Of a stretch of 64,000 nucleotides of DNA, positions 1 to 64,000 are shown piece after piece. Position 1 is the stretch's first letter. Each line of letters begins with the position of its first letter. The DNA is from Firmicutes bacterium HGW-Firmicutes-1 (GTDB lineage: Bacteria > Bacillota > Clostridia > Lachnospirales > Vallitaleaceae): positions 62,001-126,000 of the forward strand of contig PHAG01000004.1 in assembly GCA_002841625.1 (NCBI GenBank). The letters are read 5' to 3'. The position numbers and the translations under genes are program-made. Under the pieces are notes generated by a model. The model ran no database searches and was not told where the DNA came from. It worked only from the letters and a program-made list of their open reading frames with translations.

Positions 1-29
1 GTTATTATTTTACTTAACTCCTTGTTCAT
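1..29 (-). CDS. 5' end of a gene running off the left edge
   Basis: An ATG at 29-27 on the minus strand opens a frame of nine codons (MNKELSKII) that continues past the window edge. It is preceded by a GGGAG Shine-Dalgarno-like run four bases upstream. A plausible promoter lies at 175-203. The product cannot be identified from nine residues. Confidence 0.35.
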
Positions 30-174
30 TTGTCTCCCATTTGGCTTCTATTCCCTTAAACTTTTATAAGCATCAGCAAGCAAACCGACATCTGCGGATT
101 GATTTAATCTTTACTTATTTGTTACATTTCTTAAGTTATCAATTCGTATATACTTATAGTACATCTTTACAAAA

Positions 175-203
175 AGTATATATCACCTTTCTGCATGATG
201 CAA
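175..203 (-). promoter_or_regulatory. Putative sigma-A promoter for the left-edge gene
   Basis: The minus strand shows TTGCAT (203-198), a 17-base spacer and TATACT (180-175). The -35 is part of an 11-base palindrome (TGCATCATGCA), a possible operator. The leader to the ATG at 29 would be about 140 bases and contains no gene that I can see. Confidence 0.35.
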
Positions 204-257
204 GAAGTTGTTATAAAATATGACTGTTTTCAACATTTTACGGGTTATATCTTACTC

Positions 258-283
258 AAAAAAAGACTTGCCCCTGCTGGGCA
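258..283 (-). terminator. Intrinsic terminator (third of three)
   Basis: On the minus strand a 5-bp stem TGCCC/GGGCA with a short loop is followed by AGTC and seven T. It is weaker than the two terminators just upstream and may catch read-through. Confidence 0.45.
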
Positions 284-289
284 CACAAT

Positions 290-319
290 AAAAAAGCCAT
301 TATTCCCAGGGATAATGGC
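290..319 (-). terminator. Intrinsic terminator
   Basis: The stem GCCATTAT/ATAATGGC (296-319) is extended by CCC/GGGA pairing and followed on the minus strand by six T. It would end the short RNA-like segment at 320-396. Confidence 0.7.
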
Positions 320-396
320 TTAATTGGTTCTCTTACTGGTGCATGAGGACTTTCCTCTCTACAACTTTGGTTTGTTACTACCCCGTCTAGCATTAG
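320..396 (-). ncRNA. RNA-like segment resembling the 5' part of RNase P RNA
   Basis: This stretch lies between two minus-strand terminators and has no open frame. Read on the minus strand it holds, in order, a CGGGGTAGTAAC block, a small hairpin (ACAA/TTGT) and GTAGAGAGGAAAGTCC. That order resembles the P2-P3-P4 start of type B RNase P RNA, where a P3 hairpin is followed by TGTAGAGGAAAGTCC. The rest of RNase P RNA, including the 3' strand of P4, is absent. It may be a degenerate fragment, an unrelated small RNA, or chance similarity. Confidence 0.25.
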
Positions 397-445
397 AAAA
401 AACGCCCCTGGAAACCCATCATTCCTCCTAGGTTTCCAAGGACGT
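397..445 (-). terminator. Strong terminator of the sugar ABC operon
   Basis: Minus strand: a 15-bp stem including G-U pairs (445-431 with 416-402), a 14-base loop, then six T. It starts two bases after the DeoR stop codon and closes the six-gene operon. Confidence 0.85.
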
Positions 446-446
446 C

Positions 447-1199
447 CTACTCCTTAGCTTCCTCAGCTATAATGTAGGTTGCATACTTTTCCAGTGTTTC
501 TGTCAGTTTATCTGATATTATGATGCATTCATTTATTTCAAAAGCTTTAGACAACGCTCTTTTATCACATTTAGAATGATCTGCTAATACATAGGTTTTT
601 TTAGAATTGTTTTTAACAATTCTTTTTTTATTTGATTCTCTAAAATCGTGGGTGTTGATTCCACCATCATAGCTATATCCACTCGTTCCTAAAAATGCTT
701 TGTCAAAAAACATCTCCGAAAGGAGTCTATCCGTTATGGGCCCTGAAACAGAGCTTAATGTATTGGTAACCTCTCCTCCTAACATTATGCACTTTATTTT
801 TGTTTCTGATAAACATGTAAGTATTTGAGTATTTGAGGTTACTACTGTAATTTGTTTGTTCTTTAAATAATGAATCATTTGAAAGGTTGTTGTTCCAGAA
901 TCAAGGTAAATCACTTCACCGTCATTTACAAGGGACGCCGCATACTCTGCGATGATATTCTTTTCTTTTTTATAGTACAATTCTTTTGTTTTAATTGGCA
1001 AATCAAATACGCCTAATTTAAGCCTAGCTGCTCCACCTCTTAACAAAACGATCTGACCCTCTTCTTCGAGAGTTCTTAGATCTCTTCTAATCGTTGATAG
1101 CGAACTATCTTTTAAAGACTCAACTAGTTCTTCTACATATATAACTTCTTTTTTTTCAAATTCATCTAATATTTTTTTTCTTCTAATATAAGGTATCAT
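447..1199 (-). CDS. DeoR-family sugar operon regulator
   Basis: This 250-residue protein has the DeoR layout. An N-terminal winged helix-turn-helix (about residues 1-60, including STIRRDLRTLEEEG) is followed by a phospho-sugar sensor domain built like a ribose-5-phosphate isomerase fold, with the family motifs YLDSGTTT and DKAFLGTSG. It is the last gene of the operon, after a PfkB kinase, and is probably the local repressor. DeoR repressors normally release DNA on binding a phosphorylated sugar, here presumably the kinase product. The start is set by AGGTGG just upstream of the ATG. The sugar is unknown. Confidence 0.9.
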   Translation of the reverse strand: MIPYIRRKKILDEFEKKEVIYVEELVESLKDSSLSTIRRDLRTLEEEGQIVLLRGGAARLKLGVFDLPIKTKELYYKKEKNIIAEYAASLVNDGEVIYLDSGTTTFQMIHYLKNKQITVVTSNTQILTCLSETKIKCIMLGGEVTNTLSSVSGPITDRLLSEMFFDKAFLGTSGYSYDGGINTHDFRESNKKRIVKNNSKKTYVLADHSKCDKRALSKAFEINECIIISDKLTETLEKYATYIIAEEAKE

Positions 1200-1265
1200 A
1201 GCCCACCTCGAATTGTTTTATACTACAAATTATAACACGTTCTTCATTAAAATCAAGGTTTCTAT

Positions 1266-2177
1266 CTAGTATTTTGTTATTTCATCTATACTTGGCATAG
1301 ATTCTTGTGTTCCAATTTTAGTAACAGTAATTGAACTCACTTGGGTTGCAAACTTTGCTGCCTCAATATAATTACTATCCTTTAATATTTTATATGCAAA
1401 GGCTCCGATAAAAGAATCTCCAGCCCCAGTAGTATCTATTGCATGAACCTTTTTTGCCGGAATATGGACTATATTTTCTTTATCGTATAAAATTGAACCC
1501 TTTGCACCTAACGTAATGATTAATAAATGATCGAATATGTCATCGAATAAATGTGCATGGATCCTCGCGCTTTCTTCATCAAAAATGGGTTGTTTTGCGT
1601 AAAAAGATGCTTCGGGTTCATTGACAACAAAATAATCTACTTTTCTAAGAACTTTTTCACTCATTAAATTGGCAGGTGCACCATTTAAGATGACAACGCA
1701 ATCGCATTCTTTTGCTAATCGTATTCCAGCTTCTACAACCTCCACTGGTATTTCAAGTTGAAAAATGACGATTGAGCTTTTTTCTAGTAACGGCTTAATA
1801 ACATTCAATCTATCAATTGTAATTTCACCATTTGCTCCCGAGACGATGTTCGCATAAACGCTACCATCATGTAACGCATTTACAATACCTAGTCCAGTTG
1901 TGCCCCGAACTTTTTCTAAATAATCAAGATTTACTTTATATTCCTTAAGACTATTAGATATATGTTCACCAAAGAAATCATTACCAATGGTTCCAACAAA
2001 ATAAGTTTTAACGCCTAGCTTTGAACATTGAGTTGCTTGATTAACACCTTTTCCTCCACTGCTAAATGCAATATTATCCACGCAGTAGGTTTCTCCGATT
2101 TGAGGTAATCTTTCTTGTTTCAATATCATATCATAATTCGCACTACCAATTACGGTTATAATTTTTTCCTCTTTCAT
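1266..2177 (-). CDS. PfkB-family carbohydrate kinase (ribokinase-like)
   Basis: A 303-residue cytosolic kinase of the PfkB/ribokinase superfamily. The N-terminal SGGKGVNQA is the sugar-binding GGKG signature, and DTTGAGDSF near residue 255 is the second PfkB signature with the catalytic Asp and anion hole. Length is normal for a ribokinase. It lies between the permease and the DeoR gene and presumably phosphorylates the imported sugar with ATP. Ribokinase is the closest guess, but the first gene of the operon is a TIM-barrel isomerase, so the substrate may be another sugar or polyol. Confidence 0.88.
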   Translation of the reverse strand: MKEEKIITVIGSANYDMILKQERLPQIGETYCVDNIAFSSGGKGVNQATQCSKLGVKTYFVGTIGNDFFGEHISNSLKEYKVNLDYLEKVRGTTGLGIVNALHDGSVYANIVSGANGEITIDRLNVIKPLLEKSSIVIFQLEIPVEVVEAGIRLAKECDCVVILNGAPANLMSEKVLRKVDYFVVNEPEASFYAKQPIFDEESARIHAHLFDDIFDHLLIITLGAKGSILYDKENIVHIPAKKVHAIDTTGAGDSFIGAFAYKILKDSNYIEAAKFATQVSSITVTKIGTQESMPSIDEITKY

Positions 2178-2199
2178 AATTCACCGCCTAAATAATTAT

Positions 2200-3183
2200 T
2201 TATCTTGCTTTTATCCAACTTGAAAGCTGTGAAATCTTATCTTGTATAGTCTCAAAATAAGCTGCTATTACAATAATTGCTCCAGTTGCAATGTATTGCC
2301 AAAAGGAATCTACGCCTGAGACAATAAGTCCAACCTTTAATGCAGATAATAATATTGCACCTAATAGTGTCCCAACAATACCACCTTTACCTCCACTCAA
2401 GCTGGTTCCTCCAATAGCCGCTGCTGCAATTGCATTTAATTCATAGCCTTGTCCAGCTGTTGGTTCTCCTGTACCAAGTCGTGCTAACAATACCAGCCCG
2501 GCAAGTGCTGCACCCACTCCACAAAAACCATAAGCCATGATTTTATTATACGCTACATTTACTCCTGAAAGTCTTGTTGCTTCTTCATTACCACCTAAAG
2601 CATAAATATAGCTACCAAAACGTGTATGTTTTAGCAGTATGTACCCAACAATAGCAAATGCAAATAAAATAAATACCGAAACAGGTATGCTTCCTATAAT
2701 TGTACCATCTACCATTTTTCTAAAGTTATTTGGTATATTGAGTACTGGCCATCCACCAGTAATGATATATGCAACCCCTCTATACATACTCATAGTTCCT
2801 AATGTTGCAATAAAGGGTTGTAGCTTCAATTTTGAAATCATTAAACCATTTATGACTCCTAATGATAAGCCAATGAGTAGTCCGATTATAAATGCTAATA
2901 CAGGATTCATACCAGATATCAATAGGTTACCAACACTTACGATCACAATTGCAAAGGTAGATCCTATTGATAGGTCTATACCTCCTGTCAATATTGCAAA
3001 GGTAATACCAATTGCAAGCAACCCATTAATGGTGCTTTGCTTAATAATATCTAGTACATTACCTCCACTCATATAAATTGGATCAATCACTGTGAAAACT
3101 ATCATCATAATAATTAAAGCAATAATAAGTCCAACTTCTCGTCCTAATTTATTTTGTGTTTTAACTTTCTCGACTAAGTTCAT
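2200..3183 (-). CDS. Sugar ABC transporter permease (RbsC-type)
   Basis: A 327-residue integral membrane protein of the RbsC/BPD_transp_2 family. About eight to ten hydrophobic helices are visible, with the typical ATLGTMSMYRGVAYI stretch near residue 130 and the conserved cytoplasmic segment around ALGGNEEATRLSG and AAAAIGGTSLSGG. Its ATG overlaps the stop of the ATPase gene (ATGA), a sign of translational coupling. It would form the membrane channel with the ATPase and receive sugar from the binding lipoprotein. Confidence 0.92.
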   Translation of the reverse strand: MNLVEKVKTQNKLGREVGLIIALIIMMIVFTVIDPIYMSGGNVLDIIKQSTINGLLAIGITFAILTGGIDLSIGSTFAIVIVSVGNLLISGMNPVLAFIIGLLIGLSLGVINGLMISKLKLQPFIATLGTMSMYRGVAYIITGGWPVLNIPNNFRKMVDGTIIGSIPVSVFILFAFAIVGYILLKHTRFGSYIYALGGNEEATRLSGVNVAYNKIMAYGFCGVGAALAGLVLLARLGTGEPTAGQGYELNAIAAAAIGGTSLSGGKGGIVGTLLGAILLSALKVGLIVSGVDSFWQYIATGAIIVIAAYFETIQDKISQLSSWIKAR

Positions 3184-4676
3184 TTTTTTCCCTCCATTGC
3201 ATAATATAGAATCTTTTCCTCACTCATTTCACTTTCAGATATCTCAGCAACAATTCTGCCTTCTTTCATTATAATAACTCTATCACTCATACCCATAATC
3301 TCTGTGAGTTCAGAAGATACCATGATAATGGATTTTCCTTTTTTAACCAGTTCTTCAAACAAACGATATATTTCTGCTTTAGCTCCAACATCTACGCCTT
3401 TTGTAGGTTCATCGAATATCAATATATCCACATTCGTGGAGAGCCATTTAGCCAGTATTATTTTTTGCTGGTTACCACCGCTTAAATTGTTGGTTAAATA
3501 ATTTGGATTTTTAGGGTTTAAATCTATTTCTTCAGCAAAAAAATCATAGTTTTCTCGCTTTTTCTTGTGGCTTACGAATCCATGTTTTGTAAACTTTTCA
3601 AGACATGTCAAACCTATATTATCAGCATTGCTTAGATATTTCACAAAGCCTTGTGTTTTTCTATTTTCAGGAATGAGTCCAATACCATTCTTTAAAGCTT
3701 TTTGAGGTGAAGAAATATTTTTCAATTGACCTTTCACGAATATTTCTCCTTTTGTTATTTGGTCGGCACCAAAAATTGCTCTTACAACATCTGTTCTCTT
3801 AGAACCAACTAATCCAGAAAAACCTAAAATTTCACCTTTTCGGAGTTCAAAGCTTATCTCTTTAAATACATCTTTTATTTCTAAATCTTTAACCTTTAAA
3901 ACGACTTCATCTTTTATTTGTCTTTCATCATGCCTTTTGGCAAAAAGTGCAACATCTCTACCTACCATATTCCTAATCAGTTCTTCTTTTGTTAAGGATG
4001 CTATGTTTTCAGTTTTAACAAACTTACCATCTCTTAGTATTGTAGCTTGATCGCAAATTTTAAAAATCTCTTCTAATCTATGGCTTACATATATGATTGT
4101 AATATTGTTTTTTTTAAGCTCTTCAATGATTTTAAACAGAGCTAAAACTTCTTTATTGCTTAATGAGGCTGTTGGTTCATCAAATGAAATAATATCGGCA
4201 TTGTGAAAAAGTGCCTTTGCTATAGAAATCATTTGCAGCTCTCCGGTACTTAATAATTTAATTGAGTCTTGACTACGAAACTTACATCCAAGCTTGTCTA
4301 AAATCTTATTTGCATTTTCATGTAGTCGTTTATAATCAATTAATAAGCCTTTCTTTGGCTCGTAGCCTAATGAAATATTTTGTCCAATGGTAAGTTCTTC
4401 AATAATGGATACTTCCTGATGTACTTTTGCAACTCCAAATTTTATTGCATCATAGGTATTTTTGAATTCTACTTTTTGACCTTTGATACAAACAATTCCT
4501 TCGGACTGTCCAAACACACCATGTAAAATATTTAATAGTGTGGATTTTCCCGCTCCATTCTCACCAAGTAAAGCATGAACCTGCCCCTTTTGAATTTGAA
4601 AGGATACATCCTCTAAGGCTTTCACACCGGGGAAACTTTTAGAAATATTTTTAAATTCAACAGCAATATTACTCAT
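3180..4676 (-). CDS. Sugar ABC transporter ATP-binding protein (RbsA/MglA-type)
   Basis: At 498 residues it has the tandem two-domain layout of sugar ABC ATPases. The N-terminal domain carries Walker A GENGAGKST, a degenerate signature (LLSTGELQM) and Walker B ISFDEPTASLS. The C-terminal domain keeps the signature NLSGGNQQK and Walker B LIFDEPTKGVDVG, but its Walker A-like region (LVGSKRTD) has lost the lysine, as is usual in this family. A clear AAGGAGA ribosome site precedes the ATG. Confidence 0.93.
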   Translation of the reverse strand: MSNIAVEFKNISKSFPGVKALEDVSFQIQKGQVHALLGENGAGKSTLLNILHGVFGQSEGIVCIKGQKVEFKNTYDAIKFGVAKVHQEVSIIEELTIGQNISLGYEPKKGLLIDYKRLHENANKILDKLGCKFRSQDSIKLLSTGELQMISIAKALFHNADIISFDEPTASLSNKEVLALFKIIEELKKNNITIIYVSHRLEEIFKICDQATILRDGKFVKTENIASLTKEELIRNMVGRDVALFAKRHDERQIKDEVVLKVKDLEIKDVFKEISFELRKGEILGFSGLVGSKRTDVVRAIFGADQITKGEIFVKGQLKNISSPQKALKNGIGLIPENRKTQGFVKYLSNADNIGLTCLEKFTKHGFVSHKKKRENYDFFAEEIDLNPKNPNYLTNNLSGGNQQKIILAKWLSTNVDILIFDEPTKGVDVGAKAEIYRLFEELVKKGKSIIMVSSELTEIMGMSDRVIIMKEGRIVAEISESEMSEEKILYYAMEGKK

Positions 4677-4697
4677 AGATTATCTCCTTTTTAAAAT

Positions 4698-4728
4698 AGG
4701 GTAGTCATCCAAAGTGGAAAACTACCCT
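4698..4728 (-). promoter_or_regulatory. Intercistronic hairpin between binding-protein and ATPase genes
   Basis: The 8-bp stem AGGGTAGT/ACTACCCT sits between the binding-protein stop and the ATPase ribosome site and is followed on the minus strand by a short AT-rich stretch. Such hairpins often stabilise the upstream message or partly terminate, so that the binding protein is made in excess over the transporter. The effect here is inferred. Confidence 0.5.
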
Positions 4729-4742
4729 TATTCTAATGTGAA

Positions 4743-5819
4743 TTACTTCGTAAATTCCATTTCTTCCCAACCAATGATTGTTTCAGCCGGAACATCTACA
4801 TTCGTAGCATCAATAAGAGCTTGAGGTGTCCAAATTACTCTTGGCATTTTTTGGCCTCCTAAGGATCTTAATGCAACTTCAACTGCTACTTGTCCTTTGT
4901 AAAGAGGGAAGGAATCTACAGTAGCATCCATTTCACCTTTTCTAATTGAATCATAAGCTTCACCAATTCCGTCTACGCCTACAACGATAATGTCTTTTCC
5001 AGAAGCATTTACAGCCTCTTGTACACCTAATGCCATCGTGTCGTTATTACAGAAAATAGCCTTTAGATCAGGATTCTTTTTGATCCATGTATCTGCTAAG
5101 TCTTTTGCCTTTGCACGATCCCAGTCAGCATTTTGTTTCTCAACTATTTTGATATCTGGTGCATTAGCTGCCATCCAGCTTTCAAAGCCTGAGGTTCTCT
5201 GACGAGCAGCAAATGCTTTTGGCATACCAATCACAATAGCAACTTCACCTTTGTTCCCAAGTTTTTCAGCAATCCATGCAGCAGCCAATTCTCCATTTTG
5301 AATAGCTCTTGGACCTACAAATATATCAGCTGCTTCGATAATACCATCATTTACATTAATAACAGGTATTCCTGCCTTTTTAGCCGCTTCAACACCCGGT
5401 GTTAAATTTCCATCGGAAATAGGAGACAATAAAAGTGCTGAATATTTTTTGTTAACCATATTATTAACTACTGCTAATTGTCCTTCTTCGTCACCTTCAC
5501 CTTGAGCGGATTGAACGTCAACTGTAATATCATAGTTTCTAGCCTGTAATTTGCTTTGTGCAGTTTCCATTCCTTCTTTGAGGGTTCTCCAATATTCATT
5601 TTCAAACGCCTTTGACACTGCACCTAAAGTTAATGTTTCTTTCACTTCAGGAACCGCACCAAACTCAGTCCTTAAATCTTTATAATCTATTCCATCGGCT
5701 GTATCTGGATTAAACGCTTCCGTATTAACTGGTTGATCGACTTTTTGAGTACACCCAACTACTAGTGCTAAAGCCAATAACATCCCCATAAGAAAAACCA
5801 AATTACCTTTTCTCTTCAT
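4743..5819 (-). CDS. Sugar-binding lipoprotein of an ABC transporter (RbsB-type)
   Basis: A periplasmic-binding-protein-like domain (Peripla_BP_4) behind a lipoprotein signal peptide. A basic start (MKRKGN), a hydrophobic core and the lipobox LVVGC place the mature Cys about residue 24. The body shows the family pattern of repeated Rossmann halves, including AAKKAGIPVINVND and CNNDTMALGV. The start was chosen at 5819 because AAGGAGG lies eight bases upstream; an earlier in-frame ATG near 5846 lacks such a site. It is anchored outside the membrane and delivers substrate to the permease. Confidence 0.9.
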   Translation of the reverse strand: MKRKGNLVFLMGMLLALALVVGCTQKVDQPVNTEAFNPDTADGIDYKDLRTEFGAVPEVKETLTLGAVSKAFENEYWRTLKEGMETAQSKLQARNYDITVDVQSAQGEGDEEGQLAVVNNMVNKKYSALLLSPISDGNLTPGVEAAKKAGIPVINVNDGIIEAADIFVGPRAIQNGELAAAWIAEKLGNKGEVAIVIGMPKAFAARQRTSGFESWMAANAPDIKIVEKQNADWDRAKAKDLADTWIKKNPDLKAIFCNNDTMALGVQEAVNASGKDIIVVGVDGIGEAYDSIRKGEMDATVDSFPLYKGQVAVEVALRSLGGQKMPRVIWTPQALIDATNVDVPAETIIGWEEMEFTK

Positions 5820-5859
5820 TTTAACTTCCTCCTTAATTTTCATCAAATTTTTAATTGGA

Positions 5860-6786
5860 TTATTTAAGACATTTCATCAAAATATCTTGCGCAGAAATCG
5901 CATCATTATCATCAATTATTTTTTGTATTTCCACCATACCTATTGAATCAATTGTATTATAGAGTTTATTAAGCATTTTAATATTTGTTCTACATTCTAT
6001 TGTCGGGTCTTCCCTTACTGGAAATGTGTCAAAATAAATGACACCATCGTATTGGTATTTTTTAAGATAATAAATAAATTCTAAGGTCTGAATAAAATTA
6101 ACAGAACCAATTATTAATCCATCATCATTCATTCTTTGTCCATCATTTAGGTGAACACCAAATAGCTTATTTCGCTCAAAGGTTTGGCATAACCCATATG
6201 CTGGATTTTCACCCTTCATTAACATGTGACAAAAATCAAGTGTTACTCCTATATTATCACTTTTCACATCATTCGTTAATAACAATGTTGATCCAATATC
6301 TGGTACAAGACTGTATGCTCTTGGTTGAAATGGCTTATATTCAATACTGATATTAATTGTTGGATCAATGTTGGTTATGATTTTCATATTTTCAACTACT
6401 TTACGCCATGCATTTGCATAATTCAGTTGAAAAGAATAATCAAATCCATCATACCCAAGCCAAATCGTAACCAAACTTCCATTCAAAGCTTTACACATAT
6501 GTACTGCCTCTTCACACAACTTCAACGCGTTTTTTGAAATATCATCTGATTGATTTCCAAGCTCGCCATTAATAAACTCATCTCTAAATCTCAAGGCAAT
6601 TCCATTTACCTTCAAATTCAATTCTTCAAGGGTCGTTTTAAGCAAGCTAAAATCTACGTCAACAAAGTGTTCAGGATAATTCAAGTCCACATAATTTATA
6701 CCGTCAATCGAAGCAATCTGTTGCAAAATTTCTATTATGTTCTTTCCCTTACCAGCAAATGAATTTATTCTTGTAGCTAATTTCAT
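5860..6786 (-). CDS. Sugar phosphate isomerase/epimerase-like TIM-barrel protein
   Basis: A 308-residue AP-endonuclease-2-type (xylose-isomerase-like) TIM barrel. Likely metal ligands and catalytic residues lie in SIEYKPFQPR (Glu near 165), TLDFCHMLMKGENP (Asp and His) and FGVHLNDGQ (His). It is the first gene of the operon, directly after the promoter at 6870-6898, with a strong AAAGGAGGG site. The family interconverts or epimerises sugars, so it probably acts early in catabolism of the imported sugar. The exact reaction cannot be read from the sequence. Confidence 0.8.
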   Translation of the reverse strand: MKLATRINSFAGKGKNIIEILQQIASIDGINYVDLNYPEHFVDVDFSLLKTTLEELNLKVNGIALRFRDEFINGELGNQSDDISKNALKLCEEAVHMCKALNGSLVTIWLGYDGFDYSFQLNYANAWRKVVENMKIITNIDPTINISIEYKPFQPRAYSLVPDIGSTLLLTNDVKSDNIGVTLDFCHMLMKGENPAYGLCQTFERNKLFGVHLNDGQRMNDDGLIIGSVNFIQTLEFIYYLKKYQYDGVIYFDTFPVREDPTIECRTNIKMLNKLYNTIDSIGMVEIQKIIDDNDAISAQDILMKCLK

Positions 6787-6869
6787 TTAATCCCTCCTTT
6801 CAATTACTTATGAATTTTTTTGAATATATGATTAGTTGCTGTTCAATATCAAACGTCTAACATTAATAG

Positions 6870-6898
6870 ATTATACATAAAGATTCATCTTTTGTCAA
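6870..6898 (-). promoter_or_regulatory. Consensus sigma-A promoter of the sugar ABC operon
   Basis: Minus strand: perfect TTGACA (6898-6893), exactly 17 bases, perfect TATAAT (6875-6870). Transcription would start near 6863, about 77 bases before the isomerase ATG. An imperfect palindrome at 6841-6854 (GTT...AAC ends) lies just downstream of the start point and could be a repressor operator. A promoter this close to consensus needs strong repression, consistent with the DeoR gene in the operon. Confidence 0.85.
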
Positions 6899-7027
6899 TA
6901 CCGTTTATAATATTTCATTTACATCCATTGTTATTCATATATTTAGGCTTTTATTGATTAATTAAATATGTATTGGCTTTTTCCAATTCATATTGTTTCA
7001 ATAGTAGTCATATTTATTAACTTTGCT

Positions 7028-7041
7028 TTGAAAGCTTTCAA
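7028..7041. promoter_or_regulatory. Perfect 14-bp palindrome, possible cre/LacI-type operator
   Basis: TTGAAAGCTTTCAA is a perfect palindrome about 130 bp upstream of the operon promoter. It lies inside a wider inverted repeat (TCATATT/AATATGA). It resembles catabolite-response (CcpA) or LacI-family operators but is two bases shorter at the centre than a canonical cre. It may mediate catabolite control of the sugar operon. Confidence 0.35.
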
Positions 7042-7088
7042 TATGACTCATGTAAGGGGATTATACTGAGGCTCTTAGTTTAAGCACC

Positions 7089-7120
7089 AAAAAAAGAGCC
7101 TGTTGATATTCAACAAACCC
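7089..7120 (-). terminator. Intrinsic terminator after the tautomerase gene
   Basis: Minus strand: an 11-bp stem with three G-U pairs around a 3-base loop, followed by seven T. It ends the dpaB-tautomerase transcript about 65 bp after the stop codon. Confidence 0.85.
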
Positions 7121-7184
7121 TTTACTAACTGCTCTTGCATCTTCAACACACATAAGATAATAATGAATACGTCCTCCACATTTT

Positions 7185-7370
7185 TTAGTTGTCTTTTTGT
7201 AGCTTACCCATAATAGCCCAGTTATCTTTATCAACTTCATTAAATATGATTTGGACGGATTCCGGCTTAGCATTTAGTATATGTACAAAATCGTCAGTTA
7301 TAGCCTGAACCAATTGACTTTTTTGCTCCTTCGTCCTACCTGGCCATAATGAAATGTTAACAATTGGCAT
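7185..7370 (-). CDS. 4-oxalocrotonate tautomerase family protein
   Basis: This 61-residue protein has the family length and begins MPIVNISLWPGRTKEQK. The Pro exposed by removal of Met1 is the catalytic base of the tautomerase superfamily, and the Arg/Lys that follow are typical. Such enzymes act as small homo-oligomers on enol/keto substrates. An excellent GGAGG site precedes the ATG. It follows dpaB by 13 bp, so the two are probably cotranscribed, with no obvious functional link. Confidence 0.85.
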   Translation of the reverse strand: MPIVNISLWPGRTKEQKSQLVQAITDDFVHILNAKPESVQIIFNEVDKDNWAIMGKLQKDN

Positions 7371-7383
7371 AATATAACCTCCT

Positions 7384-7968
7384 TTAATACTTTTCTAGTA
7401 TGGGCTGTATTTGACTACCTTTTAGTGCTTCTAAAATTGTTGGTAGGGTTAAATCAAACTTAGATACCAGTGAATTAGGTTTATCTTTATAATTATCTTG
7501 CCCAAATGGAATAAAGTAGACATTCTTTGTAGCAAGTAAAATACCAAGACTTTTTCCATTAATACCCAACCCATCATTGGTCGCTATGCCAATAACAACT
7601 GGCTTACTATTTCTAAATTGACCTTTTGCCACCATTAAAGGCGCTGAATCTGTTGCACCATCACTTAATTTTGAAAGTGTATTACCAGTACAGGGTGAGA
7701 TAATAGTAATGTCAACAGGATAAACCACACCTAATGGTTCAGCTTCTACCATGTTTTCAATCACTGGGTTTCCAGTAATCTTTGTTAATCTTTCTAGGAA
7801 ATCAGATGCTTTACCAAACCTTGAATCAGTGCTCGCAACTGCGCCTGATACTACCGGATAAACCAGTGCCCCTTCTTTAACAAGTAACTCAATTTGAGGA
7901 AATACTTTGTCAAACACACAAAAAGAACCAGTAAGGGCAAATGCAATTTTTACATCTTTTAATAACAT
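7384..7968 (-). CDS. dpaB: Dipicolinate synthase subunit B (flavoprotein)
   Basis: A 194-residue flavoprotein of the SpoVFB/DpaB type: KIAFALTGSFCVFDKV at the N-terminus, TIISPCTGNTLSKLSDGATDSAP in the middle and KPVVIGIATNDGLG later are characteristic. With subunit A it converts dihydroxytetrahydrodipicolinate to dipicolinic acid, the calcium chelator of the spore core. The partner dpaA normally lies immediately upstream; here the upstream neighbour is a VOC gene and no dpaA is seen in the window. Either dpaA is elsewhere or the protein works with another reductase. A good GTAGGAG site sets the start. Confidence 0.88.
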   Translation of the reverse strand: MLLKDVKIAFALTGSFCVFDKVFPQIELLVKEGALVYPVVSGAVASTDSRFGKASDFLERLTKITGNPVIENMVEAEPLGVVYPVDITIISPCTGNTLSKLSDGATDSAPLMVAKGQFRNSKPVVIGIATNDGLGINGKSLGILLATKNVYFIPFGQDNYKDKPNSLVSKFDLTLPTILEALKGSQIQPILEKY

Positions 7969-8123
7969 AGGGACTCCTACTAAATTAATCTAATAGTATT
8001 GTATTATCTTCAATAGATGTCCAATGACTACATCCATTTAACTTTACTATAAAAACGATAGACTTCATAATATTTTATAAGACTCTACTTAGCCAAATAC
8101 GATATATCAACATCCTACAAACT

Positions 8124-9005
8124 CTACCTTAGACGTGCCTTTTCTAAAGCTTCTAAATCAAATTTCTTCATATTTTGAAATGCTTTTGTGACACGCTCTA
8201 CTTCTTCTTTTGTACCTTTCATCAGTACTTCATTCAAATCTTTTGGTACAATCTGCCAAGATAATCCAAATTGATCTTTCACCCATCCACACTGTTCAGC
8301 CTCTGGAACAAAGGATAGTTTTTCCCAATAATAATCAATTTCCTCTTGATTTTCACATAATACCATAAGCGAGAAAGCTTCATTAAAAGAAAAATCACCA
8401 CCATCACCATGATCCATTAAGATTAATTGAGTATCTTGTATATTGATTTCTGCATAATTGATTTTTGCTTTTTCATTCATTTCATCTTCAGGAGTATAAT
8501 GATTTACAAAACCTTTAGTGGATTGTTTAAAAGTAGAAAGGTAATAAGCGATTGCCTCTTCCGCTTTGCCGCAAACATCACTTCCAAATAAAAGTGATGG
8601 TCTTATCCTTTGATGTTCTTCCACATTTTCAACTAACATTAGCTGCCAATTCAAGCCATATTTGTCTTTAACCCAAGCATATCGTTTACTAAACGGATAC
8701 TCATCTAAAGGCATAAGCTCTGAACCATGGCTAGCAAACTCTGAATGTAATCTATCTACTTCCTCTTTTGTACTACAAGCAACCATGAGCGAAATAGAAG
8801 CATTGAGAGAAAAATAAGGTCCTGCACTAATTGCAGAAAATTTAAAATTTTCAAGCTGAAAATCAACTAATTCCGCGTCACCTGATGGTGTATCATAAAT
8901 CGTGGCAACGTTAGTGATACTTGAATTTTCGAACAAACTAACATACCATGTAGCGGCTTCTAACGCTTCTTTATCAAACCATAAATGTGGAATTATTATT
9001 TGCAT
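8124..9005 (-). CDS. Two-domain VOC (PhnB/glyoxalase-like) protein
   Basis: The 293 residues form two tandem vicinal-oxygen-chelate domains of the 3-demethylubiquinone methyltransferase/PhnB-like type. Each starts with a PHLWFDKEALEAATWYVSLF-like or LLFGSDVCGKAEEAIAYY-like segment and ends with a (W/G)VKD(K/Q)(Y/F)GL(N/S)WQ motif near residues 110 and 240. Fusion of two halves is common in this family, whose functions are mostly unknown. The gene stands alone behind an extended -10 promoter overlapped downstream by a Fur/PerR-like box, so it may respond to iron or peroxide. Confidence 0.85.
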   Translation of the reverse strand: MQIIIPHLWFDKEALEAATWYVSLFENSSITNVATIYDTPSGDAELVDFQLENFKFSAISAGPYFSLNASISLMVACSTKEEVDRLHSEFASHGSELMPLDEYPFSKRYAWVKDKYGLNWQLMLVENVEEHQRIRPSLLFGSDVCGKAEEAIAYYLSTFKQSTKGFVNHYTPEDEMNEKAKINYAEINIQDTQLILMDHGDGGDFSFNEAFSLMVLCENQEEIDYYWEKLSFVPEAEQCGWVKDQFGLSWQIVPKDLNEVLMKGTKEEVERVTKAFQNMKKFDLEALEKARLR

Positions 9006-9141
9006 AAAAACGCCTCCTTGCTTTTCGGATCGTGCTGTTAATGGTTACTTCTACTGTAATAAGTGTGTAATTATCACCTCTCTGGTTATCTTTTCTGCTC
9101 ACGCATTTGCAAATAATTTGAAAGTTTCTAGCTATCACAAC

Positions 9142-9178
9142 TGATAATCATTATTATTTAGTAATCTTAATTATATCA
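9142..9178 (-). promoter_or_regulatory. Extended -10 promoter with a Fur/PerR-type box
   Basis: Minus strand: TGATATAAT (9178-9170) is an extended -10 with a perfect TATAAT; no good -35 is visible. The 15-mer at 9142-9156 matches the inverted-repeat Fur-family box (TGATAATnATTATCA) at all but one position. The box covers the predicted start point, as expected for a repressor site. It would control the VOC gene. Fur and PerR boxes are too similar to tell apart by eye. Confidence 0.55.
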
Positions 9179-9439
9179 TATGTTGTGAAACAATAAACCC
9201 TGTAAAACAATTATTCATGAAAAAAATTGTATTTTGTAATCCCATACTACTTTTGTATATCTTCTTTACTGTCATATATAACTCTATCATCTGCTACTTT
9301 TAACAATTTAATTCTTATACTATCGTTGATTTGACTATACTCATTGCTGTAAATCCATCTTAAATAACAATACAAAAGTACCTATTGATTAATCCTCAAT
9401 AAGCACTTTTAAATGGCGTATATTCAACGTTTCCCAACA
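9179..9439. other. Intergenic stretch without recognisable features
   Basis: About 260 bp of AT-rich DNA between the VOC promoter and the tRNA-Ser-derived fragment. I see no credible gene, strong hairpin or promoter here on either strand. Confidence 0.5.
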
Positions 9440-9460
9440 AACGGAGAGATGGGGATTTGA
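9440..9460 (-). repeat. 21-bp copy of the tRNA-Ser 3' end (possible attachment site)
   Basis: These 21 bases are identical to 12044-12064, the 3' end of the intact tRNA-Ser plus two flanking bases, in the same orientation. An isolated tRNA 3' end as a direct repeat is the usual scar of an element that integrated at the tRNA. It lies seven bases after the diguanylate cyclase stop codon, read on the minus strand. Confidence 0.65.
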
Positions 9461-9467
9461 TTATTGC

Positions 9468-10592
9468 CTATGCTACTATTTTTTTGCTATCGTACATCAA
9501 TTGATCAATATAAGCCTGAAATTCTTTTACGTTCATTTTTGCCTCGAAGTCATATACTGCAAACCCCATACTAAAATTCAACTGATAAAGTCTTGCCCTA
9601 AGCGTATTAAATCGGTGGGTAGCCTCGCGAATTTTGTTGATTGTAGCATTTAATTCTTCTTGGTTAGATCTATCTAAAATAATATAAAACTCATCTCCAC
9701 CATACCTCGCAATAAAATCCGAGAATTCAAGACAGTTTCGCAGCAATTTCGCGGTTTCTTCTAGCGCTTCATCACCAACACCATGTCCGAATTGATCGTT
9801 TATCAATTTGAAACGGTCAATGTCAAGAAGAATTGCAGAAAAGGTCTTTTTTCCTGTGCATGTGTTTATTTTATCTCTCATATACGTTTCAAGGCTTTTT
9901 CGGTTGTACACCCCTGTAAGATAATCAATATCCATACTTCGATTCTGGATGTTTAAAAATACAACCAGCAAAGAAATGGTTAAACCATTTAGTACCATAG
10001 AGATTCCATAAATCAAGATTTGTAGTGTTACAAAAACAATCGGGAATATCGGAAAAAAAACGAGCGAATAAAAATATTTTTTCTCAATCTTTTCTCGATT
10101 CATAATCACCATGAAAAACGCAATACCAATCAAGATGAGTGGAATAAAAGCTGAAATCATAAAGTAATCGCCTCTATGATATATATTGTTTGCGTCAATA
10201 TAATAGTACCATCCCCAAATTTGAGAACCTATTACGATCAATGCATTTATCAATGAAACCCCCACTAGGATTGGCACCATACGCAAAGCGCGCTTTTCAA
10301 GATGAAATATCTGTAGATGTGAATAAACCAACCAAAGCGACCCTAAAATTGGATTTAAAAGGTATACCCCAAAATTACCAACAAAATTGAATGCCGAATA
10401 GATCGTTCCTGGATATCCATCAAATCTACTGAAAGTGTCAATAATGAGCGCTAAAATAGTCGTTATAATAATCCAGACAAAAACCCTATGTTGAAGGCCT
10501 TTCTTGTCAATACTTTTGAAAACTTGAAAAAAAATCAAACAGAGTAGCAAAATAGAATACATGTTCAAAACAGCATTGCCCATTAAAGTCAT
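9468..10592 (-). CDS. Membrane diguanylate cyclase (GGDEF)
   Basis: The N-terminal ~220 residues hold about seven or eight hydrophobic segments forming a membrane sensor domain. A GGDEF domain follows, with YLTGVYNRKSLE, the metal/substrate segment LLDIDRFKLINDQFGHGVGD and an intact ARYGGDEF near residue 300. The inhibitory RxxD site five residues before GGDEF is replaced by EFSD, so product inhibition is probably lost. It should make c-di-GMP from two GTP at the membrane. The start is set at the ATG eight bases after GGAGG; an upstream in-frame TTG overlaps that site. The tandem c-di-GMP riboswitch at 34.1-34.3 kb is a possible target. Confidence 0.9.
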   Translation of the reverse strand: MTLMGNAVLNMYSILLLCLIFFQVFKSIDKKGLQHRVFVWIIITTILALIIDTFSRFDGYPGTIYSAFNFVGNFGVYLLNPILGSLWLVYSHLQIFHLEKRALRMVPILVGVSLINALIVIGSQIWGWYYYIDANNIYHRGDYFMISAFIPLILIGIAFFMVIMNREKIEKKYFYSLVFFPIFPIVFVTLQILIYGISMVLNGLTISLLVVFLNIQNRSMDIDYLTGVYNRKSLETYMRDKINTCTGKKTFSAILLDIDRFKLINDQFGHGVGDEALEETAKLLRNCLEFSDFIARYGGDEFYIILDRSNQEELNATINKIREATHRFNTLRARLYQLNFSMGFAVYDFEAKMNVKEFQAYIDQLMYDSKKIVA

Positions 10593-10745
10593 AAATTGTT
10601 CCTCCAAAAGACTGTTAAGGTATCATTACTTCTCAGTATTTCCACATTATCCCTAACATGGATTGTTCATAATTGTCAGATACTTCTCCTACATCATTTA
10701 AACACTTCGAGCCTTTTCATAAATTTCTAGAACTCTGCTAAATCT

Positions 10746-10754
10746 ATTATATCA
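10746..10754 (-). promoter_or_regulatory. Extended -10 promoter of the diguanylate cyclase gene
   Basis: TGATATAAT on the minus strand is an extended -10 with a perfect hexamer; the -35 region is poor. The leader to the ATG at 10592 is about 145 bases, with no recognised riboswitch. Confidence 0.5.
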
Positions 10755-10771
10755 TACTTTTTAGTAGCAAA

Positions 10772-10962
10772 TAAAGCTTTAAACTTCCCCATAGAAGAAC
10801 TGTTTAAAAACTAATTTATTCATATTCGCTCAAATAAAAATGGACTGTAGCAGAATATTCAAATGCTGCTATAGCCCATTTTAGAGTTTCTATGAATTAA
10901 GCCCTTTATTTTAACAGATATTTGGGGATTCGAACCAGGTGGCTGCAAGCCCACAACAGTTT
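10772..10962 (+). pseudogene. Decayed duplicate of the Uma2 gene 3' end, terminator and tRNA-Ser
   Basis: This stretch aligns with 11908-12097. It holds the last 13 codons of a second Uma2 gene, still in frame and ending FPIEELFKN-stop (compare FSIEELFEN-stop). A similar terminator hairpin follows, then the T arm, variable arm and part of the anticodon arm of a tRNA-Ser on the minus strand. The acceptor stem is damaged (10917-10925) and similarity ends near the anticodon. The hairpin stems differ in sequence but still pair (CAG/CTG against AAG/CTT), suggesting that it was a functional structure. Confidence 0.65.
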
Positions 10963-11091
10963 TCCATCAAGCATTTAGCTCTCCGTGGCTTCCTCTGTTT
11001 TTAGGCTCTTATGGAAAACAATTTCGAAATCCTTAAAACCATAAACCATTGCAGATGCTTCCATCGGATTAACGATCCAATATCAGCAAGC

Positions 11092-11105
11092 ATATCGTGC
11101 GATAT
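11092..11105. promoter_or_regulatory. Inverted repeat upstream of the Phd-Uma2 gene
   Basis: ATATCG-TG-CGATAT is a perfect 6-bp inverted repeat about 95 bp upstream of the start codon. Phd/YefM domains bind palindromes and repress their own genes, so this is a candidate autoregulatory operator. A related half (TCGATAT) occurs about 30 bp further on. Confidence 0.35.
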
Positions 11106-11199
11106 TTTATATATTGCATTTTTTAGTTCGATATGTTATGGTGGTTTTATAAATTAGTGCGATTTTATTTATTGTGTAAATTTTTATTAGGAGAATATC

Positions 11200-11949
11200 A
11201 TGGAAGATTTAACGAAGGTTATTACGGCGACGGAATTCAAAAAAAATTTAGGAAAATATTTAGACTATGCAATTGACAATCATGATGTTGTAATTCTGAA
11301 AAATGGTAAAAAAGCGGCTCGTTTAACGCCTTATATTAACGATATTGAACGTTACTATACAGCAAAGGAAACCGCTCAGGATTATCAATATGGCGGTAAA
11401 AAGGTTTCCTATGAAGAATTTATGGAGATTTATGAAAAAAGCGATTTAAGAATGGAATACATCAATGGCGAAATATATCTTCTTTCTTCTCCAAGTACCT
11501 TCCATCAGGATATTTCCGGAAACTTATATGTCCTTTTAAGGAACTACTTAAAAGGCAAAAAATGCAAAGTTTTTTACGCCCCTTTTGATGTACATCTTTT
11601 TAAACAAGGATTTGATACACCGGATGTAATGCAGCCTGATTTACTAATTGCCTGCGATTTTAATGAAACAGTAACAGACAAGGATCTATATATGGGTACG
11701 CCTACACTGACCGTTGAGATTCTATCACGTGCCACCCGTTCAAAGGATATGATTGATAAACTTAATACCTTTATGCTCTCAGGTGTAAAGGAATATTGGA
11801 TTATTGACCCTAAGAAACATTCCCTTATACAGTATGGGTTTTTGGACAATGAAATTGATGAATATCATGTATATAATTTGAAGGATGTTTTGAAATCTTA
11901 TTATTTTAAAGATTTAAGCTTCTCCATAGAAGAACTGTTCGAAAACTAA
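11200..11949 (+). CDS. Phd/YefM antitoxin domain fused to a Uma2 nuclease-like domain
   Basis: Residues 1-50 (ITATEFKKNLGKYLDYAI, then VVILKNGKKAARLTPY) are a typical Phd/YefM antitoxin fold. After a short linker, residues ~65-245 are a Uma2/DUF820 domain of the PD-(D/E)XK superfamily. EYINGEI supplies the Glu, MQPDLLIACD the central PD, and EILSRATRSKD...K the ExK-like element. The architecture combines a DNA-binding, toxin-neutralising module with a predicted nuclease in one chain. No separate toxin gene is adjacent. AGGAG lies seven bases before the ATG. A decayed second copy lies upstream at 10772. Confidence 0.8.
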   Translation: MEDLTKVITATEFKKNLGKYLDYAIDNHDVVILKNGKKAARLTPYINDIERYYTAKETAQDYQYGGKKVSYEEFMEIYEKSDLRMEYINGEIYLLSSPSTFHQDISGNLYVLLRNYLKGKKCKVFYAPFDVHLFKQGFDTPDVMQPDLLIACDFNETVTDKDLYMGTPTLTVEILSRATRSKDMIDKLNTFMLSGVKEYWIIDPKKHSLIQYGFLDNEIDEYHVYNLKDVLKSYYFKDLSFSIEELFEN

Positions 11950-11975
11950 TTTTGTTCATATTCACAAAATATAAA

Positions 11976-12011
11976 TGGACTGTACAAGAATATAAATCTT
12001 GCCATAGCCCA
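11976..12011 (+). terminator. Hairpin after the Phd-Uma2 gene
   Basis: An imperfect stem (TGGnCT...AAGA with TCTT...AGnCCA) is followed by TTTTAGAG. The duplicate at 10851-10880 keeps the pairing with different bases, supporting a real structure. It probably ends the Uma2 transcript ahead of the convergent tRNA-Ser. Confidence 0.5.
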
Positions 12012-12045
12012 TTTTAGAGTTGCTTTGAATTAAACCCTTTTTTAA

Positions 12046-12133
12046 CGGAGAGATGGGGATTTGAACCCCAGGTGGGCTATAAACCCACAACAGTTTTCGA
12101 GACTGTCACCATAAGCCGCTCGGACATCTCTCC
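12046..12133 (-). tRNA. tRNA-Ser(CGA)
   Basis: A complete class II tRNA on the minus strand. Acceptor stem GGAGAGA pairs with TCTCTCC; the anticodon loop is CTCGAAA (anticodon CGA, codon UCG); a long variable arm and a normal T arm (GGTTCAAATCC) are present. The discriminator base is G and CCA is not encoded. Partial copies of its 3' end lie at 9440-9460 and 10917-10962. Confidence 0.95.
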
Positions 12134-12139
12134 ATAATC

Positions 12140-12191
12140 TACCACTATGATCCTAGTGGTAGTATATATCATTTTTTTTTCATTTTTACAA
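12140..12191 (-). promoter_or_regulatory. Promoter and leader hairpin of tRNA-Ser
   Basis: Minus strand: TTGTAA (12191-12186), 17 bases including a nine-A run, and TATATA (12168-12163). Just downstream is a perfect 8-bp hairpin (TACCACTA/TAGTGGTA, 12140-12161), which would form the 5' leader of the pre-tRNA before RNase P cleavage. Confidence 0.45.
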
Positions 12192-12271
12192 ATCTACTTA
12201 CCTCTTAACTACCAACTACCAACCGCCAACGACAACCCGCCTAACGATTCCCGTCCCTAACTTTCCTACCC

Positions 12272-14431
12272 CTAATACACCTTCTTCTTCAAAATAACCC
12301 CACTATAAGGCATCATCTTCAATATCAACTTCTCATTATAAACAAAATGCAACTTATCCTCTGTAGAAAACCCATCTACATTCGACTCAAACATCTGCTC
12401 TAACGTATCCGAGTTCCTAATACCAATTTCCCAAACTGGAATCTTTACTGTTTTCTCTTCCTTGGAATTGTTCACAGCAATGATAATTTCATGTTGTTTA
12501 TCCCATCTTCCATAACTAATTACATTATTCTCACCATAGAGAAACTTAATTGATCCACTCTTCAAGCAAGGATACTCTTTTCTGAAACGAATGAGTGTCT
12601 TGTGAACATCTAAGATCTCTTCATTCTCATTTCCCCAAGGGAAAGCTCTTCTATTATCAGGATCTGTCCATCCACATAGCCCTACTTCATCACCATAATA
12701 AATAGTTGGTGCGCCAGGCCAAGTCATTTGAACAACGATTGCTTCCTTCATAACCCCTAAATTAATTCCATCACTGGCACCATTAGATCCCATTGTATGA
12801 ATTCTACCAACCTTATTATTTGTTCTCGTTAGGAATCTAGAATGATCATGATTAGACAATTCATTCATCGCAACCTGTAACGATTGATAATGAAATCTAG
12901 ACATATTATGCGTCATTGCATCAAAAAACGCTCTATGGTTACCCAGTAAATCCAGTCTAAATTCATCACTATGCTTTTCCATCCCTGTTAGAAACCAAGT
13001 TAGTGGCTCCATAAATGCGTCATAGTTCATAACGGAATCCCATTGATCTCCTTGAATCCAATCGTGAGGGTCTCCGTAATGCTCTGCTAAAATCAATGCC
13101 TCAGGATTGGCAGTCTTTACTGCATTTCTAAAGTCCTTCCAAAACTGATGATTAAATTCCTTTGTATACCCTAAATCTGCAGCAACATCAAGTCTCCATC
13201 CATCTGCGTTGTATGGTGGTGATACCCATTTTTTTGCAATCTTAAGGATATAATCATATAACTTAGGTGAACCTTCATAATTTAGCTTCGGCAGCGTATC
13301 ATAACCCCACCATCCATCATAATTACCGTTATTTGGCCATCCGCTCTTATTGTGAAAATAAAAGAAGGATGAATAAGGACTATCCGCAACTGAAAAAGCG
13401 CCCATTTCATACTCATGTGAGTTTTCATAAAACTTTTCTTTATCTAACCATTTATTAAACGAACCGCAATGATTGAATACTCCATCTAAAATAACCTTCA
13501 TATTTCTCTTATGGGCTTCTTCTACAAGGCTTGCAAACAATTCATTACTTGCGTCTAGATTTTCTTTTTTTGTTGTTCTTATCATATACTTTGTGGCAAA
13601 TGCATTGTCCATCTTTTTATCATTTAGCACATCGCCTTCATCTATAACAATTTTTCCTAAATGAGGGTCAATTGAGTCATAATCCTGGGTATCATACTTA
13701 TGATTTGAGGGTGAGACAAAAATAGGGTTTAGATATAGAACTTCAACTCCAAGGTCTTGTAAATAATCCATTTTATCAATGATTCCTTGAAGATCGCCCC
13801 CATAAAATTCGCGTATACCGTCAGTACTAGGAATTTTTTCCCACTGATCGACTTTTTTCGCAAGTTTACCAACGTACATATATTCGTTGTTTACCACATC
13901 GTTTGTACTGTCACCATTGTAAAAACGATCTGCAAATATTTGATACATAATAGCACCCTTAGCCCAGTCAGGAGTTTTAAAGCCAGGTACTATTTTAAAA
14001 TTATAAAATGAATCAGGTTCTCTTGTAACTCCCTTTTTATTATAATAGCACTTAAGTTTTGCAACATTAAGTTCAAAGTAATATTCAAGTTGTTTATCAA
14101 GCGGTATGATCGTTCCAGTATAATAATCAAATAGATCATCTGAATATTCCACCTCAATTTTAATTCTTCGTCCGGAGTAGCATAAATAAACCTCGTCTAT
14201 GTTTGATTTAGCTGTTCTAATTCTAACTTTAGTAAGTTCATTCACTTTTGGTTCTAAAGGTTCTCTATATTGAATGCTTTCATCAGAAAAGATTGCTCTT
14301 TCGTCTAATATTTGTTCCCTTAAGGATACGTAAGCTAATATTTTTTGCGTTTTAGATAGTTGCTCAAAGGCAATTTGCATATTTGTTTTATTGGTTACTA
14401 CAATAGGTAATAACCTTCTTCCCTCCTTCAT
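12272..14431 (-). CDS. GH13 family glycosidase (alpha-amylase/neopullulanase-like)
   Basis: A cytosolic 719-residue GH13 enzyme without a signal peptide. An N-terminal beta-sandwich (~20-150) resembles CBM34/N domains of neopullulanase-type enzymes. The (beta/alpha)8 barrel holds the GH13 regions: DGVFNHCG, GWRLDVAADLG (nucleophile Asp), ALILAEHYGD (acid/base Glu) and ELSNHDHSRF (stabilising His-Asp). A C-terminal beta domain follows. It probably trims maltodextrins or cyclodextrins inside the cell. The start is uncertain: AAGGAGGGAAGAAGG lies immediately after the first ATG rather than before it, and the next ATG (residue 18) has no site of its own. Confidence 0.88.
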   Translation of the reverse strand: MKEGRRLLPIVVTNKTNMQIAFEQLSKTQKILAYVSLREQILDERAIFSDESIQYREPLEPKVNELTKVRIRTAKSNIDEVYLCYSGRRIKIEVEYSDDLFDYYTGTIIPLDKQLEYYFELNVAKLKCYYNKKGVTREPDSFYNFKIVPGFKTPDWAKGAIMYQIFADRFYNGDSTNDVVNNEYMYVGKLAKKVDQWEKIPSTDGIREFYGGDLQGIIDKMDYLQDLGVEVLYLNPIFVSPSNHKYDTQDYDSIDPHLGKIVIDEGDVLNDKKMDNAFATKYMIRTTKKENLDASNELFASLVEEAHKRNMKVILDGVFNHCGSFNKWLDKEKFYENSHEYEMGAFSVADSPYSSFFYFHNKSGWPNNGNYDGWWGYDTLPKLNYEGSPKLYDYILKIAKKWVSPPYNADGWRLDVAADLGYTKEFNHQFWKDFRNAVKTANPEALILAEHYGDPHDWIQGDQWDSVMNYDAFMEPLTWFLTGMEKHSDEFRLDLLGNHRAFFDAMTHNMSRFHYQSLQVAMNELSNHDHSRFLTRTNNKVGRIHTMGSNGASDGINLGVMKEAIVVQMTWPGAPTIYYGDEVGLCGWTDPDNRRAFPWGNENEEILDVHKTLIRFRKEYPCLKSGSIKFLYGENNVISYGRWDKQHEIIIAVNNSKEEKTVKIPVWEIGIRNSDTLEQMFESNVDGFSTEDKLHFVYNEKLILKMMPYSGVILKKKVY

Positions 14432-14528
14432 TAGTATTCATTACTATTCTATATTATATTTTATCTGTTGACAATACAAGAATGTAACCAATTTTAAAAC
14501 TTGCTCATGTAGCACTATGTTAACACGC

Positions 14529-14602
14529 GAAAATCGGCTGCGCTGAGTTAAAACTCTCGTTACCTATCTGCCGCTTTTCCAATTGCTTATGCAGAACTTT
14601 CC
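14529..14602 (+). repeat. Dispersed intergenic repeat, family 1, copy A
   Basis: A ~74-bp unit starts with GAAAATCGGC, has a variable middle with a small GAGTT/AACTC hairpin, then GCCGCTTTTCC and the tail CAATTGCTTATGCAGAAC. The outer arms form an imperfect inverted repeat. A second copy follows directly at 14611-14689. Confidence 0.75.
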
Positions 14603-14610
14603 TTTTCAAC

Positions 14611-14689
14611 AAGAAAATCGGTTACGCTGCATTACAATCTTAGTTACTTATCTGCCGATTTTCCAATTGCTTATACATAGATGTTTCCT
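14611..14689 (+). repeat. Dispersed intergenic repeat, family 1, copy B
   Basis: Tandem neighbour of copy A. Here the arms GAAAATCGG and CCGATTTTC are perfect complements, showing the hairpin design of the family best. The tail is CAATTGCTTATACATAG. Confidence 0.75.
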
Positions 14690-14700
14690 AGAAAATAAAA

Positions 14701-14729
14701 AAGGACAGCTTTTTCGGTCCGCTGTCCTT
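14701..14729 (-). terminator. Intrinsic terminator
   Basis: A perfect 9-bp stem AAGGACAGC/GCTGTCCTT; on the minus strand it continues into TTTTTATTTT. It would end minus-strand transcription coming from the helicase gene at 14974. Confidence 0.75.
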
Positions 14730-14798
14730 GGGGGGGGTAAGGAGAATACTTCTTCTTATGTGTGTAACAAAAACTATATATTTTATATTGGGGGGGGG
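14730..14798. other. Two long G homopolymer tracts
   Basis: Runs of 8 G (14730-14737) and 9 G (14790-14798), each in a GG(T)TA context, lie 52 bp apart in otherwise AT-rich noncoding DNA between the helicase gene and its terminator. Such tracts are prone to slippage. No frame or promoter spacing that they would switch is evident. Confidence 0.6.
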
Positions 14799-14973
14799 TT
14801 ACAAGTATTATTATAACAGCATTTATCAAATAAGTGTGCCTAAACTTTTATAAAATTTCAAGAAATAGTTGTATAAAATAAACAATGAAAATCAGCCCTT
14901 ACTTAATATTACATAAAAATGTGTACAAAATCCCTCCAAATATAACACATTTCTTTATAATACCCTAATTTCC

Positions 14974-17322
14974 TTACTTTTCACCCCAAAAATCACAAAT
15001 AATATCTGTAATGCTGTCGCCCTTCAATAACACCTTTGGGCTACTCCATTCATCTGGGAATAGTTGGGAATAATATGGTCGATTAAATCGTTCATCAATT
15101 AATACCACTACCCCTCTATCAGATGGGGTTCGAATTACTCTTCCAGCACTTTGCATCACCTTGTTCATTCCTGGAAAAACATAAGCATATTCAAACCCGA
15201 TCCCACTGATTTGTTCAAAGTGTCTTTTAATTAAATCTCTTTCATATCCTAATTGGGGTAATCCAACACTTATAATAATTGCACCACTTAGTTTTTCCCC
15301 AACTAAATCTATTCCCTCTCCAAACATTCCCCCTAATACTACAAAAGAAATCAGCGTTTTATCTCTTTCAACATGAAAGGCTCCGATAAATGCCTCCTTC
15401 TCTCCTTCATCCATTCCGCGTCCTTGTATCAAAACCTCTACTTGTGATGAATCACATCTAGGTTCAAACGCATAATATACATCCTCCATATATTTATAGG
15501 ATGGAAAGAATACCATGTAATTGCCTCTCTTGGGCTGTGTGATTTGCAATATACGTTCAACGATAGGTTTAATAGAAATTTCTCTATCAACAAACTTTGT
15601 CGATATAGTTTGGTCAACAATAAGACATAGGTTATTTCGACTAAACGGGGTATCTAGAATAAGACCATAACTTTTTTTATCTCCGCCTAACATATTAACA
15701 TAATACTCCATCGGTAATAAGGTTGCAGAAAAAAACACCACTCCCTGCATCCCTTCAAGCATTCTTTTAAGATTATTGCTTGGATCCATACAAAACAATT
15801 TTACAATAAGACCCTTTGAAGTCTCTTCATAATAAGTAACATATCTTTCATCATATAACTCCATTTTTTTAATAAAGTCATAACTATCAAAATAGAATTC
15901 TAAAAGCTCATTCATATGTTCCCAAGACTTATGCAACGAAAAGATTTTTTCAGTTCTAAAGATAATACCTCTCATAGCCTCTTCTAAATCTGTAGGCATT
16001 TCAGCTTCACAATAACGTTCAGCTTCATACTCACTACATAGCTTTTTCCTTGCTAATAAGCCTTTATTAAGTAGCGTAAAGTACTTATATAATCGTTGAT
16101 CCAAGTCCTTTACTTTTCTTTTCAAAGACATAACACGCTGCTTATCGAGTACTGCTGAATACATATCTCTTGCTCGATCTATTAAATTATGTGCTTCATC
16201 TATTAACAAGACATATTTTCCGGTATCTTCTATGAAAAATCTCTTTAATACTGCGCTTGGGTCAAATACATAATTATAATCACAAACTACAATATCACTA
16301 AATAGCGCTAAGTCTAACGACAATTCATAAGGACACACCAAAAATTCCAACGCATATTTTACAATCGTCTCTCTATCAAATAAATGATGTTCTGCATACA
16401 TTACTTCAAGCACCTTATTAACTCTATCATAATGCCCTTTGGCATAGATACACTCCTCAGGATTACAAGCTTTTTTATCGTTTGTGCAGATTTTATCCTT
16501 TGCAGTAATTACAACCCTCTTTACCAATAGACCTTGTAATTCTAGCAACTGCAACGTATCAACAACAACCTCCTTGCCTATGGTTTTGGCTGTCAGATAA
16601 AATAGCTTGTCACATTTTTGATTTCCTAGAGCCTTAATAGCTGGAAACAAGGTTGCTACTGTTTTCCCCGTACCTGTTGGCGCTCTTGAAAATAACACTT
16701 TTTTATCTTCAATAGCGTTGTAGACAGATGACATTAATTTCTTTTGACCTTTTCTATAATGACCAAAAGGAAATTCTATATTATTTATCGTTTCTCTGCT
16801 TACTTCCTTAAATGCATTTTGTTTCCTAGCCCATACGATATATTTTTTCATAACCTCTTCAAAAAATTTATGAAGTTCGTTTATTGTTTTCATATGTTCA
16901 AACTGCTTTATTTTATAGGTTTCAAGTTCAATATAGGTTAATCTGGTTCCAACCTCTTTAAGGTCATATTTAATAGCATACATATATGCGTACATCCAGA
17001 CCTGAGCCCAATGAAGCGAATTCCCAATTTCAATATCCTCAAGATTTCTAGAAGTAGATTTGATTTCATCAATGATAATCTGACCTTCTCTATGAACTAC
17101 TCCATCAATTCGCCCACTCAAAAGGATTTTTGTTTCATCACATTCCGTCTCTAAGGAGATTGTAACCTCTTCTTCGTAATCCTCTTTTGTTTGTTTTTGG
17201 AATCTTTGATGAGCCTTAACACCATCTGACATGCGTTTTGAGCTTAAAAATACAGCATTAATATCGCCTGTACGCAAGACATATTCAATTAATTCCCTTA
17301 CTGATATTTTTATTTGCTGCAT
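14974..17322 (-). CDS. RecB-like nuclease fused to a Rad3/DinG-type helicase
   Basis: 782 residues in two parts. Residues ~1-185 are a PD-(D/E)XK RecB/Cas4-like nuclease: GRIDGVV supplies the Asp, IIIDEIKST the ExK, and HWAQVWMYAYMY the downstream Q-x3-Y motif. The rest is a superfamily 2 XPD/DinG-like helicase with Walker A APTGTGKTV, four Cys of an iron-sulphur cluster (CTNDKKACNPEEC and FLVCPYE), the DEAH box LLIDEAHN, a GGMFGEGIDL motif and the final QSAGRVIRT arginine motif. It probably unwinds and degrades DNA in repair. No CRISPR genes are nearby, so it is not a Cas component here. Confidence 0.88.
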   Translation of the reverse strand: MQQIKISVRELIEYVLRTGDINAVFLSSKRMSDGVKAHQRFQKQTKEDYEEEVTISLETECDETKILLSGRIDGVVHREGQIIIDEIKSTSRNLEDIEIGNSLHWAQVWMYAYMYAIKYDLKEVGTRLTYIELETYKIKQFEHMKTINELHKFFEEVMKKYIVWARKQNAFKEVSRETINNIEFPFGHYRKGQKKLMSSVYNAIEDKKVLFSRAPTGTGKTVATLFPAIKALGNQKCDKLFYLTAKTIGKEVVVDTLQLLELQGLLVKRVVITAKDKICTNDKKACNPEECIYAKGHYDRVNKVLEVMYAEHHLFDRETIVKYALEFLVCPYELSLDLALFSDIVVCDYNYVFDPSAVLKRFFIEDTGKYVLLIDEAHNLIDRARDMYSAVLDKQRVMSLKRKVKDLDQRLYKYFTLLNKGLLARKKLCSEYEAERYCEAEMPTDLEEAMRGIIFRTEKIFSLHKSWEHMNELLEFYFDSYDFIKKMELYDERYVTYYEETSKGLIVKLFCMDPSNNLKRMLEGMQGVVFFSATLLPMEYYVNMLGGDKKSYGLILDTPFSRNNLCLIVDQTISTKFVDREISIKPIVERILQITQPKRGNYMVFFPSYKYMEDVYYAFEPRCDSSQVEVLIQGRGMDEGEKEAFIGAFHVERDKTLISFVVLGGMFGEGIDLVGEKLSGAIIISVGLPQLGYERDLIKRHFEQISGIGFEYAYVFPGMNKVMQSAGRVIRTPSDRGVVVLIDERFNRPYYSQLFPDEWSSPKVLLKGDSITDIICDFWGEK

Positions 17323-17468
17323 TTCTGGCAGCTCCCTTCATTTACATTTAACAATACCTTACTTCGTTTACTAACAATGTTATTATACCAAATCTAAAAG
17401 TTATTTGTTATACTTATATAAATACTTCCTGATGAAGTCAGGCTAAGAAAAAATTGGAGGGAATAACT

Positions 17469-17918
17469 TTGAAAATAGTTGTTGACGGAGATGCATGTCC
17501 GGCAAAGGAACTCATAAAAGAACTTGCCAAGAAATACAATATTGCAGTGCATATTTTTGTTGACTCTTCTCATTACTTTGAAGATGAATTTTTCGAAATT
17601 CATGTTGTTTCAAAGGGTAATGATGCTGTTGACATTGCTTTAGTAAATTTTATGGATAAGGGTGACTTGATTATTACCCAAGATTATGGTTTGGCCTCTA
17701 TGGCGCTTACCAAAACAAATTATGTGATTAATCCCCTCGGGTTTAAATATACCCTCAAAAACATTGATGAGTTGTTATTTAAGCGTCATATTGCTCATAA
17801 AGCTCGACGTGCAGGAAAAGGATATACAAAAAACAAAAAACGCACAGCAGACAACAATGAAAGATTTTATGAAACTATAGAATCTATTCTTAAAAGCAAT
17901 TCAACTGGCATAGTCTAA
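17469..17918 (+). CDS. YaiI/YqxD family protein (DUF188)
   Basis: A 149-residue protein of the YaiI/YqxD family, a PIN-like fold, beginning MKIVVDGDACPAKELI. The conserved acidic segments DGDACP, GNDAVDIAL and ITQDYGLA form the predicted metal site. The biochemical role is not established. The start is the TTG at 17469, because GGAGGG lies eight bases upstream; an earlier in-frame TTG at 17454 overlaps that ribosome site. It is transcribed divergently from the helicase gene. Confidence 0.85.
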   Translation: MKIVVDGDACPAKELIKELAKKYNIAVHIFVDSSHYFEDEFFEIHVVSKGNDAVDIALVNFMDKGDLIITQDYGLASMALTKTNYVINPLGFKYTLKNIDELLFKRHIAHKARRAGKGYTKNKKRTADNNERFYETIESILKSNSTGIV

Positions 17919-18009
17919 GAACAAAGCGCTTGTCAGCGCGTTACATAATAATTTATGCTATCTTACGCTTTGTTCTATGTTTCGTGGAAAGTAGAACTTT
18001 CCAACTGGA
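17918..18009 (+). repeat. Dispersed intergenic repeat, family 2, copy 1
   Basis: Begins with AGAACAAAGCG and contains its exact reverse complement CGCTTTGTTCT about 35 bases later, then a TATGTTTCGTGGAAAG tail and a small GGAAAGT/ACTTTCC hairpin. The second copy is at 40414-40500. Confidence 0.7.
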
Positions 18010-18013
18010 TTAG

Positions 18014-18046
18014 AAAAGAGGTTACCTTATATTGGTAGCCTCTTTT
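18014..18046. terminator. Bidirectional terminator between yqxD and ftsH
   Basis: The stem AAAAGAGG(T)TACC/GGTA(G)CCTCTTTT has a 7-base loop and T-rich flanks. It lies between two convergent genes and can serve both. Confidence 0.6.
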
Positions 18047-18131
18047 GAGTTTATATTTTATTCAATGCTTTACTATTTATTTTTCTACAATAATCCTAAT
18101 CCTGTTCTATAAGCATTATTTTGTTTTACAT

Positions 18132-20084
18132 TTACTTCAAAGGATTATCCTCTTTAGAAGGATCTTTGTCCTCTATGCTCTCAGGAATGATCGTTGCATC
18201 AGTTGTAGCTTCCTCAACATTCTTGGATTTTTCCTCTACAACATCAACGTCATCCTCAATTACTTCACCCCTAAATGCCTTTTCAAATTGCTCTCTAGTA
18301 ATTTTCTCTCTTTTGAGCAACTCTTCAGCAACTCGATGAAGAGCTTCTTTATTATTTTCTAGAAGTTCCATAGCTTTTTCATATGCATCTTCTACAATAC
18401 GTCTTATTTCGCTATCTATTAATCCAGCAACATTCTCGCCGTAATTTCTTGTGTGTCCCCAATCTCTACCAATAAAGACTTGGCTATCGTCTTCACCGAA
18501 CTGTATTGGTCCAAGCACATCAGACATACCATAACGAACAACCATATTCCTTGCTATAGTAGTCGCACGCTCGATATCATTTGAAGCACCCGTTGTAATA
18601 TCATCTAAAACAAGCTTTTCAGATACTCGTCCACTTAATAGGATTACTATTTCTTGTTCCATTTTTTTCTTTGTCATGTACATCTCATCTTTTTCAGGAA
18701 TGGACATTGTATACCCACCAGCCATACCAGTTGGTATAATAGAGATGCTATGAACACTATCTACATCAGGTAAAACATGTTGCACTATTGCATGCCCAGC
18801 TTCATGGAATGCAGTAATACGTTTTTCTTTATCAGAGATGACACGGCTTCTCTTTTCAGTACCGATGCCAACCTTTACGAAGGATCTTCTAAGGTCCTCT
18901 TGTTTGATTACCTTGCTATTTGTTCTAGCCGCAAAAATTGCAGCCTCATTTAATAGATTTTCTAAATCTGCACCAGTAAATCCTGCAGTAGTTTGTGCCA
19001 ATTCTTTTAAATTGATATCATCAGATAATGGTTTACCTTTTGAATGTACTTTTAAAATTTCTTCCCTGCCTCTTACGTCTGGTTTCCCTACATATACCCT
19101 TCTGTCAAAACGACCCGGACGAAGTATTGCTGGATCTAATATATCTGCACGGTTTGTAGCAGCAAGAACGATTACGCCCTCGTTGTTACCGAAACCATCC
19201 ATTTCAACTAACAATTGGTTAAGGGTTTGCTCTCTTTCATCATGTCCACCACCAAGACCTGCGCCTCTTCTTCTACCAACTGCATCAATTTCATCAATAA
19301 AAATAATACATGGTGCATTTTTCTTCGCTTGTTCAAACAAATCTCTAACTCTAGATGCACCAACACCTACAAACATTTCAACAAAGTCAGAACCAGAAAT
19401 GCTAAAAAATGGTACTCCAGCTTCACCTGCTACTGCTTTTGCTAACAACGTTTTACCAGTTCCTGGAGGCCCTACCAAAATAACACCCTTAGGAATTCTA
19501 GCTCCAAGTTCAACAAACTTTCTCGGGCTCTTAAGGAAATCGACCACTTCTTCTAATTCTTCTTTTTCCTCTTGAAGTCCTGCTACGTTTTTAAAGGTTA
19601 CTTTTTTCTTATCGTCAATTACCATTTTAGCCTTGCTTTTACCAAAGGCCATAGCACGATTAGCACCACCACCTTGAGATTGACTAAAGATAAAGAAGAA
19701 CAATATTACTGAAGCACCTAGAATTACGATCCATGGTAAAATAGTCCATAATACTCCTGGTTTTTGTATGTCAGACGTTACAACCTTTACATCTTCATAC
19801 TGCTTCATACTTTCTTCGAATAATGCTGTACTAGGTACAAAAAAGACTTTTGTTGGTACTTCGCCAACTTCCGCGGCTTTAAAATAAACCGTTACTTTGC
19901 CTGTAGGGATTTCTGTGTTTTGAAATACCTCAATACGCTGTACTTGATCTATCTTTTCGATTAAATCGTTATATCCGAAATCCTCTTTCATCGGTTCTTT
20001 CGTTTGCTCTGTCCAAAAAAGAACCAGGAGCAAAACAATTAAGATTATTGCATAAAAACTAAATCCTTTTAAATTTTTTTTCAC
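18132..20084 (-). CDS. ftsH: ATP-dependent membrane zinc protease FtsH
   Basis: Two transmembrane helices (about residues 9-25 and 118-138) flank a short extracytoplasmic domain. The AAA module follows: Walker [11 protein letters not shown], Walker [12 protein letters not shown], second region of homology RPGRFDRR. The M41 protease domain has zinc motif HEAGH near residue 440. It degrades unassembled membrane proteins and regulatory substrates. The GTG at 20084 is preferred because AGGAGG lies six bases before it; the ATG at 20090 abuts that site and would be poorly positioned. Confidence 0.96.
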
Positions 20085-20206
20085 TTTCATCCTCCTCTCA
20101 ATGAGCATTTGTCTCATGCAGCATTGAAATTCATTCTTTTAATATAGTTATCTATGTTATCATACTTTATATAAAATTTCAATGCTTGCTATAGTAAAAT
20201 GAAAAA

Positions 20207-20731
20207 TTATTCTGTTCCTTCTACAATTGCTATGTAAGGAAGATTTCTATAAAGCTGTTTATAGTCTAAACCAAATCCAACAACAAATTCATCAGGAATT
20301 GAAAACCCTACATAATCTACATGTACATCAACAACTCTTCTTTCTGGCTTGTCTAGCAAAGTACATATTTTAAGACTCTTTGGACTCCTATCTTTTAGTA
20401 TTTGTACTAAATAGCTAAGTGTCCTTCCAGAGTCAATAATATCCTCAACAATGATAACGTCCTTACCTTCAATACTTTCATCTAAATCCTTTACTATTTT
20501 AACAACACCTGTACTACTTGTTTCACTGCCATATGAAGAAACTGCCATGAAGTCCATTGTTACAGGAACCGAAATTTCTTTTGCTAGATCCACCATAAAC
20601 ATAACTCCACCTTTTAAAACACATATTACACAAACTTTCTTGCCTTCATAATCCCTTGATATTTGCTCTCCCAAATCTTTAACTCTATTTTTCAATTCAT
20701 TTTCTGAAATTAGTATTCTTAAATTGTGCAT
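20207..20731 (-). CDS. hpt: Hypoxanthine phosphoribosyltransferase
   Basis: A type I phosphoribosyltransferase of 174 residues. The PRPP-binding loop VIIVEDIIDSGRTL and the flexible-loop segment MAVSSYG are intact. It salvages hypoxanthine or guanine to IMP or GMP. It lies between tilS (3-bp gap) and ftsH, the order conserved across Firmicutes, and has a strong AAGGAGG site. Confidence 0.95.
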   Translation of the reverse strand: MHNLRILISENELKNRVKDLGEQISRDYEGKKVCVICVLKGGVMFMVDLAKEISVPVTMDFMAVSSYGSETSSTGVVKIVKDLDESIEGKDVIIVEDIIDSGRTLSYLVQILKDRSPKSLKICTLLDKPERRVVDVHVDYVGFSIPDEFVVGFGLDYKQLYRNLPYIAIVEGTE

Positions 20732-20734
20732 ATT

Positions 20735-22120
20735 CTAGTCCTCCTTTATGTAATTAACCTCTAATATTCGTTTTGTGTCCTCTGTAATTTTGTAGAACTC
20801 GCTCATTCGATGCCCAACGATCCACAAAATGCTTGACCCATCTGCTAAAAGGGGGATCTTGTCCCTCATATTTCTAGATATTTTTTCATCAATAAAAAAA
20901 TCCTTCAATTTCTTTTTTCCGTTTATTCCATTTAACCAAATGAAATCTCCTATTCTGCGGTTTCTTATTGTTAAATTACATTTTATTTTATCATAGTCAA
21001 ACCATTTCGTATACCTGTTTTGGGAAAATTGATGGTAATTCTGATTGTCAAATTTTATAAATTCAAATTGACCATTTATCTCTTTAATCTCAACAATTGT
21101 AGTCTCTTTTTCCACTACATATTCCCACTGCTCTAAATTTTCTTCGATCATTCTAAAGCACAGCTCATTATAAACCCTTTCAACAACAATGCCGTAAGGT
21201 AATGAAAGCTTTTTTCCTGTGTCTTTACTTAGCAAGTCCTCAATAAGAAGTATATGTTTATTCTCATAGTTTTTCAAACCCTTACTTAAATTAAAAATGA
21301 GTTTTCTATATACTCTTTTTCTGATCACCCTATCCAGTTTAGTTAATTGGTCAATATCAATATGAATTGTATGATTATCCTTTTGATTAGGAATCATGCT
21401 AATAAAACAATCTGCTTGCTTATCTAAATATGCATCCTCATCTCTTATCAGCTCACCCATCCCATTCATTTGCTTTACAAATGAAGTATTAAAGTTTTGC
21501 TCTATATAAGGAATTAGGTTCAGTCTTATTTTATTTCTTGTATATACCTCCAGATCATTGGTTAAATCATTCACAAAGGGAAGCTTATGTTCTCTGCAAA
21601 AATCCTCTAGCTCAAACCTTGTACATTCTATCAAAGGTCTAATAATATAGCCTCTGACTGGATTGATTCCACCTAAACCTTTCAATCCACTTCCTCTCAT
21701 CATATTAAATAAAATAGTCTCTGCTTGATCATTCATATGATGTCCAATTGCAATTTTGCCAGAGCCTAAAGCTTCTCTTTTTTTATAAAAGCATTCATAT
21801 CTTGCTACTCTACCTGCTTCTTCAACTGAAATCTTGTTTTTCTTAGCCTCTTCACCAATCTCTCGATATATTATCTCGATCGGAATGTTTAACTCTTCGC
21901 ATAGCTTCTTGGTAAATTTTGCATCATCATCTGCTGCCTCTCCCCTTAACCCATGGTGTACATGGATTGCATGGACTTGGATATCTAGAACATCTTTAAG
22001 TTGATTTAATATCCATAGTAAGCATACAGAATCAGCACCACCAGATAGTCCAACTATAACGTGATCCTTAACCTCTATCATATTAAATTTCTTAATCGTT
22101 CTAAGCACCTTATCTAGCAT
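20735..22120 (-). CDS. tilS: tRNA(Ile)-lysidine synthase
   Basis: 461 residues. The N-terminal PP-loop ATPase domain has the motif GLSGGADSVCL; a middle TilS domain and a C-terminal substrate-binding domain follow. It changes the wobble C of the AUA-decoding tRNA-Ile to lysidine and is normally essential. The ribosome site is weak. It is directly upstream of hpt and probably in the same transcript. Confidence 0.94.
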   Translation of the reverse strand: MLDKVLRTIKKFNMIEVKDHVIVGLSGGADSVCLLWILNQLKDVLDIQVHAIHVHHGLRGEAADDDAKFTKKLCEELNIPIEIIYREIGEEAKKNKISVEEAGRVARYECFYKKREALGSGKIAIGHHMNDQAETILFNMMRGSGLKGLGGINPVRGYIIRPLIECTRFELEDFCREHKLPFVNDLTNDLEVYTRNKIRLNLIPYIEQNFNTSFVKQMNGMGELIRDEDAYLDKQADCFISMIPNQKDNHTIHIDIDQLTKLDRVIRKRVYRKLIFNLSKGLKNYENKHILLIEDLLSKDTGKKLSLPYGIVVERVYNELCFRMIEENLEQWEYVVEKETTIVEIKEINGQFEFIKFDNQNYHQFSQNRYTKWFDYDKIKCNLTIRNRRIGDFIWLNGINGKKKLKDFFIDEKISRNMRDKIPLLADGSSILWIVGHRMSEFYKITEDTKRILEVNYIKED

Positions 22121-22193
22121 AGACTGCGCCCTTTCCTTTTCAAACTATACGTATGCTTATTATACTATACTTAATCCAAAAAGCAACAAGAAA

Positions 22194-22232
22194 AGAAAAC
22201 TGCCGCTTTTCAAATTGTATATGCAAAAAACT
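22194..22232 (+). repeat. Dispersed intergenic repeat, family 1, partial copy F
   Basis: Only the right part is present: CTGCCGCTTTTC, then CAAATTGTATATGCA. It fills the gap between spoIIE and tilS. Confidence 0.5.
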
Positions 22233-22253
22233 CGGTAGAGGAATTGATGTTTG

Positions 22254-24584
22254 TCAATTCCCTCCCTTTTCCCATACCCTAAATACCAATACAGTCATAT
22301 CATCGGGCGCACTTCCCCCTGCTCTGTCTTTTGCAACATCTAAAATCAAGTCTGCTATTTTTTGTGGATTCAAGGAATCAACCTGTTCAATCAGCTCTTC
22401 TAACCATAATGTGTTATCATCCTTATCATATGGCAAATCACTAATACCATCTGACATCATAATAACAATATCATCACCCTTTAATCGACGTTTAAGCGCA
22501 CTAAATTCAATCTCCTTAAACATACCTAGCGGTAGAGTATCTGTTTTGATTTTTTCTATATGTTGGCCTCTCTTTAAATATGTGGACACTGCTCCATTTT
22601 TTATAAAGCTACATTCTCCAGTATACCTATCAACCATACTAATGTCTAAGGTTGCAAAGGCTTGATGATTGTTTCTTATTCCGAGAATACTATTGACGGT
22701 CTTAATCGCAACATCTATATCAAAACCACCTTCTACTAATTGCTCAAGCATTTCAATCGTCGCCTTACTTTCAACCAATGCTTGCTCCCCGCTACCCATG
22801 CCATCTGATAACGCTATAATATCTCGTCCACCTTCAAGGTCAATAAAGGTAAAACAATCTCCAGAAACAGGTTGCTCGTTTTTATGAATACTCGCATATC
22901 CTTTCACCAGTCTATAGGTTTCCTTCTCTGTAAATACACATCTCTTTATACCAATTTGTGGAATACTTTCAACCTCTTTTATCGAAAACCTATTGGGACC
23001 TATTTTATTAATGGTTTTGAGAAGCTCCTTAATAAATCCCATGTCCTTTCCTGATTTTACATCAATCACTATTTCTTCACGCTCATTCGCACTATAATCC
23101 ATCAGTACATTTACAACATCTAAATGACCTAGCTCACTTTTAATTCGTTTGAGAAATGTTCCTTGCTCTTCCCTACTTTTAGAAACACTTTCTGATAAAT
23201 CTTTAATGATATTTGATATATTCAAAAATTGATCTGCAAACAAACCTCTATGCTCTATCATTTTATTTTCCCATCTAAGATTCGTTTTATAGATCTCAAA
23301 AACTCTGTTTACCATAATTACAAATTCATCAACCTTTAAGCATTGCTTATAAAATTCAACAGGAATATCCTCCACCATCACCTCGCCCTTACTTTCAACG
23401 GCAGATAAAACGCTATATACAGCTCGGTAGGTATCATAAAAATCCTTCTGCCAGCACATATTGCACATACTACAATCCTTGCACACTTTATCGGCTACGT
23501 GATCTATCAATTGATTAATTTCATTATTTGTTAGCTGCTCTTGAAGTGGCTTTACTCTAACAAATCTTTTTGCAATATTTTCATAGGTTAGTGCAAACCT
23601 ATTTAATCTCAGATGAATCATTTTTTCTAATTCATTTTCCTCAACGGCATCTTTTTGTATGATTCTTTCTTTTTTATGTGTTGGCAATATTAGGAATAGA
23701 CCAATCGTAAGGATCAGCATTTCCATAGTTTTCAAATCTACACCCTTTGGCCCATATAAGAGCGTTAGCACCAAAAATGCACTAAAGTATGCAATGGCTG
23801 TTCCAACCTTGCCAATCTCTCTAAAAAGCCCTGCAACAACGCCTAAAATGCTCCAAATAATAAACTCATCAACAACTCCTTCTGCTTTTGCATAATAAGC
23901 TGCTAATCCAATTGCAACTCCCATAATTGATGATGCTTCAACTCCATATTGAAATCCAATATGAAGAAGTAAATTTAATGCAATTAGTTGTAGCAAAGAT
24001 ATTTGAATCACTGTAATACCCATCATACCTAATGTCGCAGCACATGCAAGAATAGAAAAACTAATAAAGGTTTCTTTCACTACTCCCTCTTTATTCATAT
24101 CTGTTAAGAAACTCATCCCTTTTCTAAAAAGAATAGTCAAAAGAAAAACACTTGCTCCTTCAAGTATGATTGTAATACCCGATAAGTGATCAAATTTAAA
24201 ATAAAACGGAGCACCAATTGCCACAATGATTGTACTTACTGTGCAAATCACACCCATTAGATTCCCAATATTTTTCTTATACAAAAATTCAATTATGGTG
24301 CCCAATACAGTTATCGAAATTATGATAGCTAAATATTTAAAAATATTAGGTACCGTCTGGGCAGAAACAAGACCTAGTACCGTAGATAAAAATCCCCATA
24401 TTCGCATCTTTTTATTTTCAAACACACACCCATAATAAGCTACAAGCATTGGGCTTATCCCTTCTATTACCCCCCTTCCAATCATAAATCCCAAAATGCA
24501 TATAATCGCACCTTTGGCAAGATAACCAATTCTTTCTGTATTGATTCTTCTTTTTTCCATTGTATTGCTGACTGACTTATTCAT
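22254..24584 (-). CDS. spoIIE: Stage II sporulation protein E (PP2C phosphatase)
   Basis: 776 residues. About ten membrane helices in the first ~300 residues are followed by a regulatory linker with a Cys-rich stretch (CKDCSMCNMCWQ) and a C-terminal PP2C serine phosphatase domain with ALSDGMGSG and MMSDGISD. It dephosphorylates SpoIIAA at the polar septum and so activates sigma-F in the forespore. GGGGG precedes the ATG. The promoter at 24638-24671 has the long-spaced design of Spo0A-dependent sigma-A promoters. Confidence 0.95.
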   Translation of the reverse strand: MNKSVSNTMEKRRINTERIGYLAKGAIICILGFMIGRGVIEGISPMLVAYYGCVFENKKMRIWGFLSTVLGLVSAQTVPNIFKYLAIIISITVLGTIIEFLYKKNIGNLMGVICTVSTIIVAIGAPFYFKFDHLSGITIILEGASVFLLTILFRKGMSFLTDMNKEGVVKETFISFSILACAATLGMMGITVIQISLLQLIALNLLLHIGFQYGVEASSIMGVAIGLAAYYAKAEGVVDEFIIWSILGVVAGLFREIGKVGTAIAYFSAFLVLTLLYGPKGVDLKTMEMLILTIGLFLILPTHKKERIIQKDAVEENELEKMIHLRLNRFALTYENIAKRFVRVKPLQEQLTNNEINQLIDHVADKVCKDCSMCNMCWQKDFYDTYRAVYSVLSAVESKGEVMVEDIPVEFYKQCLKVDEFVIMVNRVFEIYKTNLRWENKMIEHRGLFADQFLNISNIIKDLSESVSKSREEQGTFLKRIKSELGHLDVVNVLMDYSANEREEIVIDVKSGKDMGFIKELLKTINKIGPNRFSIKEVESIPQIGIKRCVFTEKETYRLVKGYASIHKNEQPVSGDCFTFIDLEGGRDIIALSDGMGSGEQALVESKATIEMLEQLVEGGFDIDVAIKTVNSILGIRNNHQAFATLDISMVDRYTGECSFIKNGAVSTYLKRGQHIEKIKTDTLPLGMFKEIEFSALKRRLKGDDIVIMMSDGISDLPYDKDDNTLWLEELIEQVDSLNPQKIADLILDVAKDRAGGSAPDDMTVLVFRVWEKGGN

Positions 24585-24637
24585 TTGTAATACCCCCTTA
24601 ACACTTTACACTATTTTATTGTTTAGTTGTGTTTTAT

Positions 24638-24671
24638 ATTATAATCACATATCTACATGGTTATTTGTCAA
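24638..24671 (-). promoter_or_regulatory. Long-spaced Spo0A-type promoter of spoIIE
   Basis: Minus strand: perfect TTGACA (24671-24666) and perfect TATAAT (24643-24638) separated by 22 bases instead of 17. In Bacillus subtilis, spoIIE and spoIIG use this arrangement (21-22 bases) and need Spo0A-P to help sigma-A. On the plus strand TGTCAAA, one mismatch from the 0A box TGTCGAA, overlaps the -35. Confidence 0.65.
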
Positions 24672-24770
24672 AACATGAACATGAATAATAAAAATTTACA
24701 GACATTTTTTCCCATGAACATATTCATTCGCAATTCAATGGCAATAAAATAATACTACTTCCATAAAATA

Positions 24771-24800
24771 AAAATGAAGCCGTTCAACCTGAACAGCTTC
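24771..24800 (-). terminator. Terminator after the FtsB/DivIC gene
   Basis: The stem GAAGCnGTTCA/TGAACnGCTTC has a 3-base loop; the minus strand continues ATTTTTATTTT. It separates the ftsB transcript from the spoIIE promoter. Confidence 0.7.
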
Positions 24801-24823
24801 GTATTTACTATATATTCACTTTT

Positions 24824-25123
24824 TTATTCTGGCTTTATGATAAACAAGGTCTCATTGGGTTTAATTAAACCGAATTTTTCCCGTGCCAATTGTTCTATGT
24901 ACTCCGTGGAGTTCATGGATTCTTTAAAGTCTAATAAATAATCTTGTTTATCCAATTCCTTTTGCTTCTCTGTTTCAATTGAGCTTGCTTCATTTTCAAG
25001 CACCCGATTTCTTTTATAAAGCTCCGACACTTCAACAGAAACAACTCCAATTAATAAAACTAATACAAATATTAAAAATCCTATAGGCTTCCTATTACTT
25101 TTCTTAACTCTTCTCTTTTGCAT
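24824..25123 (-). CDS. FtsB/DivIC-type septum formation initiator
   Basis: A 99-residue bitopic protein: a basic N-terminus, one membrane helix (~residues 14-31), an external coiled coil (~34-65) and the conserved tail YIEQLAREKFGLIKPNE. Members of this family (FtsB in proteobacteria, DivIC in Bacillus) join FtsL and DivIB/FtsQ at the division site. It directly follows yabQ with a 13-bp gap, the order found across spore formers. Confidence 0.88.
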   Translation of the reverse strand: MQKRRVKKSNRKPIGFLIFVLVLLIGVVSVEVSELYKRNRVLENEASSIETEKQKELDKQDYLLDFKESMNSTEYIEQLAREKFGLIKPNETLFIIKPE

Positions 25124-25136
25124 TACATCACCTACA

Positions 25137-25604
25137 TTATATTTTATTAATAATAAAACGAATTTCTTTTAGAAATGCTTTCGTCTTTATTATTAACCAT
25201 TTTTCCCTTTTTTTCAAGCCCTTAGTTGTATTTTTAATAAAAATATGAATGGGTTTAGTAAGTATTCGTATGGGGCTAAGTATAAGTTTGATAACTTTGG
25301 AAATGATACGAGTTACCTTATTAACAATTAGAGAGCTTAATAGTCCAAAATAAAGTATTGCACCTAGGCTTAAGCCAATAAATATGAACCCTCTCATGAT
25401 TCCATCATTCGTATTGAATACATAACCAAATATAATGATTCCAGCAACAAACCAAAATAACAAGTCTTCTATGCCAATAGCTAGTTTCTCATGAGGCAAA
25501 AGTCTTCTAAATATTCGAATAAAATCATAAAACAGCCCTAGCAATCCACCAAATATTACTGCCCATGTGAATATGTATAATTGATCAATAACAAATATAT
25601 TCAT
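25137..25604 (-). CDS. yabQ: Spore cortex biosynthesis protein YabQ
   Basis: A membrane protein of about 155 residues with four hydrophobic segments in the first 105 residues (including FTWAVIFGGLLGLFYDFIR) and a basic C-terminal half. YabQ is needed for cortex formation and localises to the outer forespore membrane in Bacillus. The ATG at 25604 is preferred; an in-frame TTG at 25616 would overlap the yabP stop. A position next to yabP supports the call. Confidence 0.85.
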   Translation of the reverse strand: MNIFVIDQLYIFTWAVIFGGLLGLFYDFIRIFRRLLPHEKLAIGIEDLLFWFVAGIIIFGYVFNTNDGIMRGFIFIGLSLGAILYFGLLSSLIVNKVTRIISKVIKLILSPIRILTKPIHIFIKNTTKGLKKREKWLIIKTKAFLKEIRFIINKI

Positions 25605-25608
25605 ACTC

Positions 25609-25890
25609 TCAACCAAATAATCGACTTATTATGGATTTGCCCCCCCTTTTGTATGCTGTTTTATCATCGTATTCGATTCCCCCTATATCACCCGTTAAAC
25701 TCATCTCTCCGTTTTCTAAGTTTAATTGATTTACATGTAATGCTTCACCTTTAATTTCCAACATTCCCATATCCGTCTCAACAACAACGAGGGTTTCGTC
25801 AAAGGATACAACGTCTGATACCCCTGTAATAGACATTTCGTCTCTATTGGTTACAACTATTCTATGGTTGGTATATGAGCGATCTTCCAT
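25609..25890 (-). CDS. yabP: Sporulation protein YabP
   Basis: A 93-residue YabP/YqfC-family protein rich in short beta strands (HRIVVTNRDEMSITGV, VSFDETLVVVETDMG, LEIKGEALHV). In Bacillus it is made in the mother cell under sigma-E with yabQ and contributes to cortex assembly. The start at 25890 follows GAGAGGAGG by nine bases; the ATG at 25914 precedes that site and is less likely. Confidence 0.88.
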   Translation of the reverse strand: MEDRSYTNHRIVVTNRDEMSITGVSDVVSFDETLVVVETDMGMLEIKGEALHVNQLNLENGEMSLTGDIGGIEYDDKTAYKRGGKSIISRLFG

Positions 25891-25966
25891 ATTTGATAAC
25901 CTCCTCTCCTTCATATTTTATGACAACTTTAAGTAAATATGCATAAAGAGTGTTATCCCGGTGTCA

Positions 25967-26206
25967 TTAGATATACTTAAACATTTCCTTAGTCTCTTCT
26001 TTTCTAACCGTTTCTTTAACTGTTACTACTTCAACCTTAACTACCTTATTTCCAAAGTGAATTTCAATGATATCTCCCTCACTAACTGTAGCACTTGCCT
26101 TTGCAACCCTATCGTTTATAAATACTCTGCCACCATCACAAGCTTCGTTCGCAACAGTTCTTCTTTTTATCAATCTTGATACCTTTAAATATTTATCTAA
26201 TCTCAT
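25967..26206 (-). CDS. rqcP: S4-domain RNA-binding protein RqcP (Hsp15-like)
   Basis: 79 residues; the S4 fold covers residues 1-60 (MRLDKYLKVSRLIKRRTVANE...GGRVFINDRVAKASATV). In Bacillus the orthologue (YabO/RqcP) works with RqcH on stalled 50S subunits to add alanine tails. It is conserved upstream of yabP. AAGGTGAT precedes the ATG. Confidence 0.88.
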   Translation of the reverse strand: MRLDKYLKVSRLIKRRTVANEACDGGRVFINDRVAKASATVSEGDIIEIHFGNKVVKVEVVTVKETVRKEETKEMFKYI

Positions 26207-26260
26207 CCTATCACCTTCTTCATTTTTTTGTCGACTTTTGTATTTAATTTCCTAATTACA

Positions 26261-26364
26261 AGAAAATAGGCTGCGCCGCGTTAAAGAACTTTGTTATTTA
26301 TACGCCGAGTTAAAACCCTCGTTTCCTATTTGCCGCTTTTCCAATTGCTTATGCAGAACTTTCC
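26261..26364 (+). repeat. Dispersed intergenic repeat, family 1, copy C
   Basis: About 104 bp between the rqcP gene and the hup terminator. It has the left arm AGAAAATAGGCTGCGCCGC, an extra middle piece, GAGTTAAAACCCTCGTTTCC, GCCGCTTTTCC and the tail CAATTGCTTATGCAGAAC. It looks like two overlapping or recombined units. Confidence 0.7.
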
Positions 26365-26373
26365 TAATAAATG

Positions 26374-26428
26374 AAAAAAGGAGATATCCCGTAGTAGAAT
26401 AAAAATTCTACTGTGAGACATCCCCTTT
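26374..26428 (-). terminator. Terminator of the hup gene
   Basis: A long, slightly imperfect stem (AAAGGGGAT.TC... with GTAGAAT/ATTCTAC in its upper part) is followed by six T on the minus strand, 17 bp after the HU stop codon. Confidence 0.85.
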
Positions 26429-26444
26429 GTTTTCTTTGCTTTGA

Positions 26445-26723
26445 TTAACGTGCGTTAATAGAATCCTTTAAAGCTTTACCGGCTTTAAATCTAGGTGCTT
26501 TTGATGCAGCTATTTTCATAGGTTCGCCAGTTTGAGGGTTTCTACCTTCTCTAGCAGCTCTTTCAGATGTTTCAAAAGTTCCGAATCCCACCAATTGAAT
26601 TTTCTCGCCGTTTTTAAGTTCTTCAGATACTACATCGATAAATGCCTTTAATGCAGCTTCCACGTCTTTTTTACTTAATTCAGCCTTTGATGCCATAGCA
26701 GTTATTAATTCAGCCTTGTTCAT
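26445..26723 (-). CDS. hup: HU-family nucleoid protein
   Basis: A 92-residue HU protein with the family signature GFGTFETSERAAREGRNPQTG, whose arm inserts into the minor groove, and the C-terminal APRFKAGKALKD. It bends and compacts DNA as a homodimer. It has its own strong GGAGGAG site and terminator, consistent with high expression, and follows mazG by 25 bp. Confidence 0.96.
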   Translation of the reverse strand: MNKAELITAMASKAELSKKDVEAALKAFIDVVSEELKNGEKIQLVGFGTFETSERAAREGRNPQTGEPMKIAASKAPRFKAGKALKDSINAR

Positions 26724-26748
26724 TGAATAACTCCTCCTCTATAAATAA

Positions 26749-27555
26749 TTATTGTGTTATTTTGAACTCATCCCACAACTGATCCATTTCAATTATTGAG
26801 AGCTTGTCCAATTCAAATCCTTTATTTTGAGCCATTTCTTCAATGCCCTTAAATCTATTTATAAACTTTTCTATGCCATTTGTCAAGGAAATTTCGGGAT
26901 TTATTTCAAAAAACCTTGAAATATTGACGATTGAGAACAATATATCCCCATATTCACCCTCAATTTCATTTCTATCCCCACCCTCTAATGCTTCTTCAAA
27001 TTCCTTCAATTCTTCATATACTTTTTCATATGCAGCCTTATAATCCGGAAAATCAAAGCCTACTTCTGCTGCTTTTTTTTGAACTTTGTAGGCCCTAAGA
27101 AGTGCAGGCATTGCCTTCGGAACACTTTCAAGCTTATGTCCATGGGATAAATACTGTTTTTCTGACTTTTTTAGTTCTTCCCACTGCAACATAACTTGAT
27201 CTGCCGTTTCTACTTTCTCCTTCAAAAATACATGAGGATGTCTTCTAATCAGTTTCTCTGAAATTCCATGAATCACATCATCTAAGTTGAAATTTCCAAG
27301 ATCTTCAGCAATTTTACTATGAAACAAAACATGTAGCAACACATCTCCAAGCTCTTCTTTTAAATTAGCAACATCCTTATTATCAATTGCTTCGATAACT
27401 TCATAAGCTTCTTCCAGCGTACCACTTTTTAAGGACTCATGCGTTTGCTCCATATCCCAAGGACATCCACCTTCACCTCTTAAAATATCAATGATTTTTC
27501 TTAAGTCATCAAATTCATATTTCTCTTTATTTGACTGCCATTTTTCTATTTCCAC
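26749..27555 (-). CDS. mazG: Nucleoside triphosphate pyrophosphohydrolase MazG
   Basis: 268 residues with two MazG domains; the N-terminal one starts at CPWDMEQTHESL, and EELGDVLLHVLFHSKIAED and GEYGDILFSIVN carry the ExxD metal-binding helices. It hydrolyses non-canonical or excess NTPs to NMP and pyrophosphate. The start appears to be a GTG without a clear ribosome site, so the first residues are uncertain. It lies between spoVT and hup as in other spore formers. Confidence 0.93.
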   Translation of the reverse strand: MEIEKWQSNKEKYEFDDLRKIIDILRGEGGCPWDMEQTHESLKSGTLEEAYEVIEAIDNKDVANLKEELGDVLLHVLFHSKIAEDLGNFNLDDVIHGISEKLIRRHPHVFLKEKVETADQVMLQWEELKKSEKQYLSHGHKLESVPKAMPALLRAYKVQKKAAEVGFDFPDYKAAYEKVYEELKEFEEALEGGDRNEIEGEYGDILFSIVNISRFFEINPEISLTNGIEKFINRFKGIEEMAQNKGFELDKLSIIEMDQLWDEFKITQ

Positions 27556-27663
27556 TCGTATTCACCACTCTACACTTTACTTTTAGTCAAGGTTGCAAAA
27601 CCTACGCATTCCATTCGTTAAATTATAATACCATCTTCACAAGAATGCCGCAATCCCCTTTAA

Positions 27664-27696
27664 TAAAAAAATAAAGCAACTTGTATTCGTCGCTTT
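27664..27696 (-). terminator. Terminator after spoVT
   Basis: An 8-bp stem AAAGCGAC/GTTGCTTT (one G-U pair), then ATTTTTTT on the minus strand. Confidence 0.75.
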
Positions 27697-27706
27697 ATCT
27701 ACTCCT

Positions 27707-28258
27707 TTATTGTTCCATTTGCTTGCCTAAAAATCCCGCTGCCGAATGAGCCAGTTTAGTTTCTACTTCACCCATCCTCAACTTATTATCCTTACTTAAG
27801 AAAACAACCGCACCAATTGCATCACCTTCTGAAATGATCGGCGTAATAACCTCAGAAGTATAATCTCTCTCACTTGTATCAAACAAAATATCAATGAATT
27901 TCTTTTCATCAACACTTGCAACTATCGTTTCTCTATCATTTATGGCTACTTCTAACTCTTTACTAATCTGTTTCTCTAAAAATTCTCTTTTAGAACCCCC
28001 AGAAACAGCTATTATTTGATCCTTATCAGATATACAAATAATGTGTCCTGTTGTTTGGGCTAATGCCTCCGCATATTGTTTTGCAAAGGAACCCAACTCA
28101 CCAATTGGAGAGTATTTCTTTAGTATAATTTCGCCGTCCTTATCAGTAAAAATTTCTAATGGGTCACCTTCTCTTATCCTCAAAGTTCTTCTTATTTCTT
28201 TAGGAACAACTACTCTTCCTAAATCATCTATTCTTCGTACGATTCCTGTAGCTTTCAT
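27707..28258 (-). CDS. spoVT: Stage V sporulation regulator SpoVT
   Basis: 183 residues. The N-terminal AbrB-type swapped-hairpin DNA-binding domain (MKATGIVRRIDDLGRVVVPKEIRR) and a C-terminal GAF-like domain (~60-180) are both complete. It regulates sigma-G dependent forespore genes. The start at 28258 follows AAGGAGG by seven bases and matches the family; a 29-residue upstream extension to 28345 is out of character. Confidence 0.95.
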   Translation of the reverse strand: MKATGIVRRIDDLGRVVVPKEIRRTLRIREGDPLEIFTDKDGEIILKKYSPIGELGSFAKQYAEALAQTTGHIICISDKDQIIAVSGGSKREFLEKQISKELEVAINDRETIVASVDEKKFIDILFDTSERDYTSEVITPIISEGDAIGAVVFLSKDNKLRMGEVETKLAHSAAGFLGKQMEQ

Positions 28259-28418
28259 AGTGATTTCCTCCTTATTTGTCTTACTAAACTGTCCATAATT
28301 ATTATGTGTCAAAAATACTAAAATATTCATTTTGGAGGAAGACACACTAATATAATAATTACCAAAAGAAACATGTTATAGTTTAAAATATTTAATCGCG
28401 GTTTTTCCATACAATAAT

Positions 28419-28442
28419 AAAAGCGTTCAAATGAACGCTTTT
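28419..28442. terminator. Terminator after the prsA-like gene
   Basis: A perfect stem AAAAGCGTTC/GAACGCTTTT with a 4-base loop, T-rich on both sides, 12 bp after the stop codon. Confidence 0.8.
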
Positions 28443-28453
28443 TGTTGTTAACT

Positions 28454-29548
28454 TTAAAATAAACTCAATGTTTCCCATGGTTCATTTTTTAATTCTATTT
28501 TTGTTTCTTTTATCCATTCTTCATAAATCTCATTAAAAGCTTGTTGTTTTAAGGTTGCGATAGCATCTTCTCTTAATGTTTCCTCCCAAAGCTTAAATTC
28601 GGCTTCATAATCAGAAATCTCTTGCTCTGTGGGTGTCTCTATCGCTAATAACTTAAAGATATGATATCCATACTCTGTTTTAATTACCTCACTAATTTGC
28701 CCAATTTTTAGATTTTCAAGTGAAGCTTTAAGTTCATCACTTAACAATACTATCGAAATCTTATATTCTCCATTTGAGTCTTTTTCAGCCTCTTCGGAAT
28801 ATTGGTTGATTAATGCACTAAAATCATGGCCATCTTTTGCCAATTTATAAGCTTCTTGTGCTTTTTCATAAGCTTTTTTCTGCGCTTCTTCTGGTAAAGG
28901 TACCAGTTCATCATTTGTATTTAATTCTGCCGTATTCGCAAGAATATGTTGAACTACTGATAAGGTTAATATTTCTTTTGTATCATAATTGATTAGCTTA
29001 GAATAATTTGCATCCAATAGCATAGTTTCAACAATTTGTTCTTCACTCGGTACATACTTACTATTTATCGAATCAGAAACCTCTGTAGCCAATCTAAAAT
29101 CCAAAAAAACATTTTCAACAATTTGTTTTGTAATGCCGTACTTATCAACAATCTCTTCGGGAATTTCTTCATAATAATCTATTGCAATTTTTTTAGTATC
29201 TTCAACTACTGCATCTTCTAACTTAATTCCTAAGGTACTCGATTTTTTTCCAAGAATCTTATTTTTTATTAGATTATCATATGCCTGTTTCTTCGCAACC
29301 TGATCAGGTGGTATTCCTCCAGTAAAATCCTCTTTTGGAATCTCCCAAACTTCAGTTCCTCCTAATTCTTCAAAATCCTCTTTGACCTGTAAAAAATATA
29401 TCATCACTTCAGCAGCTATTATCTTCTCACCGTCGATGACAACAATAGCTTGGGACTTTTGACTATTTTTTGTGACATTACAGCCAGAAAAAACTATCAT
29501 GATGATCAATACAATAATCCATTTAGTCCAATGCTTTTGCGCCTTCAT
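28454..29548 (-). CDS. PrsA/SurA-type peptidyl-prolyl isomerase lipoprotein
   Basis: An exported foldase: a signal peptide with lipobox VFSGC, a SurA-N-like region (~40-190) and a parvulin rotamase domain (~200-325; QHILANTAELN, INQYSEE, GQISEVIKTEYGYHIFKL). It is lipid-anchored outside the membrane and helps exported proteins fold. The start at 29548 follows GGAG by eight bases. It lies downstream of mfd, as in many Clostridia. Confidence 0.9.
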   Translation of the reverse strand: MKAQKHWTKWIIVLIIMIVFSGCNVTKNSQKSQAIVVIDGEKIIAAEVMIYFLQVKEDFEELGGTEVWEIPKEDFTGGIPPDQVAKKQAYDNLIKNKILGKKSSTLGIKLEDAVVEDTKKIAIDYYEEIPEEIVDKYGITKQIVENVFLDFRLATEVSDSINSKYVPSEEQIVETMLLDANYSKLINYDTKEILTLSVVQHILANTAELNTNDELVPLPEEAQKKAYEKAQEAYKLAKDGHDFSALINQYSEEAEKDSNGEYKISIVLLSDELKASLENLKIGQISEVIKTEYGYHIFKLLAIETPTEQEISDYEAEFKLWEETLREDAIATLKQQAFNEIYEEWIKETKIELKNEPWETLSLF

Positions 29549-29620
29549 ACTACACACTCCAATTTTTTAATTCCATTACAATTGACATCTTTGTACATAT
29601 ACTATTATACTTTTCTTTCA

Positions 29621-32600
29621 TTAATCATTCAAACTTTTTATACGCTGTAATAAATTCTTAATCTGTCTGAATACTTGCTTCTTTTCGTCCTTTTTAACTG
29701 ACAGTATAAAGCATATCTTTTCATTGACGGTAAATTTAAGTTTTTTACCATACTCTTTAACCAATTCCGGAATCTTTTCTGGATTAAGTGTTGCATCTTT
29801 ACTAATCTCAAAAATATATTCTTCCCCTTTTTGTTCAACTGACATCATATCAAGCTCATTTGCCAACGCCTTAATGAGCGCTATCTCTAATAAATTAACT
29901 ACAACTCTTGGTAATTCACCATATCTGTCGGTCAATTCGTCATGTACATCCATATAATCCTCTTCTTTTTCTATGGATGCAATCTTTTTATATGCTTCAA
30001 TTTTCCTAATTTCGTCCTTAATGTACTTTTTAGGAATGTAAGCATCCACATCAATATTAATCGTGGTTTCAATTTTTTCTTTATCAGGATGATCGCTCAT
30101 TTTATGAAGTGCTTGCTCTAATAACCTACAATACAAATCATATCCAACTGCATCTAAATGACCGTGCTGTTTTTCTCCTAATATATTGCCTGCCCCTCTT
30201 ATTTCTAAGTCTCTCATGGCAATCTTAAAGCCTGAACCGAATTCAGTAAATTGTTTAATTGCTTGTAGTCTTTTTTCTGCAACCTCTTGAAGAACTTTAT
30301 CTTTCTTATACATTAAATAGGCATATGCCACTCTATTTGACCTTCCAACCCGTCCTCTTAACTGATAAAGTTGTGATAATCCCATTCTATCAGCATCCTG
30401 AATAATGATCGTGTTTACATTTTGTATATCTAAGCCCGTTTCAATAATCGTAGTAGATACTAGCACATCAATTTCTCCATTGATAAATTCTACCATCATA
30501 TTTTCCAGTTCTCGCTCACTCATTTGTCCATGGGCATATGCAACCTTCGCTTCAGGCACGAGCATAGAAATATGATGCGCAATCTCATCAATATTCTTTA
30601 CTCGATTGTAAACGTAATATACTTGCCCATTCCTACCAATTTCACGATAAATGGCATCTTTAATCAATTGTTCGTTGTGCTCTAACACATAGGTTTGTAT
30701 CGGATGTCTTTCTTCCGGTGGTTCTTCTAACGTACTCATATCTCTAATTCCCACCATACTCATATGTAGAGTTCTAGGAATAGGTGTAGCCGTTAAAGTT
30801 AAAACATCAATATTTTCTTTAAGCTTCTTAATCTTTTCTTTATGAGATACTCCAAAACGTTGTTCTTCATCAACAATAAGTAACCCAAGGTTTTTAAATT
30901 TTACATCCATAGAAATAATTCTATGTGTCCCAATTACAATATCAACTAAGCCCTTATTTAAATCCTCAATGATCACCTTTTGATCTTTTGGACTCTTGAA
31001 TCTAGAAAGCATTTCTACCCTTACCGGAAAATCCTTCATACGTTGTAGAAAATTATTAAAATGTTGTTGTGCTAATATCGTAGTAGGTACCAAATAGGCC
31101 ACTTGCTTGCCATCCTGAACAGCTTTGAAAGCAGCTCTAATTGCAACTTCTGTCTTACCATACCCAACATCACCACAAATTAATCGATCCATTATTTTAT
31201 TGCTTTCCATGTCCCTCTTCGTATCTTCAATTGCACTTATTTGGTCGTCTGTTTCGTCATATGGAAACATTTCTTCGAACTCTCTTTGCCATAAGGTATC
31301 CTTGCTATAAATAAAACCTTTTCCGATCTCTCTCTTTGCATAAAGCTCAATCAAATCTTTAGCAAGCACCTCAACCTCTGATTTTACTCTTGCCTTGGTT
31401 TTTTTCCACTCATTTGTTCCAAGCTTATTAAGCTTTGGTTTTTTTCCCTCTACGCCAATATATTTTTGTATTGCATTAAGCTGATTTGTGGTTATATATA
31501 AATTTCCTCCATCTTGATAAGAAATCTTAATGAAGTCCTTACTAATCCCATCTATTTCAATTTTTTCAATCCCTCTAAATACACCTATTCCGTGATTTTC
31601 ATGAACAATATAATCTCCAACCTTAAGGTCAGTAAAGCTATCTAACTTCCTTCCCTCTTTGAATTTCTTTTGTCTTGCTTTTTTCTTTTTCTTACCACCA
31701 ATTTCAGTTTCTGAAAGAACTACAAATTTAGCCTGTGGGTATTCAAATCCCTTATGAAGACTTCCATAGCTTACCGTTACAATCCCATTTTTAAGGGGTT
31801 CATCTAAGGATTTTGAGAACTTTGCTTGAATATTATTTTCCAGGAGTAGATTGCTCATTCTTTCTGCCCGCGTATAAGAAGCACTCAAAAGTACGATTTG
31901 ATACTCATTTTTCACAAAATAATTCAAGTCATTTTTAAGCATTTCAAAGTTATTGTGATAAGGGCTTATCGTCTTCATAGAAAATTCTATCGGTGTATGC
32001 CATTTCATAAAATGTATTTTTTGCATTAAAGTACTCATAAGCACCCTTTTATGCGTTTCCAATTTCGTAACGACTGCATTCAGATCATGAACTACCTCTA
32101 ACTGCCTCTTTAGCAAGTATCCTTTTTCAAATCTGCCTTTAATGCTTTCCTCTAATTCATGTTTAATAGAATCCCATCGTTCTTTAATTCTAACGGGTTC
32201 GTCAACAAAAACCATTGGATCAATAAAATAATCAATGATTGAGCAAAGTTCCTCGTAGTAATAATTCATATACCCTTCGATACCATTAAAGTTTCCGAGG
32301 TTTTCAACCTTAGCCAATACTTCGTTGGTCACTTTTTTAAGTCTATTTGCTTCCTCGTCTTGTCCTAATTTAGAAAAATTTCTTATCATTTCCTCAGAGT
32401 CTAATTTTATTCTTGAAATTGCTAAACTGATGGATTCATCTGTTACAACGATTTCTCTTGCAGGTAAAACCATAATCAATTCTTTGTTTTCTATTGACCT
32501 TTGACTTTCAGGATTTACCAATCTAATGGAATCGATTTCATCATCAAATAATTCTATTCTAAACAGATTATCTTCATTAACTGGGTAAATATCAATAATA

Positions 32601-33127
32601 CCTCCCCTAACAGAAAATTGACCTTTTGCATCAACCTGATCATTTCTTTCGTATCCCATATAGGTAAGTTGTTTCGAAAGACTAGGTATATTTAAAGTGC
32701 CTCCCACCTTAAAGCTAAGTGTATTCTCCAAAAAAATATCCTTATGAATAATGGGATCCATCAATGCTTCAATAGAAATTACTACAGTAATCTTGTCTCC
32801 ATCTAATATCCTTTTGATTACTTTAAGCCTCTCTCTAACAATATCGTTGCTATGAACATCTGCGCTATAAAAAATGATATCCTTTGATGGATACAGCATT
32901 ACCTGCTCTCCTTCAAAGAACTTCATATCCTCTTCGATTTCTTTTGCTCTAATGTCATTATAGGTTATTATGAGTTTTATGTTTTTATTTCCTAGTGCGT
33001 GCATTAAGTGACTTTTTGCTGAATCTGCCACGCCCGAAATACATGTTGGCTCTTTATCGTATTTGATTTTCTTTGTAGCACTTTCAAAAGCCTCTAATTT
33101 CATTAACGGACTAATCAATCCATTCAT
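29621..33127 (-). CDS. mfd: Transcription-repair coupling factor Mfd
   Basis: Full-length at 1168 residues. UvrB-homology D1/D2 modules at the N-terminus, an RNA polymerase-interacting domain around residue 490-560 ([17 protein letters not shown]), helicase motifs ([18 protein letters not shown]) and the TRG motor region, and a C-terminal TRCF domain. It removes stalled RNA polymerase and recruits UvrA. A strong AAGGAG site precedes the ATG. Confidence 0.97.
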
Positions 33128-33199
33128 CTTGTCACTCCTTATTCATCTAACTATGCTATCTCATTCCTATTATAGTCTATTGAAAAAATATTTCAACCC

Positions 33200-33240
33200 A
33201 AAAAAAAGCTCCAAGGCACTTGAGGAATGCCAAAGAGCTT
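33200..33240 (-). terminator. Terminator of the transglutaminase-like gene
   Basis: An imperfect stem AAGCTC.TTGGCA with TGCC.TGGAGCTT and a 9-base loop, then eight T on the minus strand, 15 bp after the stop codon. Confidence 0.85.
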
Positions 33241-33254
33241 GGGGCCTAATTAAA

Positions 33255-34112
33255 TTAAAACTCTAAATCGGTAGTATATTGATTTTTGGATTTTTCCATT
33301 GAGTACTTCTTTTGATGATCATACATATATGCATCATAAGTTGTATCTACTGTAATCCATCTTTTCTCACCGGAAATATATATTTCATTCCACGCATGAT
33401 AAACATCAGTTGTTGTTGATTCACCCTTAATTAGTTTCGTAGGTATCCCTTGGCTTCTTAACATAGCCGCTAGAAGTACCGAATAATCAAAACAAATACC
33501 TTTTTCATCCCGTAATATCTGATCAATATCTGGCAAGTAATCATAGGATAACTCTTCAATTTTTTTATAATCATAATCTACATTTTTTACAACATAGGAA
33601 TATAACACATCAATTTTTTCTTTTTCAGTTAATTTACTTGAATTGTTTTTTGTTTTCGCTATTTTTTTCTTCCCAGCATCATCTATCAACTTTTTAGCTA
33701 GAATAATTGCAGCATCATCTGAGAACCATTGAACTTGTTGGGTTGAAGCAAGAAAAACATCGTTTGCAGCTTTCACTACAACGTCACCAGATTCTGAATA
33801 AACATTTTTATATTTAGAACCAGTTGTATTTTCGTATATTTTTACTGTATATTTACCGTTTCCTAATTGTAATGGATAGTTCACATAGTCTTTACCATTG
33901 GCAACATTATAAGTGTACTTTTTCTCTCCACTTTGTATAACTAGCTTTGATTTAATCTTAATCCCAGTATTCATTAGAACTTTGACAATACCATTACTAC
34001 TATAACTAAAGTCAACGTCATACGCCAAAACATCTTTCGCTACGATGTCAACATTAAATATGCTTGTTATGAATACAATTGTCAATAAAAATACATTGAT
34101 CTTGCTTTTCAT
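33255..34112 (-). CDS. Secreted transglutaminase-like protein under tandem c-di-GMP riboswitches
   Basis: 285 residues: an N-terminal signal peptide (~1-26), a beta-rich middle, and a transglutaminase-like papain fold (~150-275). GICFDYSVLLAAMLRSQGIPTKLI carries the Cys, VYHAWNEIYI the His and TVDTTYDA the Asp. Such domains act as proteases, transglutaminases or carbohydrate-associated modules at the surface; no LPXTG sorting signal is visible. The ATG is preceded by GAAGGAGTG, which is the end of the second riboswitch. A sortase gene lies upstream on the same strand. Confidence 0.88.
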   Translation of the reverse strand: MKSKINVFLLTIVFITSIFNVDIVAKDVLAYDVDFSYSSNGIVKVLMNTGIKIKSKLVIQSGEKKYTYNVANGKDYVNYPLQLGNGKYTVKIYENTTGSKYKNVYSESGDVVVKAANDVFLASTQQVQWFSDDAAIILAKKLIDDAGKKKIAKTKNNSSKLTEKEKIDVLYSYVVKNVDYDYKKIEELSYDYLPDIDQILRDEKGICFDYSVLLAAMLRSQGIPTKLIKGESTTTDVYHAWNEIYISGEKRWITVDTTYDAYMYDHQKKYSMEKSKNQYTTDLEF

Positions 34113-34119
34113 AAGAACA

Positions 34120-34208
34120 CTCCTTCGGCAACCGGCTACAATTCAAATAAATGAAAGGTCCTATGGTTTTGCGTCCCTATCTTTCAATAGGTTTGCCCTT
34201 ATCGGTAA
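34120..34208 (-). promoter_or_regulatory. c-di-GMP-I (GEMM) riboswitch, gene-proximal copy
   Basis: On the minus strand the conserved GEMM-I elements appear in order: GGGCAAACC, a GAAA-capped stem (CTAT/ATAG), GGGACGCAAAACC, a second hairpin with CATAGGACC, and TAGCCGGTTGCCG. The G that contacts the ligand in GGGCAAACC is kept, arguing for c-di-GMP rather than cGAMP. The 3' end runs into GAAGGAGTG, so folding can hide or expose the ribosome site. Confidence 0.9.
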
Positions 34209-34225
34209 GTAACAAATAAAAAAAC

Positions 34226-34308
34226 TCCCTTTCGGTAGCTAGGCTGCCATATTAAAGGCCCTGTAGCTTTGCGTCCCAACCTTTCGATTGGTTTGCTATT
34301 ATCGGTGA
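34226..34308 (-). promoter_or_regulatory. c-di-GMP-I (GEMM) riboswitch, promoter-proximal copy
   Basis: Same order of elements: TAGCAAACC, CCAAT-CGAAA-GGTTGG, GACGCAAAGC, a second hairpin, and CCTAGCTACCG. The 3' end forms a CTACC-GAAA-GGGAG hairpin directly followed by seven T, which could act as an intrinsic terminator. This copy may therefore work on transcription and the next one on translation. The two aptamers are 17 bases apart. Confidence 0.9.
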
Positions 34309-34357
34309 AAGTACCAAAATTTGCTTATATTAAATTATTATATTTATTGACAGTATC

Positions 34358-34386
34358 AGTGTACCACAGATTGTAACTTTATGCAA
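34358..34386 (-). promoter_or_regulatory. Promoter of the riboswitch-controlled gene
   Basis: Minus strand: TTGCAT (34386-34381), 17 bases, and extended -10 TGGTACACT (hexamer 34363-34358). Transcription from about 34351 gives a 240-base leader carrying both aptamers. Confidence 0.55.
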
Positions 34387-34392
34387 GTATAT

Positions 34393-34432
34393 TTTTCAAT
34401 ATACCATAAATTTTTTCAATATACCATAAATT
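34393..34432. repeat. Tandem 20-bp direct repeat upstream of the promoter
   Basis: Two exact head-to-tail copies of a 20-bp unit containing CAATATACCATAAA. They lie immediately upstream of the -35 and directly after the sortase stop codon, a possible activator- or repressor-binding array. Confidence 0.7.
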
Positions 34433-34438
34433 TCCACT

Positions 34439-35176
34439 TTATTCGCCTTTACTTACAGCATGGATAATCAATCTGCTATCTGGATTTATTTCCGGATGAC
34501 AAGTAATGAGAGTTAATACCCTATGCTCTGAACTTCCGTTTAACACTGAGGTATCGTTTGGTTTTACAAAAAGCTTTTCATATACCTCATAATTAACTTT
34601 AGTGCCATCTCCCTTTTGAATCACTATAAAATCACCTACATCCAACTCATCTAATCTATTAAAAAAAGTACCAAAGGTATGGCTTCTATGCCCTGCTAAC
34701 ACTGCATTTCCGACATCTCCTAAGGATGCTGATTCAGTCATATGTCCGACTGCAAATTTTAAAGTTTCAAGATTCACACCATCTGCAATAGGTAGTTTGA
34801 TATTTATTTTATCAATAAAAATGGTTCCAATCGTCTTAGGCATTTTCTTTATTGTAGTGCTCTTTGGTTGTCCTTGTTCAATATTCTCCGCATTAACAAC
34901 AATCTCCTCTTGGTTACCACTATCTGCTCCCCACGCAAGCACTTCATCTAAATTGTTATTAGCATCAGCTTGTGTCATGTCTCTATTTTCAAGTTCAAGA
35001 TAAAAGCTCTCAAGCATGTCCTGTTGCTTCTTATTTGTAATGAACTTTCCTACGATCGGAATGGCAATAATAAGGATACCCGCTATAATAAGCAAAGAGC
35101 CTAGATGGCGCTTTCGTATATTCTTTTTAACAGATACTTCTAGGTTACTTTCCGTTTTCACTTTATCATCATCCAT
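34439..35176 (-). CDS. Sortase
   Basis: A 245-residue membrane-anchored transpeptidase. One N-terminal helix (~27-47), an acidic stalk, then the sortase barrel with AVLAGHRSHTFGTFF (catalytic His), LTLITCHPE (catalytic Cys) and DSRLIIHA (catalytic Arg). By size and motifs it looks like a class D- or E-type enzyme, but the class is not certain. It would attach surface proteins to the wall; no LPXTG-type substrate is encoded in the window. It follows pth by 12 bp and precedes the riboswitch-controlled gene. Confidence 0.9.
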   Translation of the reverse strand: MDDDKVKTESNLEVSVKKNIRKRHLGSLLIIAGILIIAIPIVGKFITNKKQQDMLESFYLELENRDMTQADANNNLDEVLAWGADSGNQEEIVVNAENIEQGQPKSTTIKKMPKTIGTIFIDKINIKLPIADGVNLETLKFAVGHMTESASLGDVGNAVLAGHRSHTFGTFFNRLDELDVGDFIVIQKGDGTKVNYEVYEKLFVKPNDTSVLNGSSEHRVLTLITCHPEINPDSRLIIHAVSKGE

Positions 35177-35188
35177 TTCAATGCTCCT

Positions 35189-35746
35189 TTAATTGAAAAC
35201 ATTCATAGCAGCCTCAACATCACTTGCAATAATCTTTTCTACAGCCTTTGATGCTTTTTCAACACCATCAATTACTGTTGGCAGTTCATTCTTATTAAAT
35301 CTCGACAACACATAGTTTGCCAAATCCCATCCTGGCGGCTTTTCTCCAACGCCAAATTTTATTCTATTGAATTCATTTGTGCCCAAATGACTAATAATGC
35401 TCTTGATTCCATTGTGGCCACCCGCGCTACCTTTGCTACGAATTCTTAAGGCTCCAAGATCAAGGCTTGTATCATCATAAATTATGATGATGTTCTTTAT
35501 TTCTTCTTTATAAAAGCTTAGTAGCTCATTAACACATTCTCCGCTAAGGTTCATATAAGTTTGTGGTTTAACAACCATTACCTTTTCGCCGCAAACAATC
35601 CCTTGTCCAATCAATGCTCTATGCTTTTTAATATTGATTTTAATTCCGTTATCGTAGGCAAAGCGTTCTACAACCTCAAAGCCAATATTATGTCTAGTAG
35701 AATCATACTGTGATCCCGGATTTCCAAGTCCTATTACAAAATACAT
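35189..35746 (-). CDS. pth: Peptidyl-tRNA hydrolase
   Basis: 185 residues with intact GLGNPGSQYDSTRHNIGFEVV (catalytic His), KPQTYMNLSGE and GSAGGHNGIKSI. It recycles tRNA from peptidyl-tRNAs dropped by the ribosome. In many Firmicutes pth sits close to mfd; here a sortase and a c-di-GMP-controlled gene are inserted between them. Confidence 0.96.
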   Translation of the reverse strand: MYFVIGLGNPGSQYDSTRHNIGFEVVERFAYDNGIKINIKKHRALIGQGIVCGEKVMVVKPQTYMNLSGECVNELLSFYKEEIKNIIIIYDDTSLDLGALRIRSKGSAGGHNGIKSIISHLGTNEFNRIKFGVGEKPPGWDLANYVLSRFNKNELPTVIDGVEKASKAVEKIIASDVEAAMNVFN

Positions 35747-35790
35747 GTTGTTTCACCCTTCAAATTTGTCATTTATAAAAATATATTATT

Positions 35791-35819
35791 ATTATACTTG
35801 AAAGCGACTGTTTGTTCAA
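35791..35819 (-). promoter_or_regulatory. Sigma-A promoter of pth-sortase
   Basis: Minus strand: TTGAAC (35819-35814), 17 bases, TATAAT (35796-35791). The leader is about 40 bases. Confidence 0.65.
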
Positions 35820-35872
35820 TGTTATTCTGGGATTAAAGATTCGCTTCACATGAGTAAAAGGTACAAATTAAA

Positions 35873-35901
35873 GAAGCCCCAAACATTACATTGAAGGCTT
35901 C
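35873..35901 (-). terminator. Weak terminator upstream of the pth promoter
   Basis: The stem GAAGCC/GGCTTC is followed by TTTAATTTG on the minus strand. It would stop leftover transcription from the two-component genes. Confidence 0.45.
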
Positions 35902-35916
35902 CTCATTAACATTATT

Positions 35917-35950
35917 GTGCGAAAGCTATTCCCCCGCTTTTAATTCGCAC
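35917..35950. repeat. Long inverted repeat in noncoding DNA
   Basis: GTGCGAA and TTCGCAC form perfect outer arms, with AGC/GCT inside and a C-rich loop. Downstream on the plus strand lies CGATCTTTTCGATT. The arms-plus-tail design resembles the dispersed repeat families but the sequence differs. Function unknown. Confidence 0.45.
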
Positions 35951-36072
35951 TTTACGGGACCGATCTTTTCGATTCTAATCACGCATTTATACTCTTATTA
36001 CCCTCATCCATTACAATAGCAAATCATATCGCCATTCATTTATACAACATTTTCAAAATGAAAACAATAGAA

Positions 36073-36151
36073 AGTGGGTAAAACTGTATTTTTAGAGTAT
36101 AAAAATGTTTTAAAAACATTTTCATACTCTAGAAAGACCATTTCACCCACT
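36073..36151. repeat. 79-bp nested imperfect palindrome after the histidine kinase gene
   Basis: Outer arms AGTGGGT/ACCCACT enclose an inner 17-bp stem (AGAGTAT.AAAATGTTT with AAACATTTT.ATACTCT, one mismatch). It starts four bases after the kinase stop codon. There is no clear T tract, so it may be a 3' stabiliser or a miniature inverted-repeat element rather than a normal terminator. Confidence 0.6.
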
Positions 36152-36155
36152 CATT

Positions 36156-36941
36156 TTACGGAAGCATCACTATAACTGTAATCATATTGATAGAGTTAAC
36201 AATTTCGATTTTTCCACCATATTTTTTTATTATTTTATTTACATTGTATAATTTGTATCCACTATTTTTGCTTCTAGTAGAGTATCCTTTCTTAAGGATA
36301 TTGCTAATGATTTCTTGAGATATGGGGATTCCAGTATTGGTTATCATAATCATTTTATTATGATCTTTCTTCTTCATGGTTATCGATATTTTTTTATTGC
36401 TATTTTCAGCAAAAAGAGTAGCGTCTCTTGCATGATCAACAAGATTACACAATACCTTGACCATTTCGTTATCCTTTAATGGATATACAGGCAATGGCAT
36501 ATCATATTTAAACTCAAATTCAATTCCCATACTATTCATTTCACAGCTTTTACTAAATAACAGAGAGCTTATTATGCCGTTATTTGTATTTAAAAAATTT
36601 TCATTTTTTTTGGTTGAGGTTAGTATAATATCATCAATATATTTGATAATTTTAGTGTGTTTATCCATTTCCGCAATACTGTATATTGCTTGAATGTGAT
36701 TTTTAAAATCATGTTGCTTGGTTCTTGTTTCGTCAATTAATCTTTCTAATATAGGATTGTAATCCGTATAAATTTTATTTATTTTTCTTCCTTCTTTGAC
36801 TTTCACTATCACAAAAAAAACAATTATAACCATTAACGTCCAGATAATAATCAAGGTCAATCCTAATAATATATATCTCCAATGATTAGCTTGATCTATA
36901 CCTTTTAAGGAAGCAAAGATAACCATTCTCCATAATTTCAA
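36156..36941 (-). CDS. GHKL-type sensor histidine kinase (AgrC-like, short)
   Basis: 261 residues: one clear membrane helix (~24-46), a dimerisation helix with the phospho-acceptor TKQHDFKNHIQAIY, and a GHKL ATPase domain (NLVDHARDATLFA; ITNTGIPIS; KGYSTRSKNSGYKLYNV). AgrC homologues normally have five to seven helices, so the sensor part is strongly reduced. The TTG start overlaps the regulator stop (TTGA) with GGGGTG seven bases upstream, coupling the two genes. No AgrD/AgrB-like peptide system was found nearby. Confidence 0.85.
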   Translation of the reverse strand: MKLWRMVIFASLKGIDQANHWRYILLGLTLIIIWTLMVIIVFFVIVKVKEGRKINKIYTDYNPILERLIDETRTKQHDFKNHIQAIYSIAEMDKHTKIIKYIDDIILTSTKKNENFLNTNNGIISSLLFSKSCEMNSMGIEFEFKYDMPLPVYPLKDNEMVKVLCNLVDHARDATLFAENSNKKISITMKKKDHNKMIMITNTGIPISQEIISNILKKGYSTRSKNSGYKLYNVNKIIKKYGGKIEIVNSINMITVIVMLP

Positions 36942-37681
36942 TACCAGTCACCCCATTCAAATTTCTTTTTCAATTCATCTTTGAATGTTTCTCCAATTAA
37001 CGCAACCTTATCATAACTATCGAATATTATACTACTTGCACTTCGCTTATTACGAATGATACTACTTACATATTGTGTATTCACTATGTATGCTTTATGA
37101 GATCGAACAAAGGTGTTAGCTAGTAGGGATTCTATTTGAGTCATTACCTTTTTTAACGAAGTCTTCGTTTCCTTGTATAAGCCAAGTTTGGAATGATAGT
37201 AAATGAATCTCCCTTGTGCTTCGATAAAATAGAGATCAGATAATAGAATTTTATTCGTTATATTACCATTGGTGATGGTAAGGTATTTTCTTTTATCTAA
37301 TACTTCCTCTTTACTTATGCCTTTTGCAAGCCTTTTGATAACCTCAATAACCTCTTCCATTTTAAAAGGCTTCTCAATAAAATCATAACAATGATACTCG
37401 TGTAATGCTTTAGGCAAGAAAGTAATATGGGTTGTTATAAAAATAATTGGGATTAATTCGTATCGTTCTATTCCTCGAATATTTTGGGCTATATCCATTC
37501 CGCTAAAGTCTGGCAGCTCAATATCCAATAAAAACATATCAATATAATTATTTTCTAATAATTCCATGGCTCTATTGCCTGTTGCAGCTTCTAATACTCT
37601 ACAATTTTCAAGGTTTTTTTGCAAAGTTTTTACAAGGCTTTTTCTAGTTACTTCATTGTCTTCAACTACAAGAATATTCAT
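36938..37681 (-). CDS. LytTR-family response regulator (AgrA-like)
   Basis: 247 residues. The receiver domain (~1-120) has the acidic pocket VVEDNEVTR, phospho-acceptor MFLLDIELPD and ITTH/Lys (FIEKPF). A LytTR DNA-binding domain (~145-240; YFIEAQGRFIYYHSKLGLY, FVRSHKAYIVNTQYV) follows. It is cotranscribed with the overlapping kinase gene. LytTR regulators bind paired direct repeats; targets are unknown. Confidence 0.9.
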   Translation of the reverse strand: MNILVVEDNEVTRKSLVKTLQKNLENCRVLEAATGNRAMELLENNYIDMFLLDIELPDFSGMDIAQNIRGIERYELIPIIFITTHITFLPKALHEYHCYDFIEKPFKMEEVIEVIKRLAKGISKEEVLDKRKYLTITNGNITNKILLSDLYFIEAQGRFIYYHSKLGLYKETKTSLKKVMTQIESLLANTFVRSHKAYIVNTQYVSSIIRNKRSASSIIFDSYDKVALIGETFKDELKKKFEWGDWY

Positions 37682-37804
37682 AATTCGACCATCTCCAATT
37701 AAACTCTACAATTATAACGTAGTATATCATAGTTCCCGACGGCTTTCAATGATAATACAAGTGAACGCCAACAGCTTTACAAAATCACTTTTATAGTAAA
37801 ACAA

Positions 37805-37843
37805 AAGCCTATTTGTAGCAACTCAATGGCTATAAATAGGCTT
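37805..37843 (-). terminator. Terminator of prs
   Basis: A 15-bp stem with one mismatch (AAGCCTATTT.TAGC/GCTA.AAATAGGCTT), then TTTTGTTTT on the minus strand, 11 bp after the prs stop codon. Confidence 0.8.
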
Positions 37844-37853
37844 AATCTATCAT

Positions 37854-38819
37854 TTAGTGAAATAGCTTTGACACAGATTCATTGTAGTGAATGCTATGTA
37901 TGGATTCTGCTAAAATTTGTGCAACTGAGAGCTGCTTAATTTTATCAGATTTTTTTTCTTCAGGTAACGCAATGGTATCTAGTATAACCAACTCTTTTAT
38001 AGCTGATTTTTCAATTCGTTCAAGGGCTGGCCCCGATAATACCCCATGGGTACAACAGGCAAAAACCTCTATCGCGCCATGATCCTTTAATGCATTTGCA
38101 GCATTACAGATGGTTCCAGCTGTATCTATCATATCATCTACTAAGATTACCTTTTTGCCTTGTACGTTACCTATTATATGCATTACTTCACTTACGTTTG
38201 CTTCTGCTCTTCTTTTATCTATAATTGCCATTGGAACATCTAACTTTTCAGCAAATGCGCGAGTTCTTTTAACACTACCCACATCTGGAGCTACTACTGC
38301 AATTGTGTCTTTATCTTCGGAGAATTTATCAGAATAATATTTGACGAGTAAAGGTGTTCCTCTCATATGATCAACTGGTATCGTAAAGAATCCTTCAATT
38401 TGCGCACAATGTAAATCCATAGTTAAAATTCTGTCTGCACCTGCTGATTGAATTAAATCAGCTACCATTCTTGCACTGATTGGATCTCTCGCTCTAGCTT
38501 TTCTATCTTGTCTAGCATATCCATAGTAAGGCATTACTGCTGTAATTCTACCCGCTGATGCCCTTCTTAAAGCATCAATCATAATGAGTAATTCCATTAA
38601 ATTATCATTTCCTGGTTGAGAAGTTGGCTGAATGATAAAGCAATCTACACCACGTACCATTTCATTCACCTTAACATAAGTTTCTCCATCACTAAAATGA
38701 CCCGCTTCTGATTGTGATAACTCTAACCCCAAGAACCTTGCTATATTCTTAGCTAATTCCTTGTGTGCACTTCCTGCAAAAATCTTAATGCCTTCTGTGT
38801 TTTTGATAGTACTCGTCAT
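37854..38819 (-). CDS. prs: Ribose-phosphate pyrophosphokinase
   Basis: 321 residues with the class I PRPP synthetase motifs: YGYARQDRKARARDPISA, DLHCAQIEGFF, VAPDVGSVKRTRAFAE and the PRPP loop ILVDDMIDTAGT. It makes PRPP from ribose-5-phosphate and ATP for nucleotide, His and Trp synthesis. It follows glmU, the classical order in Firmicutes, separated by a family 1 repeat. TAGGAGG precedes the ATG. Confidence 0.96.
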   Translation of the reverse strand: MTSTIKNTEGIKIFAGSAHKELAKNIARFLGLELSQSEAGHFSDGETYVKVNEMVRGVDCFIIQPTSQPGNDNLMELLIMIDALRRASAGRITAVMPYYGYARQDRKARARDPISARMVADLIQSAGADRILTMDLHCAQIEGFFTIPVDHMRGTPLLVKYYSDKFSEDKDTIAVVAPDVGSVKRTRAFAEKLDVPMAIIDKRRAEANVSEVMHIIGNVQGKKVILVDDMIDTAGTICNAANALKDHGAIEVFACCTHGVLSGPALERIEKSAIKELVILDTIALPEEKKSDKIKQLSVAQILAESIHSIHYNESVSKLFH

Positions 38820-38846
38820 TTTGATAATTCCTCCTATAATCTATTC

Positions 38847-38947
38847 AAGAAAATCGGCTAGGTAAAAATACAATCCTCGTTACACAACTGCCGCTTTTCC
38901 AATTACTATGCAAAACATTCTTGCTTTTCCAATTACCTATGCAAAAC
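38847..38947 (+). repeat. Dispersed intergenic repeat, family 1, copy D
   Basis: Arms AAGAAAATCGGCTAGG and CTGCCGCTTTTCCAATT with the tail repeated: GCTTTTCCAATTA(C)CTATGCAAAAC occurs twice in a row. It fills the glmU-prs gap and touches the glmU stop codon. Confidence 0.65.
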
Positions 38948-40320
38948 TAAAAAGGCTTATTTCGTTTACGTTTAACCCAATCTTCTATATTAACTTGTTG
39001 TGCTCTAGCAATTCCCAAACTATAGGCAGGAACGTCTTTTGTAATTGTTGATCCTGCAGCCGTATAAGCTTTTTCTTCAACATTAACCGGAGATATCAGA
39101 TTTGTATTGCATCCAATAAATGCATAATCTTTAATTGATGTTCTATGTTTATGAACGCCATCATAATTTACCACTACTGTTCCACAACCAAAATTAACAT
39201 ATTCACCTACATCAGCATCGCCGATATAAGTCAAATGGGACACTTTTGTATTGTTACCAATCATGGCATTCTTTATTTCCACAAAATCGCCAATCTTCAC
39301 ATGATCACCTATTGTACAATCAGGTCTAACATATGCATATGGACCAACATTTGTATGCTCGCCTATTGAACTTTTAATCACTGTGGATTGATCTATTGTA
39401 GAATAATCATTCACTACACTACTAATGAGCTTGGCATTTGGACCTATCGTACAATTTACTCCAATAGATGTTTTGCCTTCAAGAAAGGAGTTAGGATAAA
39501 TAACCGTATCCATACCTATTACTACATCTTTCCCAATATAGGCTTGCTCAGGATTGATCATTGTAACTCCACTTAACATATGCTGTTCATTAATTCGCTT
39601 TTGCATGATTTTTGAGACTTCTGCCAATTGCACTCTAGAGTTAACTCCAATAATCTCTTCATATGAATCAATTATTAATGCATCAGCTTTTAATTTTTTC
39701 TCTATAACGTAAAGGACTGCATCAGGTAAATAATATTCTCCCTGGGCATTGTGAGGTGTAATTGTCTTTAAGGCTTCTTTAAGAACGGCTGCATCAAAGC
39801 AGTACATACCTGAATTTATTTCATTTACTTTTAGTTCTTCAAGGGTTGCATCTTTATGTTCTATACTTTTTATAAAAGTGTTATTATTATCTCTAATAAT
39901 CCTTCCGTATCCTTCTGGATTTGAAACCAACGTAGACAGTACAGTAACAGAATTCCCATTTGTGTTATGGTAATCCACCATACCTTTAAGAGTATTTCCC
40001 GTAATGAGTGGCGTATCTCCGAAAAGAATTAACACATTGCCTTCATCGCCAATAAATTTGTCAGCTTGCATCACTGCATGACCTGTTCCAAGCTGTTCCT
40101 TTTGTTCAACAAACTCTACTTCACAAGGTGTTTCATTGATTACTGTTTCCGCTTTGTGTCCAACAACAACACAAACTTCTTCGGCTCCTGCTTCTTTAGC
40201 CGCTTCAATAACATAGACAAGCATCGATCGATCAAGTACTTTATGCAAAACTTTTGGTATTTCAGATACCATTCTCGTTCCTGCACCAGCTGCCAAAATC
40301 ACTGCTTTTAGCTTACTCAT
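38947..40320 (-). CDS. glmU: Bifunctional GlcNAc-1-phosphate uridyltransferase/acetyltransferase
   Basis: 457 residues. The N-terminal pyrophosphorylase domain has LAAGAGTRM and LFGDTPLI; the C-terminal half is a left-handed beta helix of hexapeptide repeats with the acetyl-CoA site. It makes UDP-GlcNAc for peptidoglycan. It lies between spoVG and prs, an order shared with Bacillus. AAGGAGGAG precedes the ATG. Confidence 0.96.
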   Translation of the reverse strand: MSKLKAVILAAGAGTRMVSEIPKVLHKVLDRSMLVYVIEAAKEAGAEEVCVVVGHKAETVINETPCEVEFVEQKEQLGTGHAVMQADKFIGDEGNVLILFGDTPLITGNTLKGMVDYHNTNGNSVTVLSTLVSNPEGYGRIIRDNNNTFIKSIEHKDATLEELKVNEINSGMYCFDAAVLKEALKTITPHNAQGEYYLPDAVLYVIEKKLKADALIIDSYEEIIGVNSRVQLAEVSKIMQKRINEQHMLSGVTMINPEQAYIGKDVVIGMDTVIYPNSFLEGKTSIGVNCTIGPNAKLISSVVNDYSTIDQSTVIKSSIGEHTNVGPYAYVRPDCTIGDHVKIGDFVEIKNAMIGNNTKVSHLTYIGDADVGEYVNFGCGTVVVNYDGVHKHRTSIKDYAFIGCNTNLISPVNVEEKAYTAAGSTITKDVPAYSLGIARAQQVNIEDWVKRKRNKPF

Positions 40321-40413
40321 TAACAGCTCCTCCTTATTCTACTTTTTTTGCCTTACCCATTGTACAATAATTATCCATAATTATCAATGTTAAAAAATTA
40401 CAAAAAAACTTTA

Positions 40414-40500
40414 GAGAACAACGCGCTTGTCGTCGTATTACATAACATCTTTGCTCTCCTTGTTCTATACTTCGTGAGAAATCTAAGCTTTCCACTGGAA
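40414..40500 (+). repeat. Dispersed intergenic repeat, family 2, copy 2
   Basis: AGAGAACAACGCGCTTGTC...TTACATAA..., then TTGTTCTATACTTCGTGAG. The arms AGAACAA/TTGTTCT are kept although the interior differs from copy 1 at 17918. A family 1 copy follows immediately. Confidence 0.65.
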
Positions 40501-40549
40501 AAGAAAATCGGCTTCAGCCGCTTTTCTTATACCTTATGCGGAACTTTCT
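40501..40549 (+). repeat. Dispersed intergenic repeat, family 1, minimal copy E
   Basis: The shortest member: GAAAATCGGCT-TC-AGCCGCTTTTC is almost a perfect hairpin, followed by the tail TTATGCGGAACTTTC. It shows that the arms and tail are the conserved core and the middle is dispensable. Confidence 0.65.
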
Positions 40550-40556
40550 TCGCTGA

Positions 40557-40586
40557 TAAAAAAGGCACTTCTGCATAGAAGTGCCT
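40557..40586 (-). terminator. Terminator of spoVG
   Basis: A perfect 10-bp stem AGGCACTTCT/AGAAGTGCCT with a 4-base loop, followed by six T on the minus strand. Confidence 0.88.
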
Positions 40587-40594
40587 AAAAAAAG

Positions 40595-40897
40595 TTAATC
40601 TACATCTTCGGAAATTGCAATTTCATCAATTGCATTGTCGGTTAATAAGATGGCTTGATATTTTTCTAATATGGACTTTTGGATTCTATCCCTAGTTTCA
40701 GAATTAATAGGATGCGCTATGTCTCTGAATTCACCATCTAGAGCTTTTCTACTTGGCATAGCAATAAATAACCCTTTTTCCCCTTCGATAATCTTAATAT
40801 CATGTACTACAAATTCATTTTCGAAAGTTACCGATACCACAGCTTTCATTTTACCATCTTTTGCAACTTTACGTACTCTTACATCTGTAATCTCCAT
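40595..40897 (-). CDS. spoVG: SpoVG-family regulator
   Basis: 100 residues beginning [25 protein letters not shown] and containing [19 protein letters not shown], the highly conserved SpoVG core. SpoVG binds nucleic acid and affects septation, capsule and stress genes. AAAGGGG precedes the ATG. It has its own promoter and terminator and is followed by glmU. Confidence 0.95.
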
Positions 40898-41003
40898 AAG
40901 CTAACCCCTTTCTGTAACTTGATGTTCGAGGTTTAAAACCCTCTTGTGCCCTTTCACATTCTCTTTGTTTTACTAAGGTTAAAAATAAATACTTCTCAAT
41001 TTA

Positions 41004-41032
41004 ATTATAGTATAACCTTAATATTTTATCAA
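41004..41032 (-). promoter_or_regulatory. Sigma-A promoter of spoVG
   Basis: Minus strand: TTGATA (41032-41027), 17 bases, TATAAT (41009-41004). The leader is about 100 bases. I did not find a convincing sigma-H promoter as known for Bacillus spoVG. The remaining gap up to glgD (41033-41181) shows nothing else. Confidence 0.65.
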
Positions 41033-41181
41033 TGCTTTTTTGTATATTCTCACCAATTTTAATCGATATTTTATGAGAGAGCAATAAATTTTAACATATT
41101 GTTTTGTCATTAGGGTATTATTTTACTTCATTCGACAAGAGTCCGCATATAGCAATTTTTTTCTTCTATTATTGGATTTTT

Positions 41182-42297
41182 TTACAAATAAAACGGTTCT
41201 CGCTTTATAACAATTTCTATTTCACCTGCATTGGCTTTGTGTACTGAATCATTTGGTATGTTGGATCTACTATCAACAATGCAATTTTCAATTAAGCAGT
41301 TATCACCCACATATGTTCCATTTAATATAATTGAATTTCGAACAATTGTATTCTTACCTATAAAAACTTTTCTAAATAACATAGAATCTTCAACTTGACC
41401 ATTAATGATGCAACCACTAGAGGATAGACTGTTTCTTACTCTTGCACCAACATTAAATTTAGCTGGTGGTTCGTCTTCAACCTTGGACATGATAGTTGGC
41501 TCAGTTCTAAAAAAGGTATCTCTTATGCTCTTTTCTAAAAAGTCCATATTTGTTTTAAAGTATGCTTCTAGACTAGCTATACTTCTCCAATAGCCCTCAT
41601 GAATATATGCATAGATCTTCTTTTGTTTTCTATATCTAATAATAATATCATTTACAAAATCGTAACGTTCTTCTTTTGCAATTTCTTCGATCAGTTCAAT
41701 TAAAAGTCTTCTTCTAATAATGTAAATTCCAGTAGATACAATATTTCCTTGTGGTGTAATCGGCTTTTCTTCAAGCTCAATGATACGGTTATCATCATCA
41801 ACTTGTACTACTCCAAATCTATGCAAATTCTCATCTTTGATCTCTTTACAAATAATTGTAATGTCAGCTCTTTTATCAACATGATATGCTAAAACTTCAT
41901 TGTAATCTATTTTGCAAATGCCATCTCCTGAAGCAATAATTGCATAGGGCTCATGGCTACTTTTTAAATATTCCATATTTTGATAGATTGCATCCGCTGT
42001 TCCTCTATACCACATGCTATTATCATGAGTAATATATGGCGTGAAAACAAATAGGCCACCATGCTTTCTTCCAAAATCCCACCATTTTGATGAACTTAAA
42101 TGTTCTACTAAAGGTCTTGAATTATACTGCGTTACAACAGCAACCTTATTAACTCCTGAATTTGCCATATTGCTTAATGCGAAATCAATTGCTCGATAAC
42201 TTCCAGCTACTGGCATTGCAGCAAGAGCTCTCTGATATGTCAATTCCTTAAGTCTTTCATTTTTACCACCCGCTAAAATAATACCTAAGGCTCTCAT
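41182..42297 (-). CDS. glgD: GlgD, regulatory-type glucose-1-phosphate adenylyltransferase subunit
   Basis: 371 residues: a nucleotidyltransferase domain with a diverged start ([14 protein letters not shown] instead of the GGxGxRL of GlgC) and a C-terminal left-handed helix. GlgD forms a complex with GlgC and modulates ADP-glucose synthesis. The ATG overlaps the GlgC stop by four bases (ATGA). No glycogen synthase is present in the window. Confidence 0.92.
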
Positions 42298-43571
42298 TCT
42301 TCAACCTCCTCTAATATTAAATTTTCTCCACTTTCTAATCTATTGTTTAAGAAATTAGCACTGTTTAATTTTCCATAAAGAGCACAATTTTTTCCTACAA
42401 CTACATTGTTAGGTATAAATGTTTTTTCTCCAATCACTGTCAATCCTGATTCATAGATATTCGGTAATTCTTTATTGATAGAATAATCACCATAACCAAG
42501 CTTTACTCCATCACCGATGTTGCATTCTTCCGCAATAATGGTACGATCAATATAACAATTGTCAGATATTTTTGTATCGCTCATAATGATAGAATTTTTA
42601 ATGACTGTTCCTTTTCCAATGGTTACATTAGAACCAATAACAGAATTATAGACTTCGCCATATATTTCAGTACCATCACCTAATATGCACGTTTCCAGAT
42701 TTGCATCAGATCCTATAAATTGAGGCGGTTGAATTGCATTTTTAGTGTAAATTTTCCAATATGGCTCGTATAAATTAAACTCAGGAACGATATTGATTAG
42801 CTCCATATTTGCTTGCCAATACGCCTCTAGTGTTCCTACGTCTTTCCAAAAGCCATCAAATTCATAAGCATATAGACTATTGCCCTTTTTTAATAAAGAT
42901 GGAATAATATGTTTACCAAAATCACTGTCATCATGTCTTTTTTCATTGGCCAATAGTGCTTGTTTAAGAACTTTCCAATTAAATATATAAATACCCATAG
43001 AAGCCAAGTCGTTTTTTGGGTTTTTAGGTTTCTCTTCAAATTCAACAATCTTATTATCTTCCCCAGTATTCATAATACCAAATCTATGTGCTTCATCCAA
43101 CGGCACTTTAAGCACTGCTATCGTTGCATCTGCATTTTTTTTCTTGTGACAATTTAACATCATTTCGTAATCCATTTTATATATATGATCACCAGATAAT
43201 ATTAGAACATATTCTGGATCATAATAGTCCATAAAAGGTATATTTTGAAATACTGCATTTGCAGTACCCGAATACCACGCACCACTTGCATCGCTTACAT
43301 ACGGTGGTAGTATTGTTACCCCACCATAACTTCTATCCAAATCCCACGGAATTCCAATGCCAATATGACGATTCAACTTTAAGGGTTGATATTGAGTTAA
43401 AACTCCTACCGTATCAATTCCTGAATTGATACAATTGCTTAATGGAAAATCGATTATTTTATACTTGCCTCCAAAGGCAACTGCGGGCTTGGCAATATGT
43501 TTTGTCAAAATTCCCAGTCTACTTCCTTGCCCTCCAGCTAACAACATTGCAACAATCTCTTTTTTTTGCAC
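42294..43571 (-). CDS. glgC: Glucose-1-phosphate adenylyltransferase GlgC
   Basis: About 425 residues with the catalytic signature [31 protein letters not shown] and [13 protein letters not shown], and a C-terminal beta helix. It makes ADP-glucose for glycogen. The GTG at 43571 is the best start, seven bases after GGGAGG; the longer frame to 43631 has an extension that does not look like the family. Confidence 0.94.
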
Positions 43572-43650
43572 GCCTTTTCCTCCCATTGAATGTTTATACT
43601 CTGTCTTTTTATCACACGAATGCCTATTCAATCAAACTATAAACAATTAT

Positions 43651-44472
43651 CTATTTTTTTGGATATATCTTTATTGTTTTTCTTTCCTCATCAATATCTT
43701 CTAGTTCTATAAGTGAATAATAGTTCTCAACAAGCTTTTTTACCGGCTCCTTCGTTGCCATTACCACTGAAACACCCACTACCTTTACATCAAATTCCTT
43801 CATCAAATCAATTACACCCTTCGCTGTCCCTCCCGCCTTCATGAAGTCATCTACAAACAATACTTTGCTTCCTCTTTCTAATGCTCTAATTGGCAATGCC
43901 ATTGTCTTAATTGTTCTTGATGAACCAGCCAAGTAATTCATCTGAATAGTTGGCCCTTCCGTAAGTCTGGCTGATTTTCTTACTATAATGATTGGCTTAT
44001 TCAGCATCCCTGCAAGCACAGTTGCAAGAGGAATGCCCTTTGTTTCTATAGTAACAACATAATCAATTTCTTGATGCAAAAAAGAAGTAACCATGGCTCT
44101 GGCAATCTTTTTAAGCTTTCTAGGATCATAGAAAATGTCGTTCATATACAAATATCCACCGGTTATTATTCTTTTTTTATCATTTAAGTTTTTACATAAC
44201 TCAATTTTTTCATCTTCCATTTGTTCTTTCGTAAAAGTGGGTGCATAGTAAACTCCCCCGGAAGCTCCAGCTAGTGAATATATTTCTCCTTGATTAGTAC
44301 TTTTTAAAAGCTTCCCTATAACATCTACATCTTCACTTAAGGTTGATTTTGCACAATCTAATATTTCAGAAAAGTATTGAAGAGTAAAAACCTTTGATGG
44401 ATTTTCTACAAGTATTTTGGTTATATAGGATAGTCTTTCTGCCTTGTTAAGTTTATTATTCACAATTTTCAC
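43651..44472 (-). CDS. purR: Purine operon repressor PurR
   Basis: 273 residues: an N-terminal winged helix (~1-70) and a phosphoribosyltransferase-like domain that binds PRPP (VLFVDDFMKAGGTAKG). In Bacillus it represses purine genes at PurBoxes and is released by PRPP. A PurBox-like site lies in the divergent promoter region at 44546-44561, so autoregulation is likely. The start is a GTG; a second in-frame GTG three codons later is possible. Confidence 0.93.
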   Translation of the reverse strand: MKIVNNKLNKAERLSYITKILVENPSKVFTLQYFSEILDCAKSTLSEDVDVIGKLLKSTNQGEIYSLAGASGGVYYAPTFTKEQMEDEKIELCKNLNDKKRIITGGYLYMNDIFYDPRKLKKIARAMVTSFLHQEIDYVVTIETKGIPLATVLAGMLNKPIIIVRKSARLTEGPTIQMNYLAGSSRTIKTMALPIRALERGSKVLFVDDFMKAGGTAKGVIDLMKEFDVKVVGVSVVMATKEPVKKLVENYYSLIELEDIDEERKTIKIYPKK

Positions 44473-44545
44473 CTTTTACTTCCTCACAATTAATAATTAA
44501 TTACATTATACTCTATTTCCACGAATTATTTAACTACTTTTCAAA

Positions 44546-44561
44546 AAAATGTTCGGATTTT
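44546..44561. promoter_or_regulatory. PurBox-like operator between purR and murC
   Basis: Minus strand AAAATCCGAACATTTT matches the PurBox core (CCGAAC flanked by A/T). A weaker partner around 44612-44622 (ACGAAACAAAC on the minus strand) may form the second half of a pair. It probably mediates PurR autoregulation. Confidence 0.6.
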
Positions 44562-44595
44562 AAGGAAAACCCTTTAAAAATAAATGAATAATGGT

Positions 44596-44601
44596 TATAA
44601 T
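44596..44601 (+). promoter_or_regulatory. -10 element of murC
   Basis: A perfect TATAAT about 65 bp before the murC ATG, with a weak -35 (TTTAAA, 44573-44578) at 17 bases. Confidence 0.45.
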
Positions 44602-44665
44602 ACAATTAATGTTTGTTTCGTAAATGATAAACGATTCATAATATATATTGTTAGGAGATTATAGA

Positions 44666-46048
44666 ATGTATAAAATTGATTTTAATAAACCTTTGAACGT
44701 ACATTTCATTGGCATCGGTGGCATTAGTATGAGTGGTCTTGCAGAAATACTAATTAACAATCACTTTACTATTTCCGGTTCCGATATAGCACATTCAAAA
44801 ATGACAGAACACTTACAAAGCATAGGTATAACTGTTTATATAGGTCACCATGCAGAAAACTTAACGAACTCTTTAGATTTAATCGTTTATACGGCTGCTA
44901 TTTCTAAAGATAATCCCGAGCTATTGTCGGCAAAGGCATTGTCAATTCCAACTATGGATAGGGCTGAACTTCTTGGCCAAATAATGGCTAATTATACCCA
45001 TTCTATTGGTGTTGCAGGTACTCATGGTAAGACAACAACGACTTCTATGATGTCTCAAATCCTGCTAGATGCAAATTTAGATCCTACAATAACTGTTGGG
45101 GGCATACTTGATATACTTGATGGTAATATTCGAGTTGGTAGCTCTAATTATTTTATTACAGAAGCTTGCGAATATGCCAATAGTTTTTTAAAATTTTCAC
45201 CACTTATAGCAATTGTTCTAAATGTGGAAGAAGATCATCTAGATTTTTTCAAGGATATCAATGATATTAGAAGCTCCTTTGCTGGATATTTAAATAATGT
45301 ACCCGAAAATGGTTATATCATTATGAATAGTGATATCGAAAACTATTTAGGTTTATTAGAAGGACTTAATTGCAATATCATTACCTATGGTACAAATGAA
45401 GCTATCTCCGATTGGACATGTAAAAACGTAAGCTTTAACGAAAAAGGTTGCGGCAACTATGACTTATATTATAAGGCAAAGCTAGTTGATCATATTCAAA
45501 TTAACTCAACTGGAATCCATAATGTATATAACTCAATTGCTGCTATAGCAGCTGCCCATACGATTGGAATAGACATCACCTCATCAAAAAGCTCTCTTGA
45601 AAATTTTTCTGGGCCTAAAAGACGATTTGAGTATAAAGGTTCTTTAAAGGGAGTAACTGTTATCGATGATTATGCTCATCACCCTACCGAAATTGAAGCT
45701 ACTATTAAAGCAGCACAAAAACTTGAATATAATAAGTTATGGATTGTATTTCAACCTCATACTTATTCTAGAACAAAAGCTTTTCTAAATAACTTTGCAA
45801 AAGCATTGTCAATAGCTGACCATGTCATAATCACGGATATTTATGCTGCAAGAGAAAAAGATCCAGGTGATATTCATTCAACTGACTTATTAGTACAAAT
45901 GAAAGATATAAATGAAAACTGTCATTATTTTGCTTCTTTTGATGACATTGAAATATTTTTATTAGAGAATCTTGTTCCTAACGATGTGTTGATAACTATG
46001 GGAGCTGGAAATATTTATATTGTTGGCGAAGATCTCCTTAATGGATAG
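44666..46048 (+). CDS. murC: UDP-N-acetylmuramate-L-alanine ligase
   Basis: About 460 residues with the Mur ligase domains: an N-terminal Rossmann domain (FIGIGGISMSGLAEIL), an ATPase domain (GVAGTHGKTTTTSMM) and a C-terminal domain (DDYAHHPTEIEATI). It adds L-alanine to UDP-MurNAc. The start at 44666 follows AGGAG; the frame extends six codons upstream without a site. It is divergent from purR. Confidence 0.95.
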   Translation: MYKIDFNKPLNVHFIGIGGISMSGLAEILINNHFTISGSDIAHSKMTEHLQSIGITVYIGHHAENLTNSLDLIVYTAAISKDNPELLSAKALSIPTMDRAELLGQIMANYTHSIGVAGTHGKTTTTSMMSQILLDANLDPTITVGGILDILDGNIRVGSSNYFITEACEYANSFLKFSPLIAIVLNVEEDHLDFFKDINDIRSSFAGYLNNVPENGYIIMNSDIENYLGLLEGLNCNIITYGTNEAISDWTCKNVSFNEKGCGNYDLYYKAKLVDHIQINSTGIHNVYNSIAAIAAAHTIGIDITSSKSSLENFSGPKRRFEYKGSLKGVTVIDDYAHHPTEIEATIKAAQKLEYNKLWIVFQPHTYSRTKAFLNNFAKALSIADHVIITDIYAAREKDPGDIHSTDLLVQMKDINENCHYFASFDDIEIFLLENLVPNDVLITMGAGNIYIVGEDLLNG

Positions 46049-46077
46049 TTTTCCACACTATCCACATACTTATTAAC
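46049..46077 (+). promoter_or_regulatory. DnaA-box pair, first module
   Basis: Two back-to-back 9-mers, TTTTCCACA (46049-46057) and CTATCCACA (46058-46066), each one mismatch from the DnaA box TTATNCACA, followed by TACTTATTAACA. The same architecture recurs at 46213-46241. Confidence 0.5.
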
Positions 46078-46150
46078 ATATGTTCGTATTTTTTTATGTG
46101 AATAACTTGGTTTACATAAAAACACCCAAAAAAATCAACTTTATCAGCAA

Positions 46151-46188
46151 AATGCTTGAAAATAAGCTCATTATTTTCAAGCATTTTT
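46151..46188. terminator. Terminator after murC
   Basis: A perfect stem AATGCTTGAAAATAA/TTATTTTCAAGCATT with a 4-base loop and T/A-rich flanks, about 100 bp after the murC stop codon. Confidence 0.85.
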
Positions 46189-46212
46189 AATTATGGCATT
46201 TTATGTAAAATG

Positions 46213-46241
46213 CTATCCACATTATGCACATACTTATTAAC
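46213..46241 (+). promoter_or_regulatory. DnaA-box pair, second module
   Basis: CTATCCACA (46213-46221) abuts a perfect DnaA box TTATGCACA (46222-46230), again followed by TACTTATTAACA. The module lies upstream of the dnaD-dnaC promoter. Confidence 0.55.
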
Positions 46242-46383
46242 AGCCAAAATTCGTCCTTTTTATGTATTTTTTCTTATAAAATATACTAATCCGATCAGTT
46301 ATGACTTATTTCATTCATAAAATCCTTGCCCAAACATTTTATTTTTAATCCGTCATTTTATTTAGCACAAGGCGAAAAATTTA

Positions 46384-46392
46384 TGGTATAAT
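46384..46392 (+). promoter_or_regulatory. Extended -10 promoter of dnaD-dnaC
   Basis: TGGTATAAT (TGn plus a perfect TATAAT), about 65 bp before the dnaD ATG; no good -35. Confidence 0.6.
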
Positions 46393-46458
46393 TAATTTAT
46401 TACTTGATGATCAAGCTATTTGGTTAACATAATCACTAAGAAAAAGGATTTGTAAAGC

Positions 46459-47532
46459 ATGAATACGATAAAAATCAATCCATCTTCAAATAAAAACTAC
46501 ATATTTGTTCCTAATTGGTTTGTCGACGACTATATGGCAAACTCAAATGGTGATTTTGTTAAAGTTTACCTTCTATTGCTTCGTTATGATTCTAATGATA
46601 CCAGCGAGTTCTCTACGACAAATTTCGCTGATCAGCTCCATTTAACAGATTCTGACATCATAAGAGCACTGAAATATTGGGCTTCAATGAAGATCCTGAG
46701 TCTTGAAGAGAAGGGCAAAGAAATCACTGCAATTTCTTTTTTAGAACCCAATCAACCTGAAAGCGAAGTAGCAATTGCACTTGAATCGAAACCTCTTGAA
46801 GTTGATACTCTTCATTTAGATCTATCAACAAAGCCTCAATACAACATGGAAGAATTATCCGCCTTTGTAGCTGCAACAGCTTATAAGGACTTAATATATG
46901 TTACTGGTAGATACTTAGGTAAAATTTTAAATCAACAAGATTTGGGTACTTTAATTAGTTTTCATGATTGGCTAGGCTTACCTATAGACGTTATAGAATG
47001 GCTCATTGAATATTGCGCATCAAATGATCATAGAAATATGCGTTATATAGAAAAAGTTGCTATAGAATGGGCTGATAATAATATTGATTCATTAGATAAA
47101 GCAAAGGTACATACAGAAACCTATAACAAGAAATACTATGCTATAAAAAAAGCGCTGGGCTTTGCAAATAGAAATCCAGTCCTTTTTGAAATCAAAACAA
47201 TGGATAAATGGATTGAAGAATATCGCTTCGATTTAGAAATTATTCTTGAGGCTTGTAATCGTACTATGAAACAAGCTCCAAATGGTTCTTTTAACTATAC
47301 AGATAAAATCTTAACCCAATGGTATAAAAAGAAAGTACATACATTACAAGATATTAAACTACTAGATCAAGAACATAACTCAAAATCCACGCAGGCAAAA
47401 GGTTCTATAACACCTATAACTTCAAATAACAAGTTTATTAACTTTGAACAAAGGGATTATGACTTCGACAAAATCGAAAAGAAAGCTATGGAAATGGTTT
47501 TAAAAGAAAATACTGAAGGGGGTTATAAATAA
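46459..47532 (+). CDS. DnaD-domain replication initiation protein
   Basis: 357 residues: an N-terminal winged helix (~10-75, FVKVYLLLLRYDS...TDSDIIRALKYW) and one or two DnaD/DnaB_2 domains, the last around 215-290 ending KILTQWYKK. Such proteins remodel origin DNA and help load the helicase. It overlaps the dnaC-like gene by one base (TAATG), so the two form an operon for primosome assembly. Confidence 0.9.
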   Translation: MNTIKINPSSNKNYIFVPNWFVDDYMANSNGDFVKVYLLLLRYDSNDTSEFSTTNFADQLHLTDSDIIRALKYWASMKILSLEEKGKEITAISFLEPNQPESEVAIALESKPLEVDTLHLDLSTKPQYNMEELSAFVAATAYKDLIYVTGRYLGKILNQQDLGTLISFHDWLGLPIDVIEWLIEYCASNDHRNMRYIEKVAIEWADNNIDSLDKAKVHTETYNKKYYAIKKALGFANRNPVLFEIKTMDKWIEEYRFDLEIILEACNRTMKQAPNGSFNYTDKILTQWYKKKVHTLQDIKLLDQEHNSKSTQAKGSITPITSNNKFINFEQRDYDFDKIEKKAMEMVLKENTEGGYK

Positions 47533-48521
47533 TGCCCTTATCTTCTTCTCAATTTAAATCAATATTACGAGAATATGATTATAAAAGAACAAAAAATGCG
47601 CAAACACTACGCGATAGGCACATTGAGATTAAAGAAAAAATTAGCAAAATAGAAGTATTAGACGCTAAAATAGCAACTAGAGGAATTGACGCCTCTAAGC
47701 TTATTATAAAAGAACCTCAAAATAGAGATTTGCATTTACAAACATTAAAAACTGAACTTCAAGTACTCAAAGAAGAAAAACAGAATTTATTAGAAAAATA
47801 TGGATATAATAAGTTTTACTTAGATCCTATTTACGATTGTGAAATATGCAAAGATACTGGTTATGTAGAAAGCAAGAAGTGCTTATGCTTAAAACAATCC
47901 TTAGTTGATATCGCCTATGAACAATCTAATTTAAAAGACATCTTGTTAAAAGAGAATTTTTCCACTTTCTCCTTTGATTATTATTCCTCAGATAAGCTTC
48001 AAGGTGTAGGCACCTCTCCTTTAGAAAACATGAAGGGCGTTTATCACAGATGTAAGAAATTTGTTGAAAGCTTTGATCAAGAGTTCTCAAATTTAATTCT
48101 TTTTGGGCAAACAGGCCTCGGAAAAACCTTTCTTTGCAATTGCATTGCTAAGGAATTACTAGATTCTTCCTATACTGTGCTGTATTTGTCGGCTTTTAAA
48201 TTGTTTAAGCTTCTTGAAACCTATCGCTTCAAAAATGATGATCAAGAAATATCTTTTGATGATATAGACGATATCTACACTTGTGACTTACTAATAATCG
48301 ACGACCTTGGTTCGGAAGTAATCAACTCTTTCACAAGCTCAGAATTATTCAGCTGTTTAAATACTCGCTTGTTAACAAAAAAACCAACAGTTATTTCAAC
48401 AAATCTTCACCCATCAGGCTTATCGAAGTACTATTCCGATCGAATCGTATCGAGAATCCTAGGTGATTTTGCAGCTTTGCAGTTAATCGGAGACGATATT
48501 AGACTCCAGAAATATAATTAG
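47532..48521 (+). CDS. DnaC/DnaI-type helicase loader ATPase
   Basis: 329 residues. The N-terminal part has a coiled coil and a zinc-binding cluster (CEICKDTGYVESKKCLCL); the C-terminal AAA+ domain has Walker A FGQTGLGKTFLCN, Walker B LLIIDDLGSE and sensor ISTN. It loads the replicative helicase with the DnaD-like protein. No IstA or transposon ends are nearby, so it is not an IstB transposition protein. Confidence 0.92.
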   Translation: MPLSSSQFKSILREYDYKRTKNAQTLRDRHIEIKEKISKIEVLDAKIATRGIDASKLIIKEPQNRDLHLQTLKTELQVLKEEKQNLLEKYGYNKFYLDPIYDCEICKDTGYVESKKCLCLKQSLVDIAYEQSNLKDILLKENFSTFSFDYYSSDKLQGVGTSPLENMKGVYHRCKKFVESFDQEFSNLILFGQTGLGKTFLCNCIAKELLDSSYTVLYLSAFKLFKLLETYRFKNDDQEISFDDIDDIYTCDLLIIDDLGSEVINSFTSSELFSCLNTRLLTKKPTVISTNLHPSGLSKYYSDRIVSRILGDFAALQLIGDDIRLQKYN

Positions 48522-48545
48522 TTTTTTAGCAACATCATATTTTTT

Positions 48546-48619
48546 GCACGTATAGCTCAATTGGATAGAGCATCCGGCTTCGGACCGGAGGGTTGTGGGT
48601 TCAAGTCCTATTGCGTGCG
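48546..48619 (+). tRNA. tRNA-Arg(TCG)
   Basis: A complete cloverleaf: acceptor GCACGTA/TGCGTGC, D arm AGCTCAATTGGATAGAGC, anticodon stem TCCGG/CCGGA with loop CTTCGGA (anticodon TCG, codon CGA), T arm GTGGG-TTCAAGT-CCTAT with one non-Watson-Crick pair. CCA is not encoded. A tyrosine integrase lies directly downstream, so its 3' end is a likely attachment site. Confidence 0.95.
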
Positions 48620-48622
48620 CAC

Positions 48623-48674
48623 AAAAAAAGACAACGATTTTATCAGCTTTCTAGCAGTCGTTGTCCTTTTTTTC
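48623..48674. terminator. Bidirectional terminator between tRNA-Arg and integrase
   Basis: GACAACGA/TCGTTGTC with a 20-base loop, seven A on the left and seven T on the right. It serves the tRNA on the plus strand and the integrase on the minus strand. Confidence 0.8.
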
Positions 48675-48682
48675 GCTCATTT

Positions 48683-49651
48683 TTAGGTAACTAATGTGTC
48701 GTTAAGTCTTTTTAGGTAGACCCTATCTACCTTGTAGAAATTGTCTTTTCCCATTAATTTATAAGTGTTGGCTAAGTGCAAATATCCATTTGTTATGCCT
48801 ATATCACTATGACCTAGGAGTACAGCCAAACTTGCAACATCACCGCCACATAATACATAACTCGTTGCAAAGGTATGTCGAAATAAGTGGTTCTTCATTC
48901 TATCAATTCCTGTCTTTAGTCTAATACGCCTTACAACATTTTTAGCACCTTCATAAGTATAATGGTCACCCGATATATTTTGCAGAACATAATCATTGTC
49001 ACAATGTTTACGATATAGATAGATGTACTTGTACATGATACTTTTTAAATGACTTGGTAAAGGGACTATTCTATCTTTGTTATGTTTTGAATCCTTAATA
49101 TGTAAGAATCCCTTATCAAAGTATACATCTTGAATCTTTAGGTTATATGTTTCTGATATTCTTAAGCCACAATCGAGCATTAAGTGAATCATTATGTAAT
49201 TCCTTAAGCCTGTAGAACATTTCAAATTGCAGTGTTCGTCGATTGACTTGATTTCATCTAAGAATAACGGTACTAATATTTTCTTATCTCTGCTTACAGC
49301 CTTCATTTTTCTAGATATATTTGCTTCAAGGTATTCCTGTTCATATAGCCACTTGAAGAAAAACTTCACTGGATCAGCATAATATTTTACTGTTGCGCTG
49401 CTTAACTTGTCTTTACCTTCTCCTCTACCCGAAAGTTTCTTTCTTGTTCTCAATTCCTTTACATAGAAATTGTAATCAGTGTGCTTAATTTCATCTATGG
49501 TCATATCATGAGTTGACTTTCCATATTCCCTTTGTAGATACTCGAAAAAGTATCTTAGATTTTCTCTATAATACTTTACTGTCTTATCTGCTGAAAAACA
49601 TTCCTTTTCATTTAAGAATAGGTTTACTGCTTTATCTAAATCTAGTGTCAT
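48683..49651 (-). CDS. Tyrosine recombinase (integrase)
   Basis: 322 residues: an N-terminal SAM-like core-binding domain (~1-95) and the catalytic domain with CGLRISETY (Arg), HLFRHTFATS (His-x-x-Arg), LGHSDIGIT (His) and YLHL (nucleophile Tyr near 290). It faces the tRNA-Arg 3' end across a terminator, the usual layout for an element integrated at a tRNA. The neighbouring Rep gene starts 15 bp upstream, so they may share a transcript. Confidence 0.92.
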   Translation of the reverse strand: MTLDLDKAVNLFLNEKECFSADKTVKYYRENLRYFFEYLQREYGKSTHDMTIDEIKHTDYNFYVKELRTRKKLSGRGEGKDKLSSATVKYYADPVKFFFKWLYEQEYLEANISRKMKAVSRDKKILVPLFLDEIKSIDEHCNLKCSTGLRNYIMIHLMLDCGLRISETYNLKIQDVYFDKGFLHIKDSKHNKDRIVPLPSHLKSIMYKYIYLYRKHCDNDYVLQNISGDHYTYEGAKNVVRRIRLKTGIDRMKNHLFRHTFATSYVLCGGDVASLAVLLGHSDIGITNGYLHLANTYKLMGKDNFYKVDRVYLKRLNDTLVT

Positions 49652-49666
49652 ATTTTTTCCCTCACT

Positions 49667-50761
49667 TTATAAAATTACTTCTATTTCAGAATAGTATTTT
49701 TTCTTTTTCTCAACTTCCTCTTTAAACGTACTGTCTTTATTCTTAGATAGATATTCTAGCATAGAATATTTTAATGACAATATCGCATCATCAACATTAT
49801 CAATATTAAGCAGAGCAGACAATGAAGTAAGATAACCAACAGCACTTGGAACATATTTACTAGTATCCCTCAGACGTTGTACTGAACGCTCTATGTAACC
49901 ATTAAATTCTAGGTAATCATAACCTTTTTGAATCTCAATCCATAAAGGGTTTAACTTACAATTTTCGCGCCTTGTTGCTGTACTTAAATCAACATATCTT
50001 AACCACTCATTGGTTAGATAGTTCCATAATGAGTTGATATTGTTTCTTAAATCATCCCATGAGTCAATATTACATTCCTTTAGAAAATCCCTATGGAGTT
50101 CAAATTCTATATTCCAAACATTAAATATATCTAGCTTAGACTTGTCCCATATATCGAAAAACCAGTACTTGTCACGCTTTTCGATTACTTCTCTAGTTTT
50201 ATTGTATATTCGACATAGGCATTTATTTGTTGTCCTAGATCCAAAGTACAAGGATTCTATATTTCTATCACATCTATGTAAACTATCTTTTCTAAATCTT
50301 CCCACAAAGGAATCTACGTCACTTACATTAAAACTTAATCCATCCATATGTAATGCTAAGTCGCATCGGTTAACCTTAGTATTGATTATGTGATTAAATG
50401 CTGACCTTATAAAACTAGCAACATAAGAATATGAATTCATCACTTTCTCCCACAGTAATCCTGACTTAAATCTTACAACAATAGGATAGAAACTCTTTGT
50501 GTTGCTCCTATACATTGCGAGCCTTAATTCGATTAAGTCATTGTGTAATAGATAAGCGTAACCCCTTGCACCAGTAGGCATTATTTCAAATTCCATATCT
50601 TTTATAGATATGTACTCTTTCGTGTCTAAATTGGCATATAAATGCTTTCTTGATTTTTCTTTTGCTTCATCCAATATACCTATATATTTTTTTATTACGT
50701 GTTCATAATCCAATACATCGAAAGATATTATCAATGTATCAATATTAAAAATACTTGCCAT
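49667..50761 (-). CDS. Rep_trans-family replication initiator / NicK-like relaxase
   Basis: 364 residues resembling the pT181 Rep / ICEBs1 NicK family (PF02486). VNRCDLALHMDG (metal-binding Asp region) and ESLYFGSRTTNKCLCRIYNKTRE, the family core with the candidate catalytic Tyr in RIYNK, are visible. Such proteins nick one strand at an origin for rolling-circle replication or mobilisation. The GC-rich hairpin at 52315-52341 resembles the oriT of elements with this relaxase type. AATGTGAGGTG precedes the ATG. Confidence 0.78.
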   Translation of the reverse strand: MASIFNIDTLIISFDVLDYEHVIKKYIGILDEAKEKSRKHLYANLDTKEYISIKDMEFEIMPTGARGYAYLLHNDLIELRLAMYRSNTKSFYPIVVRFKSGLLWEKVMNSYSYVASFIRSAFNHIINTKVNRCDLALHMDGLSFNVSDVDSFVGRFRKDSLHRCDRNIESLYFGSRTTNKCLCRIYNKTREVIEKRDKYWFFDIWDKSKLDIFNVWNIEFELHRDFLKECNIDSWDDLRNNINSLWNYLTNEWLRYVDLSTATRRENCKLNPLWIEIQKGYDYLEFNGYIERSVQRLRDTSKYVPSAVGYLTSLSALLNIDNVDDAILSLKYSMLEYLSKNKDSTFKEEVEKKKKYYSEIEVIL

Positions 50762-50792
50762 ATTTACACCTCACATTTTTATTTTTTCCATA

Positions 50793-50821
50793 AGAAAAGG
50801 AAACCTGTTAAGATTTCCTTT
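50793..50821 (-). terminator. Terminator between the LPO_1073-like and Rep genes
   Basis: The stem AAAGGAAA/TTTCCTTT with a ~10-base loop and TTCTT after it on the minus strand. It would separate expression of the two-gene unit from Rep-integrase. Confidence 0.55.
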
Positions 50822-50857
50822 AAAAATGTAAATATATTTTTCTTCTATGAATATTAA

Positions 50858-51892
50858 CTACGATATCCATGTTGATAAATCTTCAAAACTACCTATTGTT
50901 TTCTTCATATTTGCATGGCCTATGGCTATCCCTACGCTCGTAAGTTCAAATTTTCTCATTGTAGAGTTGTTCCATATATCAATAACTTTTTTCATAAATT
51001 CACACTTTTGTATAACCTCTTCTTCAATTTCTATATCTGTCAATTTGCTATCCATATATAATCTAAATATTTTATCACTATCTTCTTTAATTAGTGAATC
51101 ATTATTATCTCTCTCAAAATTTCTCCACGATATAGCACTTAACTGGAATTTGTCTTCATCTCTTGTACTAGCATCAAAATATTTATCAATCATCATAGGA
51201 CTAATCTCTTCTAGAGAGAATTCTTCCAATTCAATGCCTTTGCTAAATAAACCGCCATATTTTTCAGATAACAGTGTTCCAAAAAATTCCCCGCTGCCTT
51301 TATCTTGTCCACAACCCGCATATTCTAGATGTTGATAGCAAATCAAGCTTTTTGCCAAAGACCCAGCTAAAGGCTTAAAATATTTGTCAAATAGATGATA
51401 TAAATCATCTAAACTATTAACACTTGCCTTGCAATATTTAAACACAAATATTATACTAAGAACTGATATTTGTTCTATAGTTAGTCGTGATACGACTTCT
51501 AATGATTCATTCAACACAATTTGAATAATTGATCTATTATCATACTTCGTCCTATTAACCAGCAAATCAACTAATAAATGTCCCAATTCCTCATCCCCAT
51601 ATCTAGCATATTGCTTCTGTACTAAATATAAAGAATATTGAAAATCTGGTGTATTGGCTAATTGCATACCTTCTGGATATTCGTCCACCATTCTCTTAAG
51701 AAATGTTTCAGTAATTTCTTCTGCACGTTCCTGTGCAATACTTTTTGCTTCATGTTGCATCTCTAAAAAATTATATTTAAAGATGTCTAATGCAATTTGT
51801 CGAACTTCTGTATATGATATGCCATTATTAATTGTCAAGTTTTTAGCTTGATAATTAATTGTCCCATCTTCACCCTTTTGGCTTAATCTCAT
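50858..51892 (-). CDS. LPO_1073/Vpar_1526-like protein of unknown function
   Basis: A soluble, mostly helical 344-residue protein. The N-terminus has a Gln/Asn/Gly-rich stretch (QKGEDGTINYQ, then LTINNGISYTEVRQIALDIF) and a Glu/Ala-rich helix (AQERAEEITETFLKRM). This matches what I recall of the LPO_1073/Vpar_1526 family, whose role is unknown to me. No enzymatic motif stands out. It overlaps the small membrane-protein gene by 23 bp. The start at 51892 follows GGGGAG by about ten bases. Both proteins share a similar Gln/Gly/Asn motif, which suggests that they interact. Confidence 0.6.
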   Translation of the reverse strand: MRLSQKGEDGTINYQAKNLTINNGISYTEVRQIALDIFKYNFLEMQHEAKSIAQERAEEITETFLKRMVDEYPEGMQLANTPDFQYSLYLVQKQYARYGDEELGHLLVDLLVNRTKYDNRSIIQIVLNESLEVVSRLTIEQISVLSIIFVFKYCKASVNSLDDLYHLFDKYFKPLAGSLAKSLICYQHLEYAGCGQDKGSGEFFGTLLSEKYGGLFSKGIELEEFSLEEISPMMIDKYFDASTRDEDKFQLSAISWRNFERDNNDSLIKEDSDKIFRLYMDSKLTDIEIEEEVIQKCEFMKKVIDIWNNSTMRKFELTSVGIAIGHANMKKTIGSFEDLSTWIS

Positions 51893-52085
51893 TATTATCG
51901 TTCTCCCCATCGCTGTAGCTTATCTTCATATCATTACCAGATTGATAACCTTTTGAATTTTTACCTATTTTTTGTTTCATGGAAACAGATTTTGTGCTTT
52001 TTTTCCACCCTATTATTGCAATTGGGATAGCTACTAACAACCCACTAAATAGCCACTCCTTATTTTCAATTATCCATTTCACCAT
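51870..52085 (-). CDS. Small single-helix membrane protein with Gln/Gly/Asn motif
   Basis: 71 residues: an N-terminal WIIENKEW segment, one hydrophobic helix (~11-26, LFSGLLVAIPIAIIGW), a basic patch (KKSTKSVSMKQK) and a polar tail with QKIGKNSKGYQSGND. The tail resembles the N-terminal motif of the next gene product (QKGEDGTINYQ). AGGAGGA lies just before the ATG and the gene overlaps its partner, so they are coupled. It could be a membrane anchor or an effector of the pair; no family was recognised. Confidence 0.65.
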   Translation of the reverse strand: MVKWIIENKEWLFSGLLVAIPIAIIGWKKSTKSVSMKQKIGKNSKGYQSGNDMKISYSDGENDNNEIKPKG

Positions 52086-52141
52086 ATTCCTCCTAATAAT
52101 GCGTTAATATCGCAAATCAATGTCATATATACTTTTATTTT

Positions 52142-52150
52142 ATTATATCA
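52142..52150 (-). promoter_or_regulatory. Extended -10 promoter of the two-gene unit
   Basis: TGATATAAT on the minus strand (hexamer 52147-52142), about 60 bp before the small membrane-protein ATG; the -35 is poor. Confidence 0.55.
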
Positions 52151-52314
52151 TATACATTGTTTTGTAGAAATCTTATTTTTCGCTATATTCAGTTTTCAAT
52201 GTGCATTTTTGTATTATTTACTCCATAAGTTTTCATCATTCGGTACCCGCTAACACAAGCTATCTATAAAATACATTGATTATTCAGCATATTTAAACCC
52301 TTACTTGTGTTACA

Positions 52315-52341
52315 GCCCCCCCTATTAGTAAGGAGGGGGGC
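52315..52341. other. GC-rich hairpin resembling an ICEBs1/Tn916-type oriT
   Basis: GCCCCCC and GGGGGGC form a perfect 7-bp stem around a 13-base loop containing TATTAGTAAGGA, in very AT-rich DNA. oriT sites of ICEBs1 and Tn916 are similar C-tract/G-tract inverted repeats with a TAAC-containing loop, nicked by Rep_trans-type relaxases. The matching relaxase gene is in the same element. A terminator is less likely because no T tract follows on either strand. Confidence 0.5.
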
Positions 52342-52369
52342 AAAGAAATTCTTATATTTTCTTGATTTA

Positions 52370-52522
52370 TTAACTCTTTAAACATCTCACTTTTGACCTC
52401 ATTAATCTTCTATGTATTCTGATACACATTAAGCCCTTACAATAACATGTATTATCTGGATTCTTGCACCACCAATTGTCACTATTTCTATTAATTTCTT
52501 GACCACATATTTTACACTTCAA
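52370..52522 (-). CDS. Small zinc-ribbon-like protein (50 residues)
   Basis: A TTG start preceded by GAGGTG seven bases upstream opens a 50-codon frame. It contains CKICG, then three further Cys (WWCKN, TCYCKG), LMCIRIHRR and a late Cys. Paired CxxC-type spacing suggests zinc binding. It follows the 52528 gene by five bases and its ribosome site overlaps that gene's stop, so the two are coupled. The role is unknown; it could be an excisionase-like or regulatory factor. Confidence 0.5.
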   Translation of the reverse strand: MKCKICGQEINRNSDNWWCKNPDNTCYCKGLMCIRIHRRLMRSKVRCLKS

Positions 52523-52527
52523 TTATG

Positions 52528-52767
52528 TCACCTCACATTATCTCTTTTCGAAAATAAACATGGAACTGTAGTTACTTTTGTACCACATTTACCACCATAC
52601 AAATAACAGTTAGAGCATTTAAGACATTCCCAACTTACTACTAATATCAATTGTCCTTGTATGTAATCTAATGACGTAATTTCATCTTTATAAATTCCAA
52701 CCCGATTATACATATCTAATAATTCTTTAATTCGCTTATGTCGTTTTGTTTTGTTAACTTGTAACAT
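52528..52767 (-). CDS. Small Cys-rich hypothetical protein
   Basis: 79 residues: a basic, helical N-terminal half (KTKRHKRIKELLDMYNRVG) and a C-terminal half with six Cys (WECLKCSNCYLYGGKCG... and a later VPC) that may bind metal. The ATG at 52767 is favoured, with GAGGTG seven bases upstream; a TTG one codon earlier is possible. An 8-bp hairpin (52789-52808) sits just upstream. It appears to be an accessory gene of the mobile element. Confidence 0.6.
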   Translation of the reverse strand: MLQVNKTKRHKRIKELLDMYNRVGIYKDEITSLDYIQGQLILVVSWECLKCSNCYLYGGKCGTKVTTVPCLFSKRDNVR

Positions 52768-52788
52768 CAAATATCACCTCACATTATT

Positions 52789-52808
52789 CACGAAAGCAAC
52801 CTTTCGTG
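52789..52808. promoter_or_regulatory. Inverted repeat upstream of the Cys-rich genes
   Basis: CACGAAAG-GTTG-CTTTCGTG (minus strand) is a perfect 8-bp inverted repeat ending about 12 bases before the GAGGTG ribosome site, a candidate operator or leader hairpin. Confidence 0.4.
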
Positions 52809-52843
52809 TATAGTAACAGACCTTGGGACACCAATTTTGCACT

Positions 52844-52871
52844 AAAAAAAGAAACCTTTAAAGATTCCCTT
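52844..52871 (-). terminator. Weak terminator downstream of the GNAT genes
   Basis: An AAGGGA/TTTCTT stem with G-U pairs and a poly-T end on the minus strand, about 175 bp after the acetyltransferase stop. The rest of 52872-53045 shows only a TGCCATGGCA palindrome. Confidence 0.4.
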
Positions 52872-53045
52872 AAAATATGTTGCCATTGCCATGGCAGTAT
52901 TTAATTATTTTACAGTCTCATTTTTTCGAGGTTCATCAGCACAAGCAGAATTGCCAACTAATTAATGTTTTTACAGATGAATTTTCCAGCAATTTCTTAT
53001 ACAGCTTCCAACTGTTTAATTGGCTTCTAAAGCCAAGATAACTAC

Positions 53046-53498
53046 CTATAGTTTTATTATAAATCCTGTTTTCACATCATCTTTAAACCCTGCACTCTTA
53101 TAAAAATTCAATGTTTCTTTTTTCTTCGAACCAGTTAACAACATAACTTTATAACAATGATTATCCTTTGCTATATCTACGGCCATCTTAAGTACACTCT
53201 TACCAAGCCCCCGATTTCTGTGTTCTGAATGCGTGACTACATTTTCAATCAATCCATAAAAACGCATTCCTCTAGTTAAATTCTTAATGATTGAAATAGT
53301 ACATGTAGACACCAATAACCCGTCTTTCTCAGCAACTATATAATATAAATTAGGGTCTTCATATATACTATCCCATAAATCATATAAAGCTTTACAATCT
53401 TCTAATTCTAAGTCTCCATTCTCTAAATGCTTGTATAAATTTAGCAAATCTCTTAACTCTTCTTTTCTTATCAGTCTTATTATATACTCACTACTCAT
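53046..53498 (-). CDS. GNAT-family N-acetyltransferase
   Basis: 150 residues with a complete GNAT fold: VVTHSEHRNRGLGKSVLKMA is the acetyl-CoA motif A (R/Q-x-x-G-x-G/A) and YKVMLLTGSKKKETLNFYKSAGF is motif B. The substrate is unknown. The start follows GGAGGAG directly; an upstream in-frame ATG overlaps that site. Confidence 0.85.
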   Translation of the reverse strand: MSSEYIIRLIRKEELRDLLNLYKHLENGDLELEDCKALYDLWDSIYEDPNLYYIVAEKDGLLVSTCTISIIKNLTRGMRFYGLIENVVTHSEHRNRGLGKSVLKMAVDIAKDNHCYKVMLLTGSKKKETLNFYKSAGFKDDVKTGFIIKL

Positions 53499-53552
53499 AT
53501 TCTCCTCCATATTACTAATGACCTGTATTTTTGAAGTGCGTAATATTGTTAC

Positions 53553-54062
53553 TTATTCTTCATCTTTCGCTAAATTATCAAGATCTTCTCCACTGATACG
53601 ATATACTGTCCATTCATCCATTGCCACGGCACCTAAATTCTTGTAAAAATTTATTGATGATTCATTCCAATCTAAGCACCACCACTCCAACCTTCCACAT
53701 CCTCTTTCTTTCGCTACTTTTCCTAAAAAAGATATCATTATCTTTCCTAGCCCTTTCCCTCTCATATCTGGTCTGATATATAAATCTTCTAGATATATTC
53801 CTGCTTGCCCTAGAAATGTCGAAAAATTATGGAAAAACAACGCAAATCCAATTGGCTCATTGTTATATTCTCCTATTATTACTTCTGCTGACCTTCGTCT
53901 AAACAATGCATCATATAGAACCTCTTCTGTTGCTACTACTTGATCCAATAAATCCTCATACTCAGCCAGTTCTCTAATAAATCTAAGAATAATACCTACA
54001 TCATCTTCTTTTGCAAATCTTATCGTAAAATTCTTATCTTTGGTTTTCATTTTCATACCCAT
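53553..54062 (-). CDS. GNAT-family N-acetyltransferase (diamine-acetyltransferase-like)
   Basis: 169 residues. LYIRPDMRGKGLGKIMISFLG is motif A, and GRLEWWCLDWNESSINFYKNLGA is typical of SSAT-like and related acetyltransferases. GAGGTG precedes the ATG. It is close to the other GNAT gene but separated by 54 bp, so they may be cotranscribed. Substrate not assigned. Confidence 0.87.
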   Translation of the reverse strand: MGMKMKTKDKNFTIRFAKEDDVGIILRFIRELAEYEDLLDQVVATEEVLYDALFRRRSAEVIIGEYNNEPIGFALFFHNFSTFLGQAGIYLEDLYIRPDMRGKGLGKIMISFLGKVAKERGCGRLEWWCLDWNESSINFYKNLGAVAMDEWTVYRISGEDLDNLAKDEE

Positions 54063-54147
54063 TATTCACCTCTTTAACCCTCATTATCGACTATGTAGTC
54101 TAACTTTAAATTTGCTGCACCAGTATTTGAAATGTCACATAATGGTA

Positions 54148-54203
54148 GCGTGTTCACGACTTTCGTCTGACCTTCTTACCATATATTCTTGAGGAGTCAA
54201 AAT
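54148..54203 (+). repeat. Repeat family 3, copy 1 (downstream of the radical SAM gene)
   Basis: GCGTGTTCACGAC-TTTCGTCTGAC is followed by a looser similar stretch ending TTGAGGAG. A related copy with the same orientation lies at 55743-55800, on the other side of the radical SAM gene. CGTGTTCACG is itself palindromic. Confidence 0.55.
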
Positions 54204-54319
54204 CTCAGGTAATTCCAGGTGATGTTGTTCAGGGCAACTAATAATAGCCAAAAATTATGCTATTTCGCTACTGGATATTAGATTCAAAACACCTTGTTTC
54301 ACTGATTGTAGTATAAAAT

Positions 54320-55663
54320 CTATAAATGGTAGGAAAGCTTTTCTGCAATTTTACCAACACGCTCATAAGTAATCAATTCACATAATTTTTCAGTTGCTTT
54401 TCCAAATTTGCGGTATAGAAAGTTAAACAAAAAATAAGCTACTCGTTGTTTATGTGTCTTTGGCATCCTTCTAAATATATTTTTTGTAGAGTAAATTTGT
54501 TTATAAATCCATATGTATCCATTATAAAGTTCTTCAGCTGTCATATTTTGTGGCTTAAATACAACATTAGCAGTATTGTACTTTGAAAAGTCAAAATTTG
54601 TGATTCTTCCATTTTTGACGAACTCATCATAAACTTTAGTTCCGGGATACGGCGTAAGTATATGAGAAGTAACCGTTTCGATTTTATTCTTTACGATCCA
54701 GTCCAACGTCGTCTGAAACGTTGTAACATCATCCTCATCTAGACCAAAAACAAAACTAGCATTAATCATTATTTCACGCTTATGAATTTCTTCAACCAAA
54801 CTCTCATATTTCAAGATATTATTCTGACCTTTATGAACATTTTTTAGAGCATTTTCATTCAAGCTTTCAAATCCAATAAATAAACTTTCACATCCGGAAA
54901 GAGCCATTTCATCCAGCAAATCAAGCATATCGACTATGTTTGCCGAAACTGCCGCATTCCATTTTAATCCCATGGGTCTTATCGCTCTGACAAATTCTAA
55001 TGTCCACTTGGGATTACCAATAAAATTGTCATCTATGAACATTATATGTCTCTTACCGATTGTTTTTATGTCTGTAATTACATCTTTAATTGGTCTGTTA
55101 ATATATAATTTTTTGTATGCTTCACAACTGTTGTAACAAAAATCGCATTGAAACGGACATCCTCTACTTGTACTGATAATATTACAGTATAAGTACTTTT
55201 TCATATCTATCAAATGATATCCTGGTGAAATAATCTCACTACCTTTAATTTCGCTACTGCACCAATATATTTTTTTCAGTTTTCCATCCTGAAGATCTCG
55301 AATAATAGCAGGCCATGTTTTCTCCGCTAAACCAACAGATAGAACATCAAAGTATTTTTTTATTGCGTCTGGAAATGCAGTAATATGTATACCCCCTGCT
55401 ACAACAGAAATGCCCTTACTTTGGTAGATCTTTGCAATTTCTGTTGCACGTATCATAACATCAACAGTGACAGTAATGCCTACAATATCTACCACTTCAT
55501 TAAAATTGATATCTTCAATATTTTCATTCTCAATTATAACTGTATGTTCTTTATGAAGTATATTTGCTATTGTCAATAATCCGAGTGATGGGGCCATTCT
55601 AGTTTTCAGTTGCGTATCCATTGGCCTCATCATCATCCTCGGTTGTATCAACTTAATTATCAT
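54320..55663 (-). CDS. B12-binding-domain radical SAM protein
   Basis: 447 residues: an N-terminal cobalamin-binding-like Rossmann domain (~1-140, VVAGGIHITAFPD) and a radical SAM domain with CPFQCDFC (Cys 169, 173 and 176) that binds the 4Fe-4S cluster and S-adenosylmethionine. The C-terminal region (~360-447) is helical. This class includes methyltransferases, ring-forming enzymes and hopanoid-type enzymes. No peptide precursor or pathway gene is adjacent, so the reaction is unknown. It stands alone, bounded by family 3 repeats. Confidence 0.85.
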   Translation of the reverse strand: MIIKLIQPRMMMRPMDTQLKTRMAPSLGLLTIANILHKEHTVIIENENIEDINFNEVVDIVGITVTVDVMIRATEIAKIYQSKGISVVAGGIHITAFPDAIKKYFDVLSVGLAEKTWPAIIRDLQDGKLKKIYWCSSEIKGSEIISPGYHLIDMKKYLYCNIISTSRGCPFQCDFCYNSCEAYKKLYINRPIKDVITDIKTIGKRHIMFIDDNFIGNPKWTLEFVRAIRPMGLKWNAAVSANIVDMLDLLDEMALSGCESLFIGFESLNENALKNVHKGQNNILKYESLVEEIHKREIMINASFVFGLDEDDVTTFQTTLDWIVKNKIETVTSHILTPYPGTKVYDEFVKNGRITNFDFSKYNTANVVFKPQNMTAEELYNGYIWIYKQIYSTKNIFRRMPKTHKQRVAYFLFNFLYRKFGKATEKLCELITYERVGKIAEKLSYHL

Positions 55664-55742
55664 ATCAGCATTTTTCCTCCAAAGTTCAGATTATACAAAT
55701 TATCTTTGTGTTTATACTAGTGCACAATGTGATTTAACGTTT

Positions 55743-55800
55743 GCGTGTTCACGACGTTCATCAGATCACGCACTGATAACATAGAATATCTTAAGACTGA
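55743..55800 (+). repeat. Repeat family 3, copy 2 (upstream of the radical SAM gene)
   Basis: GCGTGTTCACGAC-GTTCATCAGATC, then CACGC closing a GCGTG/CACGC hairpin, and a downstream part like copy 1 (AACATAGAATATCTTAAG...TGAGGA). Confidence 0.55.
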
Positions 55801-55838
55801 GGAATGTACTGAACATATTGTTATTCGAAGTTCGACTG

Positions 55839-56216
55839 TTATACAATTCTTGAATTAATCCATTCAACTATATCTTCAAAGGAATAATTATTTGATGCAA
55901 CCCTTAACCCCAGAATAATTAACTCATCCTGTGAATATGTAATTTCTATCTTATTTAGTTTTAATAGTAATAGCATAGTTGAGATTCCGACTCTTTTGTT
56001 ACCATCAACAAAAGCATGATTTGATATTAACGAATGGGTAATAGCAGATATTTTTTCTACATCAGATTTGTATAAATACTCCCCCTTGAAAGTGCTAAAT
56101 CCTCTATTTAATGCACTATAGAGCAACTTTTCGTCTCTTATCCCCATGCTTCCACCTGTTTTTTCTATAATCTTTCGATGGAATACAGTCACATTGTCTA
56201 TATTTATCGTCTCCAC
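55839..56216 (-). CDS. doc: Doc-type toxin (death-on-curing, Fic fold)
   Basis: 125 residues with the Fic-fold motif HAFVDGNKRVGIS. The NKR ending is that of Doc, which phosphorylates EF-Tu, rather than the GNGR of AMP-transferring Fic proteins. Its GTG start overlaps the stop codon of the upstream antitoxin (TAGTG), the usual coupling of a toxin-antitoxin pair. Confidence 0.9.
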   Translation of the reverse strand: METINIDNVTVFHRKIIEKTGGSMGIRDEKLLYSALNRGFSTFKGEYLYKSDVEKISAITHSLISNHAFVDGNKRVGISTMLLLLKLNKIEITYSQDELIILGLRVASNNYSFEDIVEWINSRIV

Positions 56217-56389
56217 TATTTACTCAACTCCTCTAAAGCTATTTTATTATCTTCGATAATTTCATCCATAGCTTGTTCTAAGTTTTTCTGGCTTCTTACT
56301 TTCAAAAATTCAACAAAATCAATAACTTCTTTTTTCTTATCCTCTGAAAGTTCATTAAAATTTCTTATCAAGTCTTGAGCTAATGACAT
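56216..56389 (-). CDS. Antitoxin of the Doc module (57 residues)
   Basis: A 57-codon frame starting at the ATG 56389-56387: an amphipathic, acidic peptide with MSLAQDLIRNFNELSEDKKK and FVEFLKVRSQ, ending in EEIIEDN-like acidic helices (DEIIEDNKIALEEL). The pattern LSEDKKKEVIDFVEFLK is like DUF2281-type small antitoxins rather than Phd. It overlaps doc by one base. It is predicted to neutralise Doc and to bind the promoter region. Confidence 0.75.
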   Translation of the reverse strand: MSLAQDLIRNFNELSEDKKKEVIDFVEFLKVRSQKNLEQAMDEIIEDNKIALEELSK

Positions 56390-56444
56390 AACAGCACCTT
56401 CCTTTGCTTTAAGTAACTACATTATACTATATTCTATCATTTTT

Positions 56445-56620
56445 TTAAATCGTATTCAAATTTATAATATAGAGAATTTCATGTGATAATGGTCTTCTTA
56501 AATCTAATTCTTTTTTCTTCTTATCAAGTAAATCATACATACTGCCACTCGCCCCATTCAAATTGATATTATTATCTAATAATACTGTAAATTTCGTTGC
56601 AATCGTAACGCCCTCTATCT
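56445..56620 (-). pseudogene. Possible small ORF or gene remnant after the YhaN-like gene
   Basis: Directly after the AAA-protein stop an in-frame run of about 55 codons continues to a stop at 56445. It includes GVTIATKFTVLL, NLNGASGSMYDLLDKKKK and LDLRRPLSHEILYIINL. There is no standard start codon near its beginning; an ATG halfway would give about 30 residues. It may be a decayed 3' end of a gene. No family recognised. Confidence 0.25.
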
Positions 56621-56621
56621 T

Positions 56622-59201
56622 CTACAAATTCACTACATGTAAATCCTCTACAATCCTCTTTATAACCTTAGCCTCTCTCTTGTGACAAGTAAAAAGAATT
56701 ACCTGACGATTAAGCTTTGATAAATATTCTAGCATCTTAATCAACCGTCGTTCATCATATTGAACAAAACTATCATCTAATATAATTGGTACAGCTTGGC
56801 AGTTGTTTACAACCTCTGCAATGCTTAATCTTAATGCAAAATACATGAGATCTATAGTCCCTGCGCTTAAATCATCTACACGCACTAGTTTATTTAACTC
56901 ATTATCTACTACAGATATTTCCATATTTGAGCTTACCTTTACATCTGTATATTTGTAATCAGTAGCAATAGAAATAACCTTTGAAATCTTTTCATTCAAT
57001 GTTGGCGCAAAATTATCTTGAATATTCCTTGATATATGTCGTATTGCGTCTTCGATAATATTATACGAATTGAGCTTAAAAGTCATTTTTTCAAACTCTT
57101 CATAGTTTTTATTTAGCTCTTCTTCAATTTGTGAAGAGCTTCTTACGCGATTTTCTTTTGTTGCAATTGATGTACTAATAATGCTAACTTCTTTATTTTC
57201 TTGAACTATTTGATTGTTAATATTCTTTAGTTCTTCCTCTAATTCATCATAGCTTACTTCAACATCAACTTCTTCGTTCTCTGTAGTTAATAACGATTTA
57301 TCTTCTCGGTCATCTGATACTACTTCGCCTACATCCTCTTCTCTAAACCCTTCCATACTTAAATATGATTTACCCTTGGTCATTTCGGTGAGAAGATATT
57401 TTTTACTCTGAATTTCTTGTTCTATAGCCTTAAAGAGATCATATTCCCCAAGAACATCCTTTAATTCCTCTTCCGAATTTACCTCTAGTTTAACCATAAG
57501 TTCTCTAATCTTATTTGAATCTTCTTCAATAATTCTTTGTTGTCCTCTGAGCTTTTCATTTTCTGAATTAATACGGTTTTCAAGAATTTCCATTTCTTCT
57601 TCTAGCTGTCTAGCCTTCATGTAATTATCTTGGTATAAAAGCTCTTCTTTAACCATTCTATCTCTTAATGCTTTGAGCGCATCGATATTTTCACATTCAT
57701 GCTTGCTTAGGAGTGCCTCTTGACGTTCTTCAATTTCCTTAACCCTATTTATAGATGCACTTTCACTTTCTAGCATAAGCTTCATTTGATTTTCTAAATC
57801 TCTAAGTTCAATGCGTCGGTTTTTGTTTCTTGTCCATAACAGTAGTGTTGTAACCAGCATTAATAGAAGTCCAATTAACGTTACTAAGGTAAGGCCCTTT
57901 ATACTTGTCAATAGCCCAAGCATACCAGAATTATTATTGATCCAAATGCTCCCCATTGTCTCAAATAGCTTAATTGCACCTAGAAATACTGTAAGCACTA
58001 AGGTTAAAATATATAAAAGCCTAGTATTGTTCATCTTACCTTTACACTTCGCTATTGCTTTCTTTTGTTGTTCAACCTTTTCTGGATCAAAGCCTTGTCC
58101 TGTATATTTTTTGCCATTTTCAAATTCCTCATATTTATATACATCTCTTGATATTTGCTCTGAAGCACCGATCTCAATAATAACGCTATCTATTTGTATA
58201 ATCTCATTTTCAACTACAATTTTCTTTTGAATCATCTCAGAAATCTTTTCTTGTTCTTCTTCAAACGCTTTTTTATAAAAATCCATATTATTGATTTTGA
58301 TTACTACATCATTGACTTCTTCTTTTGATACCTCTGCAAAAGCATTATATTTTAGGACTTTTTGTTTAAGCCCCTCAATTTCTTCTCTTATTTGTTTCAC
58401 TTTTTGATATGCTTCTTCTCCATCTTGCCTCTTCAGAAATAACATTTTATTTTCAATATGCTGTTTCTTATTTTCTAAGGCTTGAATATCAAAAGCTAAC
58501 TTGTTTTCATTGACTTTTAATTGTTTGATTTCTTCCCAGATCTTGCTTGTATCTTCTTTTTCACTTTCTATGTAATCAATTGTTTCTTTTGTTTTACCAT
58601 AGTTAGATTTTTTACTTCTTTCTGTTCCAATAGCTGCTTTTTTTTCTGAAAGAATACGAAGAATATTGTTTACCGACACATCTACTCTTTTCGTATCCCC
58701 TAAATTAATAATGTTGTCTTTAATCTCACCAACAAGTTCTTCGGTTGTTTTGCTTTTCATTTGCGTTATACTAACTGTATTTTGATAAGCTGCTAAATTC
58801 ATATTTAAATGCTTTAACGCTGGTTGATAGGTTTTTGTCACTGAATCATAAGGATATTCATCAGTTACATTTTCTCCTGTAACATTATTAAAAATATGGA
58901 CAGAATCTCTATTTTTCATGAAATTTCGTTCAATTCTTAGCTCTTTTTCATCTTGGATAATCATAACTCCTGAATAATCATTTACATTATCCCATGGAAA
59001 ATACTTTTCGTAGGTTTCACTCGATTTCTTGTTTTTAATATTAGGCTTGTAAAAACCATAAAACATTCCCTCAATAAACTGATGAATCGTGCTCTTTCCA
59101 GCCTCATTTTCACCAAGTATGAGATTTAAGCCGTCTTGTAAGTCTATCGTTGTGTTTTGAAATTTACCAAAGCTTTTAATCATGAGCTTTTTAATAATCA
59201 T
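56622..59201 (-). CDS. YhaN/SbcC-like AAA ATPase with a membrane-spanning hinge
   Basis: 859 residues with the Rad50/SbcC head: Walker A LGENEAGKSTIHQ at the N-terminus, and DDLSAGTIDLMYFALRLS (signature) and VPIILDDSFVQYDE (Walker B) at the C-terminus. Long coiled coils (~190-370 and ~480-690) flank two hydrophobic helices (~395-460). Membrane helices in the coiled coil are seen in YhaN of Bacillus but not in SbcC. With the nuclease partner it probably processes DNA ends near the membrane. The ATG overlaps the partner's stop (TGATG). Confidence 0.88.
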   Translation of the reverse strand: MIIKKLMIKSFGKFQNTTIDLQDGLNLILGENEAGKSTIHQFIEGMFYGFYKPNIKNKKSSETYEKYFPWDNVNDYSGVMIIQDEKELRIERNFMKNRDSVHIFNNVTGENVTDEYPYDSVTKTYQPALKHLNMNLAAYQNTVSITQMKSKTTEELVGEIKDNIINLGDTKRVDVSVNNILRILSEKKAAIGTERSKKSNYGKTKETIDYIESEKEDTSKIWEEIKQLKVNENKLAFDIQALENKKQHIENKMLFLKRQDGEEAYQKVKQIREEIEGLKQKVLKYNAFAEVSKEEVNDVVIKINNMDFYKKAFEEEQEKISEMIQKKIVVENEIIQIDSVIIEIGASEQISRDVYKYEEFENGKKYTGQGFDPEKVEQQKKAIAKCKGKMNNTRLLYILTLVLTVFLGAIKLFETMGSIWINNNSGMLGLLTSIKGLTLVTLIGLLLMLVTTLLLWTRNKNRRIELRDLENQMKLMLESESASINRVKEIEERQEALLSKHECENIDALKALRDRMVKEELLYQDNYMKARQLEEEMEILENRINSENEKLRGQQRIIEEDSNKIRELMVKLEVNSEEELKDVLGEYDLFKAIEQEIQSKKYLLTEMTKGKSYLSMEGFREEDVGEVVSDDREDKSLLTTENEEVDVEVSYDELEEELKNINNQIVQENKEVSIISTSIATKENRVRSSSQIEEELNKNYEEFEKMTFKLNSYNIIEDAIRHISRNIQDNFAPTLNEKISKVISIATDYKYTDVKVSSNMEISVVDNELNKLVRVDDLSAGTIDLMYFALRLSIAEVVNNCQAVPIILDDSFVQYDERRLIKMLEYLSKLNRQVILFTCHKREAKVIKRIVEDLHVVNL

Positions 59202-60295
59202 CAGTTCACCTTCTCACTCAACAAAATATTAAGTCCTTCATATAAAGCATCTTTTATTTGAGGATCATCTAATCCTCTTTCTTCCATATATCTAACAAAA
59301 TCTCCAATTAAATTTCCTTCATTGTCTCGTTTGATACCTTCAATGTCATAATTACTTTGAGTCTGGTCTATTACTTCACAATAAAATATTTGAGTCTCTA
59401 AAATCTCTTTAATGATATCTATATTTAATGTAATTTCTTCATCCTTAATTCCCTCAATGATTAAACGATACATAGAATGTGGCATCCTATCTTTGTGTAT
59501 TTCACTCAGCGCCATACCTTTTACTTGCTCAAAAGACATATCGGGATTAATCGTAATTGTCTTAATTACAAAGCTTCTTTTCGCTATTGGCCTAAACCCA
59601 ATCGTTACTTGTCCGTCTTCAATAACACCTTCAATTATGCCATGCTCACCAGTTTCTTTAAAGTCTAAAGGCTCAGGGCATCCACAGTAAGCAAATCCCG
59701 CATTTACATCTGGCTTATGGATATGTCCTAATGCTATATAATCAAACCTTTTATTTTGAAGATCCAAAATATTTAATGGCAAATAAGGGCTCTGTGTATA
59801 AATGTCCCCATGCAGCATTAAAATATTTGTTTTTGTATCATCCTCGATTACTAGCTCTTCAAAGCTCATGGAACGAATCTCTTTCTTATTCCAGCTAAAG
59901 CTATAAATATCAACATTTAAAGCTTGTATTGAATATTTGCTTAAGCTCTCTTGAAAAACATGGACATTTTCACTCCAGGTTAACATATTGTAGCCAGTTG
60001 TTGCATTGATGATCGCATCATGGTTTCCAGCACCGATAACAATATGAACTCCTTCAAGCTCTTCGAACTTTTTCTGAAGATCCTTCAAATCACTAGTGTC
60101 TACATAATCACTTTCAAACAAATCTCCAGCAATAAGTAGTAACTGAACACCTTCCTCCTTACAAAGGTCTAAAATTTTGAAAAAGGTCTCTTTTAACTCT
60201 GCCCGGCGTTTGTGTCCTAACGCATGTCCAAAACTAGCTGCTCCAAAGCTTCTTCCAATATGAATATCTGAAGTATGCACAAATTTTATACTCAT
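59201..60295 (-). CDS. YhaO/SbcD-like metallophosphoesterase nuclease
   Basis: 364 residues. The calcineurin-like phosphodiesterase motifs are all present: HTSDIHIG, IAGDLFESD, GAGNHD, MLHGD and ALGHIHKP. A C-terminal capping region follows. It forms the Mre11-like nuclease partner of the ATPase encoded next. The start at 60295 follows GGAGG by seven bases; an upstream extension overlapping pfk is unlikely. Only 19 bp separate it from pfk. Confidence 0.9.
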   Translation of the reverse strand: MSIKFVHTSDIHIGRSFGAASFGHALGHKRRAELKETFFKILDLCKEEGVQLLLIAGDLFESDYVDTSDLKDLQKKFEELEGVHIVIGAGNHDAIINATTGYNMLTWSENVHVFQESLSKYSIQALNVDIYSFSWNKKEIRSMSFEELVIEDDTKTNILMLHGDIYTQSPYLPLNILDLQNKRFDYIALGHIHKPDVNAGFAYCGCPEPLDFKETGEHGIIEGVIEDGQVTIGFRPIAKRSFVIKTITINPDMSFEQVKGMALSEIHKDRMPHSMYRLIIEGIKDEEITLNIDIIKEILETQIFYCEVIDQTQSNYDIEGIKRDNEGNLIGDFVRYMEERGLDDPQIKDALYEGLNILLSEKVN

Positions 60296-60314
60296 GACAA
60301 AACCTCCAAATGAA

Positions 60315-61388
60315 TTAATTTCCAAAACCAACTCCAACCTTTCTAGCAGTACTAATTAACTCTTCATCATGTTCTACTAGTTTTAATTTTCCAGCAACTT
60401 CACTTAGTGATGTTGCTTTGGTTTTATTGTTTACGATAGAAACTGTAATACCATATTTTTTTTCAGCAATCATTTCAGCAGCGAAGGTTCCAAGCTTTGT
60501 TGATAAAAGACGATCATATGGTGATGGAGATCCACCCCTTTGTTGATGTCCCGGTATTGTCACTCTTGTTTCTAAGCCTGTTCTTTTTGCAATTTCACTT
60601 GCCAATTGATAGGATGCTGTATAGTTAGGAGTCATCTCTCTTAACTTTTTAAGATCTTTCTTACTCATCTTAGCTTCCTCTTCTGTCATCGCACCTTCAG
60701 CAATTGCTAAAATAGAAAAATTCTTACCTGCTGCTCGCCTATTTTCAAGTGTTTCAAAAACCTTTTCCTCATTATAAGGTATTTCTGGAATCAGTATCAC
60801 ATCTGCTCCCCCAGCTATACCTGCATATAGTGTTAACCAGCCAGCCTTATGTCCCATTAGCTCTACTAGCATAACACGATCATGAGAATCTGCGGTAGTA
60901 TGAACACGGTCAATTACCTCTGTAGCAATATCGACTGCACTATGAAATCCAAAAGTAATGTCTGTACCCCAAATATCATTATCTATTGTTTTGGGTAGGG
61001 CGATTATATTTAGACCTTCTTCTCTTAATAAGTTGGCGTTTTTATGAGTTCCATTTCCACCTAAGGTAACTAGGCAATCTAGCTTTAAGGCTTCATAGGT
61101 ATTTATCATGTTTTTTACTTTATCGATATTGTCTTCTTCTAATATTCTCATCTGTTTAAAAGGGGTTCTAGATGTACCTAGTATCGTACCACCTCTTGTC
61201 AAAATTCCTGAAAAATCATATTCCTTCATATTCTTATATTTATTATATATCAATCCTCTAAATCCATCTTCAATTCCAATTATTTGACAATCAAACATCC
61301 CATAGGACGCTTTTGCAACGCCTCTAATAGCTGCATTTAATCCAGGGCAATCCCCGCCACTTGTTAAAATACCAATTCGTTTTTTCAT
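60315..61388 (-). CDS. 6-phosphofructokinase
   Basis: 357 residues with TSGGDCPGLNAAIRG, LVTLGGNGTHKNA, LPKTIDNDIWGTD, and the substrate-binding AELMG-like (MLVELMGHKAGW) and PGHQQRGGSPS motifs. The Gly after GGN with Lys before TID (equivalents of positions 104 and 124 of E. coli PfkA) fits the group III ATP-dependent enzymes rather than the classic bacterial allosteric form. Pyrophosphate use cannot be ruled out by reading. The start follows GGAGG by five bases. Confidence 0.9.
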   Translation of the reverse strand: MKKRIGILTSGGDCPGLNAAIRGVAKASYGMFDCQIIGIEDGFRGLIYNKYKNMKEYDFSGILTRGGTILGTSRTPFKQMRILEEDNIDKVKNMINTYEALKLDCLVTLGGNGTHKNANLLREEGLNIIALPKTIDNDIWGTDITFGFHSAVDIATEVIDRVHTTADSHDRVMLVELMGHKAGWLTLYAGIAGGADVILIPEIPYNEEKVFETLENRRAAGKNFSILAIAEGAMTEEEAKMSKKDLKKLREMTPNYTASYQLASEIAKRTGLETRVTIPGHQQRGGSPSPYDRLLSTKLGTFAAEMIAEKKYGITVSIVNNKTKATSLSEVAGKLKLVEHDEELISTARKVGVGFGN

Positions 61389-61513
61389 GGAAGCCTCCAT
61401 TTACAATGATTTCATCTTATTATTATATCATAATTTGTAACAAAAACACGTTTTTGCTACCTAGAACAATATAGGTATTTTTGGCTACTTTTTGTATAAA
61501 GTATTGCATTTAT

Positions 61514-61543
61514 TTGGCAATGCTGTAAAATATATTATATAAA
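61514..61543 (+). promoter_or_regulatory. Promoter of the GntR regulator gene
   Basis: TTGGCA (61514-61519), 18 bases, TATAAA (61538-61543), with an ATTGC/GCAAT inverted repeat across the -35 (61503-61521) that may be a self-operator. The gap to pfk also holds an AAAAAC/GTTTTT palindrome near 61445. Confidence 0.45.
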
Positions 61544-61575
61544 AAACAAAAATTCTAATATATAGCAGGTGAATT

Positions 61576-62337
61576 ATGACGCAAATAGAAAAATTCCAAC
61601 AATATACCCTTGATAAATCAGCAATCATTCCACTTTATTTTCAAGTAAAGAACCTACTCGTGGATATGTTAGTAAAAGGCCATCTATCGCCTGGAGATAT
61701 GATTCCTACAGAATATGAGTTATGCACTGCTTTTAATATTAGTAGAACGACTATTCGACAAGCATTAACCGAGCTAGTTCAAGAGGGCGTTTTTTATAGA
61801 GTAAAAGGTCGTGGTACTTTTGTTACTCAAGAAAAAATCCATCACAACCTTTGTTTCGAAAAATCACTTTTTACAAATGCGCTTATAGAGAAAGGCATTA
61901 CTCCCTCAACAAGAGTACTTGAACTGAAAACAATCCCCGCTCCAATAGAAGTTGCTACTTCCTTAAATCTTCCAGTTGGTACAGATATTATCAGCCTAAA
62001 AAGATTGCGTTATGCAGATAATGAACCTGTATTAATAAGTCATTCCTATTTACCTTATTCTTTATGCAAACATATTTATCAACATGATTTAAATAATGAT
62101 TCTCTCGCTCATGTTCTTTCAAAAAGTATTTATACAAAGCTTGCCCATACACATTATTCACTTGAAGCAGCGATTGCTACGAAGGAAGATTGTGACCTAC
62201 TCTCTATATCAAAAACAACCGCAATCTTGTTTGCCCATAGCTTAGGTTATAATAAATTTGATACCCCTATCGACTATACTTTATCACGATATCGTGGGGA
62301 TAAAAATGTTTTCATTATGGATCAATTACTTGATTAA
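61576..62337 (+). CDS. GntR/HutC-family transcriptional regulator
   Basis: 253 residues: an N-terminal GntR winged helix (~15-85, including SPGDMIPTEYELCTAFNISRTTIRQAL and VKGRGTFV) and a UTRA effector-binding domain (~105-245). Such regulators sense small metabolites, often phosphosugars. It is divergent from the pfk-sbcD-sbcC operon and convergent with the next gene. The ribosome site is weak (AGGTGAATT). Confidence 0.9.
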   Translation: MTQIEKFQQYTLDKSAIIPLYFQVKNLLVDMLVKGHLSPGDMIPTEYELCTAFNISRTTIRQALTELVQEGVFYRVKGRGTFVTQEKIHHNLCFEKSLFTNALIEKGITPSTRVLELKTIPAPIEVATSLNLPVGTDIISLKRLRYADNEPVLISHSYLPYSLCKHIYQHDLNNDSLAHVLSKSIYTKLAHTHYSLEAAIATKEDCDLLSISKTTAILFAHSLGYNKFDTPIDYTLSRYRGDKNVFIMDQLLD

Positions 62338-62339
62338 TA

Positions 62340-64000
62340 TTATTTCGAGGGCGCCTCTTGTAGTGTGAGTATTTCAGGTAAATCCTCTAAGGTTTTTTCA
62401 GCTGTTTCCTTGTCATATACTGCTTGCAAATACATGCTGTATACCTTATAGACATATTCTTTACCATTAGATAACTTAAAATCAATATATACATTTCCAT
62501 AAGAGCAATATTCTATTGTAAAGTTATTATTCGCTTCAATAACACCCTTATTTACAAGGTCCTCTAGAATTACGGCATACATATCCTTACTCAAATTATA
62601 TATAGTAACCTTTTCAATTTCCATTGTTGCAGTTTCTAAATTAAAGGTTGGGTATTTTTTGTTAAAGTCAGTAATTGATTGGATATCTCCATCTAACATT
62701 ACCCAAGCTCCATCTACCTTTTCAAAAGCAATGGTCTTGAAAGTTTGATAATTGTATTTTGGTGAAGCTACTACAAATGCATATTTGTCATCAGCCTTCA
62801 TATATCTTACGTAAATTTCCTCAGCCTGAAAATATGATTTCACTTCTTTTTCTATGCTATCCCAGGTTTCACGATCTTTCACATGAGACACTCTACCCGT
62901 ATCCTCAAATTCATTGTTTTTCAAATAGGCTTCTTTACTAATTGTGGCTTCTTGATCTTCGTTAATAATTAAATATGTTTCCTCATCAAGCTTGTATGAA
63001 ATAAGTAGTATTTGATTCGTTTTGTCATAATAAAAAGCGAGTCTTTTTAACGTTGCTTCTGGAATGTTCACATTTTGTTCCTTGCAGATAGCTTCAACCG
63101 TGAAGTAACTATGATTTGTAACAGAATACAATTGACCCTTATTAATATGCTTTGCTTCTAGTGGAAAATAGTTGTTGTTCAATTTTTCAAATAAAGAATC
63201 TCGATATGCTGACAAAATAGAGCCCATAAGCTCAATTCGTTTTTCTAAGATCAGCGCTTGGGTCGTATTCTTGAAATGAGTTCCATACTTTTCAAATAAC
63301 CCTTTCGCTGTAGGTTGCTCTGAAATCAACAAAATATTATTCAATATTTTCGATTCAGAAAGAATGTCATGAACGAGACTCTCAATTTCTTGTTCTGTTA
63401 ATTCCTCAACCTTGATAACATACTTAGCTGCTAATCTCTCTTCTTCTACTTCACTATTTTCAAATCTGTTTAATATTTCTGGATTAGTATTGTTTTTTAC
63501 TTTTTTAAGCTCGTCTATCAATAGCTTATCATTTATTTGAGTAACTACATCTAAGCCATCTTTTGACCATTCTAAACCCTTCATTGTTAACGCTTGTGAA
63601 GCAAATAATGTTTTAGTGTCAATCATTATAGGAAGGCTATTTTTAAACAGGAAGCTCTTTAATTTATTTGAGTTTGCTTCCTTTAACTTAATTTCACCCT
63701 TTCCAATCATGATATTGTCTAGCTCAATAAATATTTTATCCCCTTCTAAATGTGGATCAATGGACATAGAAATCGGAAGTTTAATCCCATATAAACTTCC
63801 ATTAATGTGTATTCTTTTTTGAGAATAATCAACACCAACATTATCAATCTTATAATAGTTTGGTAATTGAGCTTTCTTAAACAATACCATAAGCTCCGTA
63901 TTTACTACATTATCCGGGAGGCTCATTTCCGCTTCATTACCTTTCGTAATGAATTGGTCCGTTACCTTATTCTCAACCCAGAACTGGGCAACTGTCTTAG
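62340..64000 (-). CDS. Large hypothetical protein, cut by the right edge
   Basis: The frame is open to the window end, so an ATG at 63926 is probably not the true start: 24 more codons upstream (ending FITKGNEAEMSL) are open. The visible part has a segment resembling DUF2140/YpmS-type domains (HINGSLYGIKLPISMSIDPHL, LDNIMIGKGEI) near residues 35-120 of the ATG form. A helical middle and two or three beta-rich repeats of about 80 residues follow. A membrane anchor may lie beyond the edge. Function unknown. Confidence 0.7.
   Translation of the reverse strand, partial: KTVAQFWVENKVTDQFITKGNEAEMSLPDNVVNTELMVLFKKAQLPNYYKIDNVGVDYSQKRIHINGSLYGIKLPISMSIDPHLEGDKIFIELDNIMIGKGEIKLKEANSNKLKSFLFKNSLPIMIDTKTLFASQALTMKGLEWSKDGLDVVTQINDKLLIDELKKVKNNTNPEILNRFENSEVEEERLAAKYVIKVEELTEQEIESLVHDILSESKILNNILLISEQPTAKGLFEKYGTHFKNTTQALILEKRIELMGSILSAYRDSLFEKLNNNYFPLEAKHINKGQLYSVTNHSYFTVEAICKEQNVNIPEATLKRLAFYYDKTNQILLISYKLDEETYLIINEDQEATISKEAYLKNNEFEDTGRVSHVKDRETWDSIEKEVKSYFQAEEIYVRYMKADDKYAFVVASPKYNYQTFKTIAFEKVDGAWVMLDGDIQSITDFNKKYPTFNLETATMEIEKVTIYNLSKDMYAVILEDLVNKGVIEANNNFTIEYCSYGNVYIDFKLSNGKEYVYKVYSMYLQAVYDKETAEKTLEDLPEILTLQEAPSK

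Follow-up and report, generated by a model that had tools for sequence, protein, structure and literature searches.

Tandem GEMM-I aptamers with apparently different output stages precede a secreted transglutaminase-like gene in Firmicutes bacterium HGW-Firmicutes-1

The minus strand of the window (the whole 64,000-nucleotide stretch analysed here) carries a tandem of two complete GEMM-I aptamers in front of a gene for a secreted transglutaminase-like protein. The first, aptamer A (34306-34230), is followed by a tract of seven U, and the second, aptamer B (34206-34123), carries the Shine-Dalgarno (SD) sequence of the gene at the outer arm of its P1 stem, a layout that is conserved among relatives. 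Our tentative reading, for which we claim somewhat less than even confidence, is that the pair is a mixed-output tandem in which A may act as a transcriptional ON switch and B as a translational OFF switch, together controlling the transglutaminase-like enzyme of a conserved Bacillota sortase - riboswitch - transglutaminase unit.

Two aptamers, one target gene and a conserved layout

The first-pass annotation of this DNA had described two complete aptamers, gave no strand, and named a covariance-model search with RF01051 as the way to check them. That search, run on the genome as 3.95 Mb in 33 contigs, placed both on the minus strand with scores of 66.9 bits for A and 66.3 bits for B, above the gathering cut-off of 35; the aptamer search returned no match in any of 14 control genomes. 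Both copies also matched RF03167 at gathering level in cmscan (A, 61.8 bits, E 3.5e-12; B, 62.5 bits, E 2.2e-12; cut-off 59). From the model consensus, we infer that “GGC” in the name of this family (c-di-GMP-I-GGC) stands for G10, G37 and C75. Because both copies have A at the A47 position, where this family is defined by G, and because RF01051 gives more bits, we rejected RF03167 as a class label. The model ends of A and B are 23 nt apart, not 17 as had been annotated. The two copies are 70% alike and each is closest to its own positional counterpart in the sister genome G002 (91% identity in the case of A), on which grounds gene conversion between A and B was rejected; across 43 arrays, the nearest neighbour lies inside the aptamer’s own array, ties included, for 23 of 94 aptamers. 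The same genome holds a second tandem GEMM-I pair (G000:C1:155515-155270) before a gene whose product has a signal-like N-terminus; there, GGGGAG and an ATG opening a nine-codon frame follow the first aptamer, and an SD and the gene start follow the second.

Upstream of A, a putative promoter (TTGCAT-17-TACACT; 34386-34358, minus strand) was read by eye, and corresponding boxes could be seen in G002 (TTGTAA-17-TATAAT) and in g5 (TTGCAT-18-TATAAT). A consensus promoter scan performed close to chance, finding 18 against 13.6 +/- 3.5 in shuffles. The annotated single promoter is thus putative. Minimum-free-energy folds contain a possible anti-P1 hairpin, P0 (UUGGU/ACCGA; 34317-34302, minus strand), that would rival P1 of A. 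A hairpin that would obstruct the 5′ strand of P1 recurs 5′ of such aptamers in clostridial lineages, as judged from folds and by eye (for example in L031, L096 and L118).

The gene downstream of B (34112-33255, minus strand) encodes 285 amino acids with a Transglut_core domain (E 2.1e-19), and two alignments, one of 13 and one of 29 sequences, show no variation at Cys207, His239 and Asp256. By eye, the N-terminus is signal-like and no sortase motif was seen at the C-terminus. The target agrees with the annotation of a secreted transglutaminase-like protein. In L026-L030 and L079, the corresponding gene seems to begin at CTG behind a good SD. Directly upstream of the riboswitches, again as annotated, is a sortase gene (35176-34439, minus strand; domain match of 108.6 bits), and this neighbour is also conserved. 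Within flanks of limited length, 13 of 20 family loci, counting this one, have a sortase match upstream, as do 29 of 80 wider loci, two of them in genomes that also belong to the family; one further match is on the opposite strand. The sortase thus looks like part of a conserved unit. A GHKL-type sensor kinase and a LytTR response regulator, an agr-like pair, sit at 36156-37681, immediately upstream of pth, which is followed by the sortase. The diguanylate cyclase that had been pointed out in the window is present as a GGDEF protein at 9468-10607, and the stretch at its presumed inhibitory-site position reads EFSDFIARYGGDEF, without RxxD. Its lack of that site thus stands, but nothing links it specially to the riboswitches, as the genome has 38 GGDEF matches in all.

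The layout was compared in a family of 22 genomes and in 80 wider relatives with named genomes, taken from at least 591 confirmed relatives. The transglutaminase protein was matched in 21 of the 22 family genomes, some at domain level only, and GEMM-I was likewise present in 21. Aptamers precede the transglutaminase gene at 19 of 20 family loci (6 singles, 8 doubles and 5 triples); among the wider loci, 14 have no aptamer within 600 nt, 36 have one, 27 two and 3 three, with L054 tallied as one although two were found there, its start codon having been misplaced. In all 43 multi-aptamer arrays (30/30 wider, 13/13 family), the start codon directly adjoins the last aptamer; wider start codons were picked with an SD bonus, and the SD-type aptamers of the family were listed by eye. 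Behind the first aptamer, 35 of the 43 have a U-tract (27/30 wider, 8/13 family); the rows compared are related sequences, so that these and later counts are not independent. The P1 arm and U7 of A are kept in g1 and g5, and the five family triples have a hairpin in the first spacer and no U-tract. Four loci matching contigs of G004, G020 and G021 (L043, L044, L045, L104) were left out of the comparisons of arm pairing, similarity and pocket mixing. By output, 67 aptamers were typed as SD-type, 50 as U-tract-type and 17 as neither. In the triples L026-L030 (G013-G016, G018), whose U-tracts are poor or absent, the spacer hairpins share arms, by eye, with P1 on both sides and could relay binding.

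Expression platforms of the two aptamers

That the two aptamers act at different output stages had been annotated, and the U-tract after the first and the SD at the second are in keeping with it. As had also been noted, B runs into the ribosome site: its outer P1 arm (34123-34118, minus strand) includes the SD, GGAG at 34123-34120, which is followed by seven bases and the ATG at 34112. When the aptamer fold was imposed on B, 34122-34118 paired with UACUU at 34211-34207, giving a short P1 of about 5 bp, and the predicted cost of opening the SD rose from 1.5 to 4.9 kcal/mol.

A similar tendency was found across the SD-type aptamers. The mean duplex energy between the outer P1 arm and the SD tail was -9.3 kcal/mol over the 67, compared with -5.8 for shuffled leaders and -7.5 for the tails of other genomes; the arm paired with its own tail better than in shuffled leaders in 59 of 67, and in 49 of 67 its own tail was a better partner than the tails from other genomes. 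Opening costs and the shuffled-leader control were computed for 62 loci, the motif having proved impossible to locate in the other five. With four aptamer pairs imposed (two of P1 and two of P2), the opening cost went up in 50 of the 62, from a mean of 4.28 to 5.44 kcal/mol, and did not rise in 12. Among the 60 loci where the constraint itself cost less than 8 kcal/mol, 27 showed a rise of more than 1 kcal/mol and 2 a fall of that size. At 54 of the 62 loci the shift was larger than with shuffled leaders (means of +1.2 and -0.6 kcal/mol, respectively). A cruder ensemble measure of SD accessibility in 62 loci had shown no net change (0.33 both ways) with many of its constraints misplaced; it was replaced by these opening free energies, with relocated constraints and the shuffled-leader control. 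Since ligand would stabilise the P1 in which the SD sits, the prediction for B is OFF on ligand, from equilibrium folds that leave aside co-transcriptional order and tertiary contacts. Against this, in 54 of the 67 SD-type aptamers the 5′ strand of P3 is a better partner for the SD tail than shuffled P3 is, so some masking of the SD may occur in the ligand-free state as well (0.89 in G010, for instance).

The platform of A (34240-34218, minus strand) consists of a hairpin with a GAAA loop (34240-34223; CC-GAAA-GG plus flanking pairs) and U7 (34224-34218). Both elements are thus present as annotated, and the U-tract is conserved, but the hairpin is weak: its energy is -4.0 kcal/mol, 174 of 200 shuffles fold as well or better, and a terminator scan called no terminator. 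Outer P1 bases 34312-34307 can pair with 34229-34224, so that P1 of A adjoins the U-tract directly and could itself act as a terminator. Imposing the aptamer on A raised the capture by P1 of the bases before U7 from 0.16 to 0.97. In the ligand-free ensemble, pairing of these bases inside the aptamer reached just 0.34; the alternative pairing is stronger in G002, at 0.79.

Relatives point both ways on the sign of such a platform. P1 arms of U-tract-type aptamers paired with their own tails better than in shuffled leaders in 48 of 50 cases, and in 37 of 50 they did so better than with tails taken from other genomes. In the 49 of these 50 for which ligand-free pairing was compared, terminator-type pairing exceeded P1 pairing in 18 and did not in 31. 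In the g8 relatives, which are singles, a terminator (AGAAAGC...GCUUUCUUU) is, by eye, mutually exclusive with P1. A local fold worth -13 to -18 kcal/mol, its partner mostly the 5′ strand of P3, precedes the U-tract of 11 first aptamers in the wider set (L049, L056, L062, L063, L070, L071, L075, L080, L093, L099, L111). The ON logic proposed for A resembles that of two published ON riboswitches, Bc3-5, whose terminator is built from P1 and P3 strands (PMC4759541), and pilM (PMC9262584); Vc2, in the same source as pilM, is termed a translational OFF switch. We consider ON likelier than OFF for A, a sign that is weakly supported because the terminator is weak (-4 kcal/mol) and 31 of 49 U-tract-type aptamers have no excess of terminator-type pairing.

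On these predictions, A without ligand would form the weak hairpin before U7 and transcription would tend to stop, whereas ligand on A would close P1 over GGGAGU and let transcription continue. Once the mRNA is finished, ligand on B would close P1 over the SD and lower translation. With B predicted OFF and A likelier ON, the pair would be incoherent and its net effect a windowed or buffered response instead of a sharper switch. The first-pass suggestion of two serial layers that could sharpen the response is therefore not supported in that form, with the caution that attaches to the sign of A.

The two binding pockets differ

Position 10 of RF03167 is the base before the first P2 pair, equivalent to A14 of the cGAMP riboswitch, and we take it to be G20 of Vc2, the specificity position. 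It is A in aptamer A (34297) and G in aptamer B (34197). The pocket triplets accordingly read AAC and GAC; A47 and C92 are kept in both, so that the GEMM-I contact set of G20, A47 and C92 is complete in B and lacks G20 in A. By its pocket, B appears to be of the canonical c-di-GMP type. Aptamer A, and only A, carries the signature base of the cGAMP type (GEMM-Ib), and its junction reads AUAAUA, close to the junction of the cGAMP riboswitch. In that riboswitch, the junction spans A9-A14 and P2 begins with C15-G40 (PMC6274999); the first P2 pair of A is instead G-C, as in Vc2. The earlier label of c-di-GMP-I for both aptamers without distinction is not supported at this position.

An A at the specificity position is shared with GEMM-Ib riboswitches (PMC6274999, PMC8835794, PMC9262584) and marks cGAMP-binding GEMM-I, the base setting selectivity (PMC9481103, PMC9262584, PMC6274999). 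It is described as a selectivity factor and not a hard filter (PMC9262584), and in Bc3-5 a G-to-A change in the pocket, presumably of the same base, weakened the response to c-di-GMP (PMC4759541). The 37 family array aptamers have the triplets GAC (19), CAC (8), AAC (7) and GAU (3), and arrays mixed at position 20 number 14 of 43, 11 of 13 in the family versus 3 of 30 outside it. A at this position is common in the 22-genome family (22 of 102 GEMM-I); as a speciality of arrays it was rejected, since 7 of 37 array aptamers have it and so do 15 of the family’s 65 other GEMM-I matches. In the wider set, which includes a few matches distant from the transglutaminase gene and shares G020 and G021 with the family, it was found in 5 of 103 matches with a readable base (105 matches, 2 cut). 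Three apparently corresponding arrays of one genus (L197, L199, L201) read G,G in one species (G007) but A,A in the other two (G005 and G008), both copies differing together. In L015-L018 (G005-G008), nearly the same species-specific P3 loop occurs in both aptamers of an array, suggesting gene conversion; the whole aptamers are nonetheless closest to their positional counterparts. All four arrays carry C at the specificity position of the second aptamer.

A dedicated source of cGAMP was sought in the genome. None of its 38 GGDEF matches shows the Hypr serine: the position is D in 33 by script, and the remaining five read N, D, D, N or miss the motif. In G005, which is rich in A at position 20, D was found in all 27 parsed GGDEF loci (30 examined of 55 matches). 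The genome’s CD-NTase (L215, G000:C22) scores 21 bits on the cGAS model, whose cut-off is 150, and has a CBASS-type look; with its neighbour, it forms a CBASS-like pair of oligonucleotide cyclase and 4TM effector. As a CBASS-type cyclase adjoining a 4TM effector, it was set aside, although it may still be a source of cGAMP. Judged by its pocket, A is probably either a weaker c-di-GMP site than B or a cGAMP-preferring one, and because no Hypr serine occurs among the 38 GGDEF matches, we favour the weaker c-di-GMP site.

Alternative readings, known systems and implications

Both aptamers could instead work in the same direction. If both were ON on c-di-GMP, the pair would be pseudo-cooperative and give the sharper dose response that the earlier annotation and the tandem literature propose. 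Tandem c-di-GMP-I arrays are classed as pseudo-cooperative (PMC9481103), measurements on Bc3-5 gave a more digital response as copies were added (PMC4759541), and the capacity of the P3 5′ strand to mask the SD of B without ligand would be a first step towards an ON design. In the last aptamer, the SD nevertheless lies inside the P1 that ligand would stabilise, predicting OFF for B, and the two pockets differ; we regard a joint ON response as rather unlikely. Were both OFF, P1 of A would be a ligand-stabilised terminator stem and P1 of B would hide the SD, so that high c-di-GMP repressed both layers. P1 of A does end at the U-tract, P1 pairing equals or exceeds any alternative without ligand in the 31 of 49 U-tract-type aptamers, and their P1 arms beat shuffled leaders as often as described above. 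Against this, a terminator stem that closes an aptamer of about 80 nt is unusual, and terminators that exclude P1 occur in g8 and in several wider first aptamers. Published GEMM-I riboswitches of such topology are, moreover, ON (PMC9262584, PMC4759541), and joint repression seems to us improbable, distinctly more so than joint activation.

Other readings separate the roles of A and B. A might be decayed or inert, the remnant of an array drifting between 1 and 3 copies, leaving B alone to regulate as an SD-masking OFF switch. Its missing G20 and weak terminator would fit, as would the span of 1 to 3 aptamers in family arrays and the fact that 8 of 37 array aptamers have C as their specificity base, but A still scores 66.9 bits with A47 and C92 kept, is 91% identical to its counterpart in G002, and has a P1 arm and U7 that persist in g1 and g5; we think such decay unlikely. 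A gate with two ligands, 3′,3′-cGAMP at A and c-di-GMP at B, would account for the selectivity base of A and for a junction presumably near that of the cGAMP riboswitch. This has a slim chance in our view, given a genome with no Hypr serine in 38 GGDEF matches, D throughout the parsed loci of G005, a sole CD-NTase far below the cGAS cut-off, and congeners whose apparently corresponding arrays are A,A in G005 and G008 and G,G in G007. A relay, in which binding would be handed on through pairing between the 3′ arm of P1 in A and the 5′ arm of P1 in B, with one shared output at the SD, is more doubtful still, to the point of being very improbable. The spacer is just 23 nt and the arms of neighbouring aptamers seem complementary by eye, most clearly in triples without a U-tract; such cross-pairing is expected from the homology of repeated units, however, and in the window U7 stands between A and B. 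We thus retain, tentatively, A as ON and B as OFF.

The tandem arrangement itself, as annotated, is already published and widespread. In Bacillota, tandem c-di-GMP-I riboswitches precede COG1305 “yebA” transglutaminase-like genes, with two copies in 94% and three in 6% and an association of 1.08E-34 (PMC12452182). The window shares riboswitch class, kind of target gene and phylum with that set, and is a member of it and no new kind of system. In the excerpts consulted, the COG1305 case is a table row without sign, pocket variants or sortase neighbour, and a general discussion holds that the first riboswitch tends to act on transcription and the second may act on translation (PMC12452182). Another survey counts tandem c-di-GMP-I as the most numerous tandem kind (347 doublets, 12 triplets; PMC9481103). 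Its bi-mechanism SAM-II/SAM-V tandem resembles the reading proposed for the window in that the first unit acts on transcription and the second on translation, but differs in ligand class, c-di-GMP-I being tabulated as pseudo-cooperative; its authors state that mixed mechanisms were not evaluated for every tandem (PMC9481103). The Bc3-5 triple of Bacillus thuringiensis is a tandem GEMM-I that is ON through a terminator made from the 3′ strands of P1 and P3; it differs in that every unit is described as a transcriptional ON switch and in that the mutated pocket base is G (PMC4759541). Bc1 offers incoherent transcription-translation control by GEMM-I, c-di-GMP drawing the RBS and AUG into a stem, but has one aptamer, a long platform and two terminators, and its downstream genes are unresponsive to changes in c-di-GMP (PMC11218506). 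Among the open-access literature matches listed, none concerned tandem c-di-GMP riboswitches with band-pass or opposite action, and none a sortase - riboswitch - transglutaminase unit. Mixed output as a rule for the transglutaminase gene, possibly opposite signs, divergent pockets and sortase linkage were likewise not found in the excerpts of the literature cited.

A broader version of our proposal, which we offer as speculation and hold to be unlikely as a whole, is that opposite-sign GEMM-I pairs form a Bacillota-wide element giving a band-pass or pulse of a sortase-linked surface enzyme, with pockets diverged (A20 versus G20) so that the range of response would be set by two affinities or by two cyclic dinucleotides. 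The mixture of A20 and G20 provides natural variants for asking whether such divergence tunes affinity or changes the ligand. If the signs are opposite, c-di-GMP-I doublets would set a range of c-di-GMP concentrations for a surface enzyme and not plainly sharpen its control. The sortase - riboswitch - transglutaminase unit would then time surface attachment or release in Gram-positive bacteria, a role that may be analogous to that of the c-di-GMP-controlled proteases LapG and PPEP-1.
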